Part shown: positions 1 to 64,000 of the stretch, piece by piece
Position numbering within the stretch: position 1 is the first letter of the stretch
Layout: every line of letters begins with the position of its first letter
Notes under the pieces: model-generated
Told to the model about the DNA's origin: nothing
The model's input: only the letters and a program-made list of their open reading frames with translations
The model's database searches: none
Assembly (NCBI GenBank): GCA_013287135.1
Contig: JABDEK010000004.1
Span: forward strand, 1 to 64,000
DNA: 64,000 nucleotides
Direction of reading: 5' to 3'
Origin: Acidobacteriota bacterium
Lineage (GTDB): Bacteria; Acidobacteriota; Terriglobia; Acidiferrales; UBA7541
Position numbers and translations under genes: made by a program

Positions 1-713
1 GGCGTGCTGTAGCCGGCTTCCATAGCAGCGTGTGTGACCTTTGCTCCCTCTGCGAGTAGGCGCATCGCCTGCATCAACCGAAGTTGCTGACGCCATTTCC
101 CGAAAGTCATTCCGGTTTCTTCCTGAAAGCGTCTCTCTATCGTACGCTTGCCGGCACCTACGCCTTTGCAGATCTGAGTAAGAGTGCGTTGGTCGCCAGG
201 GTCTGAAAGCAATACGCCGGCTACTCGGAGAGCTCGGGAATCCGATGGGTTGGGAAGCTGCAAAGAGACGGTCTGAATCGTTTCCAGTTGATCCACGATG
301 AGATCAATTAAGTGGCGTTGCCGCCGGTCTTTTCTGTTCCAGGTCGCAACGGTACAGGCCCGGAGAATCAGTTCCCTTAGCAACGGCGATACGTTTACGA
401 CGCAACAGCTCCGCGGCAAAGGTTTCACCAAGCGTGGCTTCAAGTAGAGCGTGCGCATCGAGACCATCCCTGACATTGTGATGGTGTGCGGAAGTGTAGC
501 CGGGATCCATACGGCGCGGTCGGTAGGCACCACCCACGCACTGTCACTGGCGCGGACAGTCATAACCCCGCGTGACGCGTAAACGAGTTGATCGCGACCG
601 TGAACATGCAACGGGATTACGTGGCCCGCAGGATAGTCGCGACGGAGAGTCGTAATCTCAGTATGGCCGGGCGCGCCGGGATCAGAACGTTCGGTTTGAC
701 GCTTTTGGGACAC
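1..713 (-). CDS. AraC-family transcriptional regulator, 3' end cut by the window edge
   Basis: Reading the minus strand from a GTG at 713 gives an open frame that runs off the window at position 1 (about 237 codons). A TGA lies four codons upstream, so GTG is the likely start. The N-terminal half is a cupin-like sensing domain (HVIPLHVHGRDQLVYASRG, then WVVPTDRAVWIPATLPH). The C-terminal half is an AraC helix-turn-helix domain (TLTQICKGVGAGKRTIERRF, then GMTFGKWRQQLRLMQAMRLL). Family knowledge says such proteins bind DNA and respond to a small ligand. It diverges from the methyltransferase at 804, which it may regulate (inference). The last part of the second helix-turn-helix is missing. Confidence 0.85.
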   Translation of the reverse strand, partial: MSQKRQTERSDPGAPGHTEITTLRRDYPAGHVIPLHVHGRDQLVYASRGVMTVRASDSAWVVPTDRAVWIPATLPHTITMSGMVSMRTLYLKPRLVKPLPRSCCVVNVSPLLRELILRACTVATWNRKDRRQRHLIDLIVDQLETIQTVSLQLPNPSDSRALRVAGVLLSDPGDQRTLTQICKGVGAGKRTIERRFQEETGMTFGKWRQQLRLMQAMRLLAEGAKVTHAAMEAGYST

Positions 714-803
714 TCTTTGTCACAATATCGAAAGAACGCAAGCGCATCAATAGCTAATCTGTCCATGGCTGAAGTAATTCGAGCGCTTATGAATGCGCAC
801 ACG

Positions 804-1364
804 ATGAATAGATTCCATCACTGGTACTGCCGGTCGTCTGTATGGAAGCGCAGGATCGAGACCGAACTAATGCCTTGGGCGTTAAACGGCGCAACGCTCC
901 TAGAGCCAGCGCTTGAAATCGGTCCAGGACCGGGAATCACCACAGAATATTTGAGAGCAAGAGTTCAATCGTTAACGGCGCTCGAGCGTGATGCAGTTCT
1001 GGCGAACCACCTTGGTCAACGGTTCCGCAGAACCAATGTGCGAGTCATCGAAGGAGACGCGACCGCCATGCCGTTTGAAAACGGTTCTTTCCGGGGCGTG
1101 TTTTGTTTCACGATGCTACACCACGTGCCATCCGCAGCGCTGCAAGACCGCCTGGTCGCCGAAGCGTTTCGCGTCCTCGCGCCCGGCGGAGTATTCCTGG
1201 GGACCGACAGTCGAATGAGTTTGCGCATGAAGCTATTTCATTGGTTCGACACCATGGTGATTGTCGATCCCCAGACTTTTCCCATGCGCCTCCGGCGAGC
1301 AGGCTTCACGGACGGACGCGTCGAGCTTTCGGAAAGCGCGTTTCGTTTTTGTGCAAGACGGTAA
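804..1364 (+). CDS. Class I SAM-dependent methyltransferase
   Basis: The protein carries the SAM-binding glycine motif LEIGPGPG, an acidic residue after strand 2 (ALERD), the motif EGDATAMPF and the LHHVPS segment of Methyltransf_11-type enzymes. It is about 186 aa if it starts at the ATG at 804 (MNRFHHWYC); in-frame ATGs at 765 and 789 are alternatives. The frame is open back to 588, but that part overlaps the divergent AraC gene and looks non-coding. The substrate is unknown. The protein ends FRFCARR shortly after the conserved core, so it is slightly short for the family. No strong ribosome binding site decides the start. Confidence 0.75.
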   Translation: MNRFHHWYCRSSVWKRRIETELMPWALNGATLLEPALEIGPGPGITTEYLRARVQSLTALERDAVLANHLGQRFRRTNVRVIEGDATAMPFENGSFRGVFCFTMLHHVPSAALQDRLVAEAFRVLAPGGVFLGTDSRMSLRMKLFHWFDTMVIVDPQTFPMRLRRAGFTDGRVELSESAFRFCARR

Positions 1365-1392
1365 ATCCCAAGAAGCAACGAGGAGGGAAACA

Positions 1393-1932
1393 ATGAGTGA
1401 TTCGCGACTTTCAACGTGGTTGAAGATCTTTCTGCTCATCGCTATCGCAGCCTGTTCTTGCAGCGTGTCACCGACGGCATTCGCTAGTCCAGAAGTGGCT
1501 TCAGCCAACCCGGAAAGCCGGCAGATGGATTTCTGGTTGGGCGACTGGACGGTGACCTACCCCGGAATGACAGGCCGCGCAAACAGCAAAGTTTACGTCG
1601 AACTCGACAACTGCATGATCGTGGAGAACTGGGATGGCGGAAAAGGCCATCGCGGCAAAAACATGTTCGCTTACAGTGACGATGACAAGAACTGGCATGG
1701 AATGTTCGCGGATAATCAAGGCCGCGTACACACGTTCGAGGGAAAAGTCGTGAATGGATCCGGCGAGTTCACCGGGCCGAGCCGCGGCTCGAACGGAGAA
1801 ACGGTCTTAAACCGAATTAAGATAGTGCGCATAAATGCGAATAAGGTGGAACAGTCGTGGGAGAAATCAACGGATAATGGCACCACGTGGACCATGGAAT
1901 TTCATGGAGAATACATGCGGAAAAATCCTTGA
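1393..1932 (+). CDS. Secreted DUF1579-like lipocalin-type protein
   Basis: The start at 1393 is supported by a strong AGGAGGG ribosome binding site. Residues 1-32 form a signal peptide (KIFLLIAIAACSCSVSPTAFA). The mature part begins near MDFWLGDWTVTYPGMTG, a pattern shared with DUF1579 and similar small beta-barrel proteins in which an opening WxxGxW motif precedes alternating strands. Length is 179 aa. The function is unknown; the fold suggests binding of a small hydrophobic ligand outside the cytoplasm. It is followed 31 bp later by a secreted carboxylesterase in the same direction, so the two may be co-transcribed. Confidence 0.7.
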   Translation: MSDSRLSTWLKIFLLIAIAACSCSVSPTAFASPEVASANPESRQMDFWLGDWTVTYPGMTGRANSKVYVELDNCMIVENWDGGKGHRGKNMFAYSDDDKNWHGMFADNQGRVHTFEGKVVNGSGEFTGPSRGSNGETVLNRIKIVRINANKVEQSWEKSTDNGTTWTMEFHGEYMRKNP

Positions 1933-1963
1933 TTGTCAGGCTGGCTGCAAAGAGGTGCTAATC

Positions 1964-3583
1964 ATGCTCCGTCATTTCTCGTGGATTTTACCTTGCTTGA
2001 TCGTTTTCGTTCTCGCCAACCCAGTCGCTTCATTCGTCTCCGGGAGTTCTCAGCCTCCGATTGTCACGCTAGAAACGGGGGTTCTCGAAGGCACGCGTTT
2101 CGGTTCCGCGCCCAACGAAATTGCATTCCTTGGCGTGCCATACGCAGCACCACCCATTGATGGCTTACGCTGGAAGCCGCCACAGCCTTCGGAAAAGTGG
2201 AACGGCACGCGCAAGGCGACCGAATTCGGCGCGGCGTGTGCACAGCTTCCGGCAGGCTGGCTCCACATGCCTGCGTGGAATGAAGACTGCCTATTTCTGA
2301 ATATTTGGACGACGCAACTTGATGCGAAGGCGAAAAGGCCGGTCATCGTTTATTTTCACGGTGGAGGAAATACCAACGGTTTTAGCCAGATGACTCCGCT
2401 GGGGCCCACGCTTGCGCGTCTGGGCGTCGTAGTCGTAAGCGCAAATTATCGCCTAGGCCCGCTGGGATTTTTTGCGCATCCCGCGTTGACTCAAGAATCT
2501 GAACATCGCTCTTCCGGCAATTATGGTCTTCTCGATCAACTGCAAGCCCTGAAATGGTTGCACGAAAATATTTCGCCATTGGGAGGCGATCCCAATCGGA
2601 TCACCGTGATGGGCCAGTCCGCGGGAGCGTATGACATCTGCATGCTTATGGCGTCTCCGTTGGCCACGGGATTGTTTCAGGGCGCGATCATGGAAAGCGG
2701 AGAGTGCCAGAGCACGCTGATCGAAGACATGCGCACTCCAATCCACTACAACGGAATCTCCGGCACCGGCGAAGCCGCAGGCGAACAGTTGGCTAATGAC
2801 TTGGGAGTCACGGATGGTCCGGATGCCTTGCAAAAGCTCCGCACCGTTTCTGCTGATCAGATATTAAAGGCTTGGAGCAAAGATCAAGTGGGATTTGACG
2901 GTATGGTGGATGGGTGGGTAGTCCCGGAGCAGCCTGCGAAGATTTTTCTCGAAGGCAGACAACTTCAGGTACCCATGATTGTGGGCAGCAATGCTGATGA
3001 AGCAACTGTGCTCGGCAACAACGATGTAAAAACTCTCCAGCAATATAAGAAGTATTTGCAGGCGGACGCCGGTAAGTATGCGGACCAGGAATTTCAAGCT
3101 TACCCTGCGGCCTCAGACGCCGATGTTCTGGTGCGCTACTTGCAACTACAGAATGATTTCTTTGCATACGGCGCGTACTCAGTATCTCGAGCGATGACGC
3201 ACGCCAATGAAAAAGCCTATCTGTACTACTTCACTTACGCGGAAACAGGTAAGCGGGCGAACCTTGGTGCGTATCACGGCGAAGAACTGATGTTTTTGAG
3301 CGATGTATTTCGGCCTGATTGGGAGCACAACCGAGACGACGAAAAGTTAGGGGAAGCGATACGCGCGTACTGGACGCAGTTCGCCAAATTCGGGAATCCG
3401 AATGGTTCAAGCCTGACCGCGTGGCCCGCGTATGATCCGCACGTAGAGCAATGTCTCGAACTCGGCCGCACAATTGTCGCTCGCCCAATTCGACACCAGT
3501 CTCAGCTTCAGGTCCTCGAACATATAAATAAGCAAATCTTCGCGGAAACGGCGAACACCCAGCAGGAACCCAGGAAAAATTAA
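1964..3583 (+). CDS. Secreted type B carboxylesterase
   Basis: This 539-aa alpha/beta hydrolase has the hallmarks of the carboxylesterase type B family: NEDCLFLNIW near residue 107, the oxyanion loop YFHGGG, the nucleophile elbow GQSAGA, the acidic residue in NADEAT and the catalytic histidine in AYHGEEL. An N-terminal hydrophobic segment (SWILPCLIVFVLANPVASF) predicts export. The start at 1964 follows an AGAGGTG ribosome binding site; the frame is open further upstream but overlaps the preceding gene. Family members hydrolyse carboxylic esters; the substrate here is unknown. Its stop overlaps by 4 bp the stop of the convergent aldo/keto reductase gene. Confidence 0.88.
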   Translation: MLRHFSWILPCLIVFVLANPVASFVSGSSQPPIVTLETGVLEGTRFGSAPNEIAFLGVPYAAPPIDGLRWKPPQPSEKWNGTRKATEFGAACAQLPAGWLHMPAWNEDCLFLNIWTTQLDAKAKRPVIVYFHGGGNTNGFSQMTPLGPTLARLGVVVVSANYRLGPLGFFAHPALTQESEHRSSGNYGLLDQLQALKWLHENISPLGGDPNRITVMGQSAGAYDICMLMASPLATGLFQGAIMESGECQSTLIEDMRTPIHYNGISGTGEAAGEQLANDLGVTDGPDALQKLRTVSADQILKAWSKDQVGFDGMVDGWVVPEQPAKIFLEGRQLQVPMIVGSNADEATVLGNNDVKTLQQYKKYLQADAGKYADQEFQAYPAASDADVLVRYLQLQNDFFAYGAYSVSRAMTHANEKAYLYYFTYAETGKRANLGAYHGEELMFLSDVFRPDWEHNRDDEKLGEAIRAYWTQFAKFGNPNGSSLTAWPAYDPHVEQCLELGRTIVARPIRHQSQLQVLEHINKQIFAETANTQQEPRKN

Positions 3584-4482
3584 AGTGTAGGAAGCTTACG
3601 GCTGGAGCCCAGCGGAAAAGCGGCGTCGATACGCGCAATCTCGGCTTCCGTGAGATGGAAACTGCCGGCCCCGGCATTTTCGGCGGCGTGTGGCGGGTTA
3701 GACGCCTTCGGAATCGCAAAAACAGATGGCCGCCGTACCAGAAACCTTAGCGCGACCTCGCGAGGGGTAGCGTTGTGTGCGGCGGCTATCTCCTGAAGTA
3801 CGCGCCCTCCCGCAGTTCGCGATCCGGGGAAGCGGCAGTGTCCAAACGGGCTGTAAGCCACCACCGCGGCGCCATGCTTTTCACACCACGGAATCACCCC
3901 GTGCTCGATATTCCGTTGCTCCAGGTTATACAGAACTTGGTCGCACGCCGGATGTCCAGCGCCCGCGATCTGGCGCACTTCTTCCAGAGCGGAAAGGTCG
4001 AAATTGCTGACGCCCCAGGAGAGAATTTTCCCTTCACGCCGCAACTGCTCGAAGGCCGCTATCGTTTCGGACAGCGGATGCGAGCCTCGCCAATGCACGA
4101 GGTAACAATCCAGCCGGTCAGTATTCAAACGGGCGAGCGAGCCTTCGCAAGCAAGGATCGTACCGGCGCGAGAAGCATTGTGGGGAAGAACTTTAGACAC
4201 GAGAAATACTTCATCGCGCCTGCCGGCAATTGCTTCGCCTACGATTTCCTCGGCTTCGCCGGATCCGTACATCTCCGCAGTGTCTATGTGATTCATCCCC
4301 AAATCGAGGCCCAGGCGCAGAGCGGCGATCACGCCGGCGCGGTCTCCACTTTCGATGTACCACGTTCCTTGACCGATTACAGAGACCTCGCGTCGCGTTG
4401 TTCCAAACTGCCGCCGTTCCATTCCTTTACCACCTGCGGGATTTGTTTCAGATCTTTTCGTGCTCGTCCCAGTTGCTCTCAT
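3580..4482 (-). CDS. Aldo/keto reductase
   Basis: This 300-aa NADPH-dependent oxidoreductase of the AKR superfamily has the full tetrad: Asp67 and Tyr72 in [10 protein letters not shown], Lys97 in VSKVLPHN and His130 in YLVHWRG. The C-terminal cofactor segment FAIPKASNP is present. The ATG at 4482 overlaps the TGA of a decayed upstream DJ-1/PfpI gene as ATGA, which supports this start. An internal ATG at 4422 (MERRQFG), preceded by AGGTGG, is an alternative that better fits the usual family length. The substrate cannot be inferred. Confidence 0.9.
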
Positions 4483-4735
4483 GATGCTGTCACCGTCCCC
4501 GCCTTGCCTCGAGATTGTTCGAACAGTTTGATCATTTCACGATTGAATGCGGGTATGTCGCCGGCCTTGCGGCTAGCCACAAGATTACTATCAACAACCA
4601 CTTCTTCGTCAACCCATCCGGCCCCAGCATTCTCCAGATCAGTCTTCAGCGAAGGCCACGATGCGATCCTTTCGTCCGCGCGCTTCGCCGGTCTCAATAA
4701 CGGTCCAGGGACCGTGGCCTATACGCCTTCCATTT
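4479..4735 (-). pseudogene. Decayed DJ-1/PfpI-family protein, N-terminally truncated and frameshifted
   Basis: The C-terminal end of a PfpI-type protein is readable in two frames. One frame gives [16 protein letters not shown], the region after the family's catalytic cysteine. A second frame takes up the homology at [19 protein letters not shown], then [16 protein letters not shown]. The switch lies near 4680-4690. Upstream, the nucleotide-elbow cysteine and the whole N-terminal half are absent, with the VOC gene only 40 bp away. The stop overlaps the aldo/keto reductase start (ATGA), so the two were probably once a translationally coupled pair. Confidence 0.72.
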
Positions 4736-4775
4736 CGAGATTTTGAACCCAATTTGTTGATGGTAAACTTCGCGC

Positions 4776-5156
4776 ATGATCAACGGAGCGCACGTCCTGC
4801 TATACAGTGCTGACGCGGAGGCGGACCGAAATTTCTTCCGCGACGTTCTAAGGCTGAAGTCAGTAGACGCTGGACACGGTTGGTTGATTTTCGCGCTCCC
4901 GCCCGCGGAAGCGGCATTGCATCCGTCTGAGGGAAGCAGCCGGGGAGACGAGCATGCCATGCTCGGTGCCGAGCTTTACTTTATGTGCGACGACCTAAAG
5001 GCAACCGTTAAAATGCTGAAGGATAAGAATGTCGCCTGCGGGCCAGTCAGCGACGAGCGCTGGGGAACAAAGACGACTATACGCTTACCCAGCGGCGGAG
5101 AAGTGGGTCTTTACCAGCCTAAGCACCCTGTAGCCTATAATCTTAATTCCAAGTAG
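4776..5156 (+). CDS. VOC-family (glyoxalase/bleomycin-resistance fold) protein
   Basis: This 126-aa protein has the paired beta-alpha-beta-beta-beta layout of the vicinal oxygen chelate fold. It opens with a strand INGAHVLLYSADAEADRNFF, has a central AELYFMCDD and ends RLPSGGEVGLYQPKHP. The end corresponds to the SGGEVGLYQP strand common in this group. A metal-binding role is possible but the ligands are not certain. The gene stands alone between the decayed PfpI gene and the infC promoter. The ribosome binding site is weak. Confidence 0.75.
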   Translation: MINGAHVLLYSADAEADRNFFRDVLRLKSVDAGHGWLIFALPPAEAALHPSEGSSRGDEHAMLGAELYFMCDDLKATVKMLKDKNVACGPVSDERWGTKTTIRLPSGGEVGLYQPKHPVAYNLNSK

Positions 5157-5210
5157 TACTCTTTGGATGAGCTTGTTTGAGCGGCAGTTATTCAGCCCGA
5201 AGATACAGGC

Positions 5211-5241
5211 TTGCAGCAGAGCCTCTTAGCCGTGCTATAAT
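5211..5241 (+). promoter_or_regulatory. Probable sigma-70 promoter of the infC operon
   Basis: A perfect TATAAT lies at 5236-5241 with TTGCAG at 5211-5216. The 19-bp spacer is longer than ideal, so the -35 assignment is uncertain. Transcription would start near 5248, giving a leader of roughly 90 nt before the proposed infC start. Confidence 0.5.
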
Positions 5242-5334
5242 TTTTGACCCGCGCCTCCCATTAGGCTTTTCTGACGTTGGGAGCGAGGGAAAGCGGGCAG
5301 CGAACAAGATTTCGCAGGTCCGGGGGGTGAGTTT

Positions 5335-5910
5335 ATCGCAGAACGGGGTGGGAGTAGTGGTCTAAAAGTAAACGAGCGAATTCGCGCTCGGGAAGTTCGC
5401 GTAGTGGACGAAGACGGGAATCAGCTTGGCGTGATGACCCTGTTCGACGCGATGAAGACGGCGCGAGAGGCCGGGCTAGACGTAGTGGAGATTTCGCCGA
5501 ACGCCGTGCCGCCTGTTTGCAAGATTGTGGACTACGGCAAGTTCTTATACGAAGCCAACAAAAAAGCGCACGAAGCCAAAAAGCATCAGAAAAGTTCGCA
5601 CATTAAAGAAGTGAAGTTCCGGCCTTCTACTGCCGAACACGATTATCAAGTTCGCAAGAATCAGATCATACGGTTCCTTGGCGAAGGTTACAAAGTGAAG
5701 GCCATGATCTTTCACCGTGGCCGGGAAATGGCGCACCAGGACGTCGGCCGCGCCAAAATGGACCGGCTGATGAAAGACATTGTGGACCACGCGCAAGTGG
5801 AATTCGGACCTCGGATGGAAGCCAATATTTTGCTGGCGCTGTTGGCGCCGAAGAAAGGCGCATCCTCCGCGGCTCCATCGACGCGTCCCGCGGCAGGTGG
5901 GCAGGCTTAG
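5335..5910 (+). CDS. infC: Translation initiation factor IF-3, probable ATC start
   Basis: The protein matches IF-3 throughout: NERIRAREVRVVDEDGNQLG, VEISPNAVPPVCKIVDYGKF, the basic linker, then KEVKFRPSTAEHDYQVRKNQ and the C-terminal domain. IF-3 prevents subunit joining and proofreads initiator tRNA. Between an in-frame TGA at 5272 and the conserved N-terminus there is no ATG, GTG or TTG. The next GTG (5404) would delete the conserved NERIRAREV segment. An ATC at 5335, preceded by GGGGGTGAG, is the best start and gives 191 codons. Non-AUG initiation of infC is an established autoregulatory device in other bacteria; its presence here is inferred. Confidence 0.93.
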   Translation: MAERGGSSGLKVNERIRAREVRVVDEDGNQLGVMTLFDAMKTAREAGLDVVEISPNAVPPVCKIVDYGKFLYEANKKAHEAKKHQKSSHIKEVKFRPSTAEHDYQVRKNQIIRFLGEGYKVKAMIFHRGREMAHQDVGRAKMDRLMKDIVDHAQVEFGPRMEANILLALLAPKKGASSAAPSTRPAAGGQA

Positions 5911-5958
5911 TTCCGCAGCTGAATTGCAACGCTGCCAAATCGGATGGAAGAGGAAATT

Positions 5959-6177
5959 GTGAAGAAGAACAAAAAGAAGAAATTGAAAACACATCGCGGC
6001 GCAGCCAAGCGCTTCAAGATCACTTCGACTGGGAAGATTATGCGCTGGCATTCGGGCAAGCGACACTTGTTGGGCACCAAGAAGCCCCGCCGCATGCGCA
6101 AACTGGCAAATGCGGTGGTCGTGAGTCCGTCGGACGTACGCAACATTCGGCTGGCGTTGCCGTACGGCATCGAATAG
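5959..6177 (+). CDS. rpmI: 50S ribosomal protein bL35
   Basis: The protein shows the bL35 signature KTHRGAAKRFKITSTGKIMR followed by SGKRHLLGTKKPRR. The GTG at 5959 follows GAGGAAA at good spacing and gives the expected size of 72 aa; the ATG at 5944 in the same frame is an alternative that would add five residues. The C-terminus (VVVSPSDVRNIRLALPYGIE) is a little longer than in many bL35 proteins. It lies between infC and rplT, the conserved order. Confidence 0.93.
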   Translation: MKKNKKKKLKTHRGAAKRFKITSTGKIMRWHSGKRHLLGTKKPRRMRKLANAVVVSPSDVRNIRLALPYGIE

Positions 6178-6422
6178 TTGTTGCGACCGCGCGAAAGCGC
6201 GAAGAATTTCTACCGTGTTAGGCAGAGCGTAACGGGTGCCTGCCGGCCGGTTGCTTCAGCGATAAACAAATCGCGCGAGCGTAACAGCGGTTCTACGAGA
6301 CAAACCCGTCCCGCTATCCCGCAGAACTTCGCGGCTGGCTGGCCACGTTTGTCTCCCCGTGTTGTAATGGACCCCAAATTTTAGCGATTGCGCCTTAATG
6401 CCGCGCAATAGGAGATCAAGCT
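6178..6422 (+). promoter_or_regulatory. Structured rpmI-rplT intergenic leader
   Basis: This 245-bp gap without a gene is unusually long for a ribosomal protein operon. It contains a GNRA-capped hairpin (CGCGC-GAAA-GCGCG at about 6188-6201), a long-range perfect 9-bp pairing GAGACAAAC (6297-6305) with GTTTGTCTC (6347-6355), and inside it a CCGC/GCGG hairpin. In other bacteria, L20 binds an mRNA leader in this operon and represses it. A comparable role here is inference; no published L20-site consensus was matched. Confidence 0.4.
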
Positions 6423-6842
6423 ATGCCTCGAGTTAAACGTGGGACAAAACGTCGTGCGCGGCGCAAAAAACTGCTGAAGCACGCCAAGGGATTTTTCCTC
6501 ACAAAGGGAAAACTCTATCGGTCGGCCAAAGAAGCTGTGAACCGCTCGTTGCGGTACACCTATCGTGACCGTCGAGTCCGCAAGCGCGATTACCGCACAC
6601 TGTGGATTCAACGCATCGGCGCCGCCGCTCGCAACAACGGCATTACCTACAGCCAATTGATTCATGGACTGAAAGTGGGTGGCATCGAGCTGGACCGGAA
6701 AATCTTGGCGGACATGGCCGTGAACGATGCGGATGGATTTACCGCTTTGGTCGCGTCGGCGAAGCAGCATGTTGCGAAAGCTCCCGGGGATGCGAAGTCG
6801 CACGCGAAGCCGGAACACGTCCGCCACCGCGACGAAGGCTAA
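6423..6842 (+). CDS. rplT: 50S ribosomal protein bL20
   Basis: The start [20 protein letters not shown], the basic N-terminal helix, and [20 protein letters not shown] and [20 protein letters not shown] are all characteristic of bL20. The protein is 139 aa, with about 20 extra basic residues at the C-terminus ([21 protein letters not shown]) compared with the usual 117-120 aa. An AGGAGAT ribosome binding site precedes the ATG. Confidence 0.96.
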
Positions 6843-6977
6843 TTAGCTCAATGATTTTGTAGCGGCGGCGTTCAGGCTGGCGTATTTTCTGTGTGCAGCG
6901 GCAGCAAGCGCCCACGGCTAGTGCGAGTCCGTTGTTTGATTGGGCGGCGAAATGTGTGCAACACGCATACTTCCTAG

Positions 6978-8081
6978 ATGACAACGAGCGATCCTACTGC
7001 GCAAACCCTTGAGCAGCTTGGCGTGAAGACGCTCGAAGCCGTCGGGGAAAAGTTTGCGGAACTGCGCCAGCGATTCGACGACCAATCGTCTCTTCATTTC
7101 TCGAACCGCGAAAATTGGCAAGTCTTTTTGGTCAAATGGACGGGCCGCAAATCTGGAGTTCTGTCACAAATCACGAATAACTGGTTGAAGATGGCGTCGC
7201 CGGAGCTAAAGCCTGTCGTGGGGCAAGAACTGAACAAGCTCAAGGCGCATGTAGAGTCCATCATCGCGGAGCGTCAGCGAGCGATCGAAGCCGCATCCGA
7301 ACAATCGGCCGCCGCGCGCGATAAAATCGATCTTTCGCTCCCGGGCATCGAGCGTTCTTTCGGTACACGACACCTGATCCGGCAAACATTCGAAGAACTC
7401 CAGCAAATTTTCATTGCCATCGGATTCAGCGTGGTCCAAGGGCCTGAAATCGAGACCCCTTACTACAACTTCGAAGCGCTTAACATTCCTGAGCATCATC
7501 CCGCGCGCGATAACATGGACACCTTTTATATCGAGGGTGTGCGGAATAGTCATCTGCTGCGCACGCACACCTCGCCCATGCAGATTCGCACGATGGAAAA
7601 AGAGAAACCGCCGGTTCGCATCGTGGTGCCGGGGAAAGTGTATCGCCGCGATAATCCGGACGCGACTCACGGCTACATGTTTCATCAGATCGAAGGCCTC
7701 GCGGTGGACACCGACATCACTTTCTGCGATTTCAAAGGCACGGTGGAATACTTCGCGCGCGAATTTCTGGGACCAAAAACTAAAACGCGCTTGCGGCCAA
7801 GTTATTTTCCTTTCACTGAGCCGTCCGCCGAAGTGGACGCCACCTGCCACGTGTGCGGTGGGAAAGGCTGCCGCGTTTGCAAATTTTCAGGATGGATCGA
7901 ACTTTTTGGCGCCGGCATGGTGAATCCCGCGGTGTACGGCTTTGTGAAATACGATCCCGAGCGGCTTTCAGGCTTTGCCTTCGGCATGGGTGTGGATCGC
8001 CTGGCCATGATGAAGTACGGCGTCACCGAGGTGCCGCTACTGTTTCAGAACGATTTGCGTTTCTTGCGGCAGTTTCCCTAG
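6978..8081 (+). CDS. pheS: Phenylalanine--tRNA ligase alpha subunit
   Basis: This 367-aa protein has the N-terminal coiled-coil, then the class II catalytic core: HPARDNMDTFY, RTHTSPMQIRTM (motif 2 region), VYRRDNPDATHGYMFHQIEG, and motif 3 FGMGVDRLAMMKYG. A CHVCGGKGCRVCKFSGW segment lies just before motif 3. It forms the alpha2beta2 enzyme with PheT that charges tRNA-Phe. The 135-bp gap from rplT contains no gene; the ribosome binding site is not obvious. Confidence 0.96.
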   Translation: MTTSDPTAQTLEQLGVKTLEAVGEKFAELRQRFDDQSSLHFSNRENWQVFLVKWTGRKSGVLSQITNNWLKMASPELKPVVGQELNKLKAHVESIIAERQRAIEAASEQSAAARDKIDLSLPGIERSFGTRHLIRQTFEELQQIFIAIGFSVVQGPEIETPYYNFEALNIPEHHPARDNMDTFYIEGVRNSHLLRTHTSPMQIRTMEKEKPPVRIVVPGKVYRRDNPDATHGYMFHQIEGLAVDTDITFCDFKGTVEYFAREFLGPKTKTRLRPSYFPFTEPSAEVDATCHVCGGKGCRVCKFSGWIELFGAGMVNPAVYGFVKYDPERLSGFAFGMGVDRLAMMKYGVTEVPLLFQNDLRFLRQFP

Positions 8082-8157
8082 AGCGCGATCTATACGCAGC
8101 GACCCGGCCGAGACACAACACTGGAATTCTCACGAGTTTTGGACTGAGCTTCAAACC

Positions 8158-10242
8158 ATGAAGGTTCTCTACAACGTTCTCACAGAATTCGTTGACATAA
8201 AGGCAGCGCCTGCTGACCTTGCCTCGCGTCTTTCCCTCGCCGGAGTTGCTATTGATTCGGTTGAAGACTCGGCGGCCGGTCCCGTCCTGGACGCGGAAGT
8301 TACCGCAAACCGTCCCGATTGTCTCGGCCATTACGGCATCGCGCGCGAGGTTGCCGCGGTCTACCGTATGCAGCTCAAGCCGGTACAGCCAAAGCTTAAA
8401 GAAGTTGCAGACAATGCCGCGGACGCCACGCGTGTTGAAATCGAATCCCCGGACGTTTGCCGGCGCTTCACCGCTCGCATTCTGCGCGGCGTAAAAGTTC
8501 AGCCCTCACCGGACTGGCTGCGCGAACGGCTCGAGGCCATGGGCCAGAAATCGATCAATAACGTAGTAGACGTCACGAACTACGTAATGTTCGAATTGGG
8601 TCAGCCGCTGCACGCCTATGACTTCGATAAATTAAACGAACGGCGGATCGCCGTGCGGCGCGCGCGTCCAGGTGAAAAACTTTGCACGTTGGATGGTGCG
8701 GAGCGGACCCTCACGAGAGACATGTGTGTGATTGCCGACGCGACTCGCGCCATCGGAATCGGCGGTGTGATGGGCGGAACAGACACAGAGATTAGCTTCA
8801 GTAGCCACAATATTCTGCTGGAAGCCGCGTGGTTTGATCCCATTTATGTTCGACGAACCGCGAAAGCGCTCGGCCTGCGCACGGAAGCTTCTTACCGCTT
8901 CGAGCGCGGAGCCGATCCAGAAATGGCGGAGCTCGCTTCGAGGCGCGCTGCGGAATTAATTCAGCAGGTAGCCGGCGGCGAACTTTTGTCGGGCGTAGTG
9001 GATGTTTATCCCTCTCGCGAACCGGAAAAGAAAATCCAATTGGCGCGAAAAGAAATCCTGCGTGTGATGGGCGCGGATATTCCGGACCGCGGTGTGGAAG
9101 AAATTTTGAGCGCGCTCGGATTTCATCCTACCCGTGTGGATGCAAATCGTGGCAGCGACGGTTCTCTCGCAGCTGTTTGGGAATGCAAACAGGTTTCCTG
9201 GCGGCGCGATGTCACCCGTGGAATCGATCTGATTGAAGAAGTAGCTCGTCACTACGGTTACGACAAATTTCCGCCGCGCCTTCCACCCGCGAAAAAGCCG
9301 GCGCATCGTTTGCCGCACGCAGAGGCTCAGGACCGGTTGGTAGAACGCGCCATCGCGCTTGGCTATCACGAAATCGTAGAAATCCCGATTGCCGATACCC
9401 AACGCGACGCTCTGTTCCGTGAAGAAGGGATTCAACCTGCCGTAATTGGCAACCCGCTGGCGGAAGATGCATCGATTATGCGTTCGAGCGGCATCGTCAG
9501 CATGGTTCGCGCCATCGAATGGAACTTAAATCACGGAAACCGCGATCTGCGGCTGTTTGAGTTCGGCAAAAGATATGAGTTACGCGACGGAGCGCCCGTA
9601 GAATCAGCAGTTCTTACGCTGGGAGCCACTGGTTTGGCTCGCGAGAAAACAATTTATGAAACAGCACGAGAATTCGGTTTCGCAGAATTAAAAGGCGCCC
9701 TCGATCAAATTGGAGAACTAGCGGGCGGATTGGAATGGCAAGCCGGGGGACCGCCTTGGCTGTCGGCCGCACGTTCGGCTCATTTTTCTGCAAAGAACAA
9801 AGGCGAACAACTGGGCGTCGCCGGTCAACTCTCCCGCCGCCTCGCTGAGCAGTTGAAGTTGAGGCAGGAAGTATATCTAGCGGAGCTGAAACTCGAACCG
9901 CTGTACACCTGTATCGAAGCCACACGCGCGGCGCTCCGCTTCGTGCCTTGGCCGCGTTACCCTGCCGTCGAAAGAGATTTTTCGTTGGTGTTAGCCGATG
10001 GCGTCACATTTGCGCAAGTGGAACAAACGATCCGAGCGCTCGCTATCGCCGAGATTCAATCGATCGAAGCTGCTGACCTTTTTCGTGGTGGCCAGATCCC
10101 TGCCGGAAAATATTCTCTTATGATTCGAGTGAAATTCCAAAGCTCGCAAGGAACTCTTACGGACTCACAGCTGGCTGAATTCAGTTCCCGTACCGTGACT
10201 GCGCTCGAACAAAAACTCGACGCCACCTTGCGCGCAAGTTAG
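8158..10242 (+). CDS. pheT: Phenylalanine--tRNA ligase beta subunit, short form lacking the OB-type tRNA-binding domain
   Basis: This 694-aa protein aligns with PheT at its N-terminus ([20 protein letters not shown]), in the [19 protein letters not shown] segment, in the B3/B4 and B5 regions ([34 protein letters not shown]) and in a complete C-terminal FDX-ACB domain ([14 protein letters not shown]). The usual tRNA-binding (EMAP/OB) domain of about 110 residues, which normally lies between the N-terminal helix pair and the NRPDCLG segment, is absent: [20 protein letters not shown] joins directly to TANRPDCLG. The reading frame is intact, so this is a clean domain absence, possibly normal for the lineage. 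Confidence 0.95.
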
Positions 10243-10362
10243 GAACCTGACGAAAATTGCTGGGCTGCTAAGGCTGACCCAAACCATCTATTTCGCATCA
10301 ATATCATTTGCACGCTGGTGACCGATGGCCGACAATGGCGGAAGCTCAGCCGGGAGCGCAAA

Positions 10363-10641
10363 GTGAAAATAGAAATCTATGACCAAATCTATAACGTCAA
10401 CGCGGAAGGTAATGAACAATACTTTAAAGATCTAGCTGCCTACGTCGACTCCAAGATGCGTTCCATCGCCGAAGAAACGCGCATGGTAGATTCCCTGAAA
10501 GTAGCCGTGCTCGCTGCGTTAAACATCGCCGACGAAACATTTACGCTGCGCCAGCGGCAGCAGGAAATCGACGGCCCGTTGCGCAAACGCGTGGAAAAGT
10601 GCGTAGCCATGGTGGAAAAAGCCCTAGAGCACACGAACTGA
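10363..10641 (+). CDS. zapA: Cell division protein ZapA
   Basis: This 92-aa protein has the ZapA pattern: a short beta-strand start (KIEIYDQIYNV), EQYFKDLAAYVDSKMRSIAE, then a long C-terminal coiled-coil. ZapA crosslinks FtsZ filaments. The GTG at 10363 is preceded by GGGAG at six bases and matches the family's usual start; a GTG at 10318 in the same frame would add 15 residues. Position directly after pheT is a common arrangement. Confidence 0.85.
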   Translation: MKIEIYDQIYNVNAEGNEQYFKDLAAYVDSKMRSIAEETRMVDSLKVAVLAALNIADETFTLRQRQQEIDGPLRKRVEKCVAMVEKALEHTN

Positions 10642-10777
10642 TCCTCCCCTCAAGCCCGTTCTCGCCAGGCACAACTCGTTCGTGGCGGTACCCATCTACT
10701 ATATGATTCAGTTTTGGGGCCTTCACAAATATCCGCAAGGTGGTTCGTTTTCCATCTTTTAGCAGAGGTCGAAAACT

Positions 10778-12121
10778 ATGCGTGTACAGCGCGTGCGATT
10801 CGCAGTGCTTCTGTTGCTGGGATGTTCTTTGGGTGTAAAGGTGCCGAGGTGTAGCGGCCAAACGCCGCAGCAGCAGCCTGCTGTCCCGCCGGCGCCCAAG
10901 ATACAACCGCCAGCGGCGCAATCGCACGGCGCGGTTCGCCTAAGTCTGGACGAAGCCATCCAATTGGCCCTTCAAAACAATCACAATTTGAAGGCCGCTC
11001 AAACGACCATCCAACAAAACCAGGCGCAAGAAATCACCGCGAATCTGCGGCCCAATCCCAGCCTGACCCTAGACGCGCAATTCCTGCCGATTTTTCAGCC
11101 CGAAAACTTTACGCTCAACTACATCGACACCACCGCGCAGTTTGATGTGGGCATTTCATACTTGTTTGAACGCGGGAAGAAGCGTCAGCACCGCTTGCAG
11201 GCAGCCCAAGACACGACTGCGCAGACGAGATCGACCGTTGCCGATAACGAGCGCACTCTGACTTTCAACGTGGCTTCGCAGTTCTTAAGCGTTCAGCTTG
11301 CGGAATCCACTCTCGATCTGGCAATAGAGGATATGAAGAGCTTTCAGAAAAGCGTGGACATCAGCCAGGAGCGTTACAAGTCCGGCGCCATCAGTGAAGG
11401 TGACTATCTGAAGATCAAGCTCCAATTGCTGCAGTTCCAGAGCGACGTCTCGCAAGCACAGCTCGCCAAAGTTCAGGCGCTCGTCGGCCTGCGGCAGTTA
11501 CTCGGATACCACACCGTCGGGGCGGACTTCGACGTCTCGGCCGATTTCGACTACCTGCCGGTCACCGTCAAACTCGAGGACCTGCAGGCCAAAGCCTTGC
11601 AGAACCGGGCGGATCTTAGAGCCGCGCAACAAGGCGTGATCGCAGCGAAGAGCCAGTACGAACTGGCGAAGGCCAATGGGAAAGTCGATGTCACTGGCAC
11701 GTTCAATTACGACCATGTGAGCGAAACCAACACCGGTTCGATTTTCGGAAGCTTCCAGATTCCGATCTTCAATCGCAACCAGGGCGAAATCGCACGTACG
11801 AATTACGCAATCAATCAGGCCCGGGAGTTGGAGCTGGCAGCGAACGACCAAGTGATGAGCGACGTTCTGAATGCTTACGAGGCCGTTCGCGATAACGACC
11901 AGGTGGTCACCCTCTATCGCTCCGGTTATCTCGATGCAGCGAAGCAATCGCGCGACATCAGCGAGTACTCCTACAAACGCGGTGCCGCAAGCCTTCTGGA
12001 TTTCCTTGATGCTGAACGCAGCTACCGCGCTACCGAACTAGCCTATCGTCAGTCCTTGGCAGCCTATCTAACCGCGGTCGAGCAACTCCGCGAAGCCGTC
12101 GGAGTGAGAACTTTGCCATAA
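10778..12121 (+). CDS. TolC/CusC-family outer membrane efflux protein
   Basis: This 447-aa protein has an N-terminal signal segment (RFAVLLLLGCSLG), a proline-rich linker, and two outer membrane efflux protein repeats rich in long helices. LSLDEAIQLALQNNHNLKAA begins the first repeat, and SFQIPIFNRNQGEIARTNYA is the typical beta-barrel strand of the second. It forms the outer membrane channel of tripartite pumps. It converges on the ferredoxin-like gene 12 bp away, next to the RcnR/ATPase block, which suggests a metal-export role (inference). No inner membrane RND or HlyD partner lies adjacent. Confidence 0.85.
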   Translation: MRVQRVRFAVLLLLGCSLGVKVPRCSGQTPQQQPAVPPAPKIQPPAAQSHGAVRLSLDEAIQLALQNNHNLKAAQTTIQQNQAQEITANLRPNPSLTLDAQFLPIFQPENFTLNYIDTTAQFDVGISYLFERGKKRQHRLQAAQDTTAQTRSTVADNERTLTFNVASQFLSVQLAESTLDLAIEDMKSFQKSVDISQERYKSGAISEGDYLKIKLQLLQFQSDVSQAQLAKVQALVGLRQLLGYHTVGADFDVSADFDYLPVTVKLEDLQAKALQNRADLRAAQQGVIAAKSQYELAKANGKVDVTGTFNYDHVSETNTGSIFGSFQIPIFNRNQGEIARTNYAINQARELELAANDQVMSDVLNAYEAVRDNDQVVTLYRSGYLDAAKQSRDISEYSYKRGAASLLDFLDAERSYRATELAYRQSLAAYLTAVEQLREAVGVRTLP

Positions 12122-12133
12122 GCACCGCATTTT

Positions 12134-12514
12134 TCAGTGTCGAAGCGTATGACTGAACGGATCAATGGTATGACCCCTAAAGCTTTTAGGAAGAGGAAGC
12201 AGCCGCGCCGCGTTTCTTGACGCAACCGCCCATTCCAGCAGTTCGCGATACTGCTCGAATTCGTCGATATTTCCCAACCACTGGGTTCCACTTTCATTCG
12301 AAATTGTCACAATATTTGGAACGTCGCAGGGTCCTAAGCAACCGCTCATCGTGAGCTGAATCCGTTTCAATAAACCTCTGGCCCGCCACTCCTTTTTTAA
12401 CCATTCAACCGGAACAGCTGGTCTTCCATTCGCCGTATTCCCGCAGCAACACCCTACACATACACTCACTTGCCCTAGCACGAGTTTCTTCGTCTTTAAT
12501 GCTAACTCTTCCAT
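12134..12514 (-). CDS. Thioredoxin-like [2Fe-2S] ferredoxin-type protein
   Basis: This 126-aa cytoplasmic protein has a cysteine-rich start (Cys19, Cys22, Cys23, Cys24 in VCVGCCCGNTANG) and a second pair Cys59/Cys63 in MSGCLGPCDVPN. This is the spacing of thioredoxin-fold [2Fe-2S] ferredoxins and related metal-binding proteins. It is the last gene of an apparent RcnR-ATPase-ferredoxin series on the minus strand, 33 bp after the ATPase. A role as electron carrier, metal chaperone or cluster-based sensor for the efflux system is possible; the sequence alone does not decide. Confidence 0.65.
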   Translation of the reverse strand: MEELALKTKKLVLGQVSVCVGCCCGNTANGRPAVPVEWLKKEWRARGLLKRIQLTMSGCLGPCDVPNIVTISNESGTQWLGNIDEFEQYRELLEWAVASRNAARLLPLPKSFRGHTIDPFSHTLRH

Positions 12515-12547
12515 GATTTCAACTCGATGGACCGTCCGGGTTCCAGC

Positions 12548-14524
12548 TCAGCTAGTCGCGGAGGACGATGGTGAAAGCGTCCCGCGAACAATTTGTTTAG
12601 CCGACGAAACCGACGGCAGTAACCTCGCTGAATTCAAGATAAAGGCCATTTCGGACGAAACATGAATAAAGGCGGCCAGTAGAGGATTCAGAAATCCAAA
12701 AGCGGCCAGGCCCACACCGACGCTATCCACCGCTAGCGTTCCAACAAAATTTTGCAGGATAGTGCGGCGACAGCGCCGCGCGGTCCGCAAGGTTTCAACG
12801 AGCTTCGAAAGATCGCTTCCAATTAGCACGACGTCCGCGCTTTCGCGTGCGACATCCGTTCCGGAGCCCATGGCCACTCCCACAGACGCTTGCATCAACG
12901 CCGGTGCGTCGTTCACCCCGTCTCCGACCATCGCTACGCTATGACCCTTTTCAATGAGCTGTTTCACGTACGCAAGTTTGTCTTCAGGCAAAAGGTCCGA
13001 CACAATCTCGTGAACACCGAGTTTCCCGCCGATATCTTCGGCCACAGCCTTCGCGTCGCCCGTAAGCAGCACCGTTCGCAGACCCATCACCTTCAGCGAC
13101 TGAATTGCACTGTGCGCTTCGGGGCGAAGCGTGTCGGCAACTTGCAGCGTCCCCAAAAAACGCCCGCCGCGAGCTACAAAAATCTCAGAGCCCAAGCCCC
13201 GGGCATTCATCCGAGCAGATGGGACTCCACGTTCAGTCAGGAAATGCTGGTTACCAACAACGATTTCTTCACTATCATGTATCGCGACGATGCCTTTGCC
13301 CGGCATGTACTCAAATTGTTCAGAATCTTCGCTCGGGATGCCTAGTTGTGCCGACTTCGCAAGAATTGCCTTGGCGATGGGATGCTCGGAACGAGACTCG
13401 GCAATCGCGGCACTCTTCAACAAGACTGCCGGAGGAATATTTTCGGCAGGGCATACGTTTATGAGCTCTAACGTGCCGTAGGTGAGAGTTCCGGTCTTGT
13501 CGAGAAGTATGGTATCGACTTCTCCCAGTTTTTCCAGATAAAGCCCTCCTTTGATGATTGCACCATCTTGTGCTGCCCGACCGATTGAGCCAAGGATCGC
13601 AAGTGGCGTCCCCGCGGCGATGCCGCAGGCGCCAGCCACGATGATCACTGAAATCGTCGAGCGAATATTATAGGTAAACAAAAAGGTCAGGATGGCTGCC
13701 GCCAGTGCAAAATAGACCAAATAGCCCGCAAGCCGGTCGGCGATTCCTTGAATCGGCGCGCGCGACTTCTCCGCAGTCTCAACGGCCTCAATTATCTTGC
13801 CGAAAGTAGTGTCGCGACCAACACGCTCTACGCGAATTTCGAGTGCTCCCGACTGATTAATTGTGCCGGCATAAACTATGGCGCCCGCTTGTTTTTCAAC
13901 GGGCATAGACTCACCGGTAATTGGCGCTTGATCTACAAAGGAATGCCCGCCGACAACCTTCCCATCTACAGGGATGCGCGCACCCGGCCGGACAAGCACT
14001 TCGTCGTCCGTCGAAACTTTCTGAATTTCTAAGTCTGTCCACGATCCACTCCGCCGCACGGTCGCCGTGCTCGGCAACAGGTCCACTAGATGTTGTATTG
14101 CTTTGCGGCCACGCCCAACGGTGAGCCCTTCTAAGATCTCTGCGACCAGAACAAAGAGCGTTATCACCAGCGCGGTAAAAATTTCCCGGATCGCCAGAGC
14201 TGCCACGATAGCGATCGCCATCGACAACTCCATCGTCATGCGGCGTTGTGCAATGTTTTCATAGGCCTCGCGAAAGATCGGAAATCCACCCACAAAGGTA
14301 CAAACTACTCCAATACCGGTAACGTACGGGTTTCTCGCTCCGTGCAGCAGCAGAATAGCGATCGCTGCTCCCGCTACGAATAAAACGCGGCCGATTTCCA
14401 GCCAGTTGAGCGGCCCTTCTTCGCCGTGACCGCTTTCATGTTCAGCAGAAATCTGAGAAGCTGTTAAATGATTCGTTGCGGGAAGATCTACTGCTTCCAC
14501 TTGCATCTTTTTCACTTCGGACAT
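12548..14524 (-). CDS. Heavy-metal P1B-type ATPase with non-canonical metal motif
   Basis: This 658-aa protein has all P-type ATPase catalytic motifs: TGES (203-206), the phosphorylated Asp342 in DKTGTLTYG, the SEHPIAKA His-Pro motif, and GDGVNDAPAL. No N-terminal metal-binding domain is present; a short His-rich stretch (AEHESGHGEEG) precedes the first helix. The TM6 CPC-type motif is replaced by GAC (298-300, VAGACGIAAGTP), with no proline. The last helix has HVSSEMAFILNSARL. The start at 14524 has GGAG upstream. The upstream RcnR-like repressor suggests Ni/Co export, but the altered motif leaves the metal uncertain. Confidence 0.88.
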   Translation of the reverse strand: MSEVKKMQVEAVDLPATNHLTASQISAEHESGHGEEGPLNWLEIGRVLFVAGAAIAILLLHGARNPYVTGIGVVCTFVGGFPIFREAYENIAQRRMTMELSMAIAIVAALAIREIFTALVITLFVLVAEILEGLTVGRGRKAIQHLVDLLPSTATVRRSGSWTDLEIQKVSTDDEVLVRPGARIPVDGKVVGGHSFVDQAPITGESMPVEKQAGAIVYAGTINQSGALEIRVERVGRDTTFGKIIEAVETAEKSRAPIQGIADRLAGYLVYFALAAAILTFLFTYNIRSTISVIIVAGACGIAAGTPLAILGSIGRAAQDGAIIKGGLYLEKLGEVDTILLDKTGTLTYGTLELINVCPAENIPPAVLLKSAAIAESRSEHPIAKAILAKSAQLGIPSEDSEQFEYMPGKGIVAIHDSEEIVVGNQHFLTERGVPSARMNARGLGSEIFVARGGRFLGTLQVADTLRPEAHSAIQSLKVMGLRTVLLTGDAKAVAEDIGGKLGVHEIVSDLLPEDKLAYVKQLIEKGHSVAMVGDGVNDAPALMQASVGVAMGSGTDVARESADVVLIGSDLSKLVETLRTARRCRRTILQNFVGTLAVDSVGVGLAAFGFLNPLLAAFIHVSSEMAFILNSARLLPSVSSAKQIVRGTLSPSSSATS

Positions 14525-14574
14525 GTGACACGCTCCGAAACCAAAGAATTTCTGCAATCCAACCGGCCCTTTCG

Positions 14575-14853
14575 CTATTTCAGATACGTTCTTACAAGTT
14601 CGATCAGCTCCTCGGCAGCTTTCGTCTGCGGTGAATTAGCCGCGCTCTGCGGCGATAACACATGAAAGCGCACGTGCCCCTCCATCACCTCGGCCATCAG
14701 GCCGTTCAGGGCGCCGCGGCACGCAGCCATCAGCTGCAGCACGTCGGCGCATTCAGACTCCTCAGCTAGAGCGCGTTCTAGCGCGTCAATCTGGCCGCGA
14801 ATTCTGCGCACGCGGAGCAGGAGTTTTTCTTTGTCTTTTGCGGTGTGAGCCAT
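14575..14853 (-). CDS. CsoR/RcnR-family metal-responsive repressor, RcnR-like
   Basis: This 92-aa all-helical DUF156 protein has RVRRIRGQIDALERAL and NGLMAEVMEGHVRFHV. Residues His3, Cys35, His60 and His64 match the Ni/Co ligand set of RcnR. The formaldehyde sensor FrmR shares much of the backbone but lacks His3 and His64. It is the first gene of the minus-strand metal block, 50 bp upstream of the ATPase. A palindrome at 14862-14884 immediately upstream is its probable operator. Family knowledge predicts repression relieved by metal binding. Confidence 0.9.
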   Translation of the reverse strand: MAHTAKDKEKLLLRVRRIRGQIDALERALAEESECADVLQLMAACRGALNGLMAEVMEGHVRFHVLSPQSAANSPQTKAAEELIELVRTYLK

Positions 14854-14861
14854 AGGAAGCC

Positions 14862-14884
14862 ACTATACCATACTGTAGTATAGT
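14862..14884. promoter_or_regulatory. Probable operator of the RcnR-like repressor
   Basis: A perfect inverted repeat, ACTATAC - 9 bp - GTATAGT, lies 9 bp upstream of the rcnR-like start. Its AT-rich TATAC/GTATA arms resemble operators of FrmR/CsoR-type repressors. It sits between the minus-strand metal genes and the plus-strand small protein and receptor, so it could control both directions. Confidence 0.6.
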
Positions 14885-14994
14885 AACTGTACGCACTTTG
14901 CCTGATGAAACCTGTTTTGGTGTACGAACTCAAATTTCAAGACGGCGATTGTGTTCTATGCTGCGTCTAACTATTATCTTGTGGGGGTGTTCGG

Positions 14995-15279
14995 TTGTCT
15001 AAGCAACGGCGAATGGCGTACCGGATCGTGGCTGTGGTCGTGGCCGCATTCGTACTATCTTTGGCGTTTCAGGCCGCCGGGCACTGGCACAGTCAATTTG
15101 AGGATCAACACTGCCGCGTCTGTCATTTCGCTCATTCTGTAACAGTTGACCTTTCGCATGCCGCCGTGCTGCCGGTTCCGCAAGCAGTGGCCTGGCTCAC
15201 TCCAGCGAGGCCGATTGACCCCCAGCTTGAACTCGCCTTTCACCAGACCTCTCCCCGCGCGCCTCCTAGCCAGTCGTAG
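14995..15279 (+). CDS. Small membrane-anchored Cys/His protein of unknown function
   Basis: This 94-aa protein has one N-terminal membrane segment (IVAVVVAAFVLSLAFQAAGH) followed by a short external region with HWHSQFEDQHCRVCHFAHS, a possible metal-binding cluster. The TTG at 14995 follows a GGGGGTG; the ATG at 15013 in the same frame is an alternative. It diverges from the RcnR block and precedes a TonB-dependent receptor, so it may belong to metal handling. It resembles in style the Cys/His-rich secreted protein at 54609. No family was recognised with confidence. Confidence 0.5.
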   Translation: MSKQRRMAYRIVAVVVAAFVLSLAFQAAGHWHSQFEDQHCRVCHFAHSVTVDLSHAAVLPVPQAVAWLTPARPIDPQLELAFHQTSPRAPPSQS

Positions 15280-15399
15280 CCATCCTTAGTATTGAACTGA
15301 ATGCGGGGCCTCGTTTTTCGCTCTTTGGTGAGCGATGAGCCCTGGCGAATTCCACCACAACGACTGAACCAGCCCAATGTGGGCTCACGGGAGATTCGA

Positions 15400-18294
15400 A
15401 TGAATTGCAGAAAGCCACTTTTTCTAGCTATGGCATTGTTGGTAATCCTTTTCACCGCGAATAGCGTGCGTGCCCAATCAGCAGCCATTACTGGTACCGT
15501 AGTAGATCCATCGGGCGGAGTAGTTCCGAATGCCACGGTAACGATTCACAATCCTGTAAGCGGATTGCAACGATCGACGACAACCGACGCCGCCGGGAAC
15601 TTCACTTTTCCGAATGTGCCATTCAACCCCTACCATCTCACCGTGAACGCAACAGGATTCTTGCCGTACGCCCAGGACGTGGAGATCCGCTCCGCGGTAC
15701 CGTCCAATGTTCAGATCACGTTAAAGATTGCTGGCGGGACCAGCACGGTAACGGTAGAGGGCGGCGGTGACCTGTTGGAGAACGATTCGACTTTTCACAC
15801 CGACGTGGACCGTTCGTTATTCGAAAAGCTCCCTCTGGAGAGTCAATCGTCGTCACTCAGCTCGCTGGTCACGCTGACAACTCCTGGCATCGCAGCCGAC
15901 TCGAACGGCCTGTTTCACGGACTTGGCGATCACGCCGAGAACTCGTTCTCCGTAGACGGTCAGCCCATCACCGACCAGCAGAGCAAGGTCTTTTCGAATC
16001 AAATCCCGATCGATTCGATCGATTCGTTGGAAGTAATTTCAGGAGCGCCGCCAGCCGAATTCGGCGACAAGACCAGCGTCGTAATTGTCGCAACCACGCG
16101 TTCGGGCCTAGGCGTAGCCACGCCTCATGGCAGCGTGACGGCATCTTACGGTGCTTTTGGTTCTTCCACCGTAAGTGCGGATCTGGCATACGGAACTCAG
16201 AAATGGGGAAACTTCATCGCCCTGGGCGGCCTCAACTCCGGACGTTTCCTGGATCCGCCTGAATTCTCGGTTATCCATGACAAAGGCAACCAAGAAAATA
16301 TTTTTGATCGAGTCGACTATCAAATATCGAGTGGGGACTCAATCCATCTGAACTTCGGCTACACGCGTTCTTGGTTCCAGACGCCCGATTCCTTCGAGGC
16401 CCAGAATGCCACCTTGTGGTTCGGTGAGGGCGTGCCCGGTCAGGGCGGCGTAGGGGTCAGCAATGGTGGGTTCGCTCCCAGTGCCGTTCAAGGCTGCACT
16501 AGTTCGCCATTCTGTGGTCAAGCGGTCGGCCCTACCGACCAACGCTCGAAGATCGGGACATTTAATATCGCCCCGTCATGGACGCGCTTGATCAGTTCCA
16601 ATACGGTTCTAACAGTTGGCGCTTTTGTTCGCCGCGATGACTTCAACTACTATCCAAGCACGGATCCCTTTTCTGATCTCGGGCCGCCAAGCCTTCAAAG
16701 AGAGTCTGTCTCCCAGGATCGAACACTCACCAACGCGGGGATTCGCGCAAGCATTTCTTACGTCAAGGGCATCAACAACATCAAGGCTGGAATCGTCTAC
16801 GAGCAAACATTCCTGACCGAGAAAGACAGCTTTGGAATAGTGGATCCCACCTTGAACGCGCCTTGCTTAACGATTGCGACTGAAACCCCCGCCATCGGCC
16901 CAGCGGGTGTCACAACGCCATCACAATGCGCGGCGCTTGGATTTGCTCCGAACGACACAACCAATCTGAACGCGCCTGCTAACCCTGCAAACCCGAATTT
17001 CAATCTCTCTTTCGCCAACCAATACCCGCTCTTCAATCCGGTATTGCTGCCATACGATCTGACGCGCGGTGGAACGCTATTTCGGACCGCTCAATCATTT
17101 CCCCTTCATACAGACGTAAAGGAGCTCGCGCTGTACGTCCAGGACACCATCACTTGGAAAGACTGGTCCTTCAATCTGGGCATCCGTGGCGACAAGTACA
17201 ATGGTTTGAGCACCGGTGGCCAAGCGGAGCCTCGCCTGGGCGTCGCTTACAACGTTAAGCAGACCAATACTGTTCTTCGCGTGTCCTATGCTAGAACCTT
17301 CGAAACTCCCTTTAACGAAAATCTGGTGCTCTCCAGCATTGGCTGCACCAACGACGTGCTCAACCCTCTCCTCGGATGCTTTGCCAGCTCTACGAATCCG
17401 ATCCAACCCGGCTTTCGCAATGAATTTCACGCCGGCTTGCAACAAGCCTTTGGGAAGTATTTTGTCCTCGACGGCGAATACATCTGGAAGTACACGCACA
17501 ACGCTTATGATTTCAGCGTGTTCGGCAATACTCCGATCACTTTCCCGATCCAGTGGGACCGCTCCAAGATCCCTGGATTCGCAATCCGCGGGTCCGTCCC
17601 CAATTTCCACGGTTTGACGGCTCTCGTTGTAATGTCCAGCGTGGCTGCCCGCTTCTTTACACCGCAGGTCGCCGGGGCCGGAGCAAATCCCACAGCGCCG
17701 ACAGGCGTATTCCGCATCGATCACGACGAGCATTTCAATCAGACGACGCACCTGCAATATCAGCCTTGGAAGAAATATCCGTGGGTGGCCTTCAACTGGC
17801 GGTACGACAGCGGTCTCGTAGCTGGTGCCACTCCTTGTTTCGGATTGGAATCAACTAACACTTGTCCCGGCTCCGTCCTGATTGGCGGTGTGCCGAACGT
17901 GAGTATGGTGGCCAGCAACGTCGGCTCGATTCCCTTGTCCGCAGATCAGGAATTCGAAGCCGGGTTCACCTGCAACGGTGTGCATGCGACTCCCACAACG
18001 CCTCTTCCATTCAATTGTCCCGCCTCCGAGTTTGGGTCAACGCTCATAAAGGTACCCGCGCCAAACAAAGAGAACGACGACAAAAATCCACCGCGTATCC
18101 AACAGCGTAATTTGTTTGACCTCGCTGTGGGCCACGACAATCTATTCCACGGAGACCGTTACAAGTGGAGCGCGCGGTTGGAGGTGATCAACCTGACCAA
18201 CAACTTCGCGCTGTACAACTTTCTCTCCACTTTCAGCGGCACGCATTACGTAACGCCGCGTGCAATCACGGGTACCGTCGGCTTCCACTTTTAA
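15400..18294 (+). CDS. Oar-like TonB-dependent receptor (1)
   Basis: This 964-aa outer membrane protein has a signal peptide (LFLAMALLVILFTANSVRAQ), then a carboxypeptidase-regulatory-like domain (ITGTVVDPSGGVVPNATVTI ... TDAAGNFTFPNVP), a plug domain (DQPITD-type region ENSFSVDGQPITDQQSKVF) and a long beta-barrel ending GTVGFHF with the terminal aromatic residue. Proteins of this architecture are abundant in Acidobacteriota and take up large or complexed substrates. GGGAGA precedes the ATG at 15400. Position next to the metal block suggests a metal-complex substrate (inference). Confidence 0.88.
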   Translation: MNCRKPLFLAMALLVILFTANSVRAQSAAITGTVVDPSGGVVPNATVTIHNPVSGLQRSTTTDAAGNFTFPNVPFNPYHLTVNATGFLPYAQDVEIRSAVPSNVQITLKIAGGTSTVTVEGGGDLLENDSTFHTDVDRSLFEKLPLESQSSSLSSLVTLTTPGIAADSNGLFHGLGDHAENSFSVDGQPITDQQSKVFSNQIPIDSIDSLEVISGAPPAEFGDKTSVVIVATTRSGLGVATPHGSVTASYGAFGSSTVSADLAYGTQKWGNFIALGGLNSGRFLDPPEFSVIHDKGNQENIFDRVDYQISSGDSIHLNFGYTRSWFQTPDSFEAQNATLWFGEGVPGQGGVGVSNGGFAPSAVQGCTSSPFCGQAVGPTDQRSKIGTFNIAPSWTRLISSNTVLTVGAFVRRDDFNYYPSTDPFSDLGPPSLQRESVSQDRTLTNAGIRASISYVKGINNIKAGIVYEQTFLTEKDSFGIVDPTLNAPCLTIATETPAIGPAGVTTPSQCAALGFAPNDTTNLNAPANPANPNFNLSFANQYPLFNPVLLPYDLTRGGTLFRTAQSFPLHTDVKELALYVQDTITWKDWSFNLGIRGDKYNGLSTGGQAEPRLGVAYNVKQTNTVLRVSYARTFETPFNENLVLSSIGCTNDVLNPLLGCFASSTNPIQPGFRNEFHAGLQQAFGKYFVLDGEYIWKYTHNAYDFSVFGNTPITFPIQWDRSKIPGFAIRGSVPNFHGLTALVVMSSVAARFFTPQVAGAGANPTAPTGVFRIDHDEHFNQTTHLQYQPWKKYPWVAFNWRYDSGLVAGATPCFGLESTNTCPGSVLIGGVPNVSMVASNVGSIPLSADQEFEAGFTCNGVHATPTTPLPFNCPASEFGSTLIKVPAPNKENDDKNPPRIQQRNLFDLAVGHDNLFHGDRYKWSARLEVINLTNNFALYNFLSTFSGTHYVTPRAITGTVGFHF

Positions 18295-18314
18295 AGGTGG
18301 GCCGTCTGTAAACA

Positions 18315-18346
18315 GCGCGGGACTGATTTTGTAATCGGTCCCGCGC
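18315..18346 (+). terminator. Strong stem-loop after receptor 1
   Basis: GCGCGGGAC-T-GAT pairs with ATC-G-GTCCCGCGC around a 6-base loop, giving a 13-bp stem with one T-G pair. There is no T-run, so it is either a factor-dependent terminator or an mRNA-stabilising hairpin. Confidence 0.5.
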
Positions 18347-18392
18347 CTTACCCTCGTTGTTTATCCGCGCGAATCGATCCCATTTTGCGCGC

Positions 18393-18419
18393 CGACGCAA
18401 TCGACGCAATCGACGCAAT
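18393..18419 (+). repeat. Three tandem 9-bp repeats
   Basis: CGACGCAAT occurs three times without spacing upstream of the GAF-HlyD operon. Just downstream, TTGACG (18428-18433) and TTAGGC (18451-18456) are separated by 17 bp and may be the promoter, so the repeats would be placed as an upstream activator site. Confidence 0.6.
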
Positions 18420-18538
18420 ACCCTTCCTTGACGCCTATCTATTGCTTTTGTTAGGCTGCCTGACTACTCTCTGCGTCGCAGGCGCGATGTCAAACGCGAT
18501 GACAGAGTTTTAAGCATTCCCTTCCCCCTGGGAGAGTA

Positions 18539-20965
18539 ATGGAAACATCTTCCGCTCTTTTTGAGCTCGCGAGCGTGTCGCTAGCGTGTCGCGATCAAGA
18601 CACATTACTCAAGACTTTTGCCGCTCGAGTGGGCGCCACACTCGGAGCGCGTGCCGTGCTCGTTTGGATCGCGAATCCAACGGGCGAAGATCTGGTTTGC
18701 CGCATGCGCTGGACCGAACCCGGTGAACGCCTTCATCCGAGAGACTTGCCAGCGAGCGGAGGGATGCTGGGAATACTATATCAATCGGCCGCCACTCGAC
18801 GTTTGCCTGCCCGTGAAATCTCGGTAGAGGATCTCGAGCATCTTGACGAATTCAGCCGCACGCGCGTGAAATCTGCGCTCTATGCTTCTTTGCCAGGCGT
18901 GCAAAGACCTGAAGGGGTAGTAGAAGTCCTGAATAAACGCGCTGGAGAGTTTACCGCTGAAGACGCTCACTTTCTGGAAGAAGCCTGCCGCCTGGCGGGC
19001 GGCGCTTTAACGAATTTGGACGCGATTGAAGCCGAGCGCCATGCGCAACTCTCCACCCTCGAACGCCTCACCGCCCTTTACGATCTCGGCCGCACGTTCA
19101 CATCGACTTTAGAACTCGAAGAACTCCTTCCAATCGTCGCTGGTAAGATTCGCGACATTTTGGGGGCCGGCGCTTGCAACTTATGGCTCGCTTCTGCGGA
19201 CGGAGAACAACTTACCCTTGCGAAACAAATCGGAGAAGATCCCACAATTGAAGAAGACGCCACCGCACCGTTGAATGAAGGCCTTCTCGCCGACATCGCA
19301 CAACAAGCCAACCCCAAACTGCTCGAGGATCCCAGTGAAGAACCTGCGCTCGCCGAACGTATTAAAGCCGGAGGCGATTTCGAAATTCAATCGTGGATGG
19401 GCGCTCCCCTTCGCAAAGACGACGAAGTTCTCGGCGTCGTTGAAATAATCAACAAGTCCGACGGCACGCTGTTCAACGAAGATGATTTGTTTTTCCTTTC
19501 CAGCATCAGCGAGCAAGCTGCCGTAGCGCTGCATAACGCTAACTTGCTCGAATCCGAGCGTAAGGTTCACGCCCTCGACGCGCTTTTGAAGATTTCACAG
19601 GAAATTACCTCCACCCTGGATCTCGATCACGTGTTGACCACTGTAGTCGCGCAGTCTTCCAACGTGGTTCCCTTTGAGAGTTGTGTGATTGGATTCTACG
19701 ACCGCGGACGCTTCATCCTGGGTGCCGTGTCAGGTGAAACCGAAGTTCCCAAGACTCGGGAAATGAGCGACCTGCGCGAGCGCATGGAGTGGGTGGCCGA
19801 GCAGGAAAACCCCGTTTCGGCAAATTTGCACGAAGATGGCTGGCAATTTGACCCCGATGAAACGCGAGCGCAGGTCGTCTCGTTTCTCGAAGAGCATGGG
19901 CATCAGGGTTTCTATGGTCTGCCATTACGCGACGACCAGGGAACTCTCGGCGCGATGATTCTTCTTAGCAATGAGCCCGATTTCCTTTCAGAAAGCAATC
20001 TAGAGACGCTGGCCATTCTCGCCAGCCAGACCACCGTGGCCATACGCAATGCGCAGCTATATCAGCAAGTGCCGCTGGCGAACATCTTTCAACCGTTCGC
20101 CCAGCGAAAGAAAAAATTGATCGCGGCTATGCCCAGAAGCCGGGTAGTGGAATATGCCCAACGCGCCGGTATCGTCGGGGCCCTTCTGATACTCATTCCT
20201 TGGCCCATGCGCGTGGGCACCGACGCAACCGTAGTCCCGGCCGACCGCCGCGTCGTGAGCGCGATGGAAGGCGGCACGGTAAAACAGGTCTTCGTACACG
20301 AGGGAGATCTGGTAAAACCCGGACAAGTACTGGCGCAACTCGATGACAGCGAGGATCGCGTGAAATTGGCGGAAGCGGAGGCTTCCTTGTCTCAGGCACG
20401 CCGCGAATTGGCCGAAGCCGAATTTCGAAACGATCCTTCCGCTGCGGGGCAAGCGCAAATTCGCAACCAACTGTACTCCGCGGAAGTCGCGCTGGTGCAG
20501 CAACGTGTCAACGAAGCGCGATTGACTTCACCAATTAGCGGCATCGTGGTCACGCCGAAAGTGGAAGAAAAAACCGGCACCATGCTAAAGGCAGGCGATC
20601 CCTTTTCCGAGATAGTCGCCCAAGACCACATGGCTGCGGAAATGAGTGTTCCGGAGACAGACCTGGCCCTCGTACGGCCGGGACAAAACATAGCCCTGAA
20701 GTTGAATGCTTTCCCGACAATAACATTCAAAGGAAACGTGGAGCGCCTCGGCGCTAGGACCCATACCGACTCCGGCGACCAGTATTTTCTGGTGCGTGCT
20801 ATATTCGAAAATACTGGGGGAAATGCACGTGACGGAATGGTCGGAAGGGCGAGAATTCAGTCACATGGCGGGTGGTTCGGCAGTGGATGGTACCCGATAG
20901 GCTACGCCATTTTGCGCTCGCCATTCCGATGGATTTGGCAAAAGGCGTGGGCCTGGTTGCCGTAA
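18539..20965 (+). CDS. Triple-GAF sensor fused to an HlyD-type membrane fusion protein
   Basis: This 808-aa protein combines parts not usually joined. Residues 1-165, 170-340 and 342-510 are three GAF domains (for example LSTLERLTALYDLGRTFTST and VHALDALLKISQEITSTLDL, each ending in a QAAVALHNANL-like helix). Residues 541-558 form one membrane helix (GIVGALLILIPWPM). Residues 568-790 are an HlyD/biotinyl-lipoyl adaptor (GGTVKQVFVHEGDLVKPGQV and ARLTSPISGIVV). The topology places the GAF domains in the cytoplasm and the adaptor in the periplasm. GGGAGAG precedes the ATG. It starts a three-gene operon with a second adaptor and an M50 fusion. Cytoplasmic sensing coupled to export is inferred. 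Confidence 0.88.
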   Translation: METSSALFELASVSLACRDQDTLLKTFAARVGATLGARAVLVWIANPTGEDLVCRMRWTEPGERLHPRDLPASGGMLGILYQSAATRRLPAREISVEDLEHLDEFSRTRVKSALYASLPGVQRPEGVVEVLNKRAGEFTAEDAHFLEEACRLAGGALTNLDAIEAERHAQLSTLERLTALYDLGRTFTSTLELEELLPIVAGKIRDILGAGACNLWLASADGEQLTLAKQIGEDPTIEEDATAPLNEGLLADIAQQANPKLLEDPSEEPALAERIKAGGDFEIQSWMGAPLRKDDEVLGVVEIINKSDGTLFNEDDLFFLSSISEQAAVALHNANLLESERKVHALDALLKISQEITSTLDLDHVLTTVVAQSSNVVPFESCVIGFYDRGRFILGAVSGETEVPKTREMSDLRERMEWVAEQENPVSANLHEDGWQFDPDETRAQVVSFLEEHGHQGFYGLPLRDDQGTLGAMILLSNEPDFLSESNLETLAILASQTTVAIRNAQLYQQVPLANIFQPFAQRKKKLIAAMPRSRVVEYAQRAGIVGALLILIPWPMRVGTDATVVPADRRVVSAMEGGTVKQVFVHEGDLVKPGQVLAQLDDSEDRVKLAEAEASLSQARRELAEAEFRNDPSAAGQAQIRNQLYSAEVALVQQRVNEARLTSPISGIVVTPKVEEKTGTMLKAGDPFSEIVAQDHMAAEMSVPETDLALVRPGQNIALKLNAFPTITFKGNVERLGARTHTDSGDQYFLVRAIFENTGGNARDGMVGRARIQSHGGWFGSGWYPIGYAILRSPFRWIWQKAWAWLP

Positions 20966-20985
20966 GCAAAGAGGAAATTGCCCTT

Positions 20986-21912
20986 ATGAAACGCGCTTTA
21001 CTCGTCTTGATCGCAACCATCGCTCTTAGCGGGAACGGTTGCGACAAATCTTCAGTAGCATCTAATGCCAAGGTTGCGCCGGAAACGCCGGCAAACTCAG
21101 CTCCTTCCCAACCAACCGCAAATACGGGAACCCCGAGGCCGTCCGAACCTGGTGATATCCTAAGCATCCTTACAGTAGAACATCAGGTAGATCTCTCATC
21201 GCAACGCGATGGCGTCGTAATTTCCGTGCTGAAAGATGAGGACAACGTTGTAAACACGGGCGACATACTGGGCCACCTGGATGACCGAACTTTGCAACAG
21301 GAACTCATCAAAGCTCGCGATGATCTGAAGGTCACCGAAAACAACCTGCAATACAAAGCAGCCGAATTGAAAGCTAAAGGCGCGGCCTACCGCCGCCAGC
21401 AACAATTGCGAGAAGCAGGGTTATCAAGTCAGGCCGATCTTGAACAGGCCGAATTCGAAGCCAAAGGCGCCGAGTACGATATGCACGGATACGAAGCCCT
21501 GGTCGAAAGCGGCAAAGCGGAAATCCATCGCCTTGAAATTGAAATTGATCAAACTGCTCTGCGCGCGCCATTTTCGGGTGTAGTGGTCCGCCGTTACATT
21601 CGAGAAGGCCAAGCCATTGCAAAGGGCGATAAGTGTTTTCGCATTAGCCAACTTTCTCCCCTTCAAGTCCAATTTCAAGTTTCTGAGTTGGCTGGCCCCC
21701 GTCCTGTTGCGGGCGCGCCGGTGGGCTTGGTCTTGTTAGACGGTTCGAATCGGCCGTTGAATGCGAAGGTCGTGAAGGTCAGTCCTACAGTGGACCCCTC
21801 CAGCGACAGCTACAACGTAGTGGCCCAACTTACCGGTCCTGGACTCGAGAATCTGCGCCCCGGAATGGCCGTGCGAGTTGGATGGCCAGGAACTTCGCAA
21901 CCGAAGCCCTAA
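20986..21912 (+). CDS. HlyD/RND-type periplasmic adaptor, possible lipoprotein
   Basis: This 308-aa protein starts at the ATG at 20986 (GAGGAAA ribosome binding site). Its N-terminus (RALLVLIATIALSGNGCDKS) fits a lipoprotein signal with Cys19, although the lipobox is imperfect. A half-lipoyl domain (RDGVVISVLKDEDNVVNTGD), a helical hairpin of about 90 residues (QLREAGLSSQADLEQAEFEA) and a second half (QTALRAPFSGVVVRRYIREG) follow, then a beta-barrel. Such adaptors link inner and outer membrane components. It lies 20 bp after the GAF-HlyD gene and 15 bp before the M50 fusion. Confidence 0.88.
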   Translation: MKRALLVLIATIALSGNGCDKSSVASNAKVAPETPANSAPSQPTANTGTPRPSEPGDILSILTVEHQVDLSSQRDGVVISVLKDEDNVVNTGDILGHLDDRTLQQELIKARDDLKVTENNLQYKAAELKAKGAAYRRQQQLREAGLSSQADLEQAEFEAKGAEYDMHGYEALVESGKAEIHRLEIEIDQTALRAPFSGVVVRRYIREGQAIAKGDKCFRISQLSPLQVQFQVSELAGPRPVAGAPVGLVLLDGSNRPLNAKVVKVSPTVDPSSDSYNVVAQLTGPGLENLRPGMAVRVGWPGTSQPKP

Positions 21913-21927
21913 AAGGATTGTCGATCG

Positions 21928-24075
21928 ATGCGTTTCGGCCCCACCAGCCTTCAAGTTTCCAGCGTTCTCGCAAAAGGGCTCAAGCGCCCCAAACTCCGCG
22001 CCGACCTGCGTATCAGCGAACAGACGGTGGCGGGCGAAGTCAGTTACGTAATCAAAAACCGCGAGACCAATTCCTATAACCGCTACGGAAGCACGGAATA
22101 CCAGTTGTTGTCGCTTTGCGATGGCACGCGTACACCCGCGGAAATCGCCCGGGCCATGTCCGCCGACGACCCGGAATCGCAAACCAGCGAAGCCGAGGTG
22201 CTCGAATTTCTCGATTCCATCGAACCCACCATGTGGGAACGATCGATCGGTGAGAAAAACCTCGCGGTTTTGGAGCGAATTCGCGACGAACGCAAAGGCC
22301 GTATCGATCAGTCGAGTGTCCTTTACATCAGCTTCAAAGCTTGGAACCCGGATAAAACCCTGGCGAAATTAGACACCTATCTTTGGTGGATGTTTACAAA
22401 GAGTTTTGTGATCTTTTCATTGTTTATATTCGTCGTCGCCGTTTACCTGCTAGCGGGCGATTGGACCCGCGTTCAGCAGGACACCTCGGCCCTATATAAT
22501 TTTGCCAACAAAAGCGCGTATGACCTCTGGGTCTTCTGGATTCTCCTTCTGGGCCTAGGTGCCATACACGAATTTGGCCACGGCCTCACCTGCAAACATT
22601 TCGGTGGGGACGTCCATCAAATGGGCTTTTTGCTCATCTATTTTACTCCCGCGTTTTTCACCGACACCACCGACATCCTCCTCTTCAAAACCGGCGCTCC
22701 GCGTCAATGGGTTATATTCGCCGGAATCTGGATTGAGCTAGTAATCTGCGGTTTGGCCGCCTTGGTATGGCATTTCTCCGCGCCCGGCTCGCTGGTGAAT
22801 GATTTCTTCTACAAGATGATGCTGCTCAGTGGAATTCAGGGTGCCGTTGTTAACCTGAATCCATTGATCAAGGCTGATGGCTATTACGCGCTTTCGCAAT
22901 TCTTGAATATCGATAACCTTCGCGAAGAATCCTTCGTTTTTCTTGAGGCCTGGGTTCACAAATACATTTTCCGACGCGACATCGACCTCCCACCTGCTAG
23001 CAAGCGCCAACGACGCATTTTTTTCTTGTTTGGAGTCTCCGCCATCGTTTACAGCACCTCGCTGCTAATTCTTGTGCTTCTCTTCGTCAAAAACGTATTG
23101 GTGAGCAAAATGGGCGACGCTTGGGGCTATGTTGCAACCCTTGGCATCGTGTATTTCTTTGCCAGGAAAAGTTTGCGAAAGGCCGTGCCGGCGGCTCGCG
23201 CTTGGATACGAGACAAAAAGGAGAAATATATGGCCTGGAAGATCACTCGCGCACAGGGCGCTTGGGCGCTGGGATTGATTCTCCTATTCCTGCTACCTCC
23301 TCTTTCATCAAAGATAACCACCGACCTAGTCCTCGAACCGGGAAAAGACGCGCGGGTTAGAGCTTTGGTGGAAGGGAGAGTCCAAAAAGTGTTTGTCCAT
23401 GAAGGCGATCAAGTCAAAGCCGGCCAATTGCTGGGCGTTTTGGAGAACCCTGAAGTGAATGCCGACGTCCAATCGCTCCAGCACAAGCTGGCTATCGCTA
23501 GCAGCAACCTGCGCACTAACCAGGATCGCTCGGACCTCGGTCAAACAGCACAAGCGGTACGTGATCGTAAGCGGCTCGCGCAAGAACTGTCGGTAGGAAA
23601 GAACAAAGTGCAGGGACTCGAAATTCGATCACCCATCGATGGTACCGTCGCGACCCCTAACGTGGACCAGGAAACCGGATCATACCTGTTGGCCGGCGAC
23701 GAGTTTGCACACGTAGTCGACCGAAGCATCATGAAAGCTCGAATTCTGGTACAGGATCGCGAAGTTCAAGATGTTCAACCAGGCGCTTCCGCAAAAGTGA
23801 AAGTGTTGCCATATCCTTTTCGCACTTACTCCGGCCACATCAATAGAATACTTCCGGCTGCGGCCCTGGACCATCCCGTCACACAAACCGAAAAACTCGT
23901 GCGTTTAGGCCAGGACTTGACAAATTACCTCGCAGTCGAAATGGACGTCCCGAACTCAGACGGGTCCCTGATCGAGGGCATGACCGGTAAAGCAAAGATC
24001 ACGGGGAATGAGGAATCTTTGGCTTGGCAGGCGGGAAAAGGAATATGGCGTTGGCTTCGTTCGCAATTCTGGTAG
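21928..24075 (+). CDS. PqqD-like domain / M50 site-2-type protease / HlyD fusion
   Basis: This 715-aa protein has three parts. Residues 25-100 resemble PqqD, the RiPP recognition element (YNRYGSTEYQLLSLCDGTRT ... VLEFLDSI). Residues 150-430 are a multi-helix M50 protease core with the zinc motif HEFGH at 214-218 and the NPLIKADG motif at 311-318, both intact. Residues 445-715 are an HlyD-type adaptor (VRALVEGRVQKVFVHEGDQV and LEIRSPIDGTVATPNV). The likely job is to recognise a small peptide in the cytoplasm, cut it within or at the membrane and hand it to the periplasmic adaptor (inference). It is the last gene of the operon and is followed by a bidirectional terminator. Confidence 0.9.
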   Translation: MRFGPTSLQVSSVLAKGLKRPKLRADLRISEQTVAGEVSYVIKNRETNSYNRYGSTEYQLLSLCDGTRTPAEIARAMSADDPESQTSEAEVLEFLDSIEPTMWERSIGEKNLAVLERIRDERKGRIDQSSVLYISFKAWNPDKTLAKLDTYLWWMFTKSFVIFSLFIFVVAVYLLAGDWTRVQQDTSALYNFANKSAYDLWVFWILLLGLGAIHEFGHGLTCKHFGGDVHQMGFLLIYFTPAFFTDTTDILLFKTGAPRQWVIFAGIWIELVICGLAALVWHFSAPGSLVNDFFYKMMLLSGIQGAVVNLNPLIKADGYYALSQFLNIDNLREESFVFLEAWVHKYIFRRDIDLPPASKRQRRIFFLFGVSAIVYSTSLLILVLLFVKNVLVSKMGDAWGYVATLGIVYFFARKSLRKAVPAARAWIRDKKEKYMAWKITRAQGAWALGLILLFLLPPLSSKITTDLVLEPGKDARVRALVEGRVQKVFVHEGDQVKAGQLLGVLENPEVNADVQSLQHKLAIASSNLRTNQDRSDLGQTAQAVRDRKRLAQELSVGKNKVQGLEIRSPIDGTVATPNVDQETGSYLLAGDEFAHVVDRSIMKARILVQDREVQDVQPGASAKVKVLPYPFRTYSGHINRILPAAALDHPVTQTEKLVRLGQDLTNYLAVEMDVPNSDGSLIEGMTGKAKITGNEESLAWQAGKGIWRWLRSQFW

Positions 24076-24101
24076 AGACTGCGAATATCGTGTAGAAGTA
24101 A

Positions 24102-24136
24102 AAAAGGGCCGCCGTTCCTGGGACGGCAGCCCTTTT
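24102..24136. terminator. Bidirectional terminator between the M50 gene and the peptide genes
   Basis: AAAAGGGC-C-GCCGT pairs with ACGGC-A-GCCCTTTT around a 7-base loop. The A-run and T-run flank both sides, so it can end the plus-strand export operon and the minus-strand peptide transcript. Confidence 0.88.
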
Positions 24137-24187
24137 GGTACTGCAACTGCTAACCTGTGGCGGGCATTGAAGCCCAGCCTTACAAAG

Positions 24188-24274
24188 TTAGAACTTGGTC
24201 AATGGCTTGTAGTGGTTCAACGGCTTCACTGTTCCCAGCTTCTTTCCCTTTTTCACCGGCTTTGCTTTTGCCAT
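24188..24274 (-). CDS. Small lysine-rich peptide 1 (28 aa)
   Basis: The reading frame begins MAKAKPVKKGKKLGTVKPL and continues with nine residues ending PLTKF before TAA. It is too short for routine gene calling, but an AAGGAGA ribosome binding site precedes the ATG and two paralogues (24680 and 24802) share the MAK-K-LKK-K-L-TKPL pattern. The peptide is strongly basic, with ten lysines. A sigma-54-type promoter lies 55 bp upstream. It converges on the PqqD/M50/HlyD operon, sharing a terminator, which makes it a candidate substrate of that machinery. No function is known to me. Confidence 0.75.
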   Translation of the reverse strand: MAKAKPVKKGKKLGTVKPLNHYKPLTKF

Positions 24275-24328
24275 GTTCGTAAGTCTCCTTAGAACTTTTT
24301 GTTTTCCAACTTCCTACACTGCTGCTAG

Positions 24329-24344
24329 TGCAATCTACGAACCA
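24329..24344 (-). promoter_or_regulatory. Sigma-54 (-24/-12) promoter of peptide 1
   Basis: On the minus strand TGGTTCGTAGATTGCA matches the sigma-54 consensus TGGCACG-N4-TTGCA, with GG and GC separated by exactly 10 bp. The transcript would start near 24317, about 43 nt before the peptide start. A second near-identical site lies upstream of peptide 3. Confidence 0.75.
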
Positions 24345-24460
24345 AACCAGGATCGAGTGCTCCTGGAATTCCCGCACCTGATTTAAAAGCACTTACCGGC
24401 ATTAGGCACAAATAATGAAGAACCGGCGGTGACCGAAAGTGTTTAATTTTTTGTGCTGAA

Positions 24461-24475
24461 GTTGAATAATTCAAC
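24461..24475. promoter_or_regulatory. Perfect palindrome, possible activator site
   Basis: GTTGAATAATTCAAC is a perfect 15-bp palindrome about 150 bp upstream of the predicted peptide 1 transcription start, the usual distance for binding sites of sigma-54 activators. A related but imperfect half (GTTGAAATTCTCAGC) lies at about 25027-25041, about 130 bp upstream of the peptide 3 start. Confidence 0.4.
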
Positions 24476-24575
24476 AGAATAGGCCAAAACTCCATGATGG
24501 TCGCAAAGCATCCGAACGTTCCGGAGGCATGGCCTCTAAGTCGCGGATTCGAAAACGGGTGGGGAAGTCTTAACC

Positions 24576-24606
24576 AAAAAAAAGCTGCCAACCTTTCGGT
24601 GACAGC
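24576..24606 (-). terminator. Terminator of the peptide 3-peptide 2 transcript
   Basis: On the minus strand GCTGTCACC-GAAA-GGTTGGCAGC is followed by eight T residues. It lies about 75 bp after the stop of peptide 2 and separates that transcript from the peptide 1 promoter. Confidence 0.85.
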
Positions 24607-24679
24607 CGCATTCTGTAATCGTTCTGCTAGTGGTGAGAGATCCGAATAAACCTCGCCTGTGACGCGAAGCCGTAATTAA

Positions 24680-24754
24680 CTACTTCCAAGCCGTTCGTGT
24701 GAGGGGTTTCGTTGGTTCCAGATTCTTTGCCTTCTTTAAGGGCTTCTTTGCCAT
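24680..24754 (-). CDS. Small lysine-rich peptide 2 (24 aa)
   Basis: The frame begins MAKKPLKKAKNLEPTKPL and ends with six more residues (TRTAWK) and TAG. A CGGAG sequence precedes the ATG. It shares 12 of its first 18 residues or more with peptide 3, encoded 47 bp upstream, and the same pattern with peptide 1. No promoter is visible in the 47-bp gap, so it is probably co-transcribed with peptide 3. The downstream terminator at 24576 supports a real transcript. Conservation among the three copies is in the N-terminal 18 residues, while the tails differ. Confidence 0.78.
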   Translation of the reverse strand: MAKKPLKKAKNLEPTKPLTRTAWK

Positions 24755-24801
24755 ACTTTTTCTCCGAGGGGATTGGCTCGATTGCCGAGCTCCTACACAT
24801 T

Positions 24802-24870
24802 TTACCTCAATACGATGAGGGTCTTCGTCTGCTCCAGCTTTTTTGCCTTCTTTAAAGTCTTCTTTGCCAT
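24802..24870 (-). CDS. Small lysine-rich peptide 3 (22 aa)
   Basis: The frame begins MAKKTLKKAKKLEQTKTL and ends IVLR before TAA. GGGAGA precedes the ATG at good spacing. It is the first gene downstream of a sigma-54-type promoter (24916-24931), with a leader of about 35 nt. The pattern MAKK-x-LKKAK-x-LE-x-TK-x-L is shared with peptide 2. The conserved N-terminal half with variable tail is what one expects of a leader-core arrangement, or of cationic secreted peptides; which applies is unknown. Confidence 0.78.
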   Translation of the reverse strand: MAKKTLKKAKKLEQTKTLIVLR

Positions 24871-24915
24871 GTGATTTTCTCCCAGACGCCCGCGTTTAAC
24901 GCACGGTCCTCTTAG

Positions 24916-24931
24916 TGCAAACATAATACCA
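24916..24931 (-). promoter_or_regulatory. Sigma-54 (-24/-12) promoter of peptides 3 and 2
   Basis: On the minus strand TGGTATTATGTTTGCA fits the sigma-54 consensus with exact GG-N10-GC spacing, followed by CTA as in the peptide 1 promoter. The two sites share TTGG at -24 and TTGCACTA at -12. The neighbouring gene at 25063 encodes a sigma-54 activator. Confidence 0.75.
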
Positions 24932-25062
24932 ATGTCAAAGAAAAACAACGCCGTCGTTAAGTTAAGGATTTAAAAGCTGTTAGAAGAATTGCGCAGTTCC
25001 ATCAGGTGCAAAGCCTGTCGTCATCTGTTGAAATTCTCAGCGGATCGATTAAAAACTCAATG

Positions 25063-26487
25063 CTATAGATTGTATTTACGACATAGATAGTTTAGACGGT
25101 TCCGATCCACGCCGAGTAATTTAGCCGCTTCTGCCCTCACTTGCTTGGCCTGCTCGAGAGCTTCTTGGAGCCACCGGCGTTCAAATGCTTCCATTTCCTT
25201 CTCCAGGTTGATTCCGCCGGAGGGCAGCCGAAACCGGTTCCGCGAATCCCGGCCGGAAGCCTGTACGATTTCACTAGGGAGGTCTTTCAGCGAGATCACC
25301 TCCCCGTCGGTCATGATAACCAGCCGCTGAATCGCGTTCTGGAGTTCCCGGACATTGCCAGGCCACGGATAGCGCTTAAGGGCCAGCATCGCATCATCGG
25401 CGATACGCTTCAAAGGGAAGCCGTTGGCGGCACAATAGACGCTCACGAAGTAATCTGTGAGCACAGGTATATCTTCCACTCGTTCGCGCAGCGAAGGCAC
25501 GAAAATCGGCACTACGTGAATACGGTAGTAGAGATCTTCGCGAAACCGTTCCTCCCGAACCATTTCCTCCAAATCTTCGTTGGTCGCGCTAATAAGCCTG
25601 AAATCCACCTTGATAGACTTTTTGCCACCCAATCGGGTAAACGACCTATCCTCGAGCACGCGCAGGAGCTTGCTCTGGAGTGCGGGCGTTAGCGTCGCAA
25701 TTTCATCGAGGAAAAGGGTGCCTTGGTGGGCTGTTTCGACCCTACCTTCTTTTGTGGCGACCGCACCCGTGAAGGCGCCTTTTTCATAACCGAAGAGCTC
25801 AGCCTCCATCAAACCTTCAGGAAGCGCAGCGCAATTCACGCTAACGAACGCGCGATTGCGGCGTGGACTTTGCTCGTGAAGAGCCCGGGCAACCAGCTCT
25901 TTGCCTACCCCGCTCTCTCCTCGAATGATCACGTTGGTGGTCGCCCGGGCCATGCGCTTGATGGAATCGAACACGTGGCTCATGGCGTCGGTCGAACCGA
26001 TCAGATCGCCATGCGCGCTCTTGCGGCTTATCTCCTGACGCAGAATGCGGTTCTCGCGCTGAATGTGTAATTTTTCAACAGCGCGCTCAAGTAGATGCCT
26101 AAGGACGTCTGTGTCGATAGGTTTAATGAAGTAGTCGTAGGAGCCTGCGTCGATCACTTTCAGTGCGGTGGCCTTCGTTTCGTCAGAACTGAGAACGATT
26201 ACAAGCGTGTCAATTTCGCTTCCCACCAGCCGGCCAAGCAGCTCGGTGCATTCACGAACTCCTGCGTCGCCGAGCGGAAGACCTAGCAGAAGAACGTCCA
26301 GTTCAGAACCTTGTAGAAGCCGATAAGCCGCTTCGAAGTCTTGCCCTTCGAACACCTCAAACTGCGATCGCAGCGCGGATGCAATCTTCGAGCGCAGGCT
26401 GTGGTCGTCATCTACAATCGCAACTTTGGGCTTTGTTACTACCGGGGTGATAGTGGTCTCCGGCGGGGAGCTGACATAAATGACCAA
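25063..26487 (-). CDS. NtrC-family sigma-54 activator with a degenerate receiver domain
   Basis: This 474-aa protein has a receiver-like domain (20-140), an AAA+ domain (160-390) and a Fis-type helix-turn-helix at the C-terminus (RAEAAKLLGVDRNRLNYLCR). The AAA+ domain has Walker A GESGVGKE, the sigma-54 contact loop GAFTGA, and TLFLDEIATL. In the receiver the acidic pair DDD (26-28) and Lys (FIKPID) are present, but the phospho-acceptor Asp is Gly69 (DVLLLGLPLGD). It is therefore unlikely to be controlled by ordinary phosphorylation. It lies directly upstream of the peptide genes with sigma-54 promoters and is the obvious candidate regulator (inference). No histidine kinase is adjacent. Confidence 0.92.
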   Translation of the reverse strand: MVIYVSSPPETTITPVVTKPKVAIVDDDHSLRSKIASALRSQFEVFEGQDFEAAYRLLQGSELDVLLLGLPLGDAGVRECTELLGRLVGSEIDTLVIVLSSDETKATALKVIDAGSYDYFIKPIDTDVLRHLLERAVEKLHIQRENRILRQEISRKSAHGDLIGSTDAMSHVFDSIKRMARATTNVIIRGESGVGKELVARALHEQSPRRNRAFVSVNCAALPEGLMEAELFGYEKGAFTGAVATKEGRVETAHQGTLFLDEIATLTPALQSKLLRVLEDRSFTRLGGKKSIKVDFRLISATNEDLEEMVREERFREDLYYRIHVVPIFVPSLRERVEDIPVLTDYFVSVYCAANGFPLKRIADDAMLALKRYPWPGNVRELQNAIQRLVIMTDGEVISLKDLPSEIVQASGRDSRNRFRLPSGGINLEKEMEAFERRWLQEALEQAKQVRAEAAKLLGVDRNRLNYLCRKYNL

Positions 26488-26586
26488 GCCCGCGTCGAGC
26501 CGATTCTAGGGGCCAAGAGCGGGACTGTCAACGAAATCGGTCCGCCCAACTTGAGCCGGCAGTCACTCTCGAAGCCTTACGGTAAA

Positions 26587-27612
26587 TCAGTGTGACGCCT
26601 TCCGCGGCGGCAGATATTTTTTATCGACCTTGGCGATCACCACATAATTCGGGTCCACCATTTCGGCCAGATGAACCGTTGCCACCTTCGAGAGCAGTTC
26701 GTAAGCGTCAAGCTCGGAGAGTCCGTAATCTTGATGAATCCACTGGATCAATTGTGTGAACGCGATGCGCAAACAATCGTCGAGCGGACGGTAAATGCCC
26801 ACGGCCATAATTTCGTTCTGATTCTCGAAGCGCGGCCATTCGATACGCTGTCCCTTGATAACTCGCACGCGCAGTCGAACCCGCAAGGGCACCTCGATCG
26901 CGGTGCCGGCGATTTCGCCGTCGCCCATGGCCGCATGCCCATCACCCATGTAGAGAAGCGCACCCGGCACGTTCACAGGCAACAGAAGCGTGTTCCCTAC
27001 ACTAGATTCCGACGCGTCCATGTTGCCGCCAAACTCAGCAGGAACAACCGAACTGCGGGCTTCGCCGTTTGCCGGCGCGACGCCTATGCATCCCAGAAAC
27101 GGATGCAGCGGAATTTTCACTGAGAAATTGGAATCGTGCGCTTGAAAAGTCGCCGTATTGTCGCCGGAATGGATCGGATAAAGCCATATTCGTTCGGGCA
27201 ATGCAGGCTGGATCATTGGCGTGTAGTCAGTAGAGTTAAGAGCGCCAAAACCCGGAGCGAATGCTCCGACTCCTTGAGATGAGTTCACTTCCAGATTTAG
27301 AAATTCGACAGCGATCGCATCGCCTGGTTCTGCACCCTCAATAAAAAAGGGCCCAGTTAGCGGATTGTCACCTTTCACCAGCGCCAGCGTGTCGCTCGGT
27401 TTCTGAATGGCATCGCCGAACGCATCCAGCGTGTTTGTTTCTAGAATGTCATCCGGACCGAGCCGCGCCACGGAAGGCGCCACTCCGTAAACATACTTAA
27501 CTGTTTCAAGCGTCGCGTGATATTTCACAACCGGATTTTCTTTCTGAGCTTCGACTGTTGAAGCGCAAATCGAAACGCTAAAGAAAATGGAAAGCACAAG
27601 TAATTTCATCAA
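26587..27612 (-). CDS. Secreted acetamidase/formamidase-family protein
   Basis: This 341-aa protein has a signal peptide (LLVLSIFFSVSICASTVEAQ) and matches the FmdA/AmdA family: GPFFIEGAEPGDAIAVEFLN, FLGCIGVAPANGEARSSVVP, the GGNMDASESSVGNTLLLPVN segment, and GDGHAAMGDGEIAGTAIEVP. Family enzymes hydrolyse short amides such as formamide. The predicted export is unusual for cytoplasmic nitrogen assimilation and suggests a periplasmic amide substrate. It lies 99 bp upstream of the sigma-54 activator in the same direction; a shared transcript is possible. Confidence 0.85.
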   Translation of the reverse strand: MMKLLVLSIFFSVSICASTVEAQKENPVVKYHATLETVKYVYGVAPSVARLGPDDILETNTLDAFGDAIQKPSDTLALVKGDNPLTGPFFIEGAEPGDAIAVEFLNLEVNSSQGVGAFAPGFGALNSTDYTPMIQPALPERIWLYPIHSGDNTATFQAHDSNFSVKIPLHPFLGCIGVAPANGEARSSVVPAEFGGNMDASESSVGNTLLLPVNVPGALLYMGDGHAAMGDGEIAGTAIEVPLRVRLRVRVIKGQRIEWPRFENQNEIMAVGIYRPLDDCLRIAFTQLIQWIHQDYGLSELDAYELLSKVATVHLAEMVDPNYVVIAKVDKKYLPPRKASH

Positions 27613-27750
27613 GCGATCCTCCTAATCCTTACGCACACGAAATGGAAGGGCACTCTCGAACACTAGAACTCTCGCAACGGGTTCGCGGGTTCGATAGCTT
27701 GTACCTTATGTTCCACTACGACAACAAGACCCTTCCTTAAATTCGATTGC

Positions 27751-27762
27751 CTACCTAGGTAG
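27751..27762. repeat. Perfect 12-bp palindrome in the amidase-receptor 2 divergent region
   Basis: CTACCTAGGTAG lies in the 293-bp gap between two divergent genes, and CCTAGGTA recurs about 55 bp further on. Such a pair may be a regulator site, but no factor can be named. The rest of the gap shows nothing else recognisable. Confidence 0.4.
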
Positions 27763-27905
27763 ATTTCTGGAACTGTAATGCTCTAAAAACTGAATCATCC
27801 TAGGTATGGAATCGAGGCCCGGGAAAGTTTGGCCATATATCCAGCCCGTGCGACTCCTATCCAAGGATGACCGTAGGAAACTCTATTGGTGGATAAAAGG
27901 GCCAG

Positions 27906-30900
27906 GTGCTGCGGGCAAAACGTATGAGATCACCGGCTCGAGGAAATTCGAGTCGTTTGCACGAGTATGAGCTCTTGGTTCTTTTTGTATTTTGGTTGCT
28001 AACGGGATATCCAAGTCCAGCGCAAGAGTCTGCCGTTCCGCCGTCAACAGTATCTGGAATCGTTCGGACTACTGAAGGTACCCCGATCCCCGGTGCTACA
28101 GTGCGTTTGATCAACACCGATACCAACAAAGTTTGGGTCAGTTGGACTGACGAATCCGGCAAATTCGAATTTCCCCAAATTGCAGCGGGACCTTACCGAA
28201 TAGAGGAAAGCCAGCTCGGCTTCGCGCAAGCATCCTTGATAGTCGAGGTCCCCATGGTTCCACCCGGACCAGTTCCAGTAATCTTGCGTGTTGCGACTCT
28301 GGCTGAATTGTCCGCTGCGCCAGCTACTCCCTCGAATAAGCCGCATGCTCCCGGCAACAGAAGTAACGCCCAGAACCCCGCTGCGAACTCTGCGAACGCG
28401 CCAGGCCAAGGAGGAGCCCGAGGGCAATTACCGGCTGGAGCAGCCAACGCGGTTCGCGAGGGGCTGGCCGGTGGTTTCGAAGAAACTGAGCTCACTGGCG
28501 AGGGAACGAACGCAGCAGGCGCAGAAGCGAACGGCGCTGCGAACGCTGGACCGCAGGCAGGAGTTTCACTCCCGGCCACTGCCAATTCAAACGCGACTTC
28601 TGACTCATTCTTGCTGCAAGGAACAGTGGGTCAGAGCCTCACCTCTAACGGACCGGGAGGTTTCGGCGGCCTAGGGGGTATAGTGCCCGGCACTCCCGGC
28701 GACCAAGGAGGAGCTGGAGGTCGTGGCGGCCGCGGCGCCGGACAACTGTTCGGTCAAGGTGGAGGACTAGGGGGCGGCCCGGGTGGCGGAGGCGGTGGTA
28801 CGGGAGGAATGTTCGGCGCACGCGGGAGATTAAACCGGCAAAGTGTAAACCGCGTGCGATTCAGCTTTTACGATCGCTACGAAAACTCCGCGTTCGATGC
28901 CAAGCCTTATTCACTCACAGGCAATCAGGTGCCCAAGCCCAGCCATTATGACGAACGTTTCGGCGGCAACCTCGGCGGGCCGTTAAAAATTCCTCACATT
29001 TACAACGGCAGCGACCGCACATATTTTTTCGTCAACTACCAGCATGAAATCCAATCCAGCGCACTGGACACCTATTCCACAGTTCCCACCGCAGCCGAAC
29101 GTAGCGGAAATTTCTGCGGTCTCGGGGTCACCATCTATAATCCGTTTTCAAACTTCACCGGACCACGCACTCCACTCGGCAATGGTTGTCAAATCCCTGC
29201 GATCAATTCCGCCGCAGCAGGACTTCTCGCTTTTTATCCTATGCCGAATCTGCCGGGAATGGTGCAGAACTATTTGCTGCAAACTACAGTGCCGATCAAT
29301 AACGACATTTTGAATCTCCACGTGCTTCACACCATCAATTCCAAGTTCAGTTTGAATGGCGCCTACAACCTGAATTCCCAGCGTCAGAATACATTTGGCA
29401 ATTTCCTGAGTACCGCCGGAACTCAATCAACGCTGAATCAGGCAATCACACTCGGACTCTCACACAACTGGACTGCGCATCTGGTGGAAAGCACGCAATT
29501 GAATTGGAGCCGCAGTCGCGTTCAAATCCTAAGCGATAACTCTTTCAAAAATGACATCGCTGCAGATCTGGGAATATCAGGCGTATCCACCGAACCCCTC
29601 ACCTACGGTATCCCGGCGATCAATTTCAGCAGCATTTCCGATTTGAACGATCCACTCCCTTCTCTCGTTCGCAACCAGACGCTCCGATTTGGAGATAATT
29701 TGCGGTGGGTGCGCGGAAAACACACCGTGACTTTCGGCGGCGAGGTTCGTCGCATCCAACTCAATGCCGACGCCAATCCTCAGCCGCGCGGCCTGTTCAA
29801 TTTTACCGGCGTCATGACCTCACAATTAACTTCGACCGGCCAGCCGGTGGCGCCCAATCCTCAGACCGAGCCCTTCTACGAGCTCGCCGATTTTCTCTTG
29901 GGCGTTCCCTACAGCACGACAGTCCAGTTCGGTCCGAACGCCTACTTGCGAAGTTGGGATTTTATTGCCTATGCGCAGGATGATTGGCGGGTGAACAAGC
30001 AGCTCACTATCTTGTATGGCCTCCGCTACGAGACCGTTACCCCGCCAGTGGATAAATACAACCGAATTGCTAACTTGGATTTGAATTCCACGGCCACCGC
30101 TGTCGATGTGGTCACGCCGGGCGCGGTGGGAATGTTTAACGGCCGCTATCCGCAAGCGCTGATCCACGGCGATTACGGCAATTGGGGGCCGCGCATTGGA
30201 TTCGCCTGGGTGCCACAAACGATTAAACCGAAGACAGTTGTTCGCGGCGGCTTTTCGATTTTTTACAACGAAGGAATTTACAACACTCTCGCCCAACAAT
30301 ACTTAGAATACGAACCTCCTTTCGCTACTTCGGAGAATCTCATTACCTCCGCCGCTCAAGTTCTGACGCTTCAGAATGGATTTCCCAGCACCAGCACAAT
30401 ATCCAACAAGGGCGGCGTAAATCCCTTTTACAAAAATGGATACGCAGACATTTGGACCTTAGGTACCGAAACATCGTTTACGCAAAATTGGATTTTGGAT
30501 CTGACCTACACCGGCACGAAAGGTACAAATTTGGATTTGCTTCGCGCGCCGAATCGCGCTCCTTTGGGCACCAGCCCTCTGAACACACAGATTTCTTTGC
30601 GAATTCCCGGCGCCAATAGCTTCTATTACGATCAATCTGGCGCGAATTCAATTTACAACGCACTCCAAGTGCGGTTGGTTCATCGCTTCACGCGCGGTAT
30701 TTCCATCCAAGGGTTCTACACTTTTTCAAAATCGCTTGATAACGCTAGCACCATCGGCGGAACCACACCGATCGTGGTCCAGCAGGATGGCAAGTTCGCC
30801 GCAGAGCGCGGACTTTCATCATTCGACGTCCGGCATCAGGTCCGCATGTTCTCCGTGTATGAGCTCCCATTTGGTGAACACCATCGCTATGGCAATCATG

Positions 30901-31376
30901 GATGGGCGGAACACGTTCTCGGCAATTGGCGGCTGCAGAACATCATTACCTGGCAGACCGGAAATCCCTATACGGCTTATCTCGGCGGCACAGCATCAGA
31001 TAACGGGACAGGAGCGAGTTTTTCGCTGCGCGCGGATCAAGTCGGAAATCCAAACGTTGGCATTTGCGGCGGAGGACCGCTCACTTTTTTCAACACCGTT
31101 GCTTTCGCTACGCCGCCTGCCACGGATTATGGCAATGAACACCGCGGCTCGATCGGAGGCCCTTGCAAGTTTAATTGGAACGCCTCTCTCGCGAAATCTT
31201 TCCGGTTCGGTCCGCAAGAGCGCCATCACTTGGACGTTCGTTGGGAAGTTCAGAATCTTTCCAATACTGTAAGTTTTTCCGGGCTCGTCACCTTGTTGGG
31301 CTCGTCAACATTCGGACGTGTTACTGGCACGGGAGCCATGCGAACCATGGATGTTATGATCCGGTATAACTTCTGA
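27906..31376 (+). CDS. Oar-like TonB-dependent receptor (2) with a glycine-rich insert
   Basis: This 1156-aa protein (GTG at 27906; ATG at 27924 possible) has a signal region, a carboxypeptidase-regulatory-like domain (VSGIVRTTEGTPIPGATVRL), a disordered Ala/Asn/Gly-rich stretch of about 170 residues including a nearly pure Gly/Arg segment around 255-310, then a beta-barrel starting at RFSFYDRYENSAFDAKPYSL. GGNLGGPLKIPHIYNGSDRT and the TYTGTKGTNLDLLRAPNRAP region match Oar-like receptors. The classical plug domain is replaced or shortened by the low-complexity part. Its stop overlaps the VWFA gene start (TGATG), so the two are translationally coupled. Confidence 0.85.
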   Translation: MLRAKRMRSPARGNSSRLHEYELLVLFVFWLLTGYPSPAQESAVPPSTVSGIVRTTEGTPIPGATVRLINTDTNKVWVSWTDESGKFEFPQIAAGPYRIEESQLGFAQASLIVEVPMVPPGPVPVILRVATLAELSAAPATPSNKPHAPGNRSNAQNPAANSANAPGQGGARGQLPAGAANAVREGLAGGFEETELTGEGTNAAGAEANGAANAGPQAGVSLPATANSNATSDSFLLQGTVGQSLTSNGPGGFGGLGGIVPGTPGDQGGAGGRGGRGAGQLFGQGGGLGGGPGGGGGGTGGMFGARGRLNRQSVNRVRFSFYDRYENSAFDAKPYSLTGNQVPKPSHYDERFGGNLGGPLKIPHIYNGSDRTYFFVNYQHEIQSSALDTYSTVPTAAERSGNFCGLGVTIYNPFSNFTGPRTPLGNGCQIPAINSAAAGLLAFYPMPNLPGMVQNYLLQTTVPINNDILNLHVLHTINSKFSLNGAYNLNSQRQNTFGNFLSTAGTQSTLNQAITLGLSHNWTAHLVESTQLNWSRSRVQILSDNSFKNDIAADLGISGVSTEPLTYGIPAINFSSISDLNDPLPSLVRNQTLRFGDNLRWVRGKHTVTFGGEVRRIQLNADANPQPRGLFNFTGVMTSQLTSTGQPVAPNPQTEPFYELADFLLGVPYSTTVQFGPNAYLRSWDFIAYAQDDWRVNKQLTILYGLRYETVTPPVDKYNRIANLDLNSTATAVDVVTPGAVGMFNGRYPQALIHGDYGNWGPRIGFAWVPQTIKPKTVVRGGFSIFYNEGIYNTLAQQYLEYEPPFATSENLITSAAQVLTLQNGFPSTSTISNKGGVNPFYKNGYADIWTLGTETSFTQNWILDLTYTGTKGTNLDLLRAPNRAPLGTSPLNTQISLRIPGANSFYYDQSGANSIYNALQVRLVHRFTRGISIQGFYTFSKSLDNASTIGGTTPIVVQQDGKFAAERGLSSFDVRHQVRMFSVYELPFGEHHRYGNHGWAEHVLGNWRLQNIITWQTGNPYTAYLGGTASDNGTGASFSLRADQVGNPNVGICGGGPLTFFNTVAFATPPATDYGNEHRGSIGGPCKFNWNASLAKSFRFGPQERHHLDVRWEVQNLSNTVSFSGLVTLLGSSTFGRVTGTGAMRTMDVMIRYNF

Positions 31377-33679
31377 TGAGACACTTCGCTCAAAAAATAG
31401 CGTTTTCATTAGTGGCAGCAATCTTTTTAGCAGGTATCGTCCTAGCTCAATCTCAACAGCAGTCTCCCAATCCACACGCGCAGCCACCTACAAACCCATC
31501 GGCGCCTATCGCCGTACCCATGCCTGCGTCGCCTCAGGCTCCCAAACCGACGGTGCCTTCCGTGATCAGAGCCTCGTCCGATCTCGTGCGCATTGACGTC
31601 GAAGTAACAGACAAGTCCGGCAAACCCATCAAGGGATTGCGCGAGGATCAATTTACCGTCACCGATGATGGCAAGCGCCAGGAGATTTCCACTTTCTCGT
31701 ACTCCGACATCGAAGGCATTGAGTCCGCAGCAGCGGCGGAAGACAAGCCCATTGTCGTGCCGGTGGACAACGAAGGACCAAATACGCCGTCGGCCAACGC
31801 GATCAGCGACCAGTTGCGCGATCGCCGATTGATTGTACTTTTCTTTGACCTGACGTCCATGCAGTCGGACGACTTGATCCGCGCGCACGACGCGGCGGCC
31901 AAATTTGTGAAAGAGCAGATGACCAAAGCTGACGTCGTCGCTGTCATCGCTTTTTCCTCAAAGCTAATCGTGCTCGCAAACTTTACCAACGACCGCGCAA
32001 CGCTCGATAAAGCCATTGCGCAGTTAACCGTCACCAGCATTTCCGATCTTTCTAATCCGCTCTACTCCGCGGCGGAAAACGGTGAATACGACGTGCAGGA
32101 ATATACCGGCGCGGCGTATACCCCGGATGAGACCGAATTTAACGTTTTCAATACGGACCAGAAGCTCGTTGCCGTGGAAGGCATGGCCAACGTCCTCAGC
32201 GCGTTCCCCGGAAGAAAAGCCCTGGTGGAATTCACCGGCGGCATCACTCAGCCCGGTGAAGAAAATCGCACGCAGCTTCGAGCGGCAACAGACGCTGCGA
32301 ACCGCGCCGATGTTTCAATCTATTCGATCGATTCGCGCGGATTGTTCGCTACGCCGCCTGGTGGCGACACCACCGCGAATGCCGCCACGGGAACTTCCAT
32401 GTTCACCGGCGCTTCCGTGTTTCATCAAACCGACCAGCGCGACGATTCGCGCGATACTCTCGCCACTCTTTCCACCGACACCGGCGGAAAAGCATTCTTT
32501 GACTTGGGAGATTTGAGCCAGGCGCTCCCGAAGATTCAGCAAGACAATACCGGTTACTACCTCATCGGCTATCGTCTGGGCGCCGATGTAAAACGCGATG
32601 GCCGCTGGCGAACGATCCGAGTAAAGGTCAACGCGCCCGGCGCCCACGTGCGTTATCGCGAAGGCTACTACGCTCCGCGCGATTTTCAGCATCTTCAAAA
32701 AGAAGATCGCGACCAACAGCTTGCCGACGCTGTCAATTCGGATAATCCCGTCGTCGAGCTGCCCGTCGCCGTAGAGACAGCCATGTTCCGACTGTCCGAT
32801 CAGCAGACTTACGTTCCCATCGCCGCTAAGATTTCTGCCAGCGCTCTCGACTGGGCTGAAAAGCATGGTCACCGCCAGGCCGACTTTGATTTTGCTGTCG
32901 AAGTTCGCGCAGTCCCTTCCCGCCAAGTGGTCGCTCAGTCGCGCGACACTACCCAAGTGAACCTCGACCCTCAGCGTTTCCAGCAGATCAACCAAAAAAA
33001 TCTGCTGTACCAGGGCGGTGTTGTCCTTGCACCCGGAAACTACCGGCTGAAATTTGTCGCTCGCGAAAATGAATCAGGAAAGATCGGCACGTTTGAACAG
33101 AATCTTTCCGTCCCGGCGGTCCAGCCGGGAAAACTGGCGCTCAGCTCTGTGGTTCTTTCCAGCCAGCTTGTTCCAGTGCGGAAATCGGCGGAAGTCCAAA
33201 CGAAAGGCCAGGGATTGCGCGCCAAGCTGACCAATTCACCGCTCGAGATGAATGGAGAAGCGATTGTGCCTAGCGTGACTCGCTTGTTCGCGCAAAATCA
33301 AACACTCTATGTTTTCTTCCAAGCTTATTATCCGGGAAAAAATGAGAATAAAGAAACGTTTGACGGAAATTCGCTCCGCGCCGGATTAGTTTTCTTTCGC
33401 AATGGATTGCAGGTCAATTCCACCCCCTTGCTCGCGCCCTCGGAAGTAGATGCTAAGAAGTCCACGGCGTCGTTCCGCATGAGCTTGCCGTTATCGAAGC
33501 TACAAGGTGGGCGTTACACCGTTCAAGCTGTTGTCATCGCTCCCGGAACGCAGCATGCCGCGTTTGGCCGCAGCTACCTCGCGCTATTGCAAGCGCCACC
33601 GGCCCCCGCGTCAACGCCAGCTAGTAGTCCGACGAATTCTCCTCCAGAAATTGCAGCCCCCAAACCACCTTCACCCTAA
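31376..33679 (+). CDS. Secreted VWFA-related domain protein (acidobacterial type)
   Basis: This 767-aa protein has a signal peptide (ending VLAQSQQQ), a proline-rich linker, the motif RIDVEVTDKSGKPIKGLRED typical of the VWFA-related family of Acidobacteriota, and a von Willebrand A-like domain (LIVLFFDLTSMQSDDLIRAH), in which the metal motif DxSxS is degenerate as DLTSM. GRKALVEFTGGI and YYLIGYRLGADVKRDGRWRT follow. The C-terminal half is beta-rich, ending in a Pro-rich tail. The function is unknown. Coupling to the preceding receptor suggests a shared role at the cell surface. Confidence 0.88.
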   Translation: MRHFAQKIAFSLVAAIFLAGIVLAQSQQQSPNPHAQPPTNPSAPIAVPMPASPQAPKPTVPSVIRASSDLVRIDVEVTDKSGKPIKGLREDQFTVTDDGKRQEISTFSYSDIEGIESAAAAEDKPIVVPVDNEGPNTPSANAISDQLRDRRLIVLFFDLTSMQSDDLIRAHDAAAKFVKEQMTKADVVAVIAFSSKLIVLANFTNDRATLDKAIAQLTVTSISDLSNPLYSAAENGEYDVQEYTGAAYTPDETEFNVFNTDQKLVAVEGMANVLSAFPGRKALVEFTGGITQPGEENRTQLRAATDAANRADVSIYSIDSRGLFATPPGGDTTANAATGTSMFTGASVFHQTDQRDDSRDTLATLSTDTGGKAFFDLGDLSQALPKIQQDNTGYYLIGYRLGADVKRDGRWRTIRVKVNAPGAHVRYREGYYAPRDFQHLQKEDRDQQLADAVNSDNPVVELPVAVETAMFRLSDQQTYVPIAAKISASALDWAEKHGHRQADFDFAVEVRAVPSRQVVAQSRDTTQVNLDPQRFQQINQKNLLYQGGVVLAPGNYRLKFVARENESGKIGTFEQNLSVPAVQPGKLALSSVVLSSQLVPVRKSAEVQTKGQGLRAKLTNSPLEMNGEAIVPSVTRLFAQNQTLYVFFQAYYPGKNENKETFDGNSLRAGLVFFRNGLQVNSTPLLAPSEVDAKKSTASFRMSLPLSKLQGGRYTVQAVVIAPGTQHAAFGRSYLALLQAPPAPASTPASSPTNSPPEIAAPKPPSP

Positions 33680-33747
33680 ACGCCGGATAGGTTGGCGAAT
33701 TCCGGCATGTTTGGCAATTCGTCTTCAGATATGGCACGCTGGAGGGA

Positions 33748-34245
33748 GTGCCCACAAAAAGCATTACTCATATCCTGATCCACGATTCTTTTCGTGTAGG
33801 TATCACGATCAAAGGGATCGACGGCATTCTCGAAGCCGTCGGCGGTGTACTGCTGTGGTTTAAAGTCAACACGTTGAACTCGTGGTTGCAAGCGCTCTGC
33901 CAGCACGAACTCGCGCGCGACAAGCACGATTTTATTTTTTCTCACTTGAGTATTGCTTCGCAGAAATTGGCGAGCGGTAGCCCGATGTTCGTCTCGCTTT
34001 ATCTTCTCTCGCATGGGCTGGTGAAGGCCTTGCTCGTTGTGTGTCTTTGGCTTAACAAGCTGTGGGCTTATCCGCTGACGATTGGCGTTTTTGCGGCTTT
34101 CGTCGTCTACCAAATCTACAGATTCACTTACACACATTCCGTGGCGCTCGTAATTCTCACTCTCTTCGATCTGCTGCTGATATTTCTAACCTGGAAAGAA
34201 TATCAAGATCAGAAATTGCTGCACGCGAAGAAGAAAGAAGAATAA
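33748..34245 (+). CDS. DUF2127 integral membrane protein
   Basis: This 165-aa protein (GTG start) has about four hydrophobic segments, including GIDGILEAVGGVLLWF, VSLYLLSHGLVKALLVVCLW and ALVILTLFDLLLIFLTW, and the SHGLVKALL pattern of DUF2127. It ends in a basic tail (KLLHAKKKEE). The function of the family is unknown. It stands 57 bp upstream of aguB in the same direction. Confidence 0.78.
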   Translation: MPTKSITHILIHDSFRVGITIKGIDGILEAVGGVLLWFKVNTLNSWLQALCQHELARDKHDFIFSHLSIASQKLASGSPMFVSLYLLSHGLVKALLVVCLWLNKLWAYPLTIGVFAAFVVYQIYRFTYTHSVALVILTLFDLLLIFLTWKEYQDQKLLHAKKKEE

Positions 34246-34302
34246 TTAGAACTAACGGCGGCGTATGGCCTTGAATCGGCTTTTCGTGTAGATTTTCCTA
34301 TC

Positions 34303-35202
34303 GTGACATCGCCGAACAAATTCAAAGTTGGCCTCGTGCAGATGGCTGTCAGCCCGAAGCCAGAGCAAAACCTGGCCCACGCCATCTCCCGCATCGAAGA
34401 AGCCGCTCGAGGCGGCGCGCAAGTGGTTTGCTTGCCGGAGCTTTTTCGCTCGCAATATTTCTGTCAACGCGAAGACACCGCGAATTTCGAATTGGCGGAG
34501 CCCGTGCCCGGACCCACCACAGAAGCTTTAGGTCACGTAGCGCAGAAAACGAAAACCGTCATCATTGCCCCCGTCTTCGAACGCCGGGCGCCCGGTGTGT
34601 ATCACAACACCGCAGCAATCATTGACGCCGACGGCCGAATCGCCGGCATCTATCGCAAGATGCATATCCCCGACGACCCGGCTTATTACGAAAAATTCTA
34701 TTTCACCCCGGGAGACTTGGGCTTTCGCGCGTTTGAAACCAACGCCGGTAAAATCGCCACTTTAATCTGCTGGGATCAGTGGTATCCGGAAGGAGCACGC
34801 TTGGCCGCCCTAAACGGCGCCTGCATTGTCTTCTACCCCACCGCTATCGGCTGGCATCCCAGCGAAAAAAATTCCAATGGAGAAGCGCAGCGCGATTCCT
34901 GGCGCACCATCCAGCGCAGTCACGCGATTGCCAATGGGGTTTACGTCGCGGCGGTGAACCGCGTGGGGCACGAAAAGCCTGTTGAAGGCGGAGACGGCTT
35001 GGAGTTCTGGGGCACTTCCTTCCTCTGCGATCCGCAGGGAGTCGTGATCGCCGAAGGTTCCACCAACCGTGAAGAAATTTTGTACGGTGAAGTGGATCTC
35101 GCACACCTGGAAGACGTCCGCCGCAACTGGCCTTTCTTGCGCGACCGCCGGATTGATGCCTACGCGGGCATCGAACAGCGCTTTCTCGACGAAAAGCCTT
35201 GA
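34303..35202 (+). CDS. aguB: N-carbamoylputrescine amidohydrolase
   Basis: This 299-aa nitrilase-superfamily enzyme has the catalytic triad Glu (CLPELFRSQYFC), Lys (YRKMHIPDDP) and Cys (LICWDQWYPEGARLAALNGA). The QREDTANFELAEP and AIGWHPSEKNSNG segments are typical of AguB. It converts N-carbamoylputrescine to putrescine, ammonia and CO2 in the cytoplasm. The start is GTG at 34303. It overlaps the aguA start by four bases, as expected for a two-step pathway. Confidence 0.93.
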   Translation: MTSPNKFKVGLVQMAVSPKPEQNLAHAISRIEEAARGGAQVVCLPELFRSQYFCQREDTANFELAEPVPGPTTEALGHVAQKTKTVIIAPVFERRAPGVYHNTAAIIDADGRIAGIYRKMHIPDDPAYYEKFYFTPGDLGFRAFETNAGKIATLICWDQWYPEGARLAALNGACIVFYPTAIGWHPSEKNSNGEAQRDSWRTIQRSHAIANGVYVAAVNRVGHEKPVEGGDGLEFWGTSFLCDPQGVVIAEGSTNREEILYGEVDLAHLEDVRRNWPFLRDRRIDAYAGIEQRFLDEKP

Positions 35203-36299
35203 AGCCATCCAGCCGCATCGCCCGTCCTTCCGCAGAAAATACCCCGGCGGCGTTAGGCTTCCGTATGCCGGCCGAATGGGAACCTCATGAAGCCTCCTGG
35301 CTCGGCTGGCCGCACAATCCAACCGATTGGCCCGGTAAGCTTGAGCCGATCCACTGGGTTTACGGCGAGATCGTTCGGAAAATAGCGCCCGGTGAACTCG
35401 TCCGCATCCTAGTGAACTCGCCAGCACATGAGTTTCGAGCGCGAAAAGTTTTGAAAAGCGTCGGCGTTAGCATGAGCCGAATCCAGTTTCTCCGATTCCC
35501 TACAAATAGAGGTTGGACGCGCGATTTCGGCCCCATATTTATCAAACGCGACAAGCCCCGCCCGAAAGTTGCCATCGCTCGATTCCGTTTTAACGCCTGG
35601 GCTCGTTATCCCGATTGGAAAAAAGACGACGGCATTCCCGAACGCGCCGCTCGCCGATTGAAGATGAAAATGTTCCGCGCTCAACTCGGTGGCCGCGATG
35701 TGGTTCTCGAAGGCGGAAGCATTGACGTAAATGGCTCGGGCACAGTGCTGAGCACGGAAGAGTGCCTCCTCGATCAGAAACGCCAAGTTCGAAACCCCGG
35801 ATTCGACCGCGGCCAAACGGAAGCAGTCTTGCGGGAATATCTCGGCGTAACCAACGTTATATGGCTAGGCAAAGGAATCGCAGGAGACGACACACACGGT
35901 CACATCGATGATCTGTGCCGCTTTGTGAACCGCCGCACAGTCGTCCTTTGCCGCGAAAAAAATCGCAAAGAGAAAAATTATCGGGCGCTAGAAGAACATT
36001 GGGAGCGCCTGCGCGGAGCGAGACTCGAAGATGGAAGCAAATTGGATGTTGTAGCCTTGCCGATGCCGTCGCCTCTATTTTTCGACGGTGTGCGCCTCCC
36101 CGCCAGTTACGCAAACTTTTACATCTCGAACGCCGCCGTCTTGGTCCCCACTTTCAACGACCCCAACGACCGCGTCGCTCTGGGGATCGTCTCGGAACTT
36201 TTCCCCAAGCGCTCCGTCGTGGGAATCCATTCAGTAGATTTAGTCTGGGGATTCGGCACCCTTCACTGCTTAACGCAACAGCAGCCCGCTCGCTCCTAG
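35199..36299 (+). CDS. aguA: Agmatine deiminase
   Basis: This 366-aa protein of the peptidylarginine-deiminase-related family has PAEWEPHEASWLGWPHNPTD, NRGWTRDFGPIFI, EGGSIDVNGSGTVLSTEECL, the His segment GDDTHGHIDDL and the catalytic Cys in TLHCLTQQQP. It converts agmatine to N-carbamoylputrescine. The TTG start overlaps the aguB stop (TTGA). In most homologues the last motif reads GGxxHC; here it is FGTLHC, a small deviation. Together with aguB this gives putrescine from agmatine. Confidence 0.93.
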   Translation: MKPSSRIARPSAENTPAALGFRMPAEWEPHEASWLGWPHNPTDWPGKLEPIHWVYGEIVRKIAPGELVRILVNSPAHEFRARKVLKSVGVSMSRIQFLRFPTNRGWTRDFGPIFIKRDKPRPKVAIARFRFNAWARYPDWKKDDGIPERAARRLKMKMFRAQLGGRDVVLEGGSIDVNGSGTVLSTEECLLDQKRQVRNPGFDRGQTEAVLREYLGVTNVIWLGKGIAGDDTHGHIDDLCRFVNRRTVVLCREKNRKEKNYRALEEHWERLRGARLEDGSKLDVVALPMPSPLFFDGVRLPASYANFYISNAAVLVPTFNDPNDRVALGIVSELFPKRSVVGIHSVDLVWGFGTLHCLTQQQPARS

Positions 36300-36521
36300 T
36301 TCACTGCAAATATTTTTCGCTTCTTTCCGAATATCAGGACACATTCGAACGCTATCCATCCTGCCCCATATACTCGAAATTTCCGAATTTACGTAGTTCG
36401 CTGTTACTAAACGCCTTATTTACAAGAAATCTTGGCGACGAACGTGCCATATGCGTTCGTGGGGGAAGTCAGCTTCATCGTTCGCGGCGCCCCATACATT
36501 CGACGAAAACTGGAGATGAAA

Positions 36522-39500
36522 ATGCGATTTAGCAAATTCCTTATTGTAGCCGCTTTGTTCGCGGCTCCCTTGCTCCTGCTGCCCAGCATGCTTTCGGCGC
36601 AGAGCATAGTTACCGGAGCAGTAAGCGGAACCGTTACGGATCCCTCAGGCGCCGTTATCGTGGGCGCCACAGTGAATCTCAAAAACGTTGCCACGGGCGA
36701 GGTCAGTTCCACCAACACAAACTCCTCCGGAGGCTACCAGTTCCCATTGTTGAAACCCGGCTCCTACACCGTAAACGCAACACAGCAAGGATTCAAACAG
36801 TCCTCCATTACTGTAGACGTACTGCTAGGGCAGACTTCTACTGCCGATTTGAAGCTGGAACTCGGCGCCGGTAGCGTCACAGTCGAGGTCACCGGACAAG
36901 GCCAAGGATTGCAAACCGAAGATGCAAACATCTCTTCGAATTTCGACACAAAAATGATTCAGGAAGTCCCAAATCCGGGCAACGATATCACCTATATCGC
37001 GCAAACAGCGCCTGGAGTGGCCATGAACTCGACAGGCGGCTACGGCAATTTCACCGCCTTTGGTCTCCCAGCCACTGCGAACTTGTTCACCGTGAATGGA
37101 AACGATTACAACGATCCTTACTTGAACCTAAACAATTCCGGTTCGAGCAACCTGCTGCTCGGCGGCAATGAATTGCAGGAAGTAGCGGTCGTCAGCAACG
37201 GGTACACCGGCCAGTACGGCAGACAGGCTGGCGCACAGATCGATTACAGCACCAAGTCAGGCTCAAACCAATTTCATGGGAATGCGGTCTACGACTGGAC
37301 CGGGAGGGCTTTAAGCGCCAACGACTACTTTAACAACCTCTTTGGCAACCCCCGGCCGTTCGAAAATAACAATCAATGGGCCGCGTCTTTCGGCGGGCCG
37401 ATCAAGAAGGATAAGGCGTTTTTCTTCGTGAACACCGAAGGAATTCGCTACGTTTTTGGAACCTCCGCATCGGTGAGTGTTCCTACACCTGACTTCGAAC
37501 AATATGTCCTCAGCCAAATTCCCACCACTGCGGTGCCGTACTACAACAACATTTTCAGTTTGTATAACAACGCACCCAACGTCAATCATGCTATTCCGGC
37601 CGCTAATAGTTGCGGAGCTTCGCTGGGCTCGTTCCCCGATCCAGTCACCGGCTCAACAAGCGCTACTTGCCTGCAAACTTTCAACAACTCAGGTTCGAAT
37701 GGCAACCGCGAGTGGCTAGTCACCGGGCGCGTGGACTACTCTTTCAGCGAAAATGACAAATTATTCGGCCGCGTAAAAGTTGATCGGGGCGTACAACCGT
37801 CTTACACAGATCCAATCGATCCCGCGTTCAATGTCATCAGCCACCAGCCCCAGCAAGACGCTCAAGTAAATTACACACACGTTTTCAACCCGAACCTCAT
37901 CAATAACTTTATTGCGTCAGCCTTCTATTATGGCGCACCCTTTGCAAGCAACAATATTGCCGCTGCATTGGCTGCCTATCCGGGTGTTTTGGTCTCAACA
38001 GATAGCGCTTTGACGCCCTTGGGTACCGGCTCCAGTTTCTTCCCGGGAGTCGCAACCTCCTTTCCCAACGGTCGCAAAGTGACTCAATGGGGGCTCGTAG
38101 ACGACTTGTCACTGACCCGTGGCAACCACACCTTCAAAATGGGCTTCAACTTCCGTCGGAACGACGCCAGTGACTCGCAGGCCGCCGTGGGAACCCAGTT
38201 CCCCTATGTTTCCACGAGCTTGGCGTCCTTCGCCACTGATCAAGCCGATTTCATTACGCAGAATTTTACAAACTTTCCGGAGCAGCCAATCGCCTACTAC
38301 AGTCTCGGCCTTTACTTCCAGGACGAGTATCGAGTGAATTCCAGGCTGAAGTTTACGCTGGCTATGCGCGCAGACCGAAACTCGAACGGGGTTTGTCAGT
38401 CTGACTGCGCTGTTCGGTCTGTCGATCCCTTCGATCAATTGGCTCACAATCCCAACATTCCCTACAATCAGATGATGTTGACCGGACAACACTCCATTCT
38501 CCGCAATGTTGAGAAAGTAGTGTTCGAGCCACGTGTCGGTTTTGCTTGGAGCCCGTTGGGACAAAACACGGTAATCCGAGGGGGCGTCGGCTTGTTCACC
38601 GATTTGTATCCGGGCTCTCTGCTAAACCTCTGGACCCGTAACTTTCCTTCGGTGACCGCATTTGGGCTAGCTAGCGCCGGAACGATTGACAATATCGGCA
38701 CGGCGACGAAGGGCTCAGCGGCTACGGTCATCGGTGAGTGCCAGACAGTATTTCAGACGAATTATGCAGCAGGCGGAACAGCGTCTGACTTCCTGGCTAA
38801 CGCACCCGCGGGTTGCGCCGTTCCGAACATGAACGACGTGGCAAACACACTAAAAAATCCAAAATATCTTGAATGGAATCTCGAAGTTCAACATTCCTTC
38901 GGCAACAAGGCGGTACTGTCAGTGAATTACGTTGGAAACCGAGGATATGACGGGGTCATTTTCAATCCCTATTTGAATGCTTACGCCAACAGCGGATTCG
39001 GCGGCCTTCCAACCGCGCCCATCGATTCCCGTGTCGGGCTAGTGCTGCAGGGAACAAACAATGGCATATCTAACTACAACGGCATTACCTTTTCTCTTCA
39101 GCAGAATACTTGGCACGGACTGTCTGGCCGGATTAATTACACTTACAGCCACGCCCTCGACGATATCTCTAACGGCGGTACGCTTGAACCCTACAACCCT
39201 GCCGACAGTTTGTTTTTCCAAATCAGTCCGAATAACTTAAGGCTCAATTACGGTAACGCGGACTATGACATCCGTCACGTTATGACCGGTAACTATGTGT
39301 GGCAAATACCGGTCAGAAGCGAGAACCGGCTCCTGAATGCAGCCATCGGTGGCTGGGAAGTCTCCGGAACAATATTCGCGCACACCGGCCTTCCTTTCAG
39401 CGTCATAGATGGCCCAACAGGATCTAGTCTGATCGCTGCTAACGGAGCTAACGACCAGCTCATAACCGTTCTCGGACAACCCATCGTCCCCGTGTCGCGT

Positions 39501-39878
39501 TCTTGCACCGCGGTTCTTAATCCTAACAACAGTTCTGCAAACGCGTGCTGGGGCGGAGTCAGCGCATTCTCCAGCGCCCCGACCAGTTTTGGGACGTTGG
39601 CACGCAATGCCTTCCGCGGACCGGGATATTTCGACACCGATTTCAGTTTACGGAAATCTTTCCGTCTTACGGAACGGCTGGGTTTCATGGTGGGAGCGAA
39701 CGCGTATAACGTTCTCAATCACGTCAACTTTGCCAATCCAAATGTCAATCTGGCGGCTGGGCCAAATTTCGGCCTTATCACCGCTACTCAGAACCCTGCA
39801 ACCTCGCCTTACGGTGCTTTCGCAGCAGCGGCCGTGGACGCGAGAATTGTTCAGGTCGTGGGAAGACTGACGTTCTGA
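36522..39878 (+). CDS. Oar-like TonB-dependent receptor (3)
   Basis: This 1118-aa outer membrane protein has a signal peptide (FLIVAALFAAPLLLLPSMLS), a carboxypeptidase-regulatory-like domain (AVSGTVTDPSGAVIVGATVN), a plug domain with NLFTVNGNDYNDP and ELQEVAVVSNGYTGQYGRQA, and a long beta-barrel ending VVGRLTF. ACTGGAG precedes the ATG at 36522; the ATG at 36516 would add two residues. It is a single-gene unit with its own terminator. The substrate is unknown. Confidence 0.88.
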   Translation: MRFSKFLIVAALFAAPLLLLPSMLSAQSIVTGAVSGTVTDPSGAVIVGATVNLKNVATGEVSSTNTNSSGGYQFPLLKPGSYTVNATQQGFKQSSITVDVLLGQTSTADLKLELGAGSVTVEVTGQGQGLQTEDANISSNFDTKMIQEVPNPGNDITYIAQTAPGVAMNSTGGYGNFTAFGLPATANLFTVNGNDYNDPYLNLNNSGSSNLLLGGNELQEVAVVSNGYTGQYGRQAGAQIDYSTKSGSNQFHGNAVYDWTGRALSANDYFNNLFGNPRPFENNNQWAASFGGPIKKDKAFFFVNTEGIRYVFGTSASVSVPTPDFEQYVLSQIPTTAVPYYNNIFSLYNNAPNVNHAIPAANSCGASLGSFPDPVTGSTSATCLQTFNNSGSNGNREWLVTGRVDYSFSENDKLFGRVKVDRGVQPSYTDPIDPAFNVISHQPQQDAQVNYTHVFNPNLINNFIASAFYYGAPFASNNIAAALAAYPGVLVSTDSALTPLGTGSSFFPGVATSFPNGRKVTQWGLVDDLSLTRGNHTFKMGFNFRRNDASDSQAAVGTQFPYVSTSLASFATDQADFITQNFTNFPEQPIAYYSLGLYFQDEYRVNSRLKFTLAMRADRNSNGVCQSDCAVRSVDPFDQLAHNPNIPYNQMMLTGQHSILRNVEKVVFEPRVGFAWSPLGQNTVIRGGVGLFTDLYPGSLLNLWTRNFPSVTAFGLASAGTIDNIGTATKGSAATVIGECQTVFQTNYAAGGTASDFLANAPAGCAVPNMNDVANTLKNPKYLEWNLEVQHSFGNKAVLSVNYVGNRGYDGVIFNPYLNAYANSGFGGLPTAPIDSRVGLVLQGTNNGISNYNGITFSLQQNTWHGLSGRINYTYSHALDDISNGGTLEPYNPADSLFFQISPNNLRLNYGNADYDIRHVMTGNYVWQIPVRSENRLLNAAIGGWEVSGTIFAHTGLPFSVIDGPTGSSLIAANGANDQLITVLGQPIVPVSRSCTAVLNPNNSSANACWGGVSAFSSAPTSFGTLARNAFRGPGYFDTDFSLRKSFRLTERLGFMVGANAYNVLNHVNFANPNVNLAAGPNFGLITATQNPATSPYGAFAAAAVDARIVQVVGRLTF

Positions 39879-39905
39879 TTTAGAACCAGAAGGTATATGC
39901 GGAAG

Positions 39906-39940
39906 AGGGCGGCACCCTCCTCAGGGCCGCCCTTTTTTAT
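39906..39940 (+). terminator. Rho-independent terminator of receptor 3
   Basis: GGGCGGC pairs with GCCGCCC around a 12-base loop and is followed by TTTTTTATTTTT. It lies about 28 bp after the receptor stop. Confidence 0.9.
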
Positions 39941-40088
39941 TTTTAAAGTGTTTTCGCTTTCGAACTGTAAGTTTCAAGCAAGCCGCAATTTTAACGCCTC
40001 AAATCTTGCTCTCACACATAGAAAGCTCTTTGACTTGATCGTCCAGCGGTTGAAATATGAAGAAGTGGCTTCTCGGGGTGTCATGAAT

Positions 40089-40460
40089 TCACTGCTTCTC
40101 TTGCAATCGCTCGGCTTCCAGGCCCCGTCTGCGAACGGCCTCCGCGGGCTGCAGCACGGGCCAGCGAAAATCTTTCGCGAAAGATCTGAAATCTCAGTCA
40201 TGGAATGTCACAATCGCAGCGGCGTGACCATTGCTGGCCGTTTCCAGAACCATCTCATCATTCGGATCCGGTAGAGTAGCGCCATGGTCATAGTTAAAGT
40301 CGGCCTGCGCGAGTTCCTCGAACTTCCCGGAATCAGACACTCCCGTTGGGGTCATCCGGTCTATGTCCCCACGCCCGAAAGCGCCCGAAGGCAGCCAAGC
40401 TTTCCGAACGAAGTTGCCTTGAGCCCTCGCCAGAAATGCGACGAGGTGCTGGCGGCCGAG
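40089..40460 (-). pseudogene. Broken PIN-domain toxin gene (COG1569-like)
   Basis: The minus strand reads ATLPDPNDEMVLETASNGHA, then AAIVTFHD, a TGA at 40194-40196, and then DFRSFAKDFRWPVLQPAEAV in the same frame, ending at 40089. This is the C-terminal half of a toxin-component PIN family, in which the stop replaces the usual residue (often Arg) between HD and DF. A single C-to-T change of a CGA codon would explain it. The N-terminal part is not clearly readable; an in-frame TAG lies at 40461. No intact antitoxin is seen. Confidence 0.7.
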
Positions 40461-40580
40461 CTAACAGGAATACGTCGGCGTGACAAGGGCGAGCCCCGCT
40501 GAGATAATCGTCTATAGTAGGCTGGCCGTAGATTAGCGCAGTCGTGGTGTCTACTATGTACTCAACCGGCGGAGTTTCTT

Positions 40581-42416
40581 GTGACTGAGGTAAGGACGAG
40601 GGTGGCGAAGGGATCAGAGCGTGGCAAATTGCGCATCGGCGATGATTGGAATGCAATCCGCATTATTGCGCTCTCACAGAGCAATCCCCTCAAAGCGATC
40701 GCGGAGTTTGTCGAAAACAGTATTGATGCGCATGCCCAAAATATCGTTATCACCCGCGGTCGCGAGCACGGTGAACACTATCTAAAGGTCACGGACGACG
40801 GCGACGGCCTCCCGCGCGGTCCGAACGGGCTGCCTGACTTCAAGTACGTCGCGACGCATATCTGCGACTCGATCAAGCGGCACTTGAAATCGAACGGCGA
40901 TGGAAACGGTATACAAGGGGAGTTTGGAATTGGCCTTTTGAGCTTCTGGACTGTCGGCGACACTCTGTCGATGACTTCTAAGGGTGCCGACCAGCGCGCC
41001 TACCAGATGACCATGCGCAGAGGGGATCCTCGGTACGCCGTGAGTGCGCGGCGCGCGCTTTTTGCCGAGCAGGGCACTGAACTCCGGATCAGTCCCCTGC
41101 TGGAGGGTATTCGTACTCTGAGCGGTGAGAAGATCCAGTGGTACCTGGCCTCCGAGTTGCGTGATCGAATCCGCGGTGGGCAGCTTCGCGTAACAGTGGT
41201 AGATAGGCTTGCGCGCAAACAATATCAAGTCGAACCGCGTCAGTTCGAAGGCCGCTTGCTGCACCAGCTACCGGCAGTTCGCTCATCGTACGGCGAGGCC
41301 TATGCCGAATTGTACCTCACGGAACCAACAGAGGATTCCCGTGTTGCCCTGACACGAGGTGGCACGCGTGTGATCGCGGATATTAGTGCGCTCCCCGGCT
41401 TGGAGCGTTCACCTTGGAAGTCTCGCTACATACAAGGTTTGGTCGACGTGCCGTACCTAATCCTCACACCCGGAACGCGTTCCGGAATCGTACACGACGA
41501 GCATTACGCTGCTTTTGTCGACAGTCTGGCTAAGCTCGAGGCTCACCTGATCGACCTGATCGACGCACAGCAGCGTGCCGAAGAAGAACAGGCCAATCGG
41601 GAGTCCCTGCGTGCCATCCAACGCGCGTTTCGTGAGGCTATGCTCATTCTGCCGCGCGAAGAGTACGATTGGTTTGATATCCAGTCCCGCCCGCAGGATC
41701 CCGGCGCCGGCGAAACGCTACAACGAGGCGTCAATCCCACAGATTCGAATGAAGAGGTAGCTTCGTTGAGCGCTGCGGAACCCAAGGGAGAGACATCCCC
41801 ACAACGTCGATTCTTTGACTATGCGGGGCCTTTGCGCACAGTCGTGATTTCACCGACAACAAGCACACTCGCAGTGAAACAAAGTCGGCGTTTCCGCGCG
41901 CTGCCTCGGGACCGCTCGGGCCGGCGCGTCCAGGAGGATCTCACCTTTGCCTGGGGGATTGTGGAAGGGGGTGGCACGCTGTTGTCCACCTCGGATCAGG
42001 AAGTTGGCTTTGAGGCTCCCGATTCGCCCGTTCTAGTCCGGTTGTCTGTCACTGTTTCACAACGCGATATACGCTGCACTGCAGAGGCGTTGATCACGGT
42101 GACTGATAGTCTCGATATCTCCATGGGCGCTTCAGTCGTCAATGCGCGCGGATTGCCGGGTTACACCTTCGAACGGGCCGCTGGTGAGCTGTGGCGCTCG
42201 CGATTTGATGCCGATCGCAACTTGATCGTCGTGAACAGTGGCCACCGCGATTTTGTTTTCGCTACACGTAGTCGTGTGCTCCAGCTGCGCTATCTCGTGC
42301 GGCTCTTCGTCAAGGAGTTGGTGCTCAAGAACTTTGCCGGCATGCAGGCCGAACAAATCGCGGACCGGATGATTGAGCTCTCGCTATATGTGGAGGAAAA
42401 ATTGAGATTCTCGTGA
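40581..42416 (+). CDS. GHKL-type ATPase (HATPase_c_3, MORC/MutL-like)
   Basis: This 611-aa protein has the Bergerat-fold ATP site: N-box AEFVENSIDAHA (41-52), the G1 box VTDDGDGLPRG (70-80) and the G2 box GEFGIGLLSFW (113-123). A second domain resembles the S5-fold transducer of MutL/MORC. The C-terminal half has a beta-rich segment (VVISPTTSTLAVKQSRRF; VRLSVTVSQRDIRCTAEALI), like an Ig-type insertion, then a helical end. GTG start. No mismatch-repair gene is nearby. The neighbourhood of toxin-antitoxin modules suggests a defence or mobile role, which is inference. Confidence 0.82.
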   Translation: MTEVRTRVAKGSERGKLRIGDDWNAIRIIALSQSNPLKAIAEFVENSIDAHAQNIVITRGREHGEHYLKVTDDGDGLPRGPNGLPDFKYVATHICDSIKRHLKSNGDGNGIQGEFGIGLLSFWTVGDTLSMTSKGADQRAYQMTMRRGDPRYAVSARRALFAEQGTELRISPLLEGIRTLSGEKIQWYLASELRDRIRGGQLRVTVVDRLARKQYQVEPRQFEGRLLHQLPAVRSSYGEAYAELYLTEPTEDSRVALTRGGTRVIADISALPGLERSPWKSRYIQGLVDVPYLILTPGTRSGIVHDEHYAAFVDSLAKLEAHLIDLIDAQQRAEEEQANRESLRAIQRAFREAMLILPREEYDWFDIQSRPQDPGAGETLQRGVNPTDSNEEVASLSAAEPKGETSPQRRFFDYAGPLRTVVISPTTSTLAVKQSRRFRALPRDRSGRRVQEDLTFAWGIVEGGGTLLSTSDQEVGFEAPDSPVLVRLSVTVSQRDIRCTAEALITVTDSLDISMGASVVNARGLPGYTFERAAGELWRSRFDADRNLIVVNSGHRDFVFATRSRVLQLRYLVRLFVKELVLKNFAGMQAEQIADRMIELSLYVEEKLRFS

Positions 42417-42881
42417 GGGCGGCAGACGTAGCTGGGGGACTTCACATGGGTCCTACCGAGACTTCCGGATTGGCGGATCCGAACCGGCTTCCAGACGGAT
42501 TGCGAGCCAAGGATTGCTCGATACAGTGCTACCGACGCGGGGATCTGGGCGAGTAAAATTGTCTTCGAAGATTGACTGCCCAACCTGCAAACGCGTTCCT
42601 GGCATGTCCCTTGATCCCCTTCTGATTTTCTCGCCAAGGCGTGGTTCAGGTAGTTTCCGTTTGGTGAAGTGAACACCGTTCTGCGCGAATCGCTCGATCT
42701 CGGCATCCTAACCAGCCGGTGAGAGACTCCCTTTGTCGCAGACATTCGGCCAAACGACCGCTTTGGGCCGGTAGGATACGTCGCGAAAGCGAGCAGAGAT
42801 CAAGTCCATTCATTCTAATGCATAGCATCGTTTTACCGGCATCGTCTTGCACGCCTGCCATACATGTAATACACTTGGTTC
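42417..42881 (+). other. Intergenic region without recognisable genes
   Basis: These 465 bp show no supported gene. A short open stretch on the plus strand reads KIDCPTCKRVPGMSLDPLL and could be the end of a lost Cys-containing protein, but it has no clear start. GTAATACACTT just before 42882 may contain the -10 of the vapB promoter. Confidence 0.4.
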
Positions 42882-43136
42882 ATGAAGACTATCACCGTAC
42901 GACTGCCCGAGCCACTGGTCGCGGACATTGAGGCGGAATCGCGGGGGCGCAAGATCTCGAAGTCAGATGTCGTTCGCGAACGGCTTGAGCGTCCGGCCCG
43001 GCAGCGCCGCCGCACTGCCTCTCTGAATGCCATTGCTGATCTCATTGGATCGGTAGATGGTTTACCGGTCGATCTAACGACGCGAAAGAAGGAATATTTG
43101 CACGCCACCGGTTATGGCCAGAAACGTCCTCGTTGA
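42882..43136 (+). CDS. Ribbon-helix-helix antitoxin of a VapBC module (1)
   Basis: This 84-aa protein begins with the CopG/Arc ribbon (MKTITVRLPEPLVADIEAES) and helix (ISKSDVVRERLERPA), followed by a basic linker and a C-terminal toxin-binding tail. It overlaps the toxin start by 23 bp, the usual coupling. It binds DNA as a dimer and neutralises the PIN toxin that follows. Confidence 0.85.
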   Translation: MKTITVRLPEPLVADIEAESRGRKISKSDVVRERLERPARQRRRTASLNAIADLIGSVDGLPVDLTTRKKEYLHATGYGQKRPR

Positions 43137-43524
43137 TGCTGGATTTGTCGTGGCGTTGCTTAGTAGCCGCGACGCTCACCACGACTGGGCCGTGACGCAG
43201 GCGTCTGAGATGCCTCCGCCTTGGTCCACGAGCGAAGCCGTTCTGTCGGAGGCTTTTCACCTTCTCGGAGAGCGCGGTGCTCCCAATCTCGGCGCCCTAC
43301 TTCGCCGCCGCGCCTTGCTCATCGCTTTCACGCTTACTGAGAACGTAGAGCCAGTCGTGAAACTGATTGAGAAATATTCTAACGTCCCAATGAGCTTGGC
43401 CGATGCTTGCGTCGTTCGCATGAGCGAAACGCTTGCCAATCCCATCGTCCTCACGACCGACGAAGATTTCCGAGTCTACCGTAGACACAGCCGGCAAGTC
43501 ATTCCTTGTGTGACTCCCGAATGA
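43114..43524 (+). CDS. PIN-domain toxin of a VapBC module (1)
   Basis: This 136-aa PIN protein has the acidic residues of the ribonuclease site: Asp8 (VLVDAGFVVALLS), Glu41 (TSEAVLSEAFHLL), Asp near LADACVVRMSE, and TTDEDFRVYRRH near the C-terminus. The second position reads VDAGF rather than VDTN, which is frequent in one VapC subgroup. It probably cleaves tRNA or rRNA when unbound. Confidence 0.86.
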   Translation: MARNVLVDAGFVVALLSSRDAHHDWAVTQASEMPPPWSTSEAVLSEAFHLLGERGAPNLGALLRRRALLIAFTLTENVEPVVKLIEKYSNVPMSLADACVVRMSETLANPIVLTTDEDFRVYRRHSRQVIPCVTPE

Positions 43525-43855
43525 TGCGCAAACTCGTTTGGTAGGGGCGGGTCGCCCGCTGAAACCAGTCGCAGCTGGTTGATGTGGAACGTTAGGAAAT
43601 AACGATACCCTTCGGCAATGCACCGAATTCTCTTCGCGCTTTCAAATATTTGAAATGTTGGCCTTTACATCCCCGGACAAAATTCGAAGTTCAGCTCTGA
43701 TCCAACAAACCGCAGCGGTCAAAAGTTAAGTGCCTTGTCTTACGTCGCTTACATCACACCTAGCTCCGACATTTTCGCTTCAGAACGGGATATTGCACCC
43801 AAGACCAAAAAACTGGATGCATGCAGAGTTGTTTCAAAACCTAAAGAGGAAGATT
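43525..43855. other. Intergenic region between vapC (1) and tRNA-Asn
   Basis: About 330 bp hold no supported gene, RNA or repeat; short open frames here lack ribosome binding sites and homology. Confidence 0.5.
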
Positions 43856-43930
43856 TGGCTCCCCGGGCTAGATTCGAACTAGCAACCCTTCGGTTAACAG
43901 CCGAATGCTCTACCGTTGAGCTACCGGGGA
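43856..43930 (-). tRNA. tRNA-Asn (anticodon GTT)
   Basis: The minus strand folds as a complete cloverleaf. The acceptor TCCCCGG pairs with CCGGGGA, the D-arm is GCTC/GAGC, the anticodon stem TTCGG/CCGAA encloses CTGTTAA (anticodon GTT), and the T-arm is GCTAG/CTAGC with TTCGAAT. Discriminator G and an encoded CCA follow. Confidence 0.96.
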
Positions 43931-44102
43931 TCCGTACAACGCATTTGCTTTCATTTTAATACAGACGGCGAAATCAAGCTACTTCGAGCATGCGTCCAAC
44001 GTGGGTCCAACATCGCGATTATTTCAGACTCCCTGCCGAAATGCTCATTTTTGCCGGTTGATTCTCTGGGACTTAAGTTCTCAGTTCTTCATAGATTCGC
44101 AA

Positions 44103-44136
44103 GAGCATTCGGTGCGGAGACCGAATGCTCCTTTTT
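44103..44136 (+). terminator. Isolated terminator whose stem repeats tRNA-Asn sequence
   Basis: GAGCATTCGGT pairs perfectly with ACCGAATGCTC around a 6-base loop, followed by CTTTTT. No plus-strand gene precedes it in the 170 bp after the tRNA. The stem shares GAGCATTCGG with the tRNA-Asn D-arm/anticodon-stem region. Confidence 0.7.
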
Positions 44137-44323
44137 CCACTACAACATGGAGTCCCAGAGTTGCTTCTCTTTGCGTTCTCGCCATTCAGGTTGTAGCCGA
44201 AAAGGGTCCCTTTGTTGATAAGAAATAGCGGTGCAACGAGCCGGCGGTGCATTCCACAATGCCGCAGTATGAAACGAAAGCCGGCAATGCTTCGATCGGG
44301 ATGCGGCGGCGAAAATCATCAGC

Positions 44324-45148
44324 TCACCCGGCATCGGAAGTCCCGAGAAAACGAGAAATTCGCGCACTCACTTGTTCCGCGAGATACAGGGCCATCCAGT
44401 GCTCCGCTTCCGGAATCTCTTCGACTTGCGCTTCTGGTACGAGCGCACCCAATTCCCGGCCATGCGCGACAGGAAAATGTTTATCTCGCCCGGCCCAGAG
44501 AAACAAGGAAGAAGCCTTGATTGCCGGATACGATTGCTGCAATTTCGGAAGGCTCCCCTGGTAGCCTGCACACAGTCGAACGACAAAGTGTCTCACTTCG
44601 CGCTGCTGGAAGCATTCCCATAAGTCGTCTCGCAATTCCTGCGGCAGCCTATAGCTGCGTGGCAGGAATGTTCGAATCGCCCGGAAAAAAACCGCGCGGG
44701 GCAGCCGCTCCAGCAGCACCCGGTTCCAGCCAAATCGCCGAAGCAAATTGATCTCCCAGGAAGTTTTTTCATCCCAGATCACGAGCGAGTTCATGACGAC
44801 GAGATGACTCACCCGTTTCGGATGTCCGGCTGCAAACGCCAATGCCGGCTGCCCGCCCATGTCGTGACCGACGACCGCCGCCCGTTCGACTCCCCAAGCA
44901 TCCATCAACGCCAGCAACCGCTTCGCCATGTCAAATGGCGTCGCTCCACCGGGCCAGGCTTCACTGTGGCCCATCCCGGGCCAGTCAAACGCAATCACTT
45001 CAAACTGCGTGGCCAACCTCGGTGCAAGCTCCGACCAGATCTGCAAATTATCGGGATACCCGTGCAGCAATATGACAGGCACTCCGCTTCCGAGCCTCGC
45101 CACTCGCACTCTCTTGCCGAGGTGCCTCTCGATTGTGGTGGCCAACAT
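44324..45148 (-). CDS. Alpha/beta hydrolase (epoxide hydrolase/haloalkane dehalogenase-like)
   Basis: This 274-aa protein has the oxyanion motif HGYPDN, the elbow VGHDMGGQPALAFAAGHP, in which the nucleophile position is Asp (GHDMGG), and the final His in EAEHWMALYLAEQ. The Asp nucleophile indicates epoxide hydrolase or dehalogenase-type chemistry. The ATG at 45148 overlaps the stop of the FAD oxidoreductase by one base (TGATG), so the two are coupled. It is the last gene of a three-gene minus-strand operon. Confidence 0.86.
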   Translation of the reverse strand: MLATTIERHLGKRVRVARLGSGVPVILLHGYPDNLQIWSELAPRLATQFEVIAFDWPGMGHSEAWPGGATPFDMAKRLLALMDAWGVERAAVVGHDMGGQPALAFAAGHPKRVSHLVVMNSLVIWDEKTSWEINLLRRFGWNRVLLERLPRAVFFRAIRTFLPRSYRLPQELRDDLWECFQQREVRHFVVRLCAGYQGSLPKLQQSYPAIKASSLFLWAGRDKHFPVAHGRELGALVPEAQVEEIPEAEHWMALYLAEQVSARISRFLGTSDAG

Positions 45149-46554
45149 CAGGAAAGGTCCTGACGAACACAGTCCGCCGCCAACACACCGGAGATCGCGC
45201 AGAAGCTTACCCACTGGCCGGGGTGCGTGGCGCTTCCAGCCAAATAGAGCCCGCGCAGGTCCGGGCTCCGATGTGCCAGCCGCCCTTCGCGCATAAACTT
45301 CGCCGTCATCACTGGATTCATGCTGTCCCGGGCCAACGAATACTCCGAACCCCATTCCGCTGGTGTGCGTTTCGAAAGCACTCGAAACTCGGAAATACCC
45401 TGCTGCCACCATTTCTCCGTCAGGAGTTTTTCCATGTAGTGACGCTGTCCTTCGGGCCCCATCTTCTGCGCTTTCTCATGATCCATCGGTCCGAGCAAAC
45501 GTGCTGCCGACCATTCATCAGAAACCTCTCGTTGATCTAGCGAAGCCGGACGAATCAGCAGGCGGCATCTCTCGGATCCACCTGGCAGCAGAAATCTCAA
45601 GTACGGCGGCCGCATCTCCCCTTTGATTGCCAAGTACGCGCACACGCCCGGGGATTGCAACAGGAGCCTTTCACAGCTTTTTCTGCTTCGTGGAGCGTCT
45701 TGCTCCAGTAGCCGCAGATAAGTTGCGATCCCGCAATCGGAAATCACCACATTCGCCGGCAGTAGCTCCCCTTGATCCGTCTCGACTCCTGTCACCCTTC
45801 CACCGCTCGAGAGAATCCGCTGCGCCTTGGTCGAATAGTGGAAATCAACTCCGGCTTCCGCAGCGGCCTTCGCCAGAAGCACCGGAATCGCGCGGATCCC
45901 CTCTTTCGGGTAAAAACAACCGACGGAATGAATCAACGCCGGAACGAATGCCAGAGGACTCGGCGCTTGGTCGGGCCGTTGCCCTGCGACATGTGTCCAG
46001 ATCGAAAGCGCATCGACTACCGCTGGAGGCAGTTCGGACTCGCGGAATATTGCTTGGAGCGATTTCAATAGGAAACTCAGGTGATGCCAGCGTCCTCCAC
46101 CAAGGAGCGACAGAGGTCCGGGCGCGGTTCGGTAGAGTAGCGGGCGCAGGGAAGCCTCGACCGCACGGGTTCGCTCGACGAAACGAAGGTACTTTTCTTC
46201 ACTGCCGGGCCAAGCGCGTCCGAGTTCTGCGGCAGTTTTAGCGTCGCTCGCGTAAATGTTTATGGCCGGATGCTCCGCGGAGTCCACGCTATATACGTGA
46301 TCGATTGCATGCAGCTCAACAGCGCTGCTAAGTGAAAGTCCAAGGGAGCTGAAGGCCCACTCTAGACCAGGACGATCCAGCAGGATGTACGGCCCGGCGT
46401 CAAAAGAGAACCCGTCGAACACGCACCCCGACGCAAGGCCACCAGGTTCCGCACGCGCCTCGATCACTCGTACGCGGAATCCGCCCTGCGATAATCGAAG
46501 AGCAGCAGTCAGCCCTCCCATTCCCGCGCCGATGATGATTGCTGCGCGTGTCAC
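45148..46554 (-). CDS. FAD-dependent oxidoreductase, phytoene-desaturase-like
   Basis: This 468-aa flavoprotein begins at a GTG (46554), four bases after the upstream stop. It opens with the Rossmann motif AAIIIGAGMGGLTAALRLSQ and EARAEPGGLASGC, and ends with the family's C-terminal FAD motif (GLYLAGSATHPGQWVSFCAI SGVLAADC). This is the CrtI/carotenoid-desaturase pattern. No other carotenoid genes are nearby; partners are a ferritin-like/DUF362 fusion and an alpha/beta hydrolase, so the substrate may be another lipid (inference). Confidence 0.85.
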   Translation of the reverse strand: MTRAAIIIGAGMGGLTAALRLSQGGFRVRVIEARAEPGGLASGCVFDGFSFDAGPYILLDRPGLEWAFSSLGLSLSSAVELHAIDHVYSVDSAEHPAINIYASDAKTAAELGRAWPGSEEKYLRFVERTRAVEASLRPLLYRTAPGPLSLLGGGRWHHLSFLLKSLQAIFRESELPPAVVDALSIWTHVAGQRPDQAPSPLAFVPALIHSVGCFYPKEGIRAIPVLLAKAAAEAGVDFHYSTKAQRILSSGGRVTGVETDQGELLPANVVISDCGIATYLRLLEQDAPRSRKSCERLLLQSPGVCAYLAIKGEMRPPYLRFLLPGGSERCRLLIRPASLDQREVSDEWSAARLLGPMDHEKAQKMGPEGQRHYMEKLLTEKWWQQGISEFRVLSKRTPAEWGSEYSLARDSMNPVMTAKFMREGRLAHRSPDLRGLYLAGSATHPGQWVSFCAISGVLAADCVRQDLS

Positions 46555-46558
46555 TGAA

Positions 46559-48439
46559 TCATTGTCTTTCCCACCCCTCATTCTTCGCACTGGAGAAGTG
46601 CAAGCCAAGCAGCCTGCGCAACCCTCTCCGCAGAACCGTACGCGGAAAGGTCGCTTGTTCCAGCGGCGGAAAGGCAGTCTCATCCATCTCCGGAACAAAC
46701 AGAGACCCTCGCCCGCTTCCGAAAACATAAACCGGATATGCAACAGCGCTCAGCAGCGTCGAGAATTCCGTATCGTAAGGCCCGCGCCATTCGCTCAGAG
46801 GTTCATCCGTCCCGACTACCTCAGTGCGCTCGCTTGGATCACCAAACCAGTGGCATGCCGCGCGCAAAATATTTGTTCGACGCGCGTCACTTACGCCCAT
46901 ATGCCGCGCTGCAACTAGATCGAGCGCTAATGCATCTTCGCTCGCGTACAATCTCTTCGGCGATTTCGGATGCGGGCATCCCATAATCCCTATCAGGCCA
47001 TCGGCCGCTTGTTCGTACGCATCCAATAGCGCAAAGTCCGGAGGAAACTCATCGAGCAGCATCATCAGTGCCGTCTCGCGGTGCGCCTGCCGCTCCACAA
47101 ACAAGAATTCGTCGCAACGTCCGCCCATCCATTCAAGATTGCCAAGGGTCAAGTAGGCCACTTCGATCGGATGGCTTCGCATCTTTCCAAACGAAATTCT
47201 GAAATCGGCCTCTTTCCAGGTCTGCGAAATGGTGGTCTGCGCCATGCCGCGCATGTAGGTATGCGACACCTGATCGTCCGAGGCACTAATGATGGGCATC
47301 CCGCACGCTTCCATTCCGAAATACGCCGCCACGTCCGGCACGCCGCGCGACCGAAAAAATCGATCGTAGATGTTTGCCGATTCCACCAGAACGGCTTTGC
47401 CGTATCCATGCTCCCGCAGAAACTTCCCCAGTTCATGCAGCAGTTCGCGGTCCGTAATAATCGACCGATCTTTCAAGTGGTACCCGAGCATAAACGACGG
47501 CTTGATTATGATTCGCAGCTCTTCCGCGTTCTTTTTCAACTCAGCCGTTCGACGTTCGAGTCTTTCCGCGAGGCCGCTTTGCTCAAGCAGCTGTCGAAAC
47601 ACGCTACATTTTTCTTCGGCGTGCTCTCCGTGAAACACAAACACGCGGGCGCCATTGCCGATCTTGTTTTGCGACACAGTTTTCTGACGCCGTGCCCGCG
47701 GGAGGAAGTATTCGCCTACCTCTGTGATCTTCTCCGCGAGCGTTCCTTCATTCTCGTGTGCAACTTGCTGGTTCTGTTCGTCTAGAGTTTCGGCGATAAT
47801 CTCGAAAATACGCGCGTGCCGGTCCTCATCCTCGCGCACGCGCACAAAGTCCTCGGCCAGTTCTCGTCCGAGCTCCGGTGTTTTCTCCGCCAGCGCAATC
47901 ATGCGTTGATAACAAAGGCCGGCCGTCTTCTCCGCATCCACGTTGAATAGGCAAAAATCGCGGAAAGGACCATAGTTCAAGTGTTGCCGTACTCCATCGG
48001 GAACTTTGCCCGTCAGCGCCCCGAGCCATGTCACGCCTGTTGCGATGGCACAAGAAACCGGGGCGCTTGACCATAGCACATGCTGCCGCACCGACCCGGC
48101 CCATCCTCCAACCAGCCCGCCCAATTGCTGACCAAAGGTCTTCCATCTCAATAGTCGATTGCCAACCTTGAGGAGCGCGCCACGAATGTAAATGGTGTGC
48201 ATCTCCTCATCGCGCCAGGCCCAAATCAAAGCGTGCCGTATGAGTTCACGAACAGGTTCGCTTAGCGGCATGCTCTCAAGACGCCGGTTCATCAAATCTT
48301 CGCGGTAGCCCACCGTAACTAGTTCTTCGCGTTCCAAAGCCATTAAACACAAGGCAATCAGCTCGTCGCGTGGGCGATCGGCGTATTTCCTTTGTAAGCT
48401 CTCCAGCTCCTGCGCAAACTGGTCGTAAACGAGACCCAT
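46559..48439 (-). CDS. Ferritin-like domain fused to DUF362
   Basis: This 626-aa protein has an N-terminal helical half with diiron-type motifs (EEMHTIYIRGAL near 79; REDEDRHARIFEIIAE near 202; also EREELVTVGYRED near 36), as in rubrerythrin/ferritin-like proteins. The C-terminal half matches DUF362: IIIKPSFMLGYHLKD, VESANIYDRFFRSRGV, FGKMRSHPIEVAYLTLGNLE, and GIMGCPHPKSPKR. The usual ferredoxin cysteines found in many DUF362 proteins are absent. It is first in an operon with an FAD oxidoreductase and hydrolase. The start at 48439 is preceded by GGGGGGTTGC. Oxygen-dependent chemistry is possible. Confidence 0.72.
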   Translation of the reverse strand: MGLVYDQFAQELESLQRKYADRPRDELIALCLMALEREELVTVGYREDLMNRRLESMPLSEPVRELIRHALIWAWRDEEMHTIYIRGALLKVGNRLLRWKTFGQQLGGLVGGWAGSVRQHVLWSSAPVSCAIATGVTWLGALTGKVPDGVRQHLNYGPFRDFCLFNVDAEKTAGLCYQRMIALAEKTPELGRELAEDFVRVREDEDRHARIFEIIAETLDEQNQQVAHENEGTLAEKITEVGEYFLPRARRQKTVSQNKIGNGARVFVFHGEHAEEKCSVFRQLLEQSGLAERLERRTAELKKNAEELRIIIKPSFMLGYHLKDRSIITDRELLHELGKFLREHGYGKAVLVESANIYDRFFRSRGVPDVAAYFGMEACGMPIISASDDQVSHTYMRGMAQTTISQTWKEADFRISFGKMRSHPIEVAYLTLGNLEWMGGRCDEFLFVERQAHRETALMMLLDEFPPDFALLDAYEQAADGLIGIMGCPHPKSPKRLYASEDALALDLVAARHMGVSDARRTNILRAACHWFGDPSERTEVVGTDEPLSEWRGPYDTEFSTLLSAVAYPVYVFGSGRGSLFVPEMDETAFPPLEQATFPRTVLRRGLRRLLGLHFSSAKNEGWERQ

Positions 48440-48556
48440 GCAACCCCCCAAGGTTGTCCTATATAGGCACGAGTTCATCACGCTCGCAAGCTCCTGTTCG
48501 AGCGGGTGTTCGCGATGAATCCTTCATTGCTTTCAGATAATTTTTTTAATGAATCC

Positions 48557-48590
48557 GGAGCCGCGACGGGAATCGAACGCACGTCCGAAA
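48557..48590 (-). pseudogene. Relic of a tmRNA (ssrA) 3' end
   Basis: The minus strand reads TTTCGGACGTGCGTTCGATT then CCCGTCGCGGCTCC. It differs only slightly from the usual tmRNA 3' end (TTTCGGACGCGGGTTCGATT, CCCG...CTCC). No CCA follows, the T-stem is broken by substitutions, and the upstream space needed for the rest of tmRNA is occupied by vapB. It therefore looks like an integration scar or a decayed copy. Confidence 0.45.
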
Positions 48591-48752
48591 CGTGGGAAGA
48601 TTTGAAGAAGGTGGTCTTACCGAAATGGTGGATAGAAGTAACCGACTAGCTCACTTCGGAAGCTACAGTAAGGCACCCGTGGCCGTCATATGACTACACC
48701 CAGTCCCTAACGGCATCAAACCCAGCCTTATCTAGTTGAATCTGTGCGCTTG

Positions 48753-48774
48753 TATGTGTAGAATTCTACACATA
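48753..48774. promoter_or_regulatory. VapB operator palindrome (2)
   Basis: A perfect 22-bp palindrome with arms TATGTGTAGAA and TTCTACACATA lies just before the antitoxin ribosome binding site (AGGAGA). Autoregulation by VapB at such a site is standard for these modules. Confidence 0.75.
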
Positions 48775-48784
48775 GGAGAACACA

Positions 48785-48991
48785 GTGCCTACCAATCTCG
48801 CAATCGACGACCGTCTGTTGGAAGAGGCCCAGAAGGTGGGCCGACACCGGACGAAGCGGGAAACCGTCACAGTTGCGCTACAGGAGTACATCGAACATCG
48901 CAAGCAACAAGAAATCCTTTCTCTGTTTGGGAGAATTGATTACGAGCCTGGCTACGACTACAAGCGCGAGCGCAAGGCTAAGCGTATATGA
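48785..48991 (+). CDS. VapB-type antitoxin (2)
   Basis: This 68-aa protein (GTG start, AGGAGA ribosome binding site) has the VapB pattern TNLAIDDRLLEEAQKVGRHR and TKRETVTVALQEYIEHRKQQ, then a C-terminal segment (FGRIDYEPGYDYKRER) that wraps the toxin. It overlaps the toxin start by ATGA and follows a perfect palindromic operator. Confidence 0.9.
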   Translation: MPTNLAIDDRLLEEAQKVGRHRTKRETVTVALQEYIEHRKQQEILSLFGRIDYEPGYDYKRERKAKRI

Positions 48992-49407
48992 ATGTCTTGA
49001 TAGACACATCGGTTTGGTCCCTTGCACTTCGTCGAAAGAACGAGAGTCTCAGCACAAACGAAAGATTCCTAGTGGCCGAGTTGTCTGAACTCATTCGAGA
49101 AGGCCGAGCGCGAATGATCGGATTAGTTCGGCAAGAGCTCCTCTCGGGCATAAAGGCAACGGAACAGTATGAAAAATTGAGGCTCCATCTTCGCTCCTTT
49201 CCAGACGAGGTTGTCGACACCTCTGACTACGAAGAAGCGGCGAAGGCCGGCAATCGTTGCAGAGCAAAGGGAGTCGTAGTATCGATTGTGGACATTTTTT
49301 TATGTGCGGTCGCGAACAAACGGCTGTGGACGATCTTCACCACTGATCCTGATTTTTCAAACTACGCAAAAGTGCTTCCCCTTCGTATTCACGCGCCCCG
49401 AAGATAG
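48988..49407 (+). CDS. VapC-type PIN ribonuclease toxin (2)
   Basis: This 139-aa protein has the four acidic PIN residues: Asp6 (VLIDTSVWSLALRR), Glu in RQELLSGIK, Asp in IVDIFLCAVA and Asp in TTDPDFSNYAKV. Coupled to its antitoxin by ATGA. The family cleaves RNA in a sequence-specific way. Confidence 0.92.
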   Translation: MNVLIDTSVWSLALRRKNESLSTNERFLVAELSELIREGRARMIGLVRQELLSGIKATEQYEKLRLHLRSFPDEVVDTSDYEEAAKAGNRCRAKGVVVSIVDIFLCAVANKRLWTIFTTDPDFSNYAKVLPLRIHAPRR

Positions 49408-49890
49408 TTAGTTTTCTGCTGAACTCGTTTTAGAAACGGGACTTCTCGGGTGCTGCGAACCGGCACGAAAAAATCGGGGCACTTCGTTGCAACTTAGGAT
49501 CCTGTAAAACTAACGAAACAAAAGACCATTGGTTTGTGCAAACTAGGGCACAGTGAACTAGCAAACCGCCTGCCTTTAATGCAAATTACTCGAGACGTCA
49601 CGTCGGGTGGAGTCCAAACTGGGGCCAACTTGCCCGTTTTCGGGAGCCAATTTCACGGTTAAACGGTGCAGAATCAACGGTAAGTGTGAAAGTTAACGCC
49701 GAATGCTCTGCCGTTGAGCTACCGGGGAACCGGCAAGTAGACTTTTAATTTACAACAGCTTGCGAACTAGCGCCGCCCTCCTTACTTTGAATTTGAGTCC
49801 GGTTTGCGCGGCGAGAAGAAAACACAGGAGCGCATCACCCACAGCTCAAAACTGGGAAGCAGAGCCGAGATGAGATGCGAAATCGAAGCC
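49408..49890. other. Intergenic region containing a partial tRNA copy
   Basis: This 480-bp stretch has no supported gene. It contains the partial tRNA-Asn copy at 49692-49728 and may be one end of a past insertion. Nothing else is recognised. Confidence 0.5.
49692..49728 (-). repeat. Partial copy of tRNA-Asn (5' half)
   Basis: The minus strand reads TCCCCGGTAGCTCAACGGCA then GAGCATTCGGCGTTAAC. It matches the first 38 nt of the intact tRNA at 43930 except for one substitution and one deletion, and ends in the anticodon loop. It is in direct orientation to the tRNA, 5.8 kb away. Confidence 0.88.
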
Positions 49891-50622
49891 TCAGGGTAGC
49901 TTAAGTTTTGCGACGTTGTCCTCTGCCTCGTAGAGCGCAGTTGTGACCGTCACGGGAAAGCGTACGCTGCCAAGAGTCACTTGTTTGCGCAGAATCTTTG
50001 TATCCGGCGCGGCGTTGATTGGAACGACCGTGCCGCTTCCTTCCTGAACACGGCCGAAGAGGACACGAAACGGAAATGGCTTACGATCGCTGGTACGGAG
50101 GAACACGCCGGTGAACTCCACGTAAGCCGAATCGGCGGCGATGTCCGCGGCTGTGAAATGGATCGCGGTTCCTGCTCCGTCCGGCTGCTTGAAACGCGAA
50201 ACGGAAACCTCAACCTCCGACTTCATCTCGGTAATCATCCCGTCACCCAAACCAGTAAAGTGGGCTTTGACAGCAGTCGTTGGAAAGGATTCAAACTTGT
50301 ACATCATTCCAGTTTGGCCGAGCAGCTGTAATTTTCCGTTTTGAATGGGCAGCATGGTGGCATCGAATGTGAAACCTTGCCCGGACGTGGTGCTCATGAT
50401 CTGCCGCCCGTTGGCGCTGGAAGAGATCGAGCAATCCAGCCAAGAGCTGCCGCTGAAGACCAGCGGGGGGTATTGGCGTTCGCTTTTCCAGGGGTCGTTG
50501 TTTTCGTGTGCCGATGGATTCGGAAAATTAGAACGAGCAACCGAAACCAACGACACGACGAGAGCCACTGCCGCCAGATAGATGGCCAAATTTTGCGGGT
50601 TTCGCAAGCCTGTGATATTCAT
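49891..50622 (-). CDS. Membrane-anchored protein of unknown function
   Basis: This 243-aa protein has one N-terminal membrane segment (LAIYLAAVALVVSLVSVARS) and an external domain rich in beta structure (GFTFDATMLPIQNGKLQLLG; AHFTGLGDGMITEMKSEVEV; DSAYVEFTGVFLRTSDRKPF). The last part (EGSGTVVPINAAPDTKILRK) is well conserved in style but was not assigned to a family. It stands alone; 67 bp separate it from a TonB remnant on the same strand. Confidence 0.65.
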   Translation of the reverse strand: MNITGLRNPQNLAIYLAAVALVVSLVSVARSNFPNPSAHENNDPWKSERQYPPLVFSGSSWLDCSISSSANGRQIMSTTSGQGFTFDATMLPIQNGKLQLLGQTGMMYKFESFPTTAVKAHFTGLGDGMITEMKSEVEVSVSRFKQPDGAGTAIHFTAADIAADSAYVEFTGVFLRTSDRKPFPFRVLFGRVQEGSGTVVPINAAPDTKILRKQVTLGSVRFPVTVTTALYEAEDNVAKLKLP

Positions 50623-50689
50623 TCGAAGCCTCCTCAGAGTAAAGCCCAGCAGCTTGGCAGAAACCTTTGTTCGCTAATAGTCTCAGAAG

Positions 50690-51041
50690 TCACTTGTCAT
50701 TGCCGCTGTTGAGCTTGCAGAAAAGGTGGCGGAGCTGAGACTCAATATAAACAGCAGAAGACGGAAGCAGAATTTCATTTTGATTCGGCCTGAGCAGATT
50801 GTAGCGCCAGAAACTGAAAACGACCGAGATCGTGGTTTCGACCTCAATAGGTTCACCGTTGGGCCGCGCTGGCTTGAAGCGCCATTGCCGCACTGCATCC
50901 ATGGCAGGTCTCACCAGTAGTGGCGGGCCTCCGACTAACTCTAGGTCCTGCACCGAGCCGTCCGTTCCAATCACAGCGCGCAAAACGACCGTCCCGGAAA
51001 TATGCGCCGCTTTCGCATCAGCCGGATAAATTAGCCGCCGG
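50690..51041 (-). pseudogene. TonB C-terminal domain remnant
   Basis: The minus strand encodes [40 protein letters not shown] and DAVRQWRFKPARPNGEPIEV, the periplasmic C-terminal domain of TonB. The membrane anchor and proline-rich linker are missing: the domain begins exactly where the MoaD-like gene stops. A 39-residue unrelated tail follows the VVFSF strand. It is either a truncated remnant or an unusual fusion by readthrough; it cannot be anchored as it stands. Confidence 0.7.
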
Positions 51042-51327
51042 CAATGGCCCCTATGATGAAAAATGGCTCTTTGCCCGAGGCGGCTGCGTCCGGAAGCGGC
51101 GCGTCCGGCGAAGCAAATGACAGATCCTCTTCGCACGCAAAGAACCGCAAAAAGGGCCGGCGCTCGAGTGTTACTTGGTCGCGAATGGTGCCACGCAGCA
51201 TCGGATAGAGAGATTCGAGCGCATCCAGAACAGCACGCTGCGTGGCATGGCCATGAATTTCCAACTGCACATCGCCGTTAACTTGTGCGAGCGTCCGCAG
51301 ATGTGCCGGCAGAACTACCAGAATCAT
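51031..51327 (-). CDS. MoaD/ThiS-family small sulfur-carrier-type protein
   Basis: This 98-aa ubiquitin-fold protein has the MoaD/ThiS layout: [56 protein letters not shown] and a C-terminal GAIAGG. The terminal Gly-Gly is the site adenylated and thiocarboxylated in this family. It starts within the stop of the upstream Asp-box protein (ATGA overlap), so the two are coupled. A role in molybdopterin synthesis is not supported, since no moa genes lie nearby. Confidence 0.88.
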
Positions 51328-52439
51328 GGCAATGTCTGGACTTCCACGGAAAGCACAGCCGGAAGATCTCTAACGATGGGGGCCCAATTTTCTCCGGCGT
51401 CAGGCGATGCGTATACTTGACCGCCGGTGGTCCCAAAATACACGCCGCAAGAATCGAGCGCATCCATAGCCATCGCGTCGCGTAATACATTCACGTAACA
51501 ATCGCGCTGGGGCAGACCTTTCGTCAACGCTTCCCATTCGTTTCCACCCGTGCGGCTCCTGTACACGCGCAGTTTTCCATCCGGCGGAAAATGTTCCGAA
51601 TCGCTCTTGATCGGTACTACGTAAATCGTCTCCGGTTCGTGTGCGTGGACGTCGATCGCGAAGCCAAAATCCGTGGGCAAGTTGCCGCTCACTTCTTGCC
51701 ATGAGTCGCCCGCATTGTCGCTGCGCATCACGTCCCAATGCTTTTGCATGTACAAAACTTCGGGACGCGCTCCGTGCATCGCAATGTGATGAACGCAGTG
51801 CCCCACCTCTGCATCCGGGTCGGGGATATGCTGAGAATGCAATCCATGATTGATCGGCTTCCAGGTTTTTGCGCCATCGTCCGTGCGAAACGCACCTGCC
51901 GCCGAGATGGCTATGTACATCCGACCTGGATGCTGGGGGTCCAAAATAATCGTATGCAAACACAATCCGCCGGCCCCCGGTTGCCAGGATGAGCCAGTAC
52001 CATGCTCGCGCAGTCCGGGAAGTTCGTGCCAAGTTTTCGCGCCATCGGTTGAGCGGAACAACGCCGCATCCTCCACACCGGCGTACACCGTGTCCGGATC
52101 AGTCAGCGACGGCTCCATATGCCACACGCGCTTGAACTCCCAGGGATGGGGCGTGCCGTCATACCACTTGTGCGTGCCGGGAACTCCGTCGTAGGCGAAC
52201 TTGTTTCCCACCGGCTCCCACGATTTCCCTCCGTCATCGGAGCGCTGGATCAGCTGGCCAAACCAGCCGGTGGACTGTGACGCATACAACCGGTTCGGGT
52301 CCGCAGGCGATCCCTTCATGTGGTAAATCTCCCAGCCCGCGAAGTGTGGACCGCTCACTTCCCAGCGCTCGCGCTTGCCGTCAGCGCTCAGGACGAACCC
52401 GCCTTTGCGCGTGCCTACCAGAACTCGCACACCGCTCAT
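51324..52439 (-). CDS. Asp-box (BNR/sialidase-like) beta-propeller protein
   Basis: This 371-aa protein contains repeated Asp-box motifs, S-x-D-x-G-x-x-W: [59 protein letters not shown] and [11 protein letters not shown]. It is a beta-propeller of the sialidase/glycosyl hydrolase-like superfamily. It lacks a signal peptide and the catalytic Arg triad was not identified, so it is more likely binding or structural than a sialidase. It is coupled to the MoaD-like gene. Confidence 0.85.
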
Positions 52440-52536
52440 TGTTTCTCCCTTCTGAACTCGCCGGCCTATTCCTCTTTAGATGGACGCGAATCGAATTCGA
52501 TAGCGGCTTGACTTTAGACCTTACGAACTGCGCTGG

Positions 52537-52821
52537 CTACTGAAGTTTTTGGGTGGCGGCATCGTGACAGATTAAATTTTCAAAAATTGCGAGCACGTGC
52601 TGGCGGTAGCGCACGATAGTTTCCAGTATCGGACGCAGTTGCGGCTCGCGGACGGTTTCCTTGTCCCACTTCGCAAGCACTGCGGCGGGAACTTGGATGT
52701 CTTTGCGCAGCTCTTCGGCGGAATGTCCGCGCAAGAACAGGCCGTAGAAAAATGCGGCCTCGCGCTGCGGGAACTGAAAATCCTGCAGCCTTTCTTCCAG
52801 CGGGTTTGCTAACGTTGCCAT
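52537..52821 (-). CDS. Conserved-looking small protein of unknown function
   Basis: This 94-aa protein begins MATLANPLEERLQDFQFPQR and has REAAFFYGLFLRGHSAEELR, then KWDKETVREPQLRPILETIV. The acidic/basic pattern and a helix-turn-helix-like stretch at SAEELRKDIQVPAAVLAKWD suggest a DNA- or protein-binding domain. The ATG at 52821 is preferred; the longer open frame to 53709 is an antisense artefact of the nickel transporter. It is divergent from that transporter. Confidence 0.6.
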   Translation of the reverse strand: MATLANPLEERLQDFQFPQREAAFFYGLFLRGHSAEELRKDIQVPAAVLAKWDKETVREPQLRPILETIVRYRQHVLAIFENLICHDAATQKLQ

Positions 52822-52889
52822 CGTAGAAAATCGCAGTTTACAGATTTCCGCGGAGACGTCAAGAGTACACGGCGCGTAAGAGAAAATAA

Positions 52890-53210
52890 GTTTTGCGTCA
52901 TGTGCTTGGCCGGCGAGGAGTTTGGTAATAAACTCGCTTGCAAGGTATAGCCTGCATAGGACTCCGTCTGCCCGGCCTCCCGGAAGGCCTCTTTTTCCAT
53001 AGTGTTTGGGCCTTGATACGGCTCTATGACTCGCCCGTTGCGGCATAAACTTCGATGTCGAGTCTCGTCTTTTAGTTTCACGAGAGCGTAAAGGCGGGGT
53101 TAAAATCCCACTCGGCTTCGTCCCGCCAGTACCGGGTTCGCAAGCGATGGCTTGGCCCCGCTGGAAAAATTCTGCGGATTTTAGGATGGCGGCTTGGTAA
53201 CGCGGGGCAC
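52890..53210 (+). ncRNA. Structured leader of the nickel/cobalt permease
   Basis: This region upstream of the permease on the plus strand has two structured parts. First, GGCCGG (about 52909-52914) can pair with CCGGCC (52972-52977), enclosing the hairpin GAGTTT-GGTAAT-AAACTC; the 3' strand of that stem also belongs to a terminator at 52974-52996, so the two states exclude each other. Second, at about 53085-53150 GGCGGG pairs with CCCGCC around GGTTAAAATCC, and CCCGCCAGTA follows, loosely like a cobalamin riboswitch core. The B12 box (AGCCAGGAGACCTGCC-like) was not found. A metal- or cobalamin-sensing role is only a hypothesis. Confidence 0.3.
52974..52996 (+). terminator. Terminator in the permease leader
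   Basis: GGCCT-CCCGGA-AGGCC is followed by TCTTTTT. No gene precedes it on the plus strand, so it is either an attenuator or the end of a small RNA. Confidence 0.6.
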
Positions 53211-53232
53211 TAGCAGCAATTTGACTTAGAAG

Positions 53233-54051
53233 ATGATCACTCTGCTTTCCATTATCGCGCTGGGATTTTTTCTGGGGATGCGGCACGCCACCGATCCGGA
53301 CCACGTGATCGCCGTCACCACGATTGTGAGCCGGCAGCGCAGCATACGCCATGCTGCTTTGATCGGAGTGCTCTGGGGCCTGGGACATACGATCACAATT
53401 TTTCTGGTGGGCTCGGCGATTATTCTTTTCGGGGTAGTGATTCCGCCGCGGCTCGGGCTCACCATGGAACTGTCGGTGGGGTTGATGTTGATCCTGCTGG
53501 GAATTTTGAACCTTACTGGATTCACGCGCTGGGTGATGGAGACGTTCACGCCGGGCGCCGATCCCGAGCATTCGCATATTCACTCGCATGCGCATCTGCA
53601 CGTTCATGGCGATTTCATTCATTGCCATCCGCATGGGCACGATCCCGAACAACACGGCCACGCACCCGAAGCCACGCCCGTCGGATGGATGGACCGCGTC
53701 TTCGGCCAACTCGGTTTGTATCAGGCAGTGCGCCCGCTAGCGGTGGGACTGGTTCACGGGCTGGCAGGCTCGGCGGCAGTTGCTCTGCTGGTGCTCACCA
53801 CCATTCGCGACGCGCGTTGGGCCATCGCCTATCTTCTGGTATTCGGTGTGGGGACTATCGCCGGCATGATGCTGATCACCGCGGCGATTGCCATGCCTTT
53901 CAAATATTCGCAGCGGCGATTCGCGCGCGTGAACCGCGCTTTAGGCGTCGCGTCCGGGCTGCTGAGCCTGGCCTTCGGCATCTTCATCGTTTACAAAATG
54001 GGCTACGTGAACGGAATCTTCACCAGCCATCCCAGGTGGACTCCAGAATAA
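53233..54051 (+). CDS. Nickel/cobalt permease (NicO/UreH-like)
   Basis: This 272-aa inner membrane protein has the metal-binding motif GMRHATDPDHVIAVTTI near residue 15, the second motif LGHTITIFLVG, a His-rich loop (HSHIHSHAHLHVHG; HCHPHGHDPEQHGHAPE) between helices 3 and 4, and GLVHGLAGSAAVALLVLTTI. It transports Ni2+ or Co2+. The two HxxxxDH-type motifs match NiCoT/NicO proteins. It is preceded by a structured leader. Confidence 0.88.
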   Translation: MITLLSIIALGFFLGMRHATDPDHVIAVTTIVSRQRSIRHAALIGVLWGLGHTITIFLVGSAIILFGVVIPPRLGLTMELSVGLMLILLGILNLTGFTRWVMETFTPGADPEHSHIHSHAHLHVHGDFIHCHPHGHDPEQHGHAPEATPVGWMDRVFGQLGLYQAVRPLAVGLVHGLAGSAAVALLVLTTIRDARWAIAYLLVFGVGTIAGMMLITAAIAMPFKYSQRRFARVNRALGVASGLLSLAFGIFIVYKMGYVNGIFTSHPRWTPE

Positions 54052-54078
54052 ATTGGCGAAGGCAGCCGGAGTCTGCCT

Positions 54079-54423
54079 TTAACCAACCTTCTCTACTTGC
54101 ACCGCGGTCCCGTAGACCAGCACTTCCGTCACGCCTTGCATCACCTCATTTGAATCGTATCGCACCCCGATCACCGCATTCGCCCCGCGCGCCACCGCAT
54201 GTTGCATCATCAGCTCAAGCGCTTGCTCTCGCGTCGTTTCGCACATTTCCTCAAAGAGCGTGATGTTCCCGCCCACGAGCGTTTCCAGCGACGCGCCAAT
54301 CGTCCCCAAAATACTGCGCGACCGCACCGTAATTCCCCGCACCAACCCCATCGACCGCGTCACGCGATATCCCGGCAGTTCAAACGCCGTCGTAATCATG
54401 TTCTCATTCACACGAACGTCCAT
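54079..54423 (-). CDS. YbjQ/UPF0145-family protein
   Basis: This 114-aa protein matches the heavy-metal-binding-like YbjQ family: TTAFELPGYRVTRSMGLVRG, TVRSRSILGTIGASLETLVG, and MMQHAVARGANAVIGVRYDS. The family forms a pentameric TraB/Brz-like fold of unknown function. It converges on the permease gene. Confidence 0.88.
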   Translation of the reverse strand: MDVRVNENMITTAFELPGYRVTRSMGLVRGITVRSRSILGTIGASLETLVGGNITLFEEMCETTREQALELMMQHAVARGANAVIGVRYDSNEVMQGVTEVLVYGTAVQVEKVG

Positions 54424-54608
54424 GGTCCCCCCCTCATCGGAATTTTGTCCGACTCCGCGCGTTTGTCTCGCACAATGTTGCGCCGCAGCAGCTTACTCGC
54501 TCAACCCTCCCGGTCCAATCCCGTTCCTACGCGTCGGAGTGCTAAACGATAACTTTTGGCCCAAGAAGGCCTTGTGCGCGGAACAATCTTAGGCGTATCG
54601 TTTGTCCA

Positions 54609-55028
54609 ATGTTGGTTCGCAAATTAATTGGGCTGATTCTCGCGGGCGCGCTCTTTTGCGCCACCGGGAGCCTTGGTTCGATTTGCGAGCTAGCTTGCAA
54701 CTCCGCTACTCAGAACCATTCACACGCTGAAATGCCGGGCCATCGCCACTTTATGCATCACGATATGGGGAACTGCCAAGATTGCACTAGTCATGGAATC
54801 CGATTCTCGATAAGTGATTCGAGCTGCCGTCATATAGACCAAGCTCAGCTGCTCAACAAAGTCCCCTACTGCTTGACCCTTCCGAGCTCGGACTGGCAAG
54901 CGGCCGGTCTTTACGCCGTGAGCGAACCCCCGTCTCGCGCTAGCCAAACAAACCCAGCATCTAATAATCCGCTCGCCCCGCGACGAAGTAGCATTTCCGC
55001 GCCCCTGATAGTCTCTCGCCGCATTTAG
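54609..55028 (+). CDS. Secreted His/Cys/Met-containing protein, possibly copper-related
   Basis: This 139-aa protein has a signal segment (GLILAGALFCATGSLG) and a region rich in potential metal ligands: CELACNSATQNHSHAEMPGH, RHFMHHDMGNCQDCTSHG. It precedes a multicopper oxidase and a TolC-family protein, so a periplasmic copper role is plausible (inference from context). No family was recognised. Confidence 0.6.
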   Translation: MLVRKLIGLILAGALFCATGSLGSICELACNSATQNHSHAEMPGHRHFMHHDMGNCQDCTSHGIRFSISDSSCRHIDQAQLLNKVPYCLTLPSSDWQAAGLYAVSEPPSRASQTNPASNNPLAPRRSSISAPLIVSRRI

Positions 55029-55181
55029 AAACTTCCACAACTCCAACTGACGTTTTCTTTTCCCATGCGCCGAACGCTAACCGTGGGTCCGTGATTCAGC
55101 GTCTGTAATGTCGCCAACTCAGCAACACGCAACAACCAATTAATTTTTCGAAATTAAGCTTCAGTTCGAAGGGAGAAGAAC

Positions 55182-56663
55182 ATGAGCAGTAGACGCGGAT
55201 TTTTGCAGAATCTTCTCGCGGGAGCCGGACTCTTCGCTTCCACCAAGGTATTTTCCGCTCAAGAAATGAATGCGTCTCCGGCCAAGCAGCAAATGCAGCC
55301 GAAAAGAAGCGGGCAAAACGAGGCGTCCAAGCGCGCCCACGGCCTCCCAGTTCCGGTCCAAACCCCAGACATCCGCGATCTCCCCTTCCGCATGGACGGA
55401 AACGTCAAAGAATTCCATCTCATCGCCGAGCCGGTGAAACAGGAAATCGTCCCCGGTCAAGTCGTCGATCTCTGGGGTTACAACGGCAGCGCTCCCGGCC
55501 CTACCATCCAGATCACCCAGGGCGACCGCGTTCGCATCATCGTTGACAACCATCTGCCCGAACCCACCGCCATGCACTGGCACGGTTTCGAAGTGCCCTA
55601 CGACATGGACGGTTCGCCCGGCGCAAGCCAAGACCCCATCGCTCCAGGCGGCCGCTTCGTTTACGAGTTCACGCTGAACCAGCAAGGAACCTACTTCTAT
55701 CACTCGCACATGGCCATGCAGGAAATGATGGGAATGATCGGCGCGTTCATCATGCATCCGAAGGAAGCCCACGCCCCTCGCGTCGACCAGGATTTCGCCA
55801 TCGTCGTGCAGGAATACGCCGTCCTCCCTAATAGCAGCGTTCCCAACTCCATGAATATGGAGTTCAATTGGCTCACCTTCAATGGCAAGTCCGGCCCCGC
55901 CACCACTCCTCTCCTCGTGCGCCATGGCGAACGCGTCCGCATCCGCCTGATCAATCTCGGAATGGACCACCATCCGATCCATCTTCACGGTCACCAGTTT
56001 GTCGTTACCGGTACAGAAGGCGGCCGCCAGCCCGAATCCACCTGGGGACCCGGCAACACCATTCTCGTCGGCGTCGCACAATCACGGGACGTGGAGTTCG
56101 TCGCCAACAATCCCGGCGACTGGATGCTTCATTGCCATCTCCCGCACCACATGATGAACCAGATGTCCTCCAACGTCGGCCCCCTGTCGCGCCGCGCAGC
56201 ACTGCCGGCCGGCGAAGGCATGGAGCAGGGCATGGGCATGCCGCGCGGCGGAAGCGCAACCGCGCCAGATAATGGCCCAAGTCTCGGCCGCGGAATGGGC
56301 GGCGGCTCCGCAGCGGAAAAAGCGACGTCAAATTCTCCGCTCAATTCTGCGACCCCGATGCAGCACCAGCACACTCCGGGGCCGCAAATGCCTGCCGTAG
56401 ACGTAAGCAAAAACGCAAATTCCGTTCCGGGCTTCCCTCAAGACGCTTTCATGGAAGGTCCCAGGATGGCCATGGACGCAATGGTCGACAAGCCGGAAAA
56501 CTACGGCCTCCACCCGGGCTGGAGCGGTTTTATGGGCGGCATGATGACCTTCGTCCGCGTCCTGCCGCCCGAAACATACGACCACATCATGCAGCTTCGC
56601 CAAAAACAAAACGCCGGCAAATCCACCGAGCAGATGCCCGCCATGGAGCACAACCATGAATAA
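55182..56663 (+). CDS. Multicopper oxidase with Met-rich C-terminal extension
   Basis: This 493-aa enzyme begins with a Tat-type signal (SSRRGFLQNLLAGAGLFAS). The four copper motifs are present: HWHG, FYHSHMAMQEMM, HPIHLHGH and HCHLPHHMM. Between them lie two cupredoxin domains, fewer than the three of CueO. The C-terminus is rich in Met and Gly (MEQGMGMPRGG; GGGSAAEKA) and contains GFMGGMMTFVRVLPPE. It probably oxidises Cu(I) in the periplasm. Its stop overlaps the TolC gene by 8 bp. Confidence 0.92.
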   Translation: MSSRRGFLQNLLAGAGLFASTKVFSAQEMNASPAKQQMQPKRSGQNEASKRAHGLPVPVQTPDIRDLPFRMDGNVKEFHLIAEPVKQEIVPGQVVDLWGYNGSAPGPTIQITQGDRVRIIVDNHLPEPTAMHWHGFEVPYDMDGSPGASQDPIAPGGRFVYEFTLNQQGTYFYHSHMAMQEMMGMIGAFIMHPKEAHAPRVDQDFAIVVQEYAVLPNSSVPNSMNMEFNWLTFNGKSGPATTPLLVRHGERVRIRLINLGMDHHPIHLHGHQFVVTGTEGGRQPESTWGPGNTILVGVAQSRDVEFVANNPGDWMLHCHLPHHMMNQMSSNVGPLSRRAALPAGEGMEQGMGMPRGGSATAPDNGPSLGRGMGGGSAAEKATSNSPLNSATPMQHQHTPGPQMPAVDVSKNANSVPGFPQDAFMEGPRMAMDAMVDKPENYGLHPGWSGFMGGMMTFVRVLPPETYDHIMQLRQKQNAGKSTEQMPAMEHNHE

Positions 56664-58041
56664 CTCACGATTATTTCTCGCAGTCTGCAGCTTTCTACTC
56701 TTCGCCAACACGACTGCCCCAGCCCAATCGCAAACGCCCGCGCCAGCCCAGGCGCCATCAGCAGACCCCGATCAAAAAACAATCACCCTCGAAGAGTTGC
56801 AACAGATGGCATTGCAGAACAATCCCACCTTCGCGCAAGCAGCCGCCAACATTCGCGCCGCCGAAGGCCGCAAACAACAATCCGGCTTGTATCCCAATCC
56901 CACAGTTGGCTATCAAGGCGAACAAATTCGTGGCGGCTCTTTCCGTGGAGGCGAGCAAGGCTTCTTCGTCCAGCAAAACATCGTACTGGCCGGAAAACTT
57001 GGCCTGAATCAAAATATTTTCGAGCAGGAGAAGAAGCAAGCTGAAACCGAAGCCGATGAGCAAAAGTTGCGCGTCGTAACCAACGTCAAAATGTCCTTCA
57101 TTCAAGCGCTGGCCGCGCAGCAAACGCTCGAACTCCGCCAAAATCTCGGCAAACTGGCAGACGACGCGGTTGAGACCTCGCGCCAGCTAGCCAACGTCGG
57201 TCAGGCGGACGCTCCAGATGTTTTGGAAGCGGAAGTCGAAGCTCAGCAAGCCGACCTTGCCGTCATCATGGCTGAACAGAATCAGCAGCGCGCCTGGAAA
57301 GAGCTTGCCACCGTCGTCGGCAATCCCAGCCTTCATTTAAGGCGTTTAGAAGGCACCCTCGAAGACACGCCCGCAATCGACACCGACGCGCTCGTTGAAA
57401 AAATTGTCAACGAAAGCCCCGCCGTAAAAATCGCCGAGCTCGGAGTAAAGAAAGCCGAAGCCACTCTCGCGCGCGCGAAACGCGAAACCATCCCCGACTT
57501 GCAAGTGCGCGCCGGCATGGAACAGAACCGCGAATTGCTCGACGCCACCGGTCGCTCCGTCGGCCTGCAAGGCTTCGCCGACGTGGGAGTGCAGATTCCC
57601 ATCTTCAATCGCAACCAGGGCGGCATCGCTACTACGAGAGCAGACGTGCAGCGCGCCCAGCGCGAAGTCGAACGCGTGAAACTTGCTCTCCGCGAACGAG
57701 CCGCAACCGTAGTCCAGAACTACACCTATTCGCAAACTGCCGCCGCGCGTTACAAAAATCAAATGATCCCGCGCGCTCAAAAGGCCTATGAGATGTACGC
57801 CAGAAAATACCGCGAGATGGCCGCCGCCTATCCTCAAGTGCTCATCGCGCAGCGCACCCTCATGCAACTCCAGATCGCCTATCTAAATTCGCTGGAAAGT
57901 TTCGCGGCAAACTCCGTGGCCCTCCAGTCCTACTTGCTCACCGACGGCCTCGAAGCCCCCTCCCAGCCCGGAGAAATCGACCGCCCCATCCGCGAAATGA
58001 ACGTCCCCTTCCAACAATCTCCAATGTCGAAGGAGCGGTAG
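56656..58041 (+). CDS. TolC/CusC-family outer membrane protein
   Basis: This 461-aa protein has a signal segment (LFLAVCSFLLFANTTAPAQS), two outer membrane efflux repeats (LEELQQMALQNNPTFAQAAA; LEGTLEDTPAIDTDALVEKI) and the strand VQIPIFNRNQGGIATTRADV. It overlaps the multicopper oxidase, forming a copper-handling pair. The inner membrane pump of the tripartite system is not in the window. Confidence 0.9.
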   Translation: MNNSRLFLAVCSFLLFANTTAPAQSQTPAPAQAPSADPDQKTITLEELQQMALQNNPTFAQAAANIRAAEGRKQQSGLYPNPTVGYQGEQIRGGSFRGGEQGFFVQQNIVLAGKLGLNQNIFEQEKKQAETEADEQKLRVVTNVKMSFIQALAAQQTLELRQNLGKLADDAVETSRQLANVGQADAPDVLEAEVEAQQADLAVIMAEQNQQRAWKELATVVGNPSLHLRRLEGTLEDTPAIDTDALVEKIVNESPAVKIAELGVKKAEATLARAKRETIPDLQVRAGMEQNRELLDATGRSVGLQGFADVGVQIPIFNRNQGGIATTRADVQRAQREVERVKLALRERAATVVQNYTYSQTAAARYKNQMIPRAQKAYEMYARKYREMAAAYPQVLIAQRTLMQLQIAYLNSLESFAANSVALQSYLLTDGLEAPSQPGEIDRPIREMNVPFQQSPMSKER

Positions 58042-58264
58042 CATCGAAAATTGACGCCACGCCAAAACGAATGGCGCGCAGCGCCTTCCTTTTGCGCTGC
58101 CTCACCCGCGCAAGCCTTTGGTTTGCGAATAGAGAATTGTTGAGATCGCCCCTGGGAAGAGCCCAATTCGACAAGCACAAATCCAGAAGGCAATTTCGCC
58201 GAAGACAGCGCAAACTATTACGTTAACTGCGTTCCGGTAATGGACACTAATCATCCTTATTCAT

Positions 58265-58546
58265 GTGAAGAAGATTCTTTCTGTCATGGCCTTGTGCCGG
58301 TGGCTCGTCACAACTTTCGATTCTGAAGAACGAGACCCACGCGATTACATCACGACGGAGTACGGTGGTCTAACGCTCCATATCAAGCCCGGCCACCGAG
58401 ATGCCGCGAGCGTTATCGTAACTTTCTTGGATCACTCTGTGGTGCACGAGAACGCTATTTCGAAATCGCTGGATGGCCGGAGCGTTTTTGACGACCGAAT
58501 GAAGAAATCGCCCGTGCCCGCGAAGAAACAGCGTTCACTGTTTTAA
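58265..58546 (+). CDS. Hypothetical small protein, doubtful
   Basis: This 93-aa frame begins at a GTG. It has a hydrophobic start (KKILSVMALCRWLVTTF) and a charged remainder. No family, ribosome binding site or partner is evident. The 223-bp gap before it contains a hairpin with arms GCAGCGC and GCGCTGC but no T-run. It may not be a gene. Confidence 0.35.
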   Translation: MKKILSVMALCRWLVTTFDSEERDPRDYITTEYGGLTLHIKPGHRDAASVIVTFLDHSVVHENAISKSLDGRSVFDDRMKKSPVPAKKQRSLF

Positions 58547-58563
58547 CGCCCCCCTCCGAAAAA

Positions 58564-59031
58564 TTATTCGGTCCCCACGGTGCGGGTGAATTCTTTCTGT
58601 ACAGCGACCATCTCCCCTTCTTTGTATGGTTGGCGCGGCCAGAAGAAGCCTCGCAAACCGTCGCCTTTGCGTCGTGGAACGATGTGGACGTGAAGATGCG
58701 CAACGCTCTGGCTGACGACATTGTTCATTGCCACGAAGCTGCCTTCCGCTCTCATAACCTGTTGCACTTTGCGGGTGAGCATTTGCGCATTGATAAAAAA
58801 TGGACCAACCAGGTCAGTGGGCAGATCCGACAATGTGTGATAGTGCGCCTTGGGGACGAACAAGACATGGCCAGGAAAGAGCGGTCGAACGTCGAGAAAA
58901 GCCATGGAAATTTCATCTTCGAAAATAATTGTGGCTTCTAGTTCGCGCGAAACGATTTTGCAGAAAAGGCAGAATTCCTCTTGGCCTTCGTTTGTTCCCG
59001 GTAGTTCGCCGGATGGGCGCGATTTTTTCAT
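58564..59031 (-). CDS. HIT-family nucleotide hydrolase/transferase
   Basis: This 155-aa protein has the histidine triad SVAHLHVHIVPRRKGD, the zinc-like CLFC near residue 22, and FEDEISMAFLDVRPLFPGHV. It hydrolyses nucleoside phosphoramidates or related compounds in the cytoplasm. It is a stand-alone gene with 121 bp of sequence without genes upstream. Confidence 0.92.
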   Translation of the reverse strand: MKKSRPSGELPGTNEGQEEFCLFCKIVSRELEATIIFEDEISMAFLDVRPLFPGHVLFVPKAHYHTLSDLPTDLVGPFFINAQMLTRKVQQVMRAEGSFVAMNNVVSQSVAHLHVHIVPRRKGDGLRGFFWPRQPYKEGEMVAVQKEFTRTVGTE

Positions 59032-59152
59032 ACGGACAAGATTAATTTTAACCGAAGACCTGTTTATAAGAAATTCGGAAGAATTACGGGTTAACGATCC
59101 GCCGCCAATGATGTTCCAGTCAACGACGTAACAGAAAAGCGCGGAATTAAAT

Positions 59153-60022
59153 CTAATTCATGGCGCGAACTGGTTCGGAGACTTCGCGTGAGCCGAAACG
59201 TGTGGCCACGGAAACGCCAATCGATACGATCAGACCGAGCGCGAAAACCAGCATGCCGACAAGCGGTATCAATTCCAGTAGAGACAACGCCAAGATACCG
59301 CCGATGCAGGCCCAGATGTCTTTCGTTTGCGGAAATGCGAGACGTGCAACCCAATCGCCGAGTCCGGTGGCTCCGGTTGCGGCAACGGCCGCCAATAGCA
59401 CCAATAAAAGAATGTCCGCGAAGATTTCAGCGCTGCCGAGATAACGCGTCAGCCAATCCAGACCATAAAACAAGGCGAGGCAAACGAAGCCAGTGAAAAA
59501 AACGGAACCAGGTTGGCGATCGATGGCGAGTGAAGCAGTTTCGGCGCGTTTGTCGCGGACGACTAGATAACCCAGAGCCACGAAAAATACGTTGACCATG
59601 GCAAGTGTGAGGCTGCCCAGGAACGTGGGGCGGTACTGGCCTGGGATGAGCAAGTAGGGCAGCGATTCTGCATCGCCTCCGATCGAGGAATTGGGTTGGA
59701 GGGTGATATATCCGCCCAGCGCGACGGCTTCGCCGGAAATTCTGCTGTTTGAATTCACTTCAATACGACCACCCACGGCGATCACGTCGCCATCTACTTT
59801 GCCGTCGATAAAAATACCGCCGCCGAGTGTGACGATATCGCCGGTGACATGACCGTGAACGTGTACGCTGCACATGAAGCACTGGACATCACCGGCGGCT
59901 TCACCACTTTCGACAATAACGTCGCGCAAAACTTTCAGGCGATTCTGGCTAGGATCGGGTTGGGCAAAAGCGGTGGCGCTAAACGTTGCTATGAAAAGAA
60001 AAAGGGCAAGTCCGCGAGTCAT
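59153..60022 (-). CDS. Bactofilin-like/polymer-forming protein with membrane domain
   Basis: This 289-aa protein has a signal peptide (LALFLFIATFSATAFAQ), then a beta-helical segment of short Gly-rich repeats (GDVQCFMCSVHVHGHVTGDI; GKVDGDVIAVGGRIEVNSNS; SGEAVALGGYITLQPNSSIG) and four membrane helices (LAMVNVFFVALGYLVV to LVFALGLIVSIGVSVA). The combination of polymer-forming repeats with a membrane anchor is found in envelope-associated proteins. No specific function is known. Confidence 0.8.
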   Translation of the reverse strand: MTRGLALFLFIATFSATAFAQPDPSQNRLKVLRDVIVESGEAAGDVQCFMCSVHVHGHVTGDIVTLGGGIFIDGKVDGDVIAVGGRIEVNSNSRISGEAVALGGYITLQPNSSIGGDAESLPYLLIPGQYRPTFLGSLTLAMVNVFFVALGYLVVRDKRAETASLAIDRQPGSVFFTGFVCLALFYGLDWLTRYLGSAEIFADILLLVLLAAVAATGATGLGDWVARLAFPQTKDIWACIGGILALSLLELIPLVGMLVFALGLIVSIGVSVATRFGSREVSEPVRAMN

Positions 60023-60228
60023 TGCTTTAGCGTGGCTCCTTTGCCCGCTGATTGAAGCGCGTGAACCTGCGAGGTCTGCACATTGAGATACGACGCGGCG
60101 GTTGCGTTGGCGGTTCCCATTTTTAGGTTTTGACGAAGGCCAGGCGACAAACTTAGAAATTCTCCGCGACGCCGTACATCAGACAGCGCCGCGGAGAACT
60201 TAATCCAAGGAATCAGCGAATCGCGACT

Positions 60229-60876
60229 CTACTTCTTGGCCTGGGTGTAATTTTCAGCGACTTGCGCCCAGTTGATCACGTTCCACCAAGCCTCGATGTA
60301 TTCCGGCCGGCGATTTTGATATTTCAGGTAGTAGGCATGTTCCCAAACGTCCAAGCCAAAAAATGCCTTCCCGCCGTCCATGATCGGGTTGTCCTGATTG
60401 GCGCTAGACTCGATGGTAAGTTTGCCATCGCGGAAAAGAAGCCAAGCCCAACCTGAGCCAAATCGCTTGGTGGCTGCATCGTTAAGCTTGGCCTTGAAAT
60501 CGGCGAAGCTACCGAAAGCAGACTTAATGGCGTTAGCGAGATCGCCGCTGGGTTCGCCTCCGCCCCCCTTCTTCATAATTTTCCAAAACATCGAGTGGTT
60601 CATGTGGCCGCCGCCATTGTTGCGAACAGCGGTGCGGATGTTTTCCGGTACTTTGTTAATCTGCGCCAACAATTCTTCAACAGAAAGCTTCTGAAGATCC
60701 GTTTGCCCTTCGAGAGCTTTGTTAAGGTTGGCGACGTAAGCGCCGTGGTGCTTGTCGTGGTGAATCTCCATCGTTTTCGCATCAATATAAGGTTCCAGTG
60801 CGTCGAAGGCGTAAGGCAGTGGTGGCAATGTAAAAGTCATCTGGGGAGCAGCTCCTTGTCCAGAAGTTTGGGTCAT
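60229..60876 (-). CDS. sodB: Fe/Mn superoxide dismutase
   Basis: This 215-aa enzyme has the metal ligands in [27 protein letters not shown], and [20 protein letters not shown]. The start at 60876 follows GGGAGG. A His residue at the second-shell position (GGGHMNHS) and [12 protein letters not shown] suggest a cambialistic or Fe form; the metal is not certain. It removes superoxide in the cytoplasm. It diverges from a VIT1-type iron/manganese transporter, implying shared regulation. Confidence 0.94.
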
Positions 60877-60979
60877 TATGTACCTCCCGATTTTCAGTTC
60901 CTGCCCCATAATTATACGCGCCTGGGCAGGCAACGGCGGAACAGACTGTCGAAATTTAGATGTTTTGAAGGAGCCGAAG

Positions 60980-61678
60980 ATGCCATCCGTAGAGCATGTG
61001 GAAAAACATTTCACCGCCACGGCGGCTGTGCGGGACATCGTTATTGGAATGGCGGACGGCCTTACGGTGCCGTTCGCTCTGGCGGCTGGATTGACAGGAG
61101 CGATTGCGTCCACGGGCATCGTGGTGACCGCGGGGTTCGCGGAAATTGCGGCGGGATCGATCGCGATGGGACTTGGTGGATACCTCGCGGCGCAGACGGA
61201 TACAGAGCATTACGCGTCGGAACTCGATCGCGAGTATCGCGAGACTGTGGAGCTACCGGAAATTGAAACCGAAGAAGTAGCTAAAGTATTTCGCGATTAT
61301 GGGCTAACCCAAGAACAAATGAACCCGATCGTCTCAGCGATTACCGCGGACCAGAAGAAATGGGTGGATTTCATGATGCGCTTTGAACTTGGGTTAGAAG
61401 TGCCCGACCCCGCGCGCGCGGGGCGCAGTGCGGCGACAATTGCGGCGTCGTATATCGTGGGCGGTCTGGTCCCGCTGGCGCCGTATATATTAATGAAGAA
61501 TATTTTGGAGGCGCTATGGGTTTCGGTGGGAGTTACACTGCTGGCGCTTTTCGTTTTCGGCGCGATAAAAGGGCATTACACCGGGGTAAAACCAATGCGG
61601 GGCGGCTTCCAGACGGTGCTGGTGGGAGGACTGGCCGCAGCAGCGGCGTTCAGCATCGCGCGACTTATCAGCAAATAG
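60980..61678 (+). CDS. VIT1/CCC1-family Fe2+/Mn2+ transporter
   Basis: This 232-aa membrane protein has the VIT signature [40 protein letters not shown], a metal-binding helical insertion ([40 protein letters not shown]) and [13 protein letters not shown]. It moves iron or manganese out of the cytoplasm or into a store. GGAG precedes the ATG at 60980. It diverges from sodB. Confidence 0.9.
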
Positions 61679-61789
61679 GTTAAATCTGCATTTGTCCGCA
61701 GCGGGCGCAGCATGCCCAGATCAGCGGGCGAGCTGCGCTGCTCCCACCCTGCAAGTTTTCCGGCAAACACTGAATTGACCTTTTTGGTT

Positions 61790-63322
61790 CTACTCCCTGG
61801 CGCTGCCCAGATTTCCGAATGGCCACAAACCGAAGAGTTTCAGGATTACATCTTGGTGTTTGTCTACGAGCATCTGCGCGGTTTTCTCTTGCGACCAAGG
61901 ACTGGCGAGGCGATCAGAGCGTTCGGCGATCCAAAAAGCTGTTAGCGCCATTACGGTGGCGTCGCGGTCGAGAATGTCAGCTTGCACTTTATCGAAAGTG
62001 TCCACCGCAGAATGGTGCGTGTATTTATATTCCGGCGAGTCCTGGTCGAGATTGATGCCGGGCAATCCGGCAACGATGAATGGGCCGGTATCGGTGCCGA
62101 ACTCCACTTCGTCATCTACCTTTAGCTTGCCAAAAGCTCCCAGCGAGTTGGCAAATTTCTGAACGGCGGGGATGAGGTCCGCGCGTCCGCCGAGCTGAAA
62201 GCCGCTGACGGGTCCTTGGCCGTTATCCAGGATTATAGCTGCAATGTGATTGGGCATTTCTTCGTGATGAGTTTTGACGTAAGCGAGGGAACCCAGCAAG
62301 CCTTCTTCTTCTCCGGTAAAGAGCACGAAACGGATCGTGCGGCGGGGCTTTTGTCCGGATTTTATGATGGCTTCGGCGGCTCCTAATGTTGCGGTCGCGC
62401 CGAAACCGTTGTCCGTGGCGCCGGACGCCAAATCCCAGGAGTCAAGATGGCCTCCGACTACAATGATTTGATCCGGGTGTTCCGTGCCGCGGATATCGCC
62501 GACCACGTTCGCAGATCCGACAGGCCCAGTCGTGACACGATTCTGCACATCTATCTTTAAGCGCACAGTGATGCCACGATCCAGATAACGCTCGACTTGC
62601 TCCTGATCTTCGGCAGCCATGCTGACGACCGGGATTTCGTAATACGTATCGAAACCCAGCACGCCCGTGTGAGTGAGATGCATGCCTTGAGCGACACTGC
62701 CTCCTTGGCCGCCGATGACAGCTACTGCTCCGGCTTGATGCGCGGCCTTCAGGAAATTTCCAAACTTGCCAAAACTAGCCATACGATCAGTGGGCGCTTC
62801 ACCGTTGTGAACGACGAGCAGAATTTTTCCGCTCCATCGTGCGGGATTTTTCATTTCGTCATCGAGCTGGTAGGCATTCACGGGAACGACTTCGGCTTCC
62901 GCGCCGCTCGTGGGCGTTGAGCCAACCCACCCAAGGGAATCGATCATTAGAGGACGGTGAATCGGAGCGATGAGCTCAGCGTGGGCGGAAATGCGCGTCC
63001 AACCATGCGAGAGTTGCCACGTTTCGGCATGAACGTTTTCGAGGCCGGCACCCTTCATTTTCTCTAGTCCCCACGCAATCGCTTTGGCGGCTTCGGGGGA
63101 GCCGGTGATGCGAGCGCCAATGTCGTCGCTAAGCTCGCGAAGATTTTCGTATGTGTTGGTTTCCATCATTCCGGCGCCAGCGACCGCGCCCAGGCATTTA
63201 AGAGTAGCAGGGTCTAAAGTAACGGCATCGGCGTCGGATCGGCCAGGTGCGGAGGCCGCCGGCCAAACTAGAGCGAAGAGAAAAGCTGCAGCACAAGCGC
63301 ATAAAAGTATTTTTCGCGTCAT
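61790..63322 (-). CDS. Secreted M28-family zinc metallopeptidase
   Basis: This 510-aa protein has a signal peptide (ILLCACAAAFLFALVWPAAS), a PA domain insertion (ARWSGKILLVVHNGEAPTDR; AGAVAVIGGQGGSVAQGMHL), and the M28 metal site: GGHLDSWDLASGATDNGFGA, FTGEEEGLLGS, Asp in DNGQ, and the final His in YTHHSAVDTF. It removes N-terminal residues from peptides in the periplasm. The start at 63322 (MTRKILL) is chosen because it begins the signal peptide. Confidence 0.92.
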   Translation of the reverse strand: MTRKILLCACAAAFLFALVWPAASAPGRSDADAVTLDPATLKCLGAVAGAGMMETNTYENLRELSDDIGARITGSPEAAKAIAWGLEKMKGAGLENVHAETWQLSHGWTRISAHAELIAPIHRPLMIDSLGWVGSTPTSGAEAEVVPVNAYQLDDEMKNPARWSGKILLVVHNGEAPTDRMASFGKFGNFLKAAHQAGAVAVIGGQGGSVAQGMHLTHTGVLGFDTYYEIPVVSMAAEDQEQVERYLDRGITVRLKIDVQNRVTTGPVGSANVVGDIRGTEHPDQIIVVGGHLDSWDLASGATDNGFGATATLGAAEAIIKSGQKPRRTIRFVLFTGEEEGLLGSLAYVKTHHEEMPNHIAAIILDNGQGPVSGFQLGGRADLIPAVQKFANSLGAFGKLKVDDEVEFGTDTGPFIVAGLPGINLDQDSPEYKYTHHSAVDTFDKVQADILDRDATVMALTAFWIAERSDRLASPWSQEKTAQMLVDKHQDVILKLFGLWPFGNLGSARE

Positions 63323-63681
63323 CCTTAAATAAAGCCCCTTTTCAAACACTAGATCGGACCCGACCGTGGAGAATGGCAAGCGAAACCGGATTCCAGATAA
63401 ATTGTTAGACGCCTAGCAACTCTATTAGTTGCTATCATGTGGGCCACTAAAATGGGCCAAAGTACAGGGAGCATATTGCACAAAATATGGGAAGTACCCT
63501 ATAGAAATCTGACGAGTGACCTCAAGTATAATTCCTGCATCTATATAGCTTGGGGGTATCGCGCTGGATTTTCCCCCCGTCGCGCGAAAGACCAATATCT
63601 GCGAGATACGTCCAATATAATAACTCGCGGATCGCGGTTCACGCGCCAGACGAGATAAGAAGACACAGGAGAGAGACAGTT
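63323..63681 (+). promoter_or_regulatory. Divergent region upstream of the HtrA gene
   Basis: These 359 bp have no gene. Possible promoter elements on the plus strand are TTGCAC followed 18 bp later by TATAGA (about 63476-63505), and AT-rich TATAAT sequences near 63525 and 63617. A choice among them is not possible by eye. Confidence 0.35.
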
Positions 63682-64000
63682 ATGGAAAGCAGAGTATTAA
63701 AAATTCGCCGCTGGGTAGCTACGGTTGTGGTGCTGGTGGCGCTTGCGGGAGGCGCCCTACTCTCGCAAGGAGTTAGGAACTGGACGGACCACACGGTTTT
63801 CGGCGCGCCGAGAAGTCCGATTGCGGTAACGCAGAATGCATTGCCCGTGAGTTTGGGCAATTTCGCAAACGGATTTTCGGCAGTTTTGAAACCGGCGCTT
63901 CCGGCAGTAGTCAACATTAGTTCTTCAAAAGTAGTGAAACCAGGACGCAATCAGATGTCCCCGATGTTTAACGATCCTTTTTTCCGTCAATTTTTTGGCG
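63682..64000 (+). CDS. HtrA/DegP-type serine protease, 5' part only
   Basis: The frame begins MESRVLKIRRWVATVVVLVA with a membrane anchor, then NWTDHTVFGAPRSPIAVTQN and FSAVLKPALPAVVNISSSKV, the start of the HtrA protease domain, and MFNDPFFRQFF, a segment seen before the catalytic core in DegP homologues. It runs off the window after 106 codons; the catalytic triad and PDZ domains are not seen. CAGGAGAGAG precedes the ATG. Confidence 0.85.
   Translation, partial: MESRVLKIRRWVATVVVLVALAGGALLSQGVRNWTDHTVFGAPRSPIAVTQNALPVSLGNFANGFSAVLKPALPAVVNISSSKVVKPGRNQMSPMFNDPFFRQFFG

Follow-up and report, generated by a model that had tools for sequence, protein, structure and literature searches.

The closest described relatives of the locus analyzed here are the SecA_DEAD type-I-like loci of Kamneva et al. 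(2015; PMC4452313). These loci are reported to combine a GAF-HlyD protein, an M50-HlyD protein, a further HlyD protein, and a secondary SecA, and they possess no ABC transporter. The GAF part was suggested there to be regulatory, and the broader role of the loci was left "completely unknown"; Acidobacteria are missing from the list of groups in the paper's title. Because the GAF-HlyD architecture was reported in that work, the fusion as such is not new. The acidobacterial locus shares the three HlyD-type proteins and the missing ABC transporter with the loci as described there, whereas it has no secondary SecA and adds a conserved sigma-54 activator, a STAS gene, and a family of short peptides.

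A second group of relatives consists of the LEPR-XLL export loci of Alphaproteobacteria (NCBIfam NF012209), which contain homologous GAF-HlyD and PqqD-M50-HlyD proteins next to a cargo candidate that bears a short motif at its N terminus. In contrast to the acidobacterial peptides, this cargo is a giant protein, and the acidobacterial leaders do not match NF012209; a loose likeness of the form [KR]-x-L-[LI]-[SN] is our own reading only. The M50-HlyD protein also resembles the daptide/YydH-type HExxH proteases of RiPP systems (NF041824, NF058609). Its residues 34–412 match NF041824 with an E-value of 4.3e-53 and a score of 180.8 bits that lies below the cut-off of 300, and unlike those proteases it is fused to HlyD and has no conserved RiPP-modifying enzyme nearby.

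Type I secretion (HlyB-HlyD-TolC) and MacAB share the adaptor fold, with MacA and MexA as top structural matches, whereas the conserved acidobacterial module lacks an ABC transporter. The arrangement of leader and variable core that characterizes RiPP precursors is likewise seen in the class II peptides described below. Multi-copy peptide precursors, such as yeast alpha-factor and multi-core RiPPs, consist of a leader followed by many near-identical short units. In comparison, the acidobacterial peptides are bacterial, carry a strain-specific unit, and are linked to an exporter of their own; release of their units is putative. We propose, with a probability of about 0.62, that the locus encodes a dedicated peptide-processing and export module, in which GAF-HlyD is the first gene and the GAF triad serves as a cytoplasmic control or docking part.

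The GAF-HlyD protein and its operon

The window, i.e. the whole stretch of 64,000 nucleotides that was analyzed, contains an operon of three HlyD-type proteins. Its features, preceded by a TolC-type gene that lies outside it, are as follows.

10778..12121: TolC-type gene, 6.4 kb upstream of GAF-HlyD
18539..20965, + strand: GAF-HlyD, three GAF domains, a membrane helix and an HlyD adaptor, 808 aa, ATG start
18599..19009, + strand: GAF 1, 35.2 bits, over cut-off
19112..19531, + strand: GAF 2, 63.3 bits, over cut-off
19619..20044, + strand: GAF 3, 35.6 bits, over cut-off
20135..20194, + strand: predicted membrane helix, residues 533–552, from the AlphaFold2 model and a hydrophobic stretch in the sequence
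20252..20839, + strand: HlyD_D23/HlyD_3 adaptor, residues 572–767, both Pfam models above their cut-offs
20986..21912, + strand: second HlyD-family adaptor, 308 aa, with HlyD_3 and HlyD_D23 matches
21928..24075, + strand: M50-HlyD, a PqqD-like domain, an M50 intramembrane metalloprotease and an HlyD adaptor, 715 aa
22009..22218, + strand: PqqD/RRE-like domain of M50-HlyD, residues 28–97, three strands and three helices in the model

The initial annotation had described the first protein of this operon as three GAF domains, a membrane helix, and an HlyD adaptor, and Pfam and the AlphaFold2 model agree on this architecture. The 808-aa protein scores 119.8 bits against the Pfam GAF model (E 1.5e-34, cut-off 22.4), with matches in three stretches, and a GGGAGAG motif lies 5′ of the reading frame. 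The model (pLDDT 87.7, based on an alignment of 56 sequences) consists of three α/β domains, the hydrophobic helix 533–552, an adaptor fold, and a C-terminal helix (residues 787–806). Long helices (residues 140–187 and 314–358) connect the α/β domains.

By the positive-inside rule, basic residues flanking a membrane helix mark its cytoplasmic side. Because the aligned sequences carry basic residues directly N-terminal of the membrane helix, we place the GAF domains in the cytoplasm. Together with the adaptor fold and the two further HlyD-type proteins of the operon, the helix and its basic flank support the earlier view that the protein is an export adaptor whose GAF domains lie in the cytoplasm.

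The GAF-HlyD fusion is real and widespread in Acidobacteriota. An error that joined two genes in a single assembly, the objection that the annotation itself had raised, is ruled out: all 56 aligned relatives, which come from many assemblies, match both GAF and HlyD, and a long GAF-HlyD match was found in 23 of 61 related genomes (two of the 23 are cut by contig ends). Scanning 84,980 species genomes yielded 173 related stretches, and the best 80, which were kept, are all titled Acidobacteria or groups within. In a set of 297 genomes spread over the phylum, GAF-HlyD is present in 18. Granulicella aggregans M8UP14 carries the locus L119.

In nearly all acidobacterial relatives, the gene order GAF-HlyD, HlyD, PqqD/M50-HlyD recurs, facing a sigma-54 activator. 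This acidobacterial module without SecA is new here. Many relatives of the second HlyD adaptor possess a lipoprotein-like N terminus (44 of 71 by a loose lipobox pattern). M50-HlyD has the HExxH and NxxPxxxxDG motifs of M50 site-2 proteases, which are intact in the window (HEFGH and NLNPLIKADG) and do not vary in two alignments, one of 19 and one of 53 sequences; in the latter, His-214, Glu-215, His-218, Asn-311, Pro-312, and Asp-317 are present in 53/53. Pfam M50 is matched by 50 of 53 relatives at E 0.01, the window's own protein lying below the Pfam cut-off.

Of the 53 M50-HlyD homologues, only 5 match PqqD (PF05402) at E 0.01, and a fold search with the PqqD-like domain gave only adaptors among the 50 matches listed; both results count against leader-binding export. 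An M50-HlyD homologue from Pseudosulfitobacter, which aligns over the PqqD-like region, exceeds the PF05402 cut-off.

ABC transporters are absent from the gene families common to the surroundings of the module (20 loci), and the acidobacterial locus has no conserved motor of the ABC, RND, or SecA type, which also counts against an export function. The window's own genome (79% complete) yielded one SecA and no secondary SecA. Queries with SecA2 gave no match near the best 80 of the 173 loci, in the window, or in 20 further loci; DUF3467 relatives were likewise missing from the window and from the surroundings of the best 80 of 173, and near these 80 TolC relatives were not found either. An outer-membrane channel may act in trans. 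The TolC gene of the window, a TonB-type gene, and a P-type ATPase were considered as parts of the system and ruled out, as they are not syntenic in 20 loci. A 126-aa cysteine-rich reading frame (window positions 12134–12514), which has no Pfam match at E 0.1, adjoins the heavy-metal P-type ATPase.

The only further conserved gene family around the module encodes a STAS protein; no RiPP-modifying enzyme is among these families. The STAS gene is of the anti-anti-sigma type with the sequence DSSGIG. Among the best 80 of 173 loci, 43 carry it upstream of GAF-HlyD at a distance of at most 2.5 kb, and 10 on the far side of the activator. Where each flank measures 0.9 kb or more, it is found in 30 of 35 loci, and this conserved neighbor speaks in favor of the earlier suggestion that a cytoplasmic signal gates assembly of the export complex. 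The window's genome encodes an STAS relative with 83% identity on another contig (C101:8247-8579).

Homologues outside this group help to narrow down the role of the GAF domains. By Pfam, the GAF-HlyD homologues of Pseudosulfitobacter and Methylosinus possess one GAF domain, and those of Thalassospira and an E. coli plasmid, which align from the third GAF onwards, possess none. Since homologues without GAF exist, the domains are probably not needed for the core export job, and a role in control or docking appears more likely from these alignments. The variation between three, one, and no recognizable GAF would equally suit a purely structural platform that senses no ligand and serves to dimerize the protein or to dock the activator, the STAS protein, or a motor, and the long helices joining the domains resemble those of dimeric signaling proteins. 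We regard this as a plausible alternative with somewhat less than even odds, because all 56 acidobacterial homologues have kept their GAF matches.

Short peptide genes between exporter and activator

The gap between M50-HlyD and the activator measures 414–2867 nt (median 637) and contains short reading frames on the activator strand. In the window, this region comprises the following features.

25063..26487, − strand: NtrC-family sigma-54 activator with receiver domain, sigma-54 AAA+ domain and Fis-type HTH
24916..24932, − strand: sigma-54 −24/−12 site TTGGTATTATGTTTGCA, ahead of peptides A and B and common to both
24802..24870, − strand: peptide gene A, MAKKTLKKAKKLEQTKTLIVLR, 22 aa
24680..24754, − strand: peptide gene B, MAKKPLKKAKNLEPTKPLTRTAWK, 24 aa
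24462..24474, no strand: palindrome TTGAATTATTCAA, candidate activator site
24329..24345, − strand: sigma-54 −24/−12 site TTGGTTCGTAGATTGCA, ahead of peptide C
24188..24274, − strand: peptide gene C, MAKAKPVKKGKKLGTVKPLNHYKPLTKF, 28 aa
24102..24136, − strand: terminator-like hairpin 3′ of peptide C

The peptides begin with conserved leaders of three classes: KKGKKLxxxKxL (class I), KKSLIS followed by six residues and KKA (class II), and LTxEQKAKIKxATGK (class III). A rule combining these motifs with a Shine-Dalgarno sequence detected at least one peptide in 51 of 59 gaps, 60 reading frames in total, all on the activator strand. The same rule gave none on the opposite strand of the gaps and none in 1.02 Mb outside the gaps (both strands of the same loci), and shuffled gap sets contained a mean of 0.04 such frames per set. 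In the eight remaining gaps (L078, L083, L084, L088, L128, L131, L140, and L142) a peptide was found by eye, so that all 59 gaps contain one. The rules were drawn up after the sequences had been seen, which weighs against the export reading; six of six loci not used for the rule carry a peptide on the same strand, as does each of the later inspected L290, L292, and L293.

The 59 loci comprise 56 of the best 80, the window, L052, and L057. The other 24 of the best 80 were left out, as they do not have both an M50-HlyD end and an activator end in order, and so were L040–L059 except L052 and L057, most of which are the same contigs as loci among the 80. Close relatives (e.g. L118/L121/L130 and L131/L140) were counted singly, and the counts therefore refer to loci and not to independent events.

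Behind the leader, many of the peptides are built from repeats. Of 65 peptides examined, a shuffling test marked 38 as repetitive (p<0.01). Their periods range from 3 to 12 residues, and they include most of class II and III and few of class I. Examples are SKGGAL (about 12 times), NQPLLK (7 times), PNKLA (about 19 times), and GLREE (about 14 times). The three peptides of the window have no repeats, a point against the export reading. Class II peptides share a mean identity of 54% over the 18 residues that start at KKS, and of 10% over their last 30 residues.

Repeat units within single peptides differ mainly at silent positions, with a mean pS of 0.55 and a mean pN of 0.06, the latter biased downwards because repeats were picked by amino acid likeness. 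In 32 of 32 repeat peptides pS exceeds pN, and the high pS indicates that the repeats are old and have been kept. The repeat unit is specific to the strain when strains are compared and is held by selection within a peptide.

Searches of the peptides against Pfam and NCBIfam gave no match over the cut-off except one low-complexity repeat match. This match, of the L119 repeat to DUF963, we read as a repeat artefact. A search of open-access journal papers found none on these peptides, their promoters, or their tie to the exporter.

Most of the peptide genes are preceded by sigma-54 promoters. A simple sigma-54 pattern occurs twice in the 64-kb window, both times ahead of peptides, against an expectation of 0.17 matches. 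Across the loci, a site of the TTGGCAC-N5-TTGCA type (score at least 10) lies within 200 nt ahead of 52 of the 60 peptides, compared with 2.4% in shuffles. The same test ahead of GAF-HlyD gave 3 of 55, which is the chance level. TTGAA/TTCAA palindromes, considered as a general activator site, were found in 8 of 51 gaps only and are clade-local.

With a −24/−12 promoter and a GAFTGA activator, the locus has the features of a sigma-54 regulon. GAFTGA is intact in the window's activator. It is kept across 49 activators, except that 11 have an aspartate at the fifth position and 2 show mild changes. The acceptor aspartate of the receiver is present in 35 of these 49 and missing in 14; in the window it is replaced by glycine, and this activator is therefore probably not driven by ordinary phosphorylation. 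Its receiver, AAA+, and HTH domains include no GAF, confirming that the neighboring regulator shares nothing with the GAF part of GAF-HlyD.

Co-occurrence of peptides and exporter

The linkage between peptides and exporter is strong. A class II profile gave seven matches below 1e-4 in the 297 genomes, and all seven adjoin the M50-HlyD gene of their own genome; five weaker matches (0.017–0.043) lie elsewhere, and a class II peptide of G290 was missed by the profile and seen by eye. An exact class II DNA pattern was too strict for the same genomes, giving four matches of which one was unrelated. The class III profile matched six genomes below 1e-6, all with GAF-HlyD. Among its weaker matches, G344 (0.0013) has GAF-HlyD, and G165 (2.8e-4) and G259 (0.004) do not. 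Altogether, 13 genomes have a leader of class II (E<1e-4) or class III (E<1e-6), and every one of them belongs to the 18 of 297 with GAF-HlyD (p 5e-19); some of these species may also have supplied training sequences for the profiles.

In three of these 13 genomes (G084, G113, and G249), the peptide is located on another contig, and the exporter contig ends soon after M50-HlyD. The repeat peptides may break assemblies and may hence be under-annotated. The exporter contigs of L181, L183, and L184 also end soon after M50-HlyD.

Class I peptides occur in 17 of the 61 related genomes, 16 of which are among the 23 with GAF-HlyD; the exception, G036, is 79% complete. Class I genes are also found dispersed away from the exporter in genomes such as G024 and G002, which counts against the export reading. 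Most of these scattered genes have a Shine-Dalgarno sequence and a sigma-54-like site of their own, except L212 and one of two in L229. A third pattern match in the window's own genome is L062. In L223 (G002, C84:6365-6430), a longer frame encloses the class I motif (KRGKSLEAVKPLTKF), and the end of this frame we take to resemble Hcp of type VI secretion.

Proposed working and alternative cargos

On these grounds, the repeat peptides are probably the molecules exported by the adjacent machine. The NtrC-type activator together with sigma-54 would switch on the short peptide genes located between activator and exporter operon. Each peptide has the conserved leader, followed in most relatives by the strain-specific repeat tail. 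The leader would be bound at the cytoplasmic face by the PqqD-like domain of M50-HlyD and cut by the M50 intramembrane protease. An assembly of M50-HlyD, GAF-HlyD, and the HlyD adaptor, docked on an outer-membrane channel encoded elsewhere, could then pass the peptide out. The GAF triad would act as the cytoplasmic control or docking module of this assembly, perhaps together with the STAS partner, whose gene adjoins the operon in most relatives.

For one large branch of the exporter family, a likely cargo, leader, promoter, and regulator can now be named. Export of the peptides would mean that soil Acidobacteriota possess a rapidly diversifying peptide output that has been overlooked, and the drive of adaptor-only exporters without an ABC or SecA motor would need explaining. 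The peptides might even form a new bacterial class of multi-copy secreted peptides, in which each strain has its own unit and uses it as a strain-specific signal or bacteriocin. Processing and export would be the task of a GAF/M50/HlyD machine that lacks SecA and ABC parts and is controlled by sigma-54 and possibly by STAS; we offer this extension tentatively and consider it doubtful.

The alphaproteobacterial homologues point to a different kind of cargo. In all three loci (L174, L175, and L176), a giant protein with LEPR-XLL at its N terminus adjoins the homologues of GAF-HlyD and PqqD-M50-HlyD, which fits a leader-recognizing exporter; SecA_DEAD is found in two of the three, as are HlyD and TolC. 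LEPR-XLL itself may be a leader recognized by the PqqD-like domain. On the E. coli IncF plasmid NZ_CP081687.1 (L173), a giant Ig-like protein is encoded together with TolC and three HlyD-type proteins.

With giants beside homologous operons, and with class I peptides that are short and also dispersed, the acidobacterial exporter could likewise secrete a large surface protein or another substrate encoded elsewhere, the short peptides being regulatory or assembly factors. We consider this unlikely, because the acidobacterial loci contain no large conserved gene, strong class II matches lie beside the exporter only, and a leader with a hypervariable, selected repeat tail looks like cargo and unlike a regulator. 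That the operon is an ordinary efflux or metal-handling adaptor set with unrelated small genes nearby by chance is very improbable: its HlyD parts resemble RND/MacA adaptors and the window has a P-type ATPase 4 kb upstream, but this ATPase is not syntenic, and peptide, promoter, and exporter are found together far more often than chance would allow.

Taken with the peptide export favored here, the comparison suggests an exporter family that reads a short N-terminal leader via a PqqD-like domain and whose acidobacterial cargo would be short peptides, a last step that we infer. The HlyD-type set of the IncF plasmid includes the GAF-less GAF-HlyD homologue and an M50-HlyD protein and represents a plasmid-borne relative of the exporter. 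Further plasmids from E. coli and Citrobacter also match.

What the first reader, a model, noticed from the sequence alone, without database searches (positions are those of the whole stretch)
21928..24075. Single polypeptide combining recognition, intramembrane proteolysis and export adaptor
The protein joins a PqqD-like domain, an intact site-2-type protease core (HEFGH; NPLIKADG) and an HlyD adaptor. This places binding, cutting and transfer across the inner membrane in one chain, which would make a dedicated ABC transporter unnecessary if the M50 domain itself releases the peptide outward. The fusion order is seen directly; the mechanism is inferred.
Basis: partly seen in the sequence, partly recalled or inferred. 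Interest (0 to 1): 0.7.

Follow-up and report, generated by a model that had tools for sequence, protein, structure and literature searches.

The report
Protease-adaptor fusion for repeat peptides
A soil bacterium (an Acidobacteriota genome) carries one protein that seems to grip small leader peptides, cut them inside the membrane and hand them to an export adaptor, and in its relatives those peptides are fast-changing, positively charged tandem repeats of a kind I found no published description of.

Summary
Window 21928-24075 encodes a 715-aa protein made of an N-terminal PqqD-like RiPP recognition element (RRE), an intact site-2 (M50) protease core and a C-terminal HlyD/MacA-like adaptor. 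The RRE call rests on profile and fold evidence. Hydropathy and charge put the RRE in the cytoplasm and HlyD outside. It is one gene of a conserved system in Acidobacteriota: GAF-HlyD, lipoprotein HlyD, RRE-M50-HlyD, and a convergent sigma-54 regulator. Between M50 and regulator lie short cationic leader peptides. In 59 of 62 complete gaps a short ORF follows a sigma-54 -24/-12 site (2 of 62 on the other strand, 0.55 expected after shuffling). The window has three such peptides; relatives carry hypervariable tandem repeats of 3-12 residues, with Lys/Arg in each unit and no Cys. No ABC transporter or modifying enzyme recurs beside the operon in 80 loci. Most likely it binds, cuts and passes these peptides to a periplasmic adaptor conduit. 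That the protease itself is the export route is not excluded but not shown; cationic cargo makes unpowered export unlikely. RRE-S2P fusions are known (daptides); the HlyD fusion, three-adaptor operon and repeat peptides look new.

The parts
21928..24075 (+). RRE (about aa 17-110) - M50/site-2 protease (about aa 135-440, HEFGH 214-218, NPLIKADG 311-318) - HlyD/MacA-like adaptor (about aa 441-715) single polypeptide, 715 aa
20986..21912 (+). HlyD/RND-type periplasmic adaptor, probable lipoprotein (MKRALLVLIATIALSGNGC...); ORF as listed begins at 20872 (GTG), the likely start is the ATG at 20986
   Evidence: lipoprotein reading is from the sequence, and the strict pattern matched 39 of 72 relatives but not the window itself
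18539..20965 (+). GAF-GAF-GAF + one hydrophobic segment + HlyD adaptor, 808 aa; first gene of the operon
   Evidence: within reach of M50 in 76 of 80 loci
25063..26487 (-). Sigma-54-dependent activator, receiver-AAA-Fis, nearest NCBIfam model TIGR02915 PEP-CTERM response regulator (420 bits, cut-off 502.6); receiver phospho-acceptor Asp replaced by Gly
   Evidence: convergent regulator in 62 of 80 loci
24802..24870 (-). Leader peptide 1, MAKKTLKKAKKLEQTKTLIVLR (22 aa)
24680..24754 (-). Leader peptide 2, MAKKPLKKAKNLEPTKPLTRTAWK (24 aa), probably co-transcribed with peptide 1
24188..24274 (-). Leader peptide 3, MAKAKPVKKGKKLGTVKPLNHYKPLTKF (28 aa)
24915..24932 (-). Sigma-54 -24/-12 site TTGGTATTATGTTTGCAC, GG 60 nt before peptide 1 ATG
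   Evidence: statistics over relatives
24328..24345 (-). Sigma-54 -24/-12 site TTGGTTCGTAGATTGCAC, GG 69 nt before peptide 3 ATG
   Evidence: statistics over relatives
24102..24136 (.). Terminator-like hairpin (14 pairs) between the end of the M50 gene and peptide 3
   Evidence: found on the - strand

Best explanation
The protein is an RRE-guided peptide maturase built into an export adaptor. Its cytoplasmic PqqD-like RRE binds the Lys-rich leader of small peptides made from sigma-54 promoters beside the gene. Its M50 core cuts them at the cytoplasmic side of the membrane. Its periplasmic HlyD part, with the two other HlyD proteins of the operon (one carrying cytoplasmic GAF sensor domains, one a probable lipoprotein), forms a conduit towards an outer-membrane TolC-type channel. 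Shown by sequence: the domains, their order, the intact site, the conserved operon, the peptide genes and their promoters. Inferred: leader binding, cutting, the mixed adaptor ring, export, and the energy source, which is unknown (an unlinked pump or coupling not yet recognised).
For: Domains and fold. Catalytic residues invariant in 74 of 74 sequences. Topology N-in with seven membrane helices plus a re-entrant beta hairpin, HlyD outside. Operon: GAF-HlyD in 76 of 80, HlyD in 76 of 80, convergent sigma-54 regulator in 62 of 80 loci, most misses being contig ends. Peptides: 59 of 62 complete gaps have a short ORF 50-110 nt behind a sigma-54 site on the regulator strand, against 2 of 62 on the other strand and 0.55 expected; 47 of 48 leader-defined peptides have such a site, 0.3 expected. 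Leaders are under purifying selection (pN 0-0.09, pS 0.08-0.72 over 12 pairs). In 95 genomes of the order, ORFs with the window-type leader appeared only in genomes that hold the M50 gene. Cores change faster than leaders or protease (mean identity 0.49, 0.79 and 0.74 over the 25 closest pairs). Two TolC-type genes lie beside the M50 gene in a Bacteriovoracaceae relative. [quoted passage not shown] cleavage and release by YydH/EpeP (PMC7026026, PMC10885120, passages).
Against: No binding, cutting or export was measured. The window's own peptides are only 22-28 aa and not repetitive, so their product would be 4-9 aa if all the conserved part is leader. Site-2 proteases usually cut membrane helices, and these peptides have none (M50 proteases TglG and TmoG, which release modified residues from carrier peptides, are an exception: PMC10885120). 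M50 falls under the Pfam cut-off in the window protein. A TolC gene is not linked in Acidobacteriota: by blastp only the window (starting 11 kb upstream of the M50 start) and L141 show one. No peptide was found in L108 and L117, nor in L141, L148 and L149.
Confidence: 0.6

Rival explanations
1. One reading: the M50 domain itself is the path across the inner membrane, so that one chain binds, cuts and releases the peptide outwards without any ABC or other pump.
For: No ABC transporter recurs beside the operon (7 of 80 loci, starting at least 4.9 kb from the M50 start; the operon genes are contiguous). HlyD is fused to the last membrane helix. Cleavage and export by the M50 protease alone has been postulated for YydH/EpeP (PMC7026026, PMC10885120, passages).
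Against: The active site sits at the cytoplasmic ends of helices, no NTPase or ion-coupled pump is present, and the cargo is net cationic in 48 of 48 peptides, which an inside-negative potential would hold back. A single S2P fold has no known peptide channel (recalled).
Confidence: 0.2
2. The protein cuts and docks the peptide, but an unlinked inner-membrane pump, for example one of the MacB-like permeases of Acidobacteriota, powers transfer through the adaptor ring.
For: The adaptor is nearest MacA by fold (Z 19.2 to MacA of MacAB-TolC); MacB-type permease genes are seen elsewhere in the own genome (ORFs of L232, by eye).
Against: Other adaptors (AcrA, MexA) score almost as well (Z about 16), so MacA likeness is weak evidence; no ABC gene is linked to the operon in 80 loci.
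Confidence: 0.4
3. A regulatory circuit: the peptides are signals or switches, and the M50 protein with GAF-HlyD and, in many relatives, STAS and RsbW-like proteins controls the sigma-54 regulator rather than exporting a product.
For: A STAS-domain gene recurs in 41 of 80 loci and an RsbW-like ATPase in 9; GAF domains are sensors; the receiver domain is degenerate in part of the family (Asp in 42 of 55, Gly in the window).
Against: Three HlyD adaptors make little sense without transport. Regulation of the peptides and transport of the peptides can both be true.
Confidence: 0.2
4. The short ORFs are not substrates; the fusion protein is a general efflux or membrane-quality protease that happens to lie beside unrelated small genes.
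For: No physical link between peptide and protease has been shown.
Against: 59 of 62 gaps, leader conservation, an RRE at the N-terminus, leader types that follow the protease clades.
Confidence: 0.07

Closest known systems
Daptide intramembrane peptidase MpaP/DapP (NCBIfam NF041824)
   Same: RRE fused N-terminally to a site-2 protease; several small precursors per cluster; the model covers residues 34-412 of this protein (PMC10036551, passages)
   Different: Scores 180.8 against the equivalog cut-off of 300; this protein adds a HlyD domain; no ELExMEAP leader and no C-terminal Thr in the window's peptides; daptide clusters encode ABC transporters, decarboxylase, aminotransferase and methyltransferase, which were not seen here
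Epipeptide protease YydH/EpeP (NF058609)
   Same: M50 protease thought to cut and release a small peptide, with the linked ABC transporter assigned to immunity rather than export (PMC7026026, PMC10885120, passages)
   Different: 41.8 bits against a cut-off of 225; no HlyD fusion described in the passages read; a radical SAM epimerase in the operon
MacA/HlyD periplasmic adaptors of tripartite pumps
   Same: Same fold and hairpin (Z 19.2, 238 residues aligned at 2.9 A), Pfam over cut-off
   Different: Fused to a protease instead of pairing with a linked pump; three different adaptors in one operon, one with GAF domains
RRE domains of lasso-peptide B1 proteins and PqqD
   Same: beta3-alpha3 fold; best seven PDB matches (TbiB1 and 6jx3 with leader peptide, PqqD 5sxy)
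   Different: Low sequence similarity; here tethered to a membrane protease
TMcin protease TmcP
   Same: S2P-like enzyme removing a leader at the membrane (PMC13252029, abstract and passages)
   Different: TMcin precursors hold a transmembrane helix and are exported by an ABC transporter
PEP-CTERM response regulator (TIGR02915)
   Same: 420 bits to the window regulator
   Different: Below cut-off 502.6; controls peptide promoters here, judged by position only

Membership tests
PqqD-like / RiPP recognition element | beta3-alpha3 winged-helix order | tested here: met
   E12-18 E21-28 E33-38 H39-46 H54-64 H72-81, pLDDT 89; the required order is stated in PMC12710340 (passages)
PqqD-like / RiPP recognition element | fold match to solved RREs | tested here: met
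   ranks 1-7 are TbiB1, 6jx3 and PqqD, E 0.005-0.03, TMq 0.52-0.68; none at E <= 0.001
PqqD-like / RiPP recognition element | sequence-profile similarity to PqqD | tested here: met
   (prob 93.6), controls (max 3.4 of 40 shuffles); 9 of 43 members hit PF05402 at E <= 0.01; a relative (G053) reaches 26.1 bits, over the 23.4 cut-off; the window domain itself does not (18.9 bits)
PqqD-like / RiPP recognition element | binds a leader peptide | not testable with these tools
   only single chains could be folded
M50 / site-2 protease | HExxH plus distal Asp | tested here: met
   H214 E215 H218 and N311 P312 D317 invariant in 74 of 74
M50 / site-2 protease | Pfam PF02163 gathering score | tested here: inconclusive
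   19.1 bits in the window (cut-off 27.2); 29.6 in relative L141
M50 / site-2 protease | match to solved M50 structures | tested here: inconclusive
   only two PDB sequences matched, both M50 proteases, E 0.75 and 1.4; the fold of this part alone was not searched
HlyD/MacA periplasmic adaptor | Pfam score and adaptor fold | tested here: met
   HlyD_D23 57.6 bits and HlyD_3 56 bits, both over cut-off; Z 19.2
Daptide system | protease passes NF041824 equivalog cut-off | tested here: not met
   180.8 against 300
Daptide system | ELExMEAP leader and C-terminal Thr in precursor | tested here: not met
   window peptides end LIVLR, TAWK, LTKF and lack the motif (motif from PMC10036551)
Daptide system | decarboxylase, aminotransferase, methyltransferase, ABC genes in the cluster | tested here: inconclusive
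   no such family recognised by eye among the recurring neighbour groups printed for 80 loci; only the STAS and RsbW-like groups were named by profile
Epipeptide system | NF058609 cut-off | tested here: not met
   41.8 against 225
RiPP in the strict sense | a modifying enzyme acting on the precursor | tested here: inconclusive
   none seen to recur in flanks of up to 10 kb; unlinked enzymes not excluded
Type I secretion / tripartite pump | linked ABC, MFS or RND pump | tested here: inconclusive
   ABC ATPase motifs in 7 of 80 loci only, starting 4.9 kb or more from the M50 start, none adjacent; MFS and RND genes were not scanned for by profile, only by recurrence

The most novel reading that the evidence does not exclude
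An ABC-free trans-envelope peptide secretion route: an RRE-guided site-2 protease takes the place of the inner-membrane pump, fused to its own adaptor and joined by two more adaptors, and it delivers fast-evolving, cationic tandem-repeat peptides, switched on by sigma-54, that act between cells as kin-specific toxins or signals.
Probability: 0.2. Interest if true: 0.92.

Novelty: new variant of a known kind. Interest (0 to 1): 0.72.

Why it matters
It adds an architecture in which recognition, intramembrane cutting and an export adaptor are one chain, inside a conserved operon of a large soil phylum whose peptides are little known. The substrate family is the more striking part: a constant leader followed by repeats that differ from locus to locus in length (3-12 residues) and letters, yet carry Lys or Arg in every unit examined and never Cys. 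This gives a ready set of protease-substrate pairs for testing how an RRE drives an M50 protease and whether an S2P can take part in export, an idea so far only postulated for YydH/EpeP.

Tried and rejected
Tried without result: family searches with three window peptides and three relatives' peptides gave no curated family (weak LpxD and other hexapeptide-repeat matches, best E 6e-4 at 19 bits, are put down to the repeats). PDB search with the M50 part gave only two weak M50 matches. The full-length fold search was filled by adaptors, so it did not test the M50 fold. Sigma-54 sites upstream of the GAF-HlyD gene: 1 of 64 against 3.1 expected, so rejected. Sigma-70 promoter scan of the gap: none found. 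Peptides in L108, L117, L141, L148, L149: none found by the sigma-54 scan. A leader-pattern search in 95 genomes found 13 with matches; matches in G012, G067, G054, one contig of G055 and one of G058 are not leader peptides on inspection and were set aside.

Rejected readings: daptide or epipeptide cluster (scores and precursor motif, see membership test); chance ORFs; repeats as recent DNA copies only (synonymous differences between units exceed nonsynonymous ones, pooled pS 0.62, pN 0.24 by a simplified count over 34 peptides).

Counting notes: of the 48 leader-defined peptides came from a leader motif scan of L097-L152 and 9 were added by hand; L064 and L132 are the same locus, so 47 are distinct. 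For 45 of 48, under 1% of 300 shuffles reached the best self-match; L131, L138 and L050 did not pass. (105 of 396 genomes) counts HlyD-only matches too and is not used as a count of systems. One search kept 79 distinct loci of 295 relatives. The PqqD alignment was cut from 16 listed loci to 10: two alignments failed on stop codons, the next attempt left out L183, L185, L197, L203 and L210, and L191 was dropped after because it was plainly misread. The ABC scan is a motif scan, not a profile search.

Literature searched for this system without a match: (open-licence PMC papers only).

Full report
What is there. The window lies in an Acidobacteriota genome (own handle G000, contig C4; the named relatives are almost all Acidobacteriota). 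Window 21928-24075 (+) encodes 715 aa. Pfam finds the HlyD adaptor clearly, M50 and PqqD only below cut-off. NCBIfam's daptide intramembrane metalloprotease model spans residues 34-412, that is the N-domain and the protease together, with 180.8 bits against a cut-off of 300; all 23 of 23 members of alignment A1 match it at E <= 1e-10.

Is the N-domain PqqD-like? The window's own domain scores 18.9 bits (cut-off 23.4), so a single-sequence search does not settle it. Nine of 43 relatives match PqqD at E <= 0.01, best 4.4e-6. In a genome search one relative, G053, scores 26.1 bits, over the cut-off, inside its M50 gene. A profile of the 43 domains against PDB sequences puts PqqD (5sxy), lasso B1 (5v1u), PqqD (3g2b) and PqqC/D first, E 0.007-0.1. 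Profile-profile comparison with ten PqqD domains gives probability 93.6%; 40 column-shuffled copies reached 3.4% at most and the reversed copy 0.2%. The predicted domain (pLDDT 89) has the beta3-alpha3 order, and Foldseek's first seven PDB matches are all RREs, six of them chains from three entries solved with a leader peptide, though none reaches E 0.001. I take the RRE assignment as well supported.

Protease and adaptor. HEFGH and NPLIKADG are present, and H214, E215, H218, N311, P312 and D317 are invariant in 74 of 74 aligned sequences. The full-length model (mean pLDDT 81, pTM 0.55) has membrane helices at about 158-177, 197-224, 256-283, 289-309, 359-395, 397-414 and 441-455, with a beta hairpin at 232-245 where a hydropathy peak might suggest another helix. 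Counting the hairpin as re-entrant gives seven crossings. Loop charges averaged over the alignment fit N-in and HlyD-out, with the catalytic motifs at the cytoplasmic ends of their helices; the topology is my reading of these two calls. The adaptor part aligns to MacA over 238 residues (Z 19.2, 2.9 A), with AcrA and MexA not far behind.

The operon. Full-length relatives at 48-100% identity occur in 25 of 95 genomes of the order, own included. A scan of species genomes gave 79 loci. With the window that makes 80 loci with the fusion gene: a GAF-HlyD gene within reach in 76, the middle HlyD in 76, a convergent sigma-54 regulator in 62. Most misses are contig ends; L141 (Bacteriovoracaceae), L148 (Gemmatimonas) and L149 (Planctomycetota) lack the regulator, L148 with only 1.5 kb held. 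The GAF-HlyD protein has GAF domains followed by HlyD. The most frequent further neighbours are a STAS-domain gene in 41 loci and an RsbW-like ATPase in 9; other recurring groups are scattered and in 11 loci or fewer. ABC ATPase motifs occur in the flanks of 7 of 80 loci, the nearest starting 4.9 kb from the M50 start. In L141 two TolC-type genes lie beside the M50 gene.

The peptides. Between the M50 gene and the regulator, on the regulator strand, the window has three small ORFs with a shared Lys-rich leader. Two have a -24/-12 site 60 and 69 nt upstream; the remaining one probably rides on the first. A rule that ignores the leader (ORF of 18-160 aa with a ribosome site, 50-110 nt behind a scored GG-N10-GC site) finds one in 59 of 62 gaps, in 2 of 62 on the opposite strand, and in 0.55 expected after shuffling. 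Of the three gaps without, L100 has a leader peptide by motif; L108 and L117 remain empty. Defined by leader instead, 47 of 48 peptides have a site, 0.3 expected; the GAF-HlyD gene shows no excess (1 of 64, 3.1 expected). Leaders of the window's near relatives differ mostly at synonymous sites (pN 0-0.09, pS 0.08-0.72), so these are genes.

In relatives the part after the leader is usually a tandem repeat: VRPT, KPAI, NQPLLK, VGHSPKV, LSKGGA, LQRGT, KRLDSA, RANT and many more. In 45 of 48 the periodicity beats shuffled cores (under 1% of 300 shuffles each), best periods running from 3 to 12. Where a clear period was found (36 of 48), each printed commonest unit holds at least one Lys or Arg; cores are net positive in 48 of 48 and Cys is absent from all 48. 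Repeat units differ more at synonymous than nonsynonymous sites (pooled pS 0.62, pN 0.24, simplified count), so the amino-acid pattern itself is kept. Among the 25 closest locus pairs, mean identity is 0.74 for the protease, 0.79 for the leader and 0.49 for the core. Copies of the window-type leader also lie away from the operon in G069, G070 and G071, and a copy without a start codon in the own genome.

How it most likely works. The leader docks on the cytoplasmic RRE, the protease cuts, and the product passes to a periplasmic conduit made with the two other HlyD proteins. The sigma-54 regulator sets peptide supply, while the export operon itself shows no sigma-54 site. Domain order, active site, operon and promoters are seen in sequence; binding, cutting, ring formation and export are inferred. 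The energy source is open. An unlinked pump is my leading alternative for that step.

What is known. Daptide precursors lose their leader to an RRE-dependent intramembrane peptidase, in clusters that also hold ABC transporters (PMC10036551, passages read). YydH/EpeP is thought to cut and release the epipeptide, the linked ABC transporter being assigned to immunity (PMC7026026 and PMC10885120, passages). TMcin protease TmcP is S2P-like (PMC13252029, outline and passages). PMC12710340 and PMC8939145 were read in passages only. None of the passages seen describes an RRE-M50-HlyD fusion or these repeat peptides, and ten searches of open-licence papers gave no match; most subscription papers were not searched.

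Verdict. I file it as a new variant of RRE/site-2-protease peptide maturation, not as a member of the daptide or epipeptide classes, and leave the pump-free export reading open at 0.2.

Noticed in passing
L232 4338 (-) (own genome, contig C105); L233, L234, L235, L236: Window-type leader peptides also occur away from the operon (for example MAKKILKKAKKLEATKPLTTFVR in L233 and two in L236; the L233 copy and one of the L236 copies follow a -24/-12 site); the own-genome copy has no start codon in frame and may be a relic.
   Followed up: partly
L097 about 8786-9271 and L129 about 10904-11573: A third, different leader type (MVEKFSVTVPLTARQKAQIKKATG..., MARPKSITIKLTETQRTQLRKLTG...) behind sigma-54 sites in two loci whose middle HlyD gene is missing.
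   Followed up: no
L141 823-9839: In a Bacteriovoracaceae genome the system sits with two TolC-type genes, a GAF-HlyD gene on the other strand and a 1012-aa protein with a weak adhesin-domain match, without the sigma-54 regulator.
   Followed up: partly
about 3.8 kb upstream of the M50 start (median) in 41 loci, e.g. L125 4713-5345: A STAS-domain gene recurs upstream of GAF-HlyD, and an RsbW-like ATPase beyond the regulator in 9 loci: partner-switching parts that may gate the system.
   Followed up: partly
window 25063-26487 (-), residue 69: The regulator's receiver domain has Gly where the phospho-acceptor Asp is expected; Asp is kept in 42 of 55 aligned regulators, so control may have left phosphorylation in this branch.
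   Followed up: partly
L069-L072: Other proteins of the order join a related RRE-M50 part to longer C-terminal regions in ORFs of up to about 990 aa, with no GAF-HlyD or regulator hit nearby; they may be a sister system.
   Followed up: no
window 24070-24072 (residue Trp715): The fusion protein ends in a conserved Trp-rich amphipathic helix whose last Trp is kept in at least 90% of 74 sequences; the GAF-HlyD protein ends in a similar stretch.
   Followed up: no
window 12134-14853 (-): A small metal-handling cluster by eye (ferredoxin-like protein, P-type metal ATPase, CsoR-like repressor), unrelated to the finding.
   Followed up: no

Follow-up and report, generated by a model that had tools for sequence, protein, structure and literature searches.

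Micropeptide genes and their neighbors

The window analyzed here, a 64-kb stretch of acidobacterial DNA, carries three tiny lysine-rich genes between an export operon and a response regulator gene. Promoter and enhancer entries are motif-search results.

18539..20965, plus strand: three GAF domains followed by an HlyD adaptor (family scans)
20872..21912, plus strand: HlyD/RND-type periplasmic adaptor (TIGR01730 above cut-off)
21928..24075, plus strand: 715-aa fusion of a predicted RRE (PqqD-like), an M50 site-2 protease, and a MacA/HlyD adaptor, convergent with the peptide genes
24102..24136, minus strand: intrinsic terminator behind micropeptide 1
24188..24274, minus strand: micropeptide 1, 28 aa, MAKAKPVKKGKKLGTVKPL plus tail NHYKPLTKF (family HMM E 4.5e-12 / 1.9e-7; orthologue alignment)
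24329..24344, minus strand: putative sigma-54 -24/-12 site of micropeptide 1, TGGTTCGTAGATTGCA, 54 bp before the ATG
24459..24476, minus strand: putative palindromic enhancer (UAS) of micropeptide 1, TGTTGAATTATTCAACTT, 114 bp upstream of the -24 element
24680..24754, minus strand: micropeptide 2, 24 aa, MAKKPLKKAKNLEPTKPL plus TRTAWK (family profile), second gene of a two-gene unit
24802..24870, minus strand: micropeptide 3, 22 aa, MAKKTLKKAKKLEQTKTL plus IVLR (family profile)
24916..24931, minus strand: putative sigma-54 -24/-12 site of the micropeptide 3-2 unit, TGGTATTATGTTTGCA, 45 bp before the ATG
25025..25042, minus strand: putative enhancer (UAS) of the micropeptide 3-2 unit, CGCTGAGAATTTCAACAG, 93 bp upstream of the -24 element
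25063..26487, minus strand: NtrC-type sigma-54 response regulator with receiver, AAA+, and Fis HTH domains (Pfam/NCBIfam-type family scans)

The three frames (28, 24, and 22 codons) agree in position, length, strand, and sequence with their description in an earlier note on this DNA, and each is preceded by a Shine-Dalgarno-like stretch, as that note had claimed. They share the leader MAKK-x-LKK-x-KKL-x-x-TKPL, and none has a match in Pfam or NCBIfam scans. Micropeptide 1 has its own promoter and its own terminator, while micropeptides 3 and 2 form a single transcription unit with one promoter; micropeptide 2 lies 47 bp behind micropeptide 3 and lacks a sigma-54 site of its own. The window contains the strict leader motif three times, and 30 Markov-1 surrogates of 64 kb contain no copy, bearing out the judgment that such a set is unlikely by chance.

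Orthologues of micropeptide 1 occupy the same position in three related genomes (G004, G015, and G019). Among orthologous first copies from four genomes, DNA identity is 93% in the leader, 42% in the tail, and 96% in the terminator, which confirms the proposed pattern of conserved N termini with differing ends and marks the tail as a quickly evolving cassette with a conserved element on either side. Counted over 27 family members, differences in the leader at codon positions 1, 2, and 3 number 1381, 563, and 2058, so that position 3 is favored and position 2 avoided. Given this pattern and the conservation of the orthologues, neither the frameshifted frames nor the substitutions without codon-position bias that the earlier note had named as counterevidence were found. 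Elsewhere in the window, two ORFs (43114-43524 and 48988-49407) look by eye like PIN-domain (VapC-type) toxins, and the start of a 611-aa ORF (40581-42416) looks by eye like a GHKL-type ATPase.

A dispersed family with sigma-54 promoter motifs

Profile searches place the micropeptides in a large, previously unnamed family of putative peptide precursors in soil Acidobacteria, with more than 50 peptides in relatives. Searching relatives, a check that had been proposed for this locus, recovered the family. A profile built from the three window peptides found it in 15 of 61 related genomes (8 hits in G002, 12 in G024), with best E values to other genomes of 2e-9, and a broader leader profile found members in 16 of 89 genomes of the same taxonomic family. 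In 395 other genomes drawn evenly from the phylum, the leader profile gave no match at E 0.001; we therefore rejected a phylum-wide spread of the window-type leader, and divergent peptide types accompany divergent exporters instead. A viral origin was also rejected, as viral contigs scanned with the peptide profile yielded no relative.

A typical member consists of MAKKTLKKAKKLEATKPL followed by a tail such as TIVGVGRQ, IRLAK, RRK, IQLGYHKK, or TVFLNR. Genomes carry many copies with different tails, scattered in trans, and these scattered copies have no conserved neighbor gene apart from SET-domain genes (see below). Leaders are constrained and tails hypervariable; in other clades the tails are tandem repeats (genes at L097:8550, L095:8546, L087:3369, and L088:6499 [minus]; units LQRGT, TALQR, LQRAS, and LQRGAGV). 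In the L097 tail, 8 different DNA versions encode the 13 LQRGT units, and third codon positions account for 144 of the 156 pairwise differences; in L095, all differences among the 8 TALQR units are at third positions. The units in both genes were picked by their amino acids, yet within each gene they follow one another with hardly a break. For L087, the tail has a match to the Pfam pentapeptide-repeat model (E 2e-7). Longer tails at four loci (L061:6331-6570, L051:6514-6651, L050:4684, and L058:5321) consist of type VI Hcp-like stretches or Gly-rich GAGAGK(V/I) segments, that of L061 with a weak PF05638 match (E 0.06). One leader-like stretch, DKKAKKLEASKSLIVVR (G000:C105:4291-4338, locus L062), has no start codon in reach and is possibly a decayed copy.

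Most family micropeptides have a sigma-54 -24/-12 site 41 to 62 bp ahead of the start codon. Of 799 short ORFs that follow a ribosome binding site, 39 show this promoter motif, and micropeptides account for 35 of the 39; at a distance of 40 to 70 bp the comparison is 35 micropeptides versus 4 of ∼750 other short ORFs. A motif search places an enhancer palindrome of the GTTGAA-N4-TTCAAC type 92 to 128 bp upstream of the -24 element. An enhancer matrix learned at the exporter loci recurs at 13 of 27 scattered copies at a score of at least 14 bits, a level reached in no shuffled sequence and in 1% of genomic stretches. Scattered copies without an enhancer match come mostly from a different genus (G024, G036), whose exporter locus also has a different half-site, GGGGGAAATATTCCCC. 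When the genome that contains the window was searched by pattern for more enhancer sites, the hits were at chance level (122, versus 134 in the control). At the motif level, then, the family has both the -24/-12 promoter and the upstream enhancer of a sigma-54 regulon, and the linked NtrC-type regulator is the likely activator of the peptide promoters. Sigma-54 control of the export operon and of the regulator itself was rejected, since no good site lies upstream of them in the window or at nearly all other loci tested.

Linkage to a predicted RRE-protease-adaptor fusion

The 715-aa protein is predicted to start with a RiPP-recognition-element (RRE) fold, which spans about residues 19 to 111. 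Its N-terminal 93-residue domain, modeled alone (pLDDT 89), has its best structural matches in leader-bound lasso-peptide RREs (Z 10.0 and 9.4), TigE (8.9), and PqqD (8.1), and the N terminus of one homologue scores above the Pfam PqqD threshold. The membrane part carries the protease motifs HEFGH and NPLIKADG: H214, E215, H218, and D317 are invariant in 29 homologues, which keep HExxH and the second metal-ligand motif NPLxKxDG. Like the RRE fold, the intact protease motif is a prediction. Among curated models, the M50 part comes closest to the daptide intramembrane metalloprotease NF041824 (E 4e-53, below its cut-off), and the C-terminal part has a MacA-type adaptor fold (Z 19).

The gene set encoding the GAF-HlyD, HlyD, and RRE-M50-HlyD proteins recurs at 24 loci in acidobacteria, some of which are cut off by the end of the contig. 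Where the contig extends far enough, most loci also have the convergent sigma-54 response regulator. Micropeptides lie behind the protease gene, between regulator and export operon, at 22 of the 24; at L083 and L086, the remaining pair, either the contig stops just past the protease gene or the little sequence left beyond it yielded none. Within the genus, the RRE-protease occurs in exactly the 11 of 20 genomes that have leader peptides (11/11 versus 0/9; Fisher p = 6e-6), and co-occurrence also holds across the taxonomic family (p = 4e-9). In G036, a draft that is 79% complete, peptides are present and the RRE-protease was not found. Divergent exporters pair with divergent peptide types (KKLEKKVPL, KKEIxKAQTL, KTLKPxK, LRG repeats, and LQR repeats). 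When six peptide types, assigned by eye before the tree was built, were placed on the RRE-protease phylogeny, they required 5 changes, the minimum possible (shuffled mean, 14), and peptide type tracks the phylogeny without exception. A scan for sigma-54 sites with Lys-rich ORFs at 56 distant M50 loci (Planctomycetes, Zixibacteria, Bdellovibrio, Streptomyces, and others) found no micropeptides. At L035 (3601-4056) a STAS-domain, anti-sigma-antagonist-like gene is divergent from the GAF-HlyD operon, with the same placement in L037, L042, L047, and L054; this gene is absent from the window. A known anti-phage system was rejected: neither peptide nor exporter has a PADLOC match, and the regulator's match is through its generic AAA+ part only.

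In several relatives (G004, G009, G011, G019, G024, and G029), genes with a SET domain (PF00856, E about 1e-18) lie beside or directly downstream of the peptides. The SET-domain lysine methyltransferase genes in such positions are as follows.

L036:8651-9100, SET gene
L063:8741-9208 and 10114-10620, SET genes
L196:2415-2840, SET gene
L197:2343-2765, SET gene
L037:8908-9337, SET gene
L056:7194-7757, SET gene

In the window the peptides have no SET gene beside them, and the genome it comes from has two SET genes, both away from any peptide gene; we thus treat lysine methylation as a lead in relatives, not at the window locus. More generally, the window holds no modifying enzyme.

A candidate RiPP-like system and its alternatives

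We consider it probable that the products of the three genes are precursors in a RiPP-like, leader-directed peptide system with putative recognition, cleavage, and export. Leader/tail architecture, promoter and enhancer motifs, linkage, and co-occurrence are results at the level of sequence, as is the resemblance to RiPP precursors, which are short and have a conserved leader and a variable core; the RRE domain of the linked maturation protein is a predicted fold. We infer the remaining steps, from activation to product role. The phosphorylated regulator would bind the palindromic enhancer and switch on precursor genes, here and in trans at the scattered copies. The RRE at the N terminus of the M50-HlyD protein would bind the leader, and the site-2-protease part would cut at the membrane, probably near the conserved leader end (T/V)K(P/T)L. 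The HlyD adaptors, together with an outer-membrane channel, would then let the tail out of the cell as a short peptide, which may act as a signal or antimicrobial, and in some relatives a SET enzyme may methylate peptide lysines. The earlier note had offered two readings, of which leader plus core is strongly supported by the conserved leader, the variable or repeat tails, and the linked protein that combines a predicted RRE fold with a site-2 protease and an adaptor for export; its other reading, cationic secreted peptides, may also hold. The sigma-54 promoters, the enhancer, the convergent RRE-protease-exporter operon, and the copies scattered in trans go beyond what that note had noticed. 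The main gap in this mechanism is a conventional pump: the locus has neither an outer-membrane factor nor a pump of the ABC, MFS, or RND type as a constant member.

Some tails have only 3 to 4 residues (RRK, IVLR), short for a product, which we count against this explanation, as we do the window's lack of a modifying enzyme and the peptides of G036, where no RRE-protease was found. Such tails, conservation concentrated in the N terminus, and strict linkage to the RRE protein would also suit peptides that are not exported and act as stress-induced regulators in the cytosol or at the membrane surface, the basic N terminus docking on the RRE to gate an HlyD/M50 envelope machine while the tail drifts. 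We regard this as unlikely: repeat tails hold their amino acids while their codons vary, and many different-tailed copies per genome, dispersed in trans, fit substrates better. SET-enzyme methylation has been reported for chlamydial histone-like proteins, and the high lysine content and the SET genes adjoining several copies invite a comparison with nucleic-acid-binding, histone-H1-like proteins. That reading leaves the exact RRE-M50-HlyD co-occurrence, the RRE fold, and the cophylogeny unexplained, and most copies, including those of the window, have no SET neighbor, making it very improbable. We give equally little credence to whole cationic peptides that keep their leader and are secreted or surface bound, with some other protein as substrate of the M50 part. 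In favor of this are the second reading of the earlier note and the lack of a GG or similar classic cleavage site; against it, the site-2 protease has its catalytic residues intact and is joined directly to the RRE. Spurious intergenic ORFs, a suspicion that rests on their very small size and the empty Pfam and NCBIfam scans, were rejected with near certainty by conservation, codon bias, promoters, synteny, and co-occurrence: these are real genes.

Among known systems, the best reading is that the closest arrangement is the RRE-site-2-protease of daptides, without daptide chemistry. In daptides, leader removal from MpaA precursors is assigned to an RRE-fused site-2 protease, MpaP (PMC10036551). 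Shared with these are an RRE fused to an intramembrane site-2 protease (here below the NCBIfam cut-off, with NF041824 scoring 180.8 bits against 300) and several short precursors with a conserved N-terminal motif. The micropeptides lack the invariant C-terminal Thr and the ELExMEAP leader motif, and five flanking genes scanned gave no oxidoreductase (oxidative decarboxylase), aminotransferase, MpaM-type N,N-dimethyltransferase, or ABC match; with C-terminal Thr, leader motif, and enzymes absent, this is not a daptide. The protease here also carries a C-terminal HlyD adaptor, and its precursors are dispersed and, by their promoter motifs, sigma-54 controlled. Maturation of the epipeptide YydH/LiaK likewise involves an M50 metalloprotease acting on a RiPP precursor (NF058609, E 1e-10), but the score is 41.8 bits against a cut-off of 225 and no radical SAM enzyme is found among the scanned neighbors. 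NHLP/NHLM bacteriocin export shares an HlyD-type adaptor serving leader peptides; the HlyD parts here score 24 to 29 bits against a cut-off of 156, the leader differs, and there is no peptidase-ABC protein. The PEP-CTERM/PrsR regulon comprises many dispersed sigma-54 genes whose products share one processing signal. A linked PrsR-like NtrC regulator and dispersed sigma-54 genes with a shared putative processing signal are seen here as well, but the regulator scores 420 bits against a cut-off of 502.6, and the signal is an N-terminal basic leader with proposed RRE-M50 rather than exosortase processing.

A search of the open-access literature found no description of this system. It is conceivable, though we hold this more tentatively than the leader-directed reading itself, that Acidobacteriota have a new RiPP class: dispersed, sigma-54-induced precursors with hypervariable or pentapeptide-repeat cores, one RRE-site-2-protease-HlyD fusion that would recognize, cut, and export them without a conventional pump, and SET tailoring in some lineages. 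If SET enzymes do methylate the peptides, this would be protein-lysine-methyltransferase chemistry, for which the open papers searched held no RiPP example. For a phylum with few known peptide products, an orphan micropeptide family is now joined to a regulator, a promoter, an enhancer, and a probable maturation and export machine, raising the testable question of whether a single protein of this RRE-protease-adaptor type can serve numerous unlinked precursors in cleavage as well as export.
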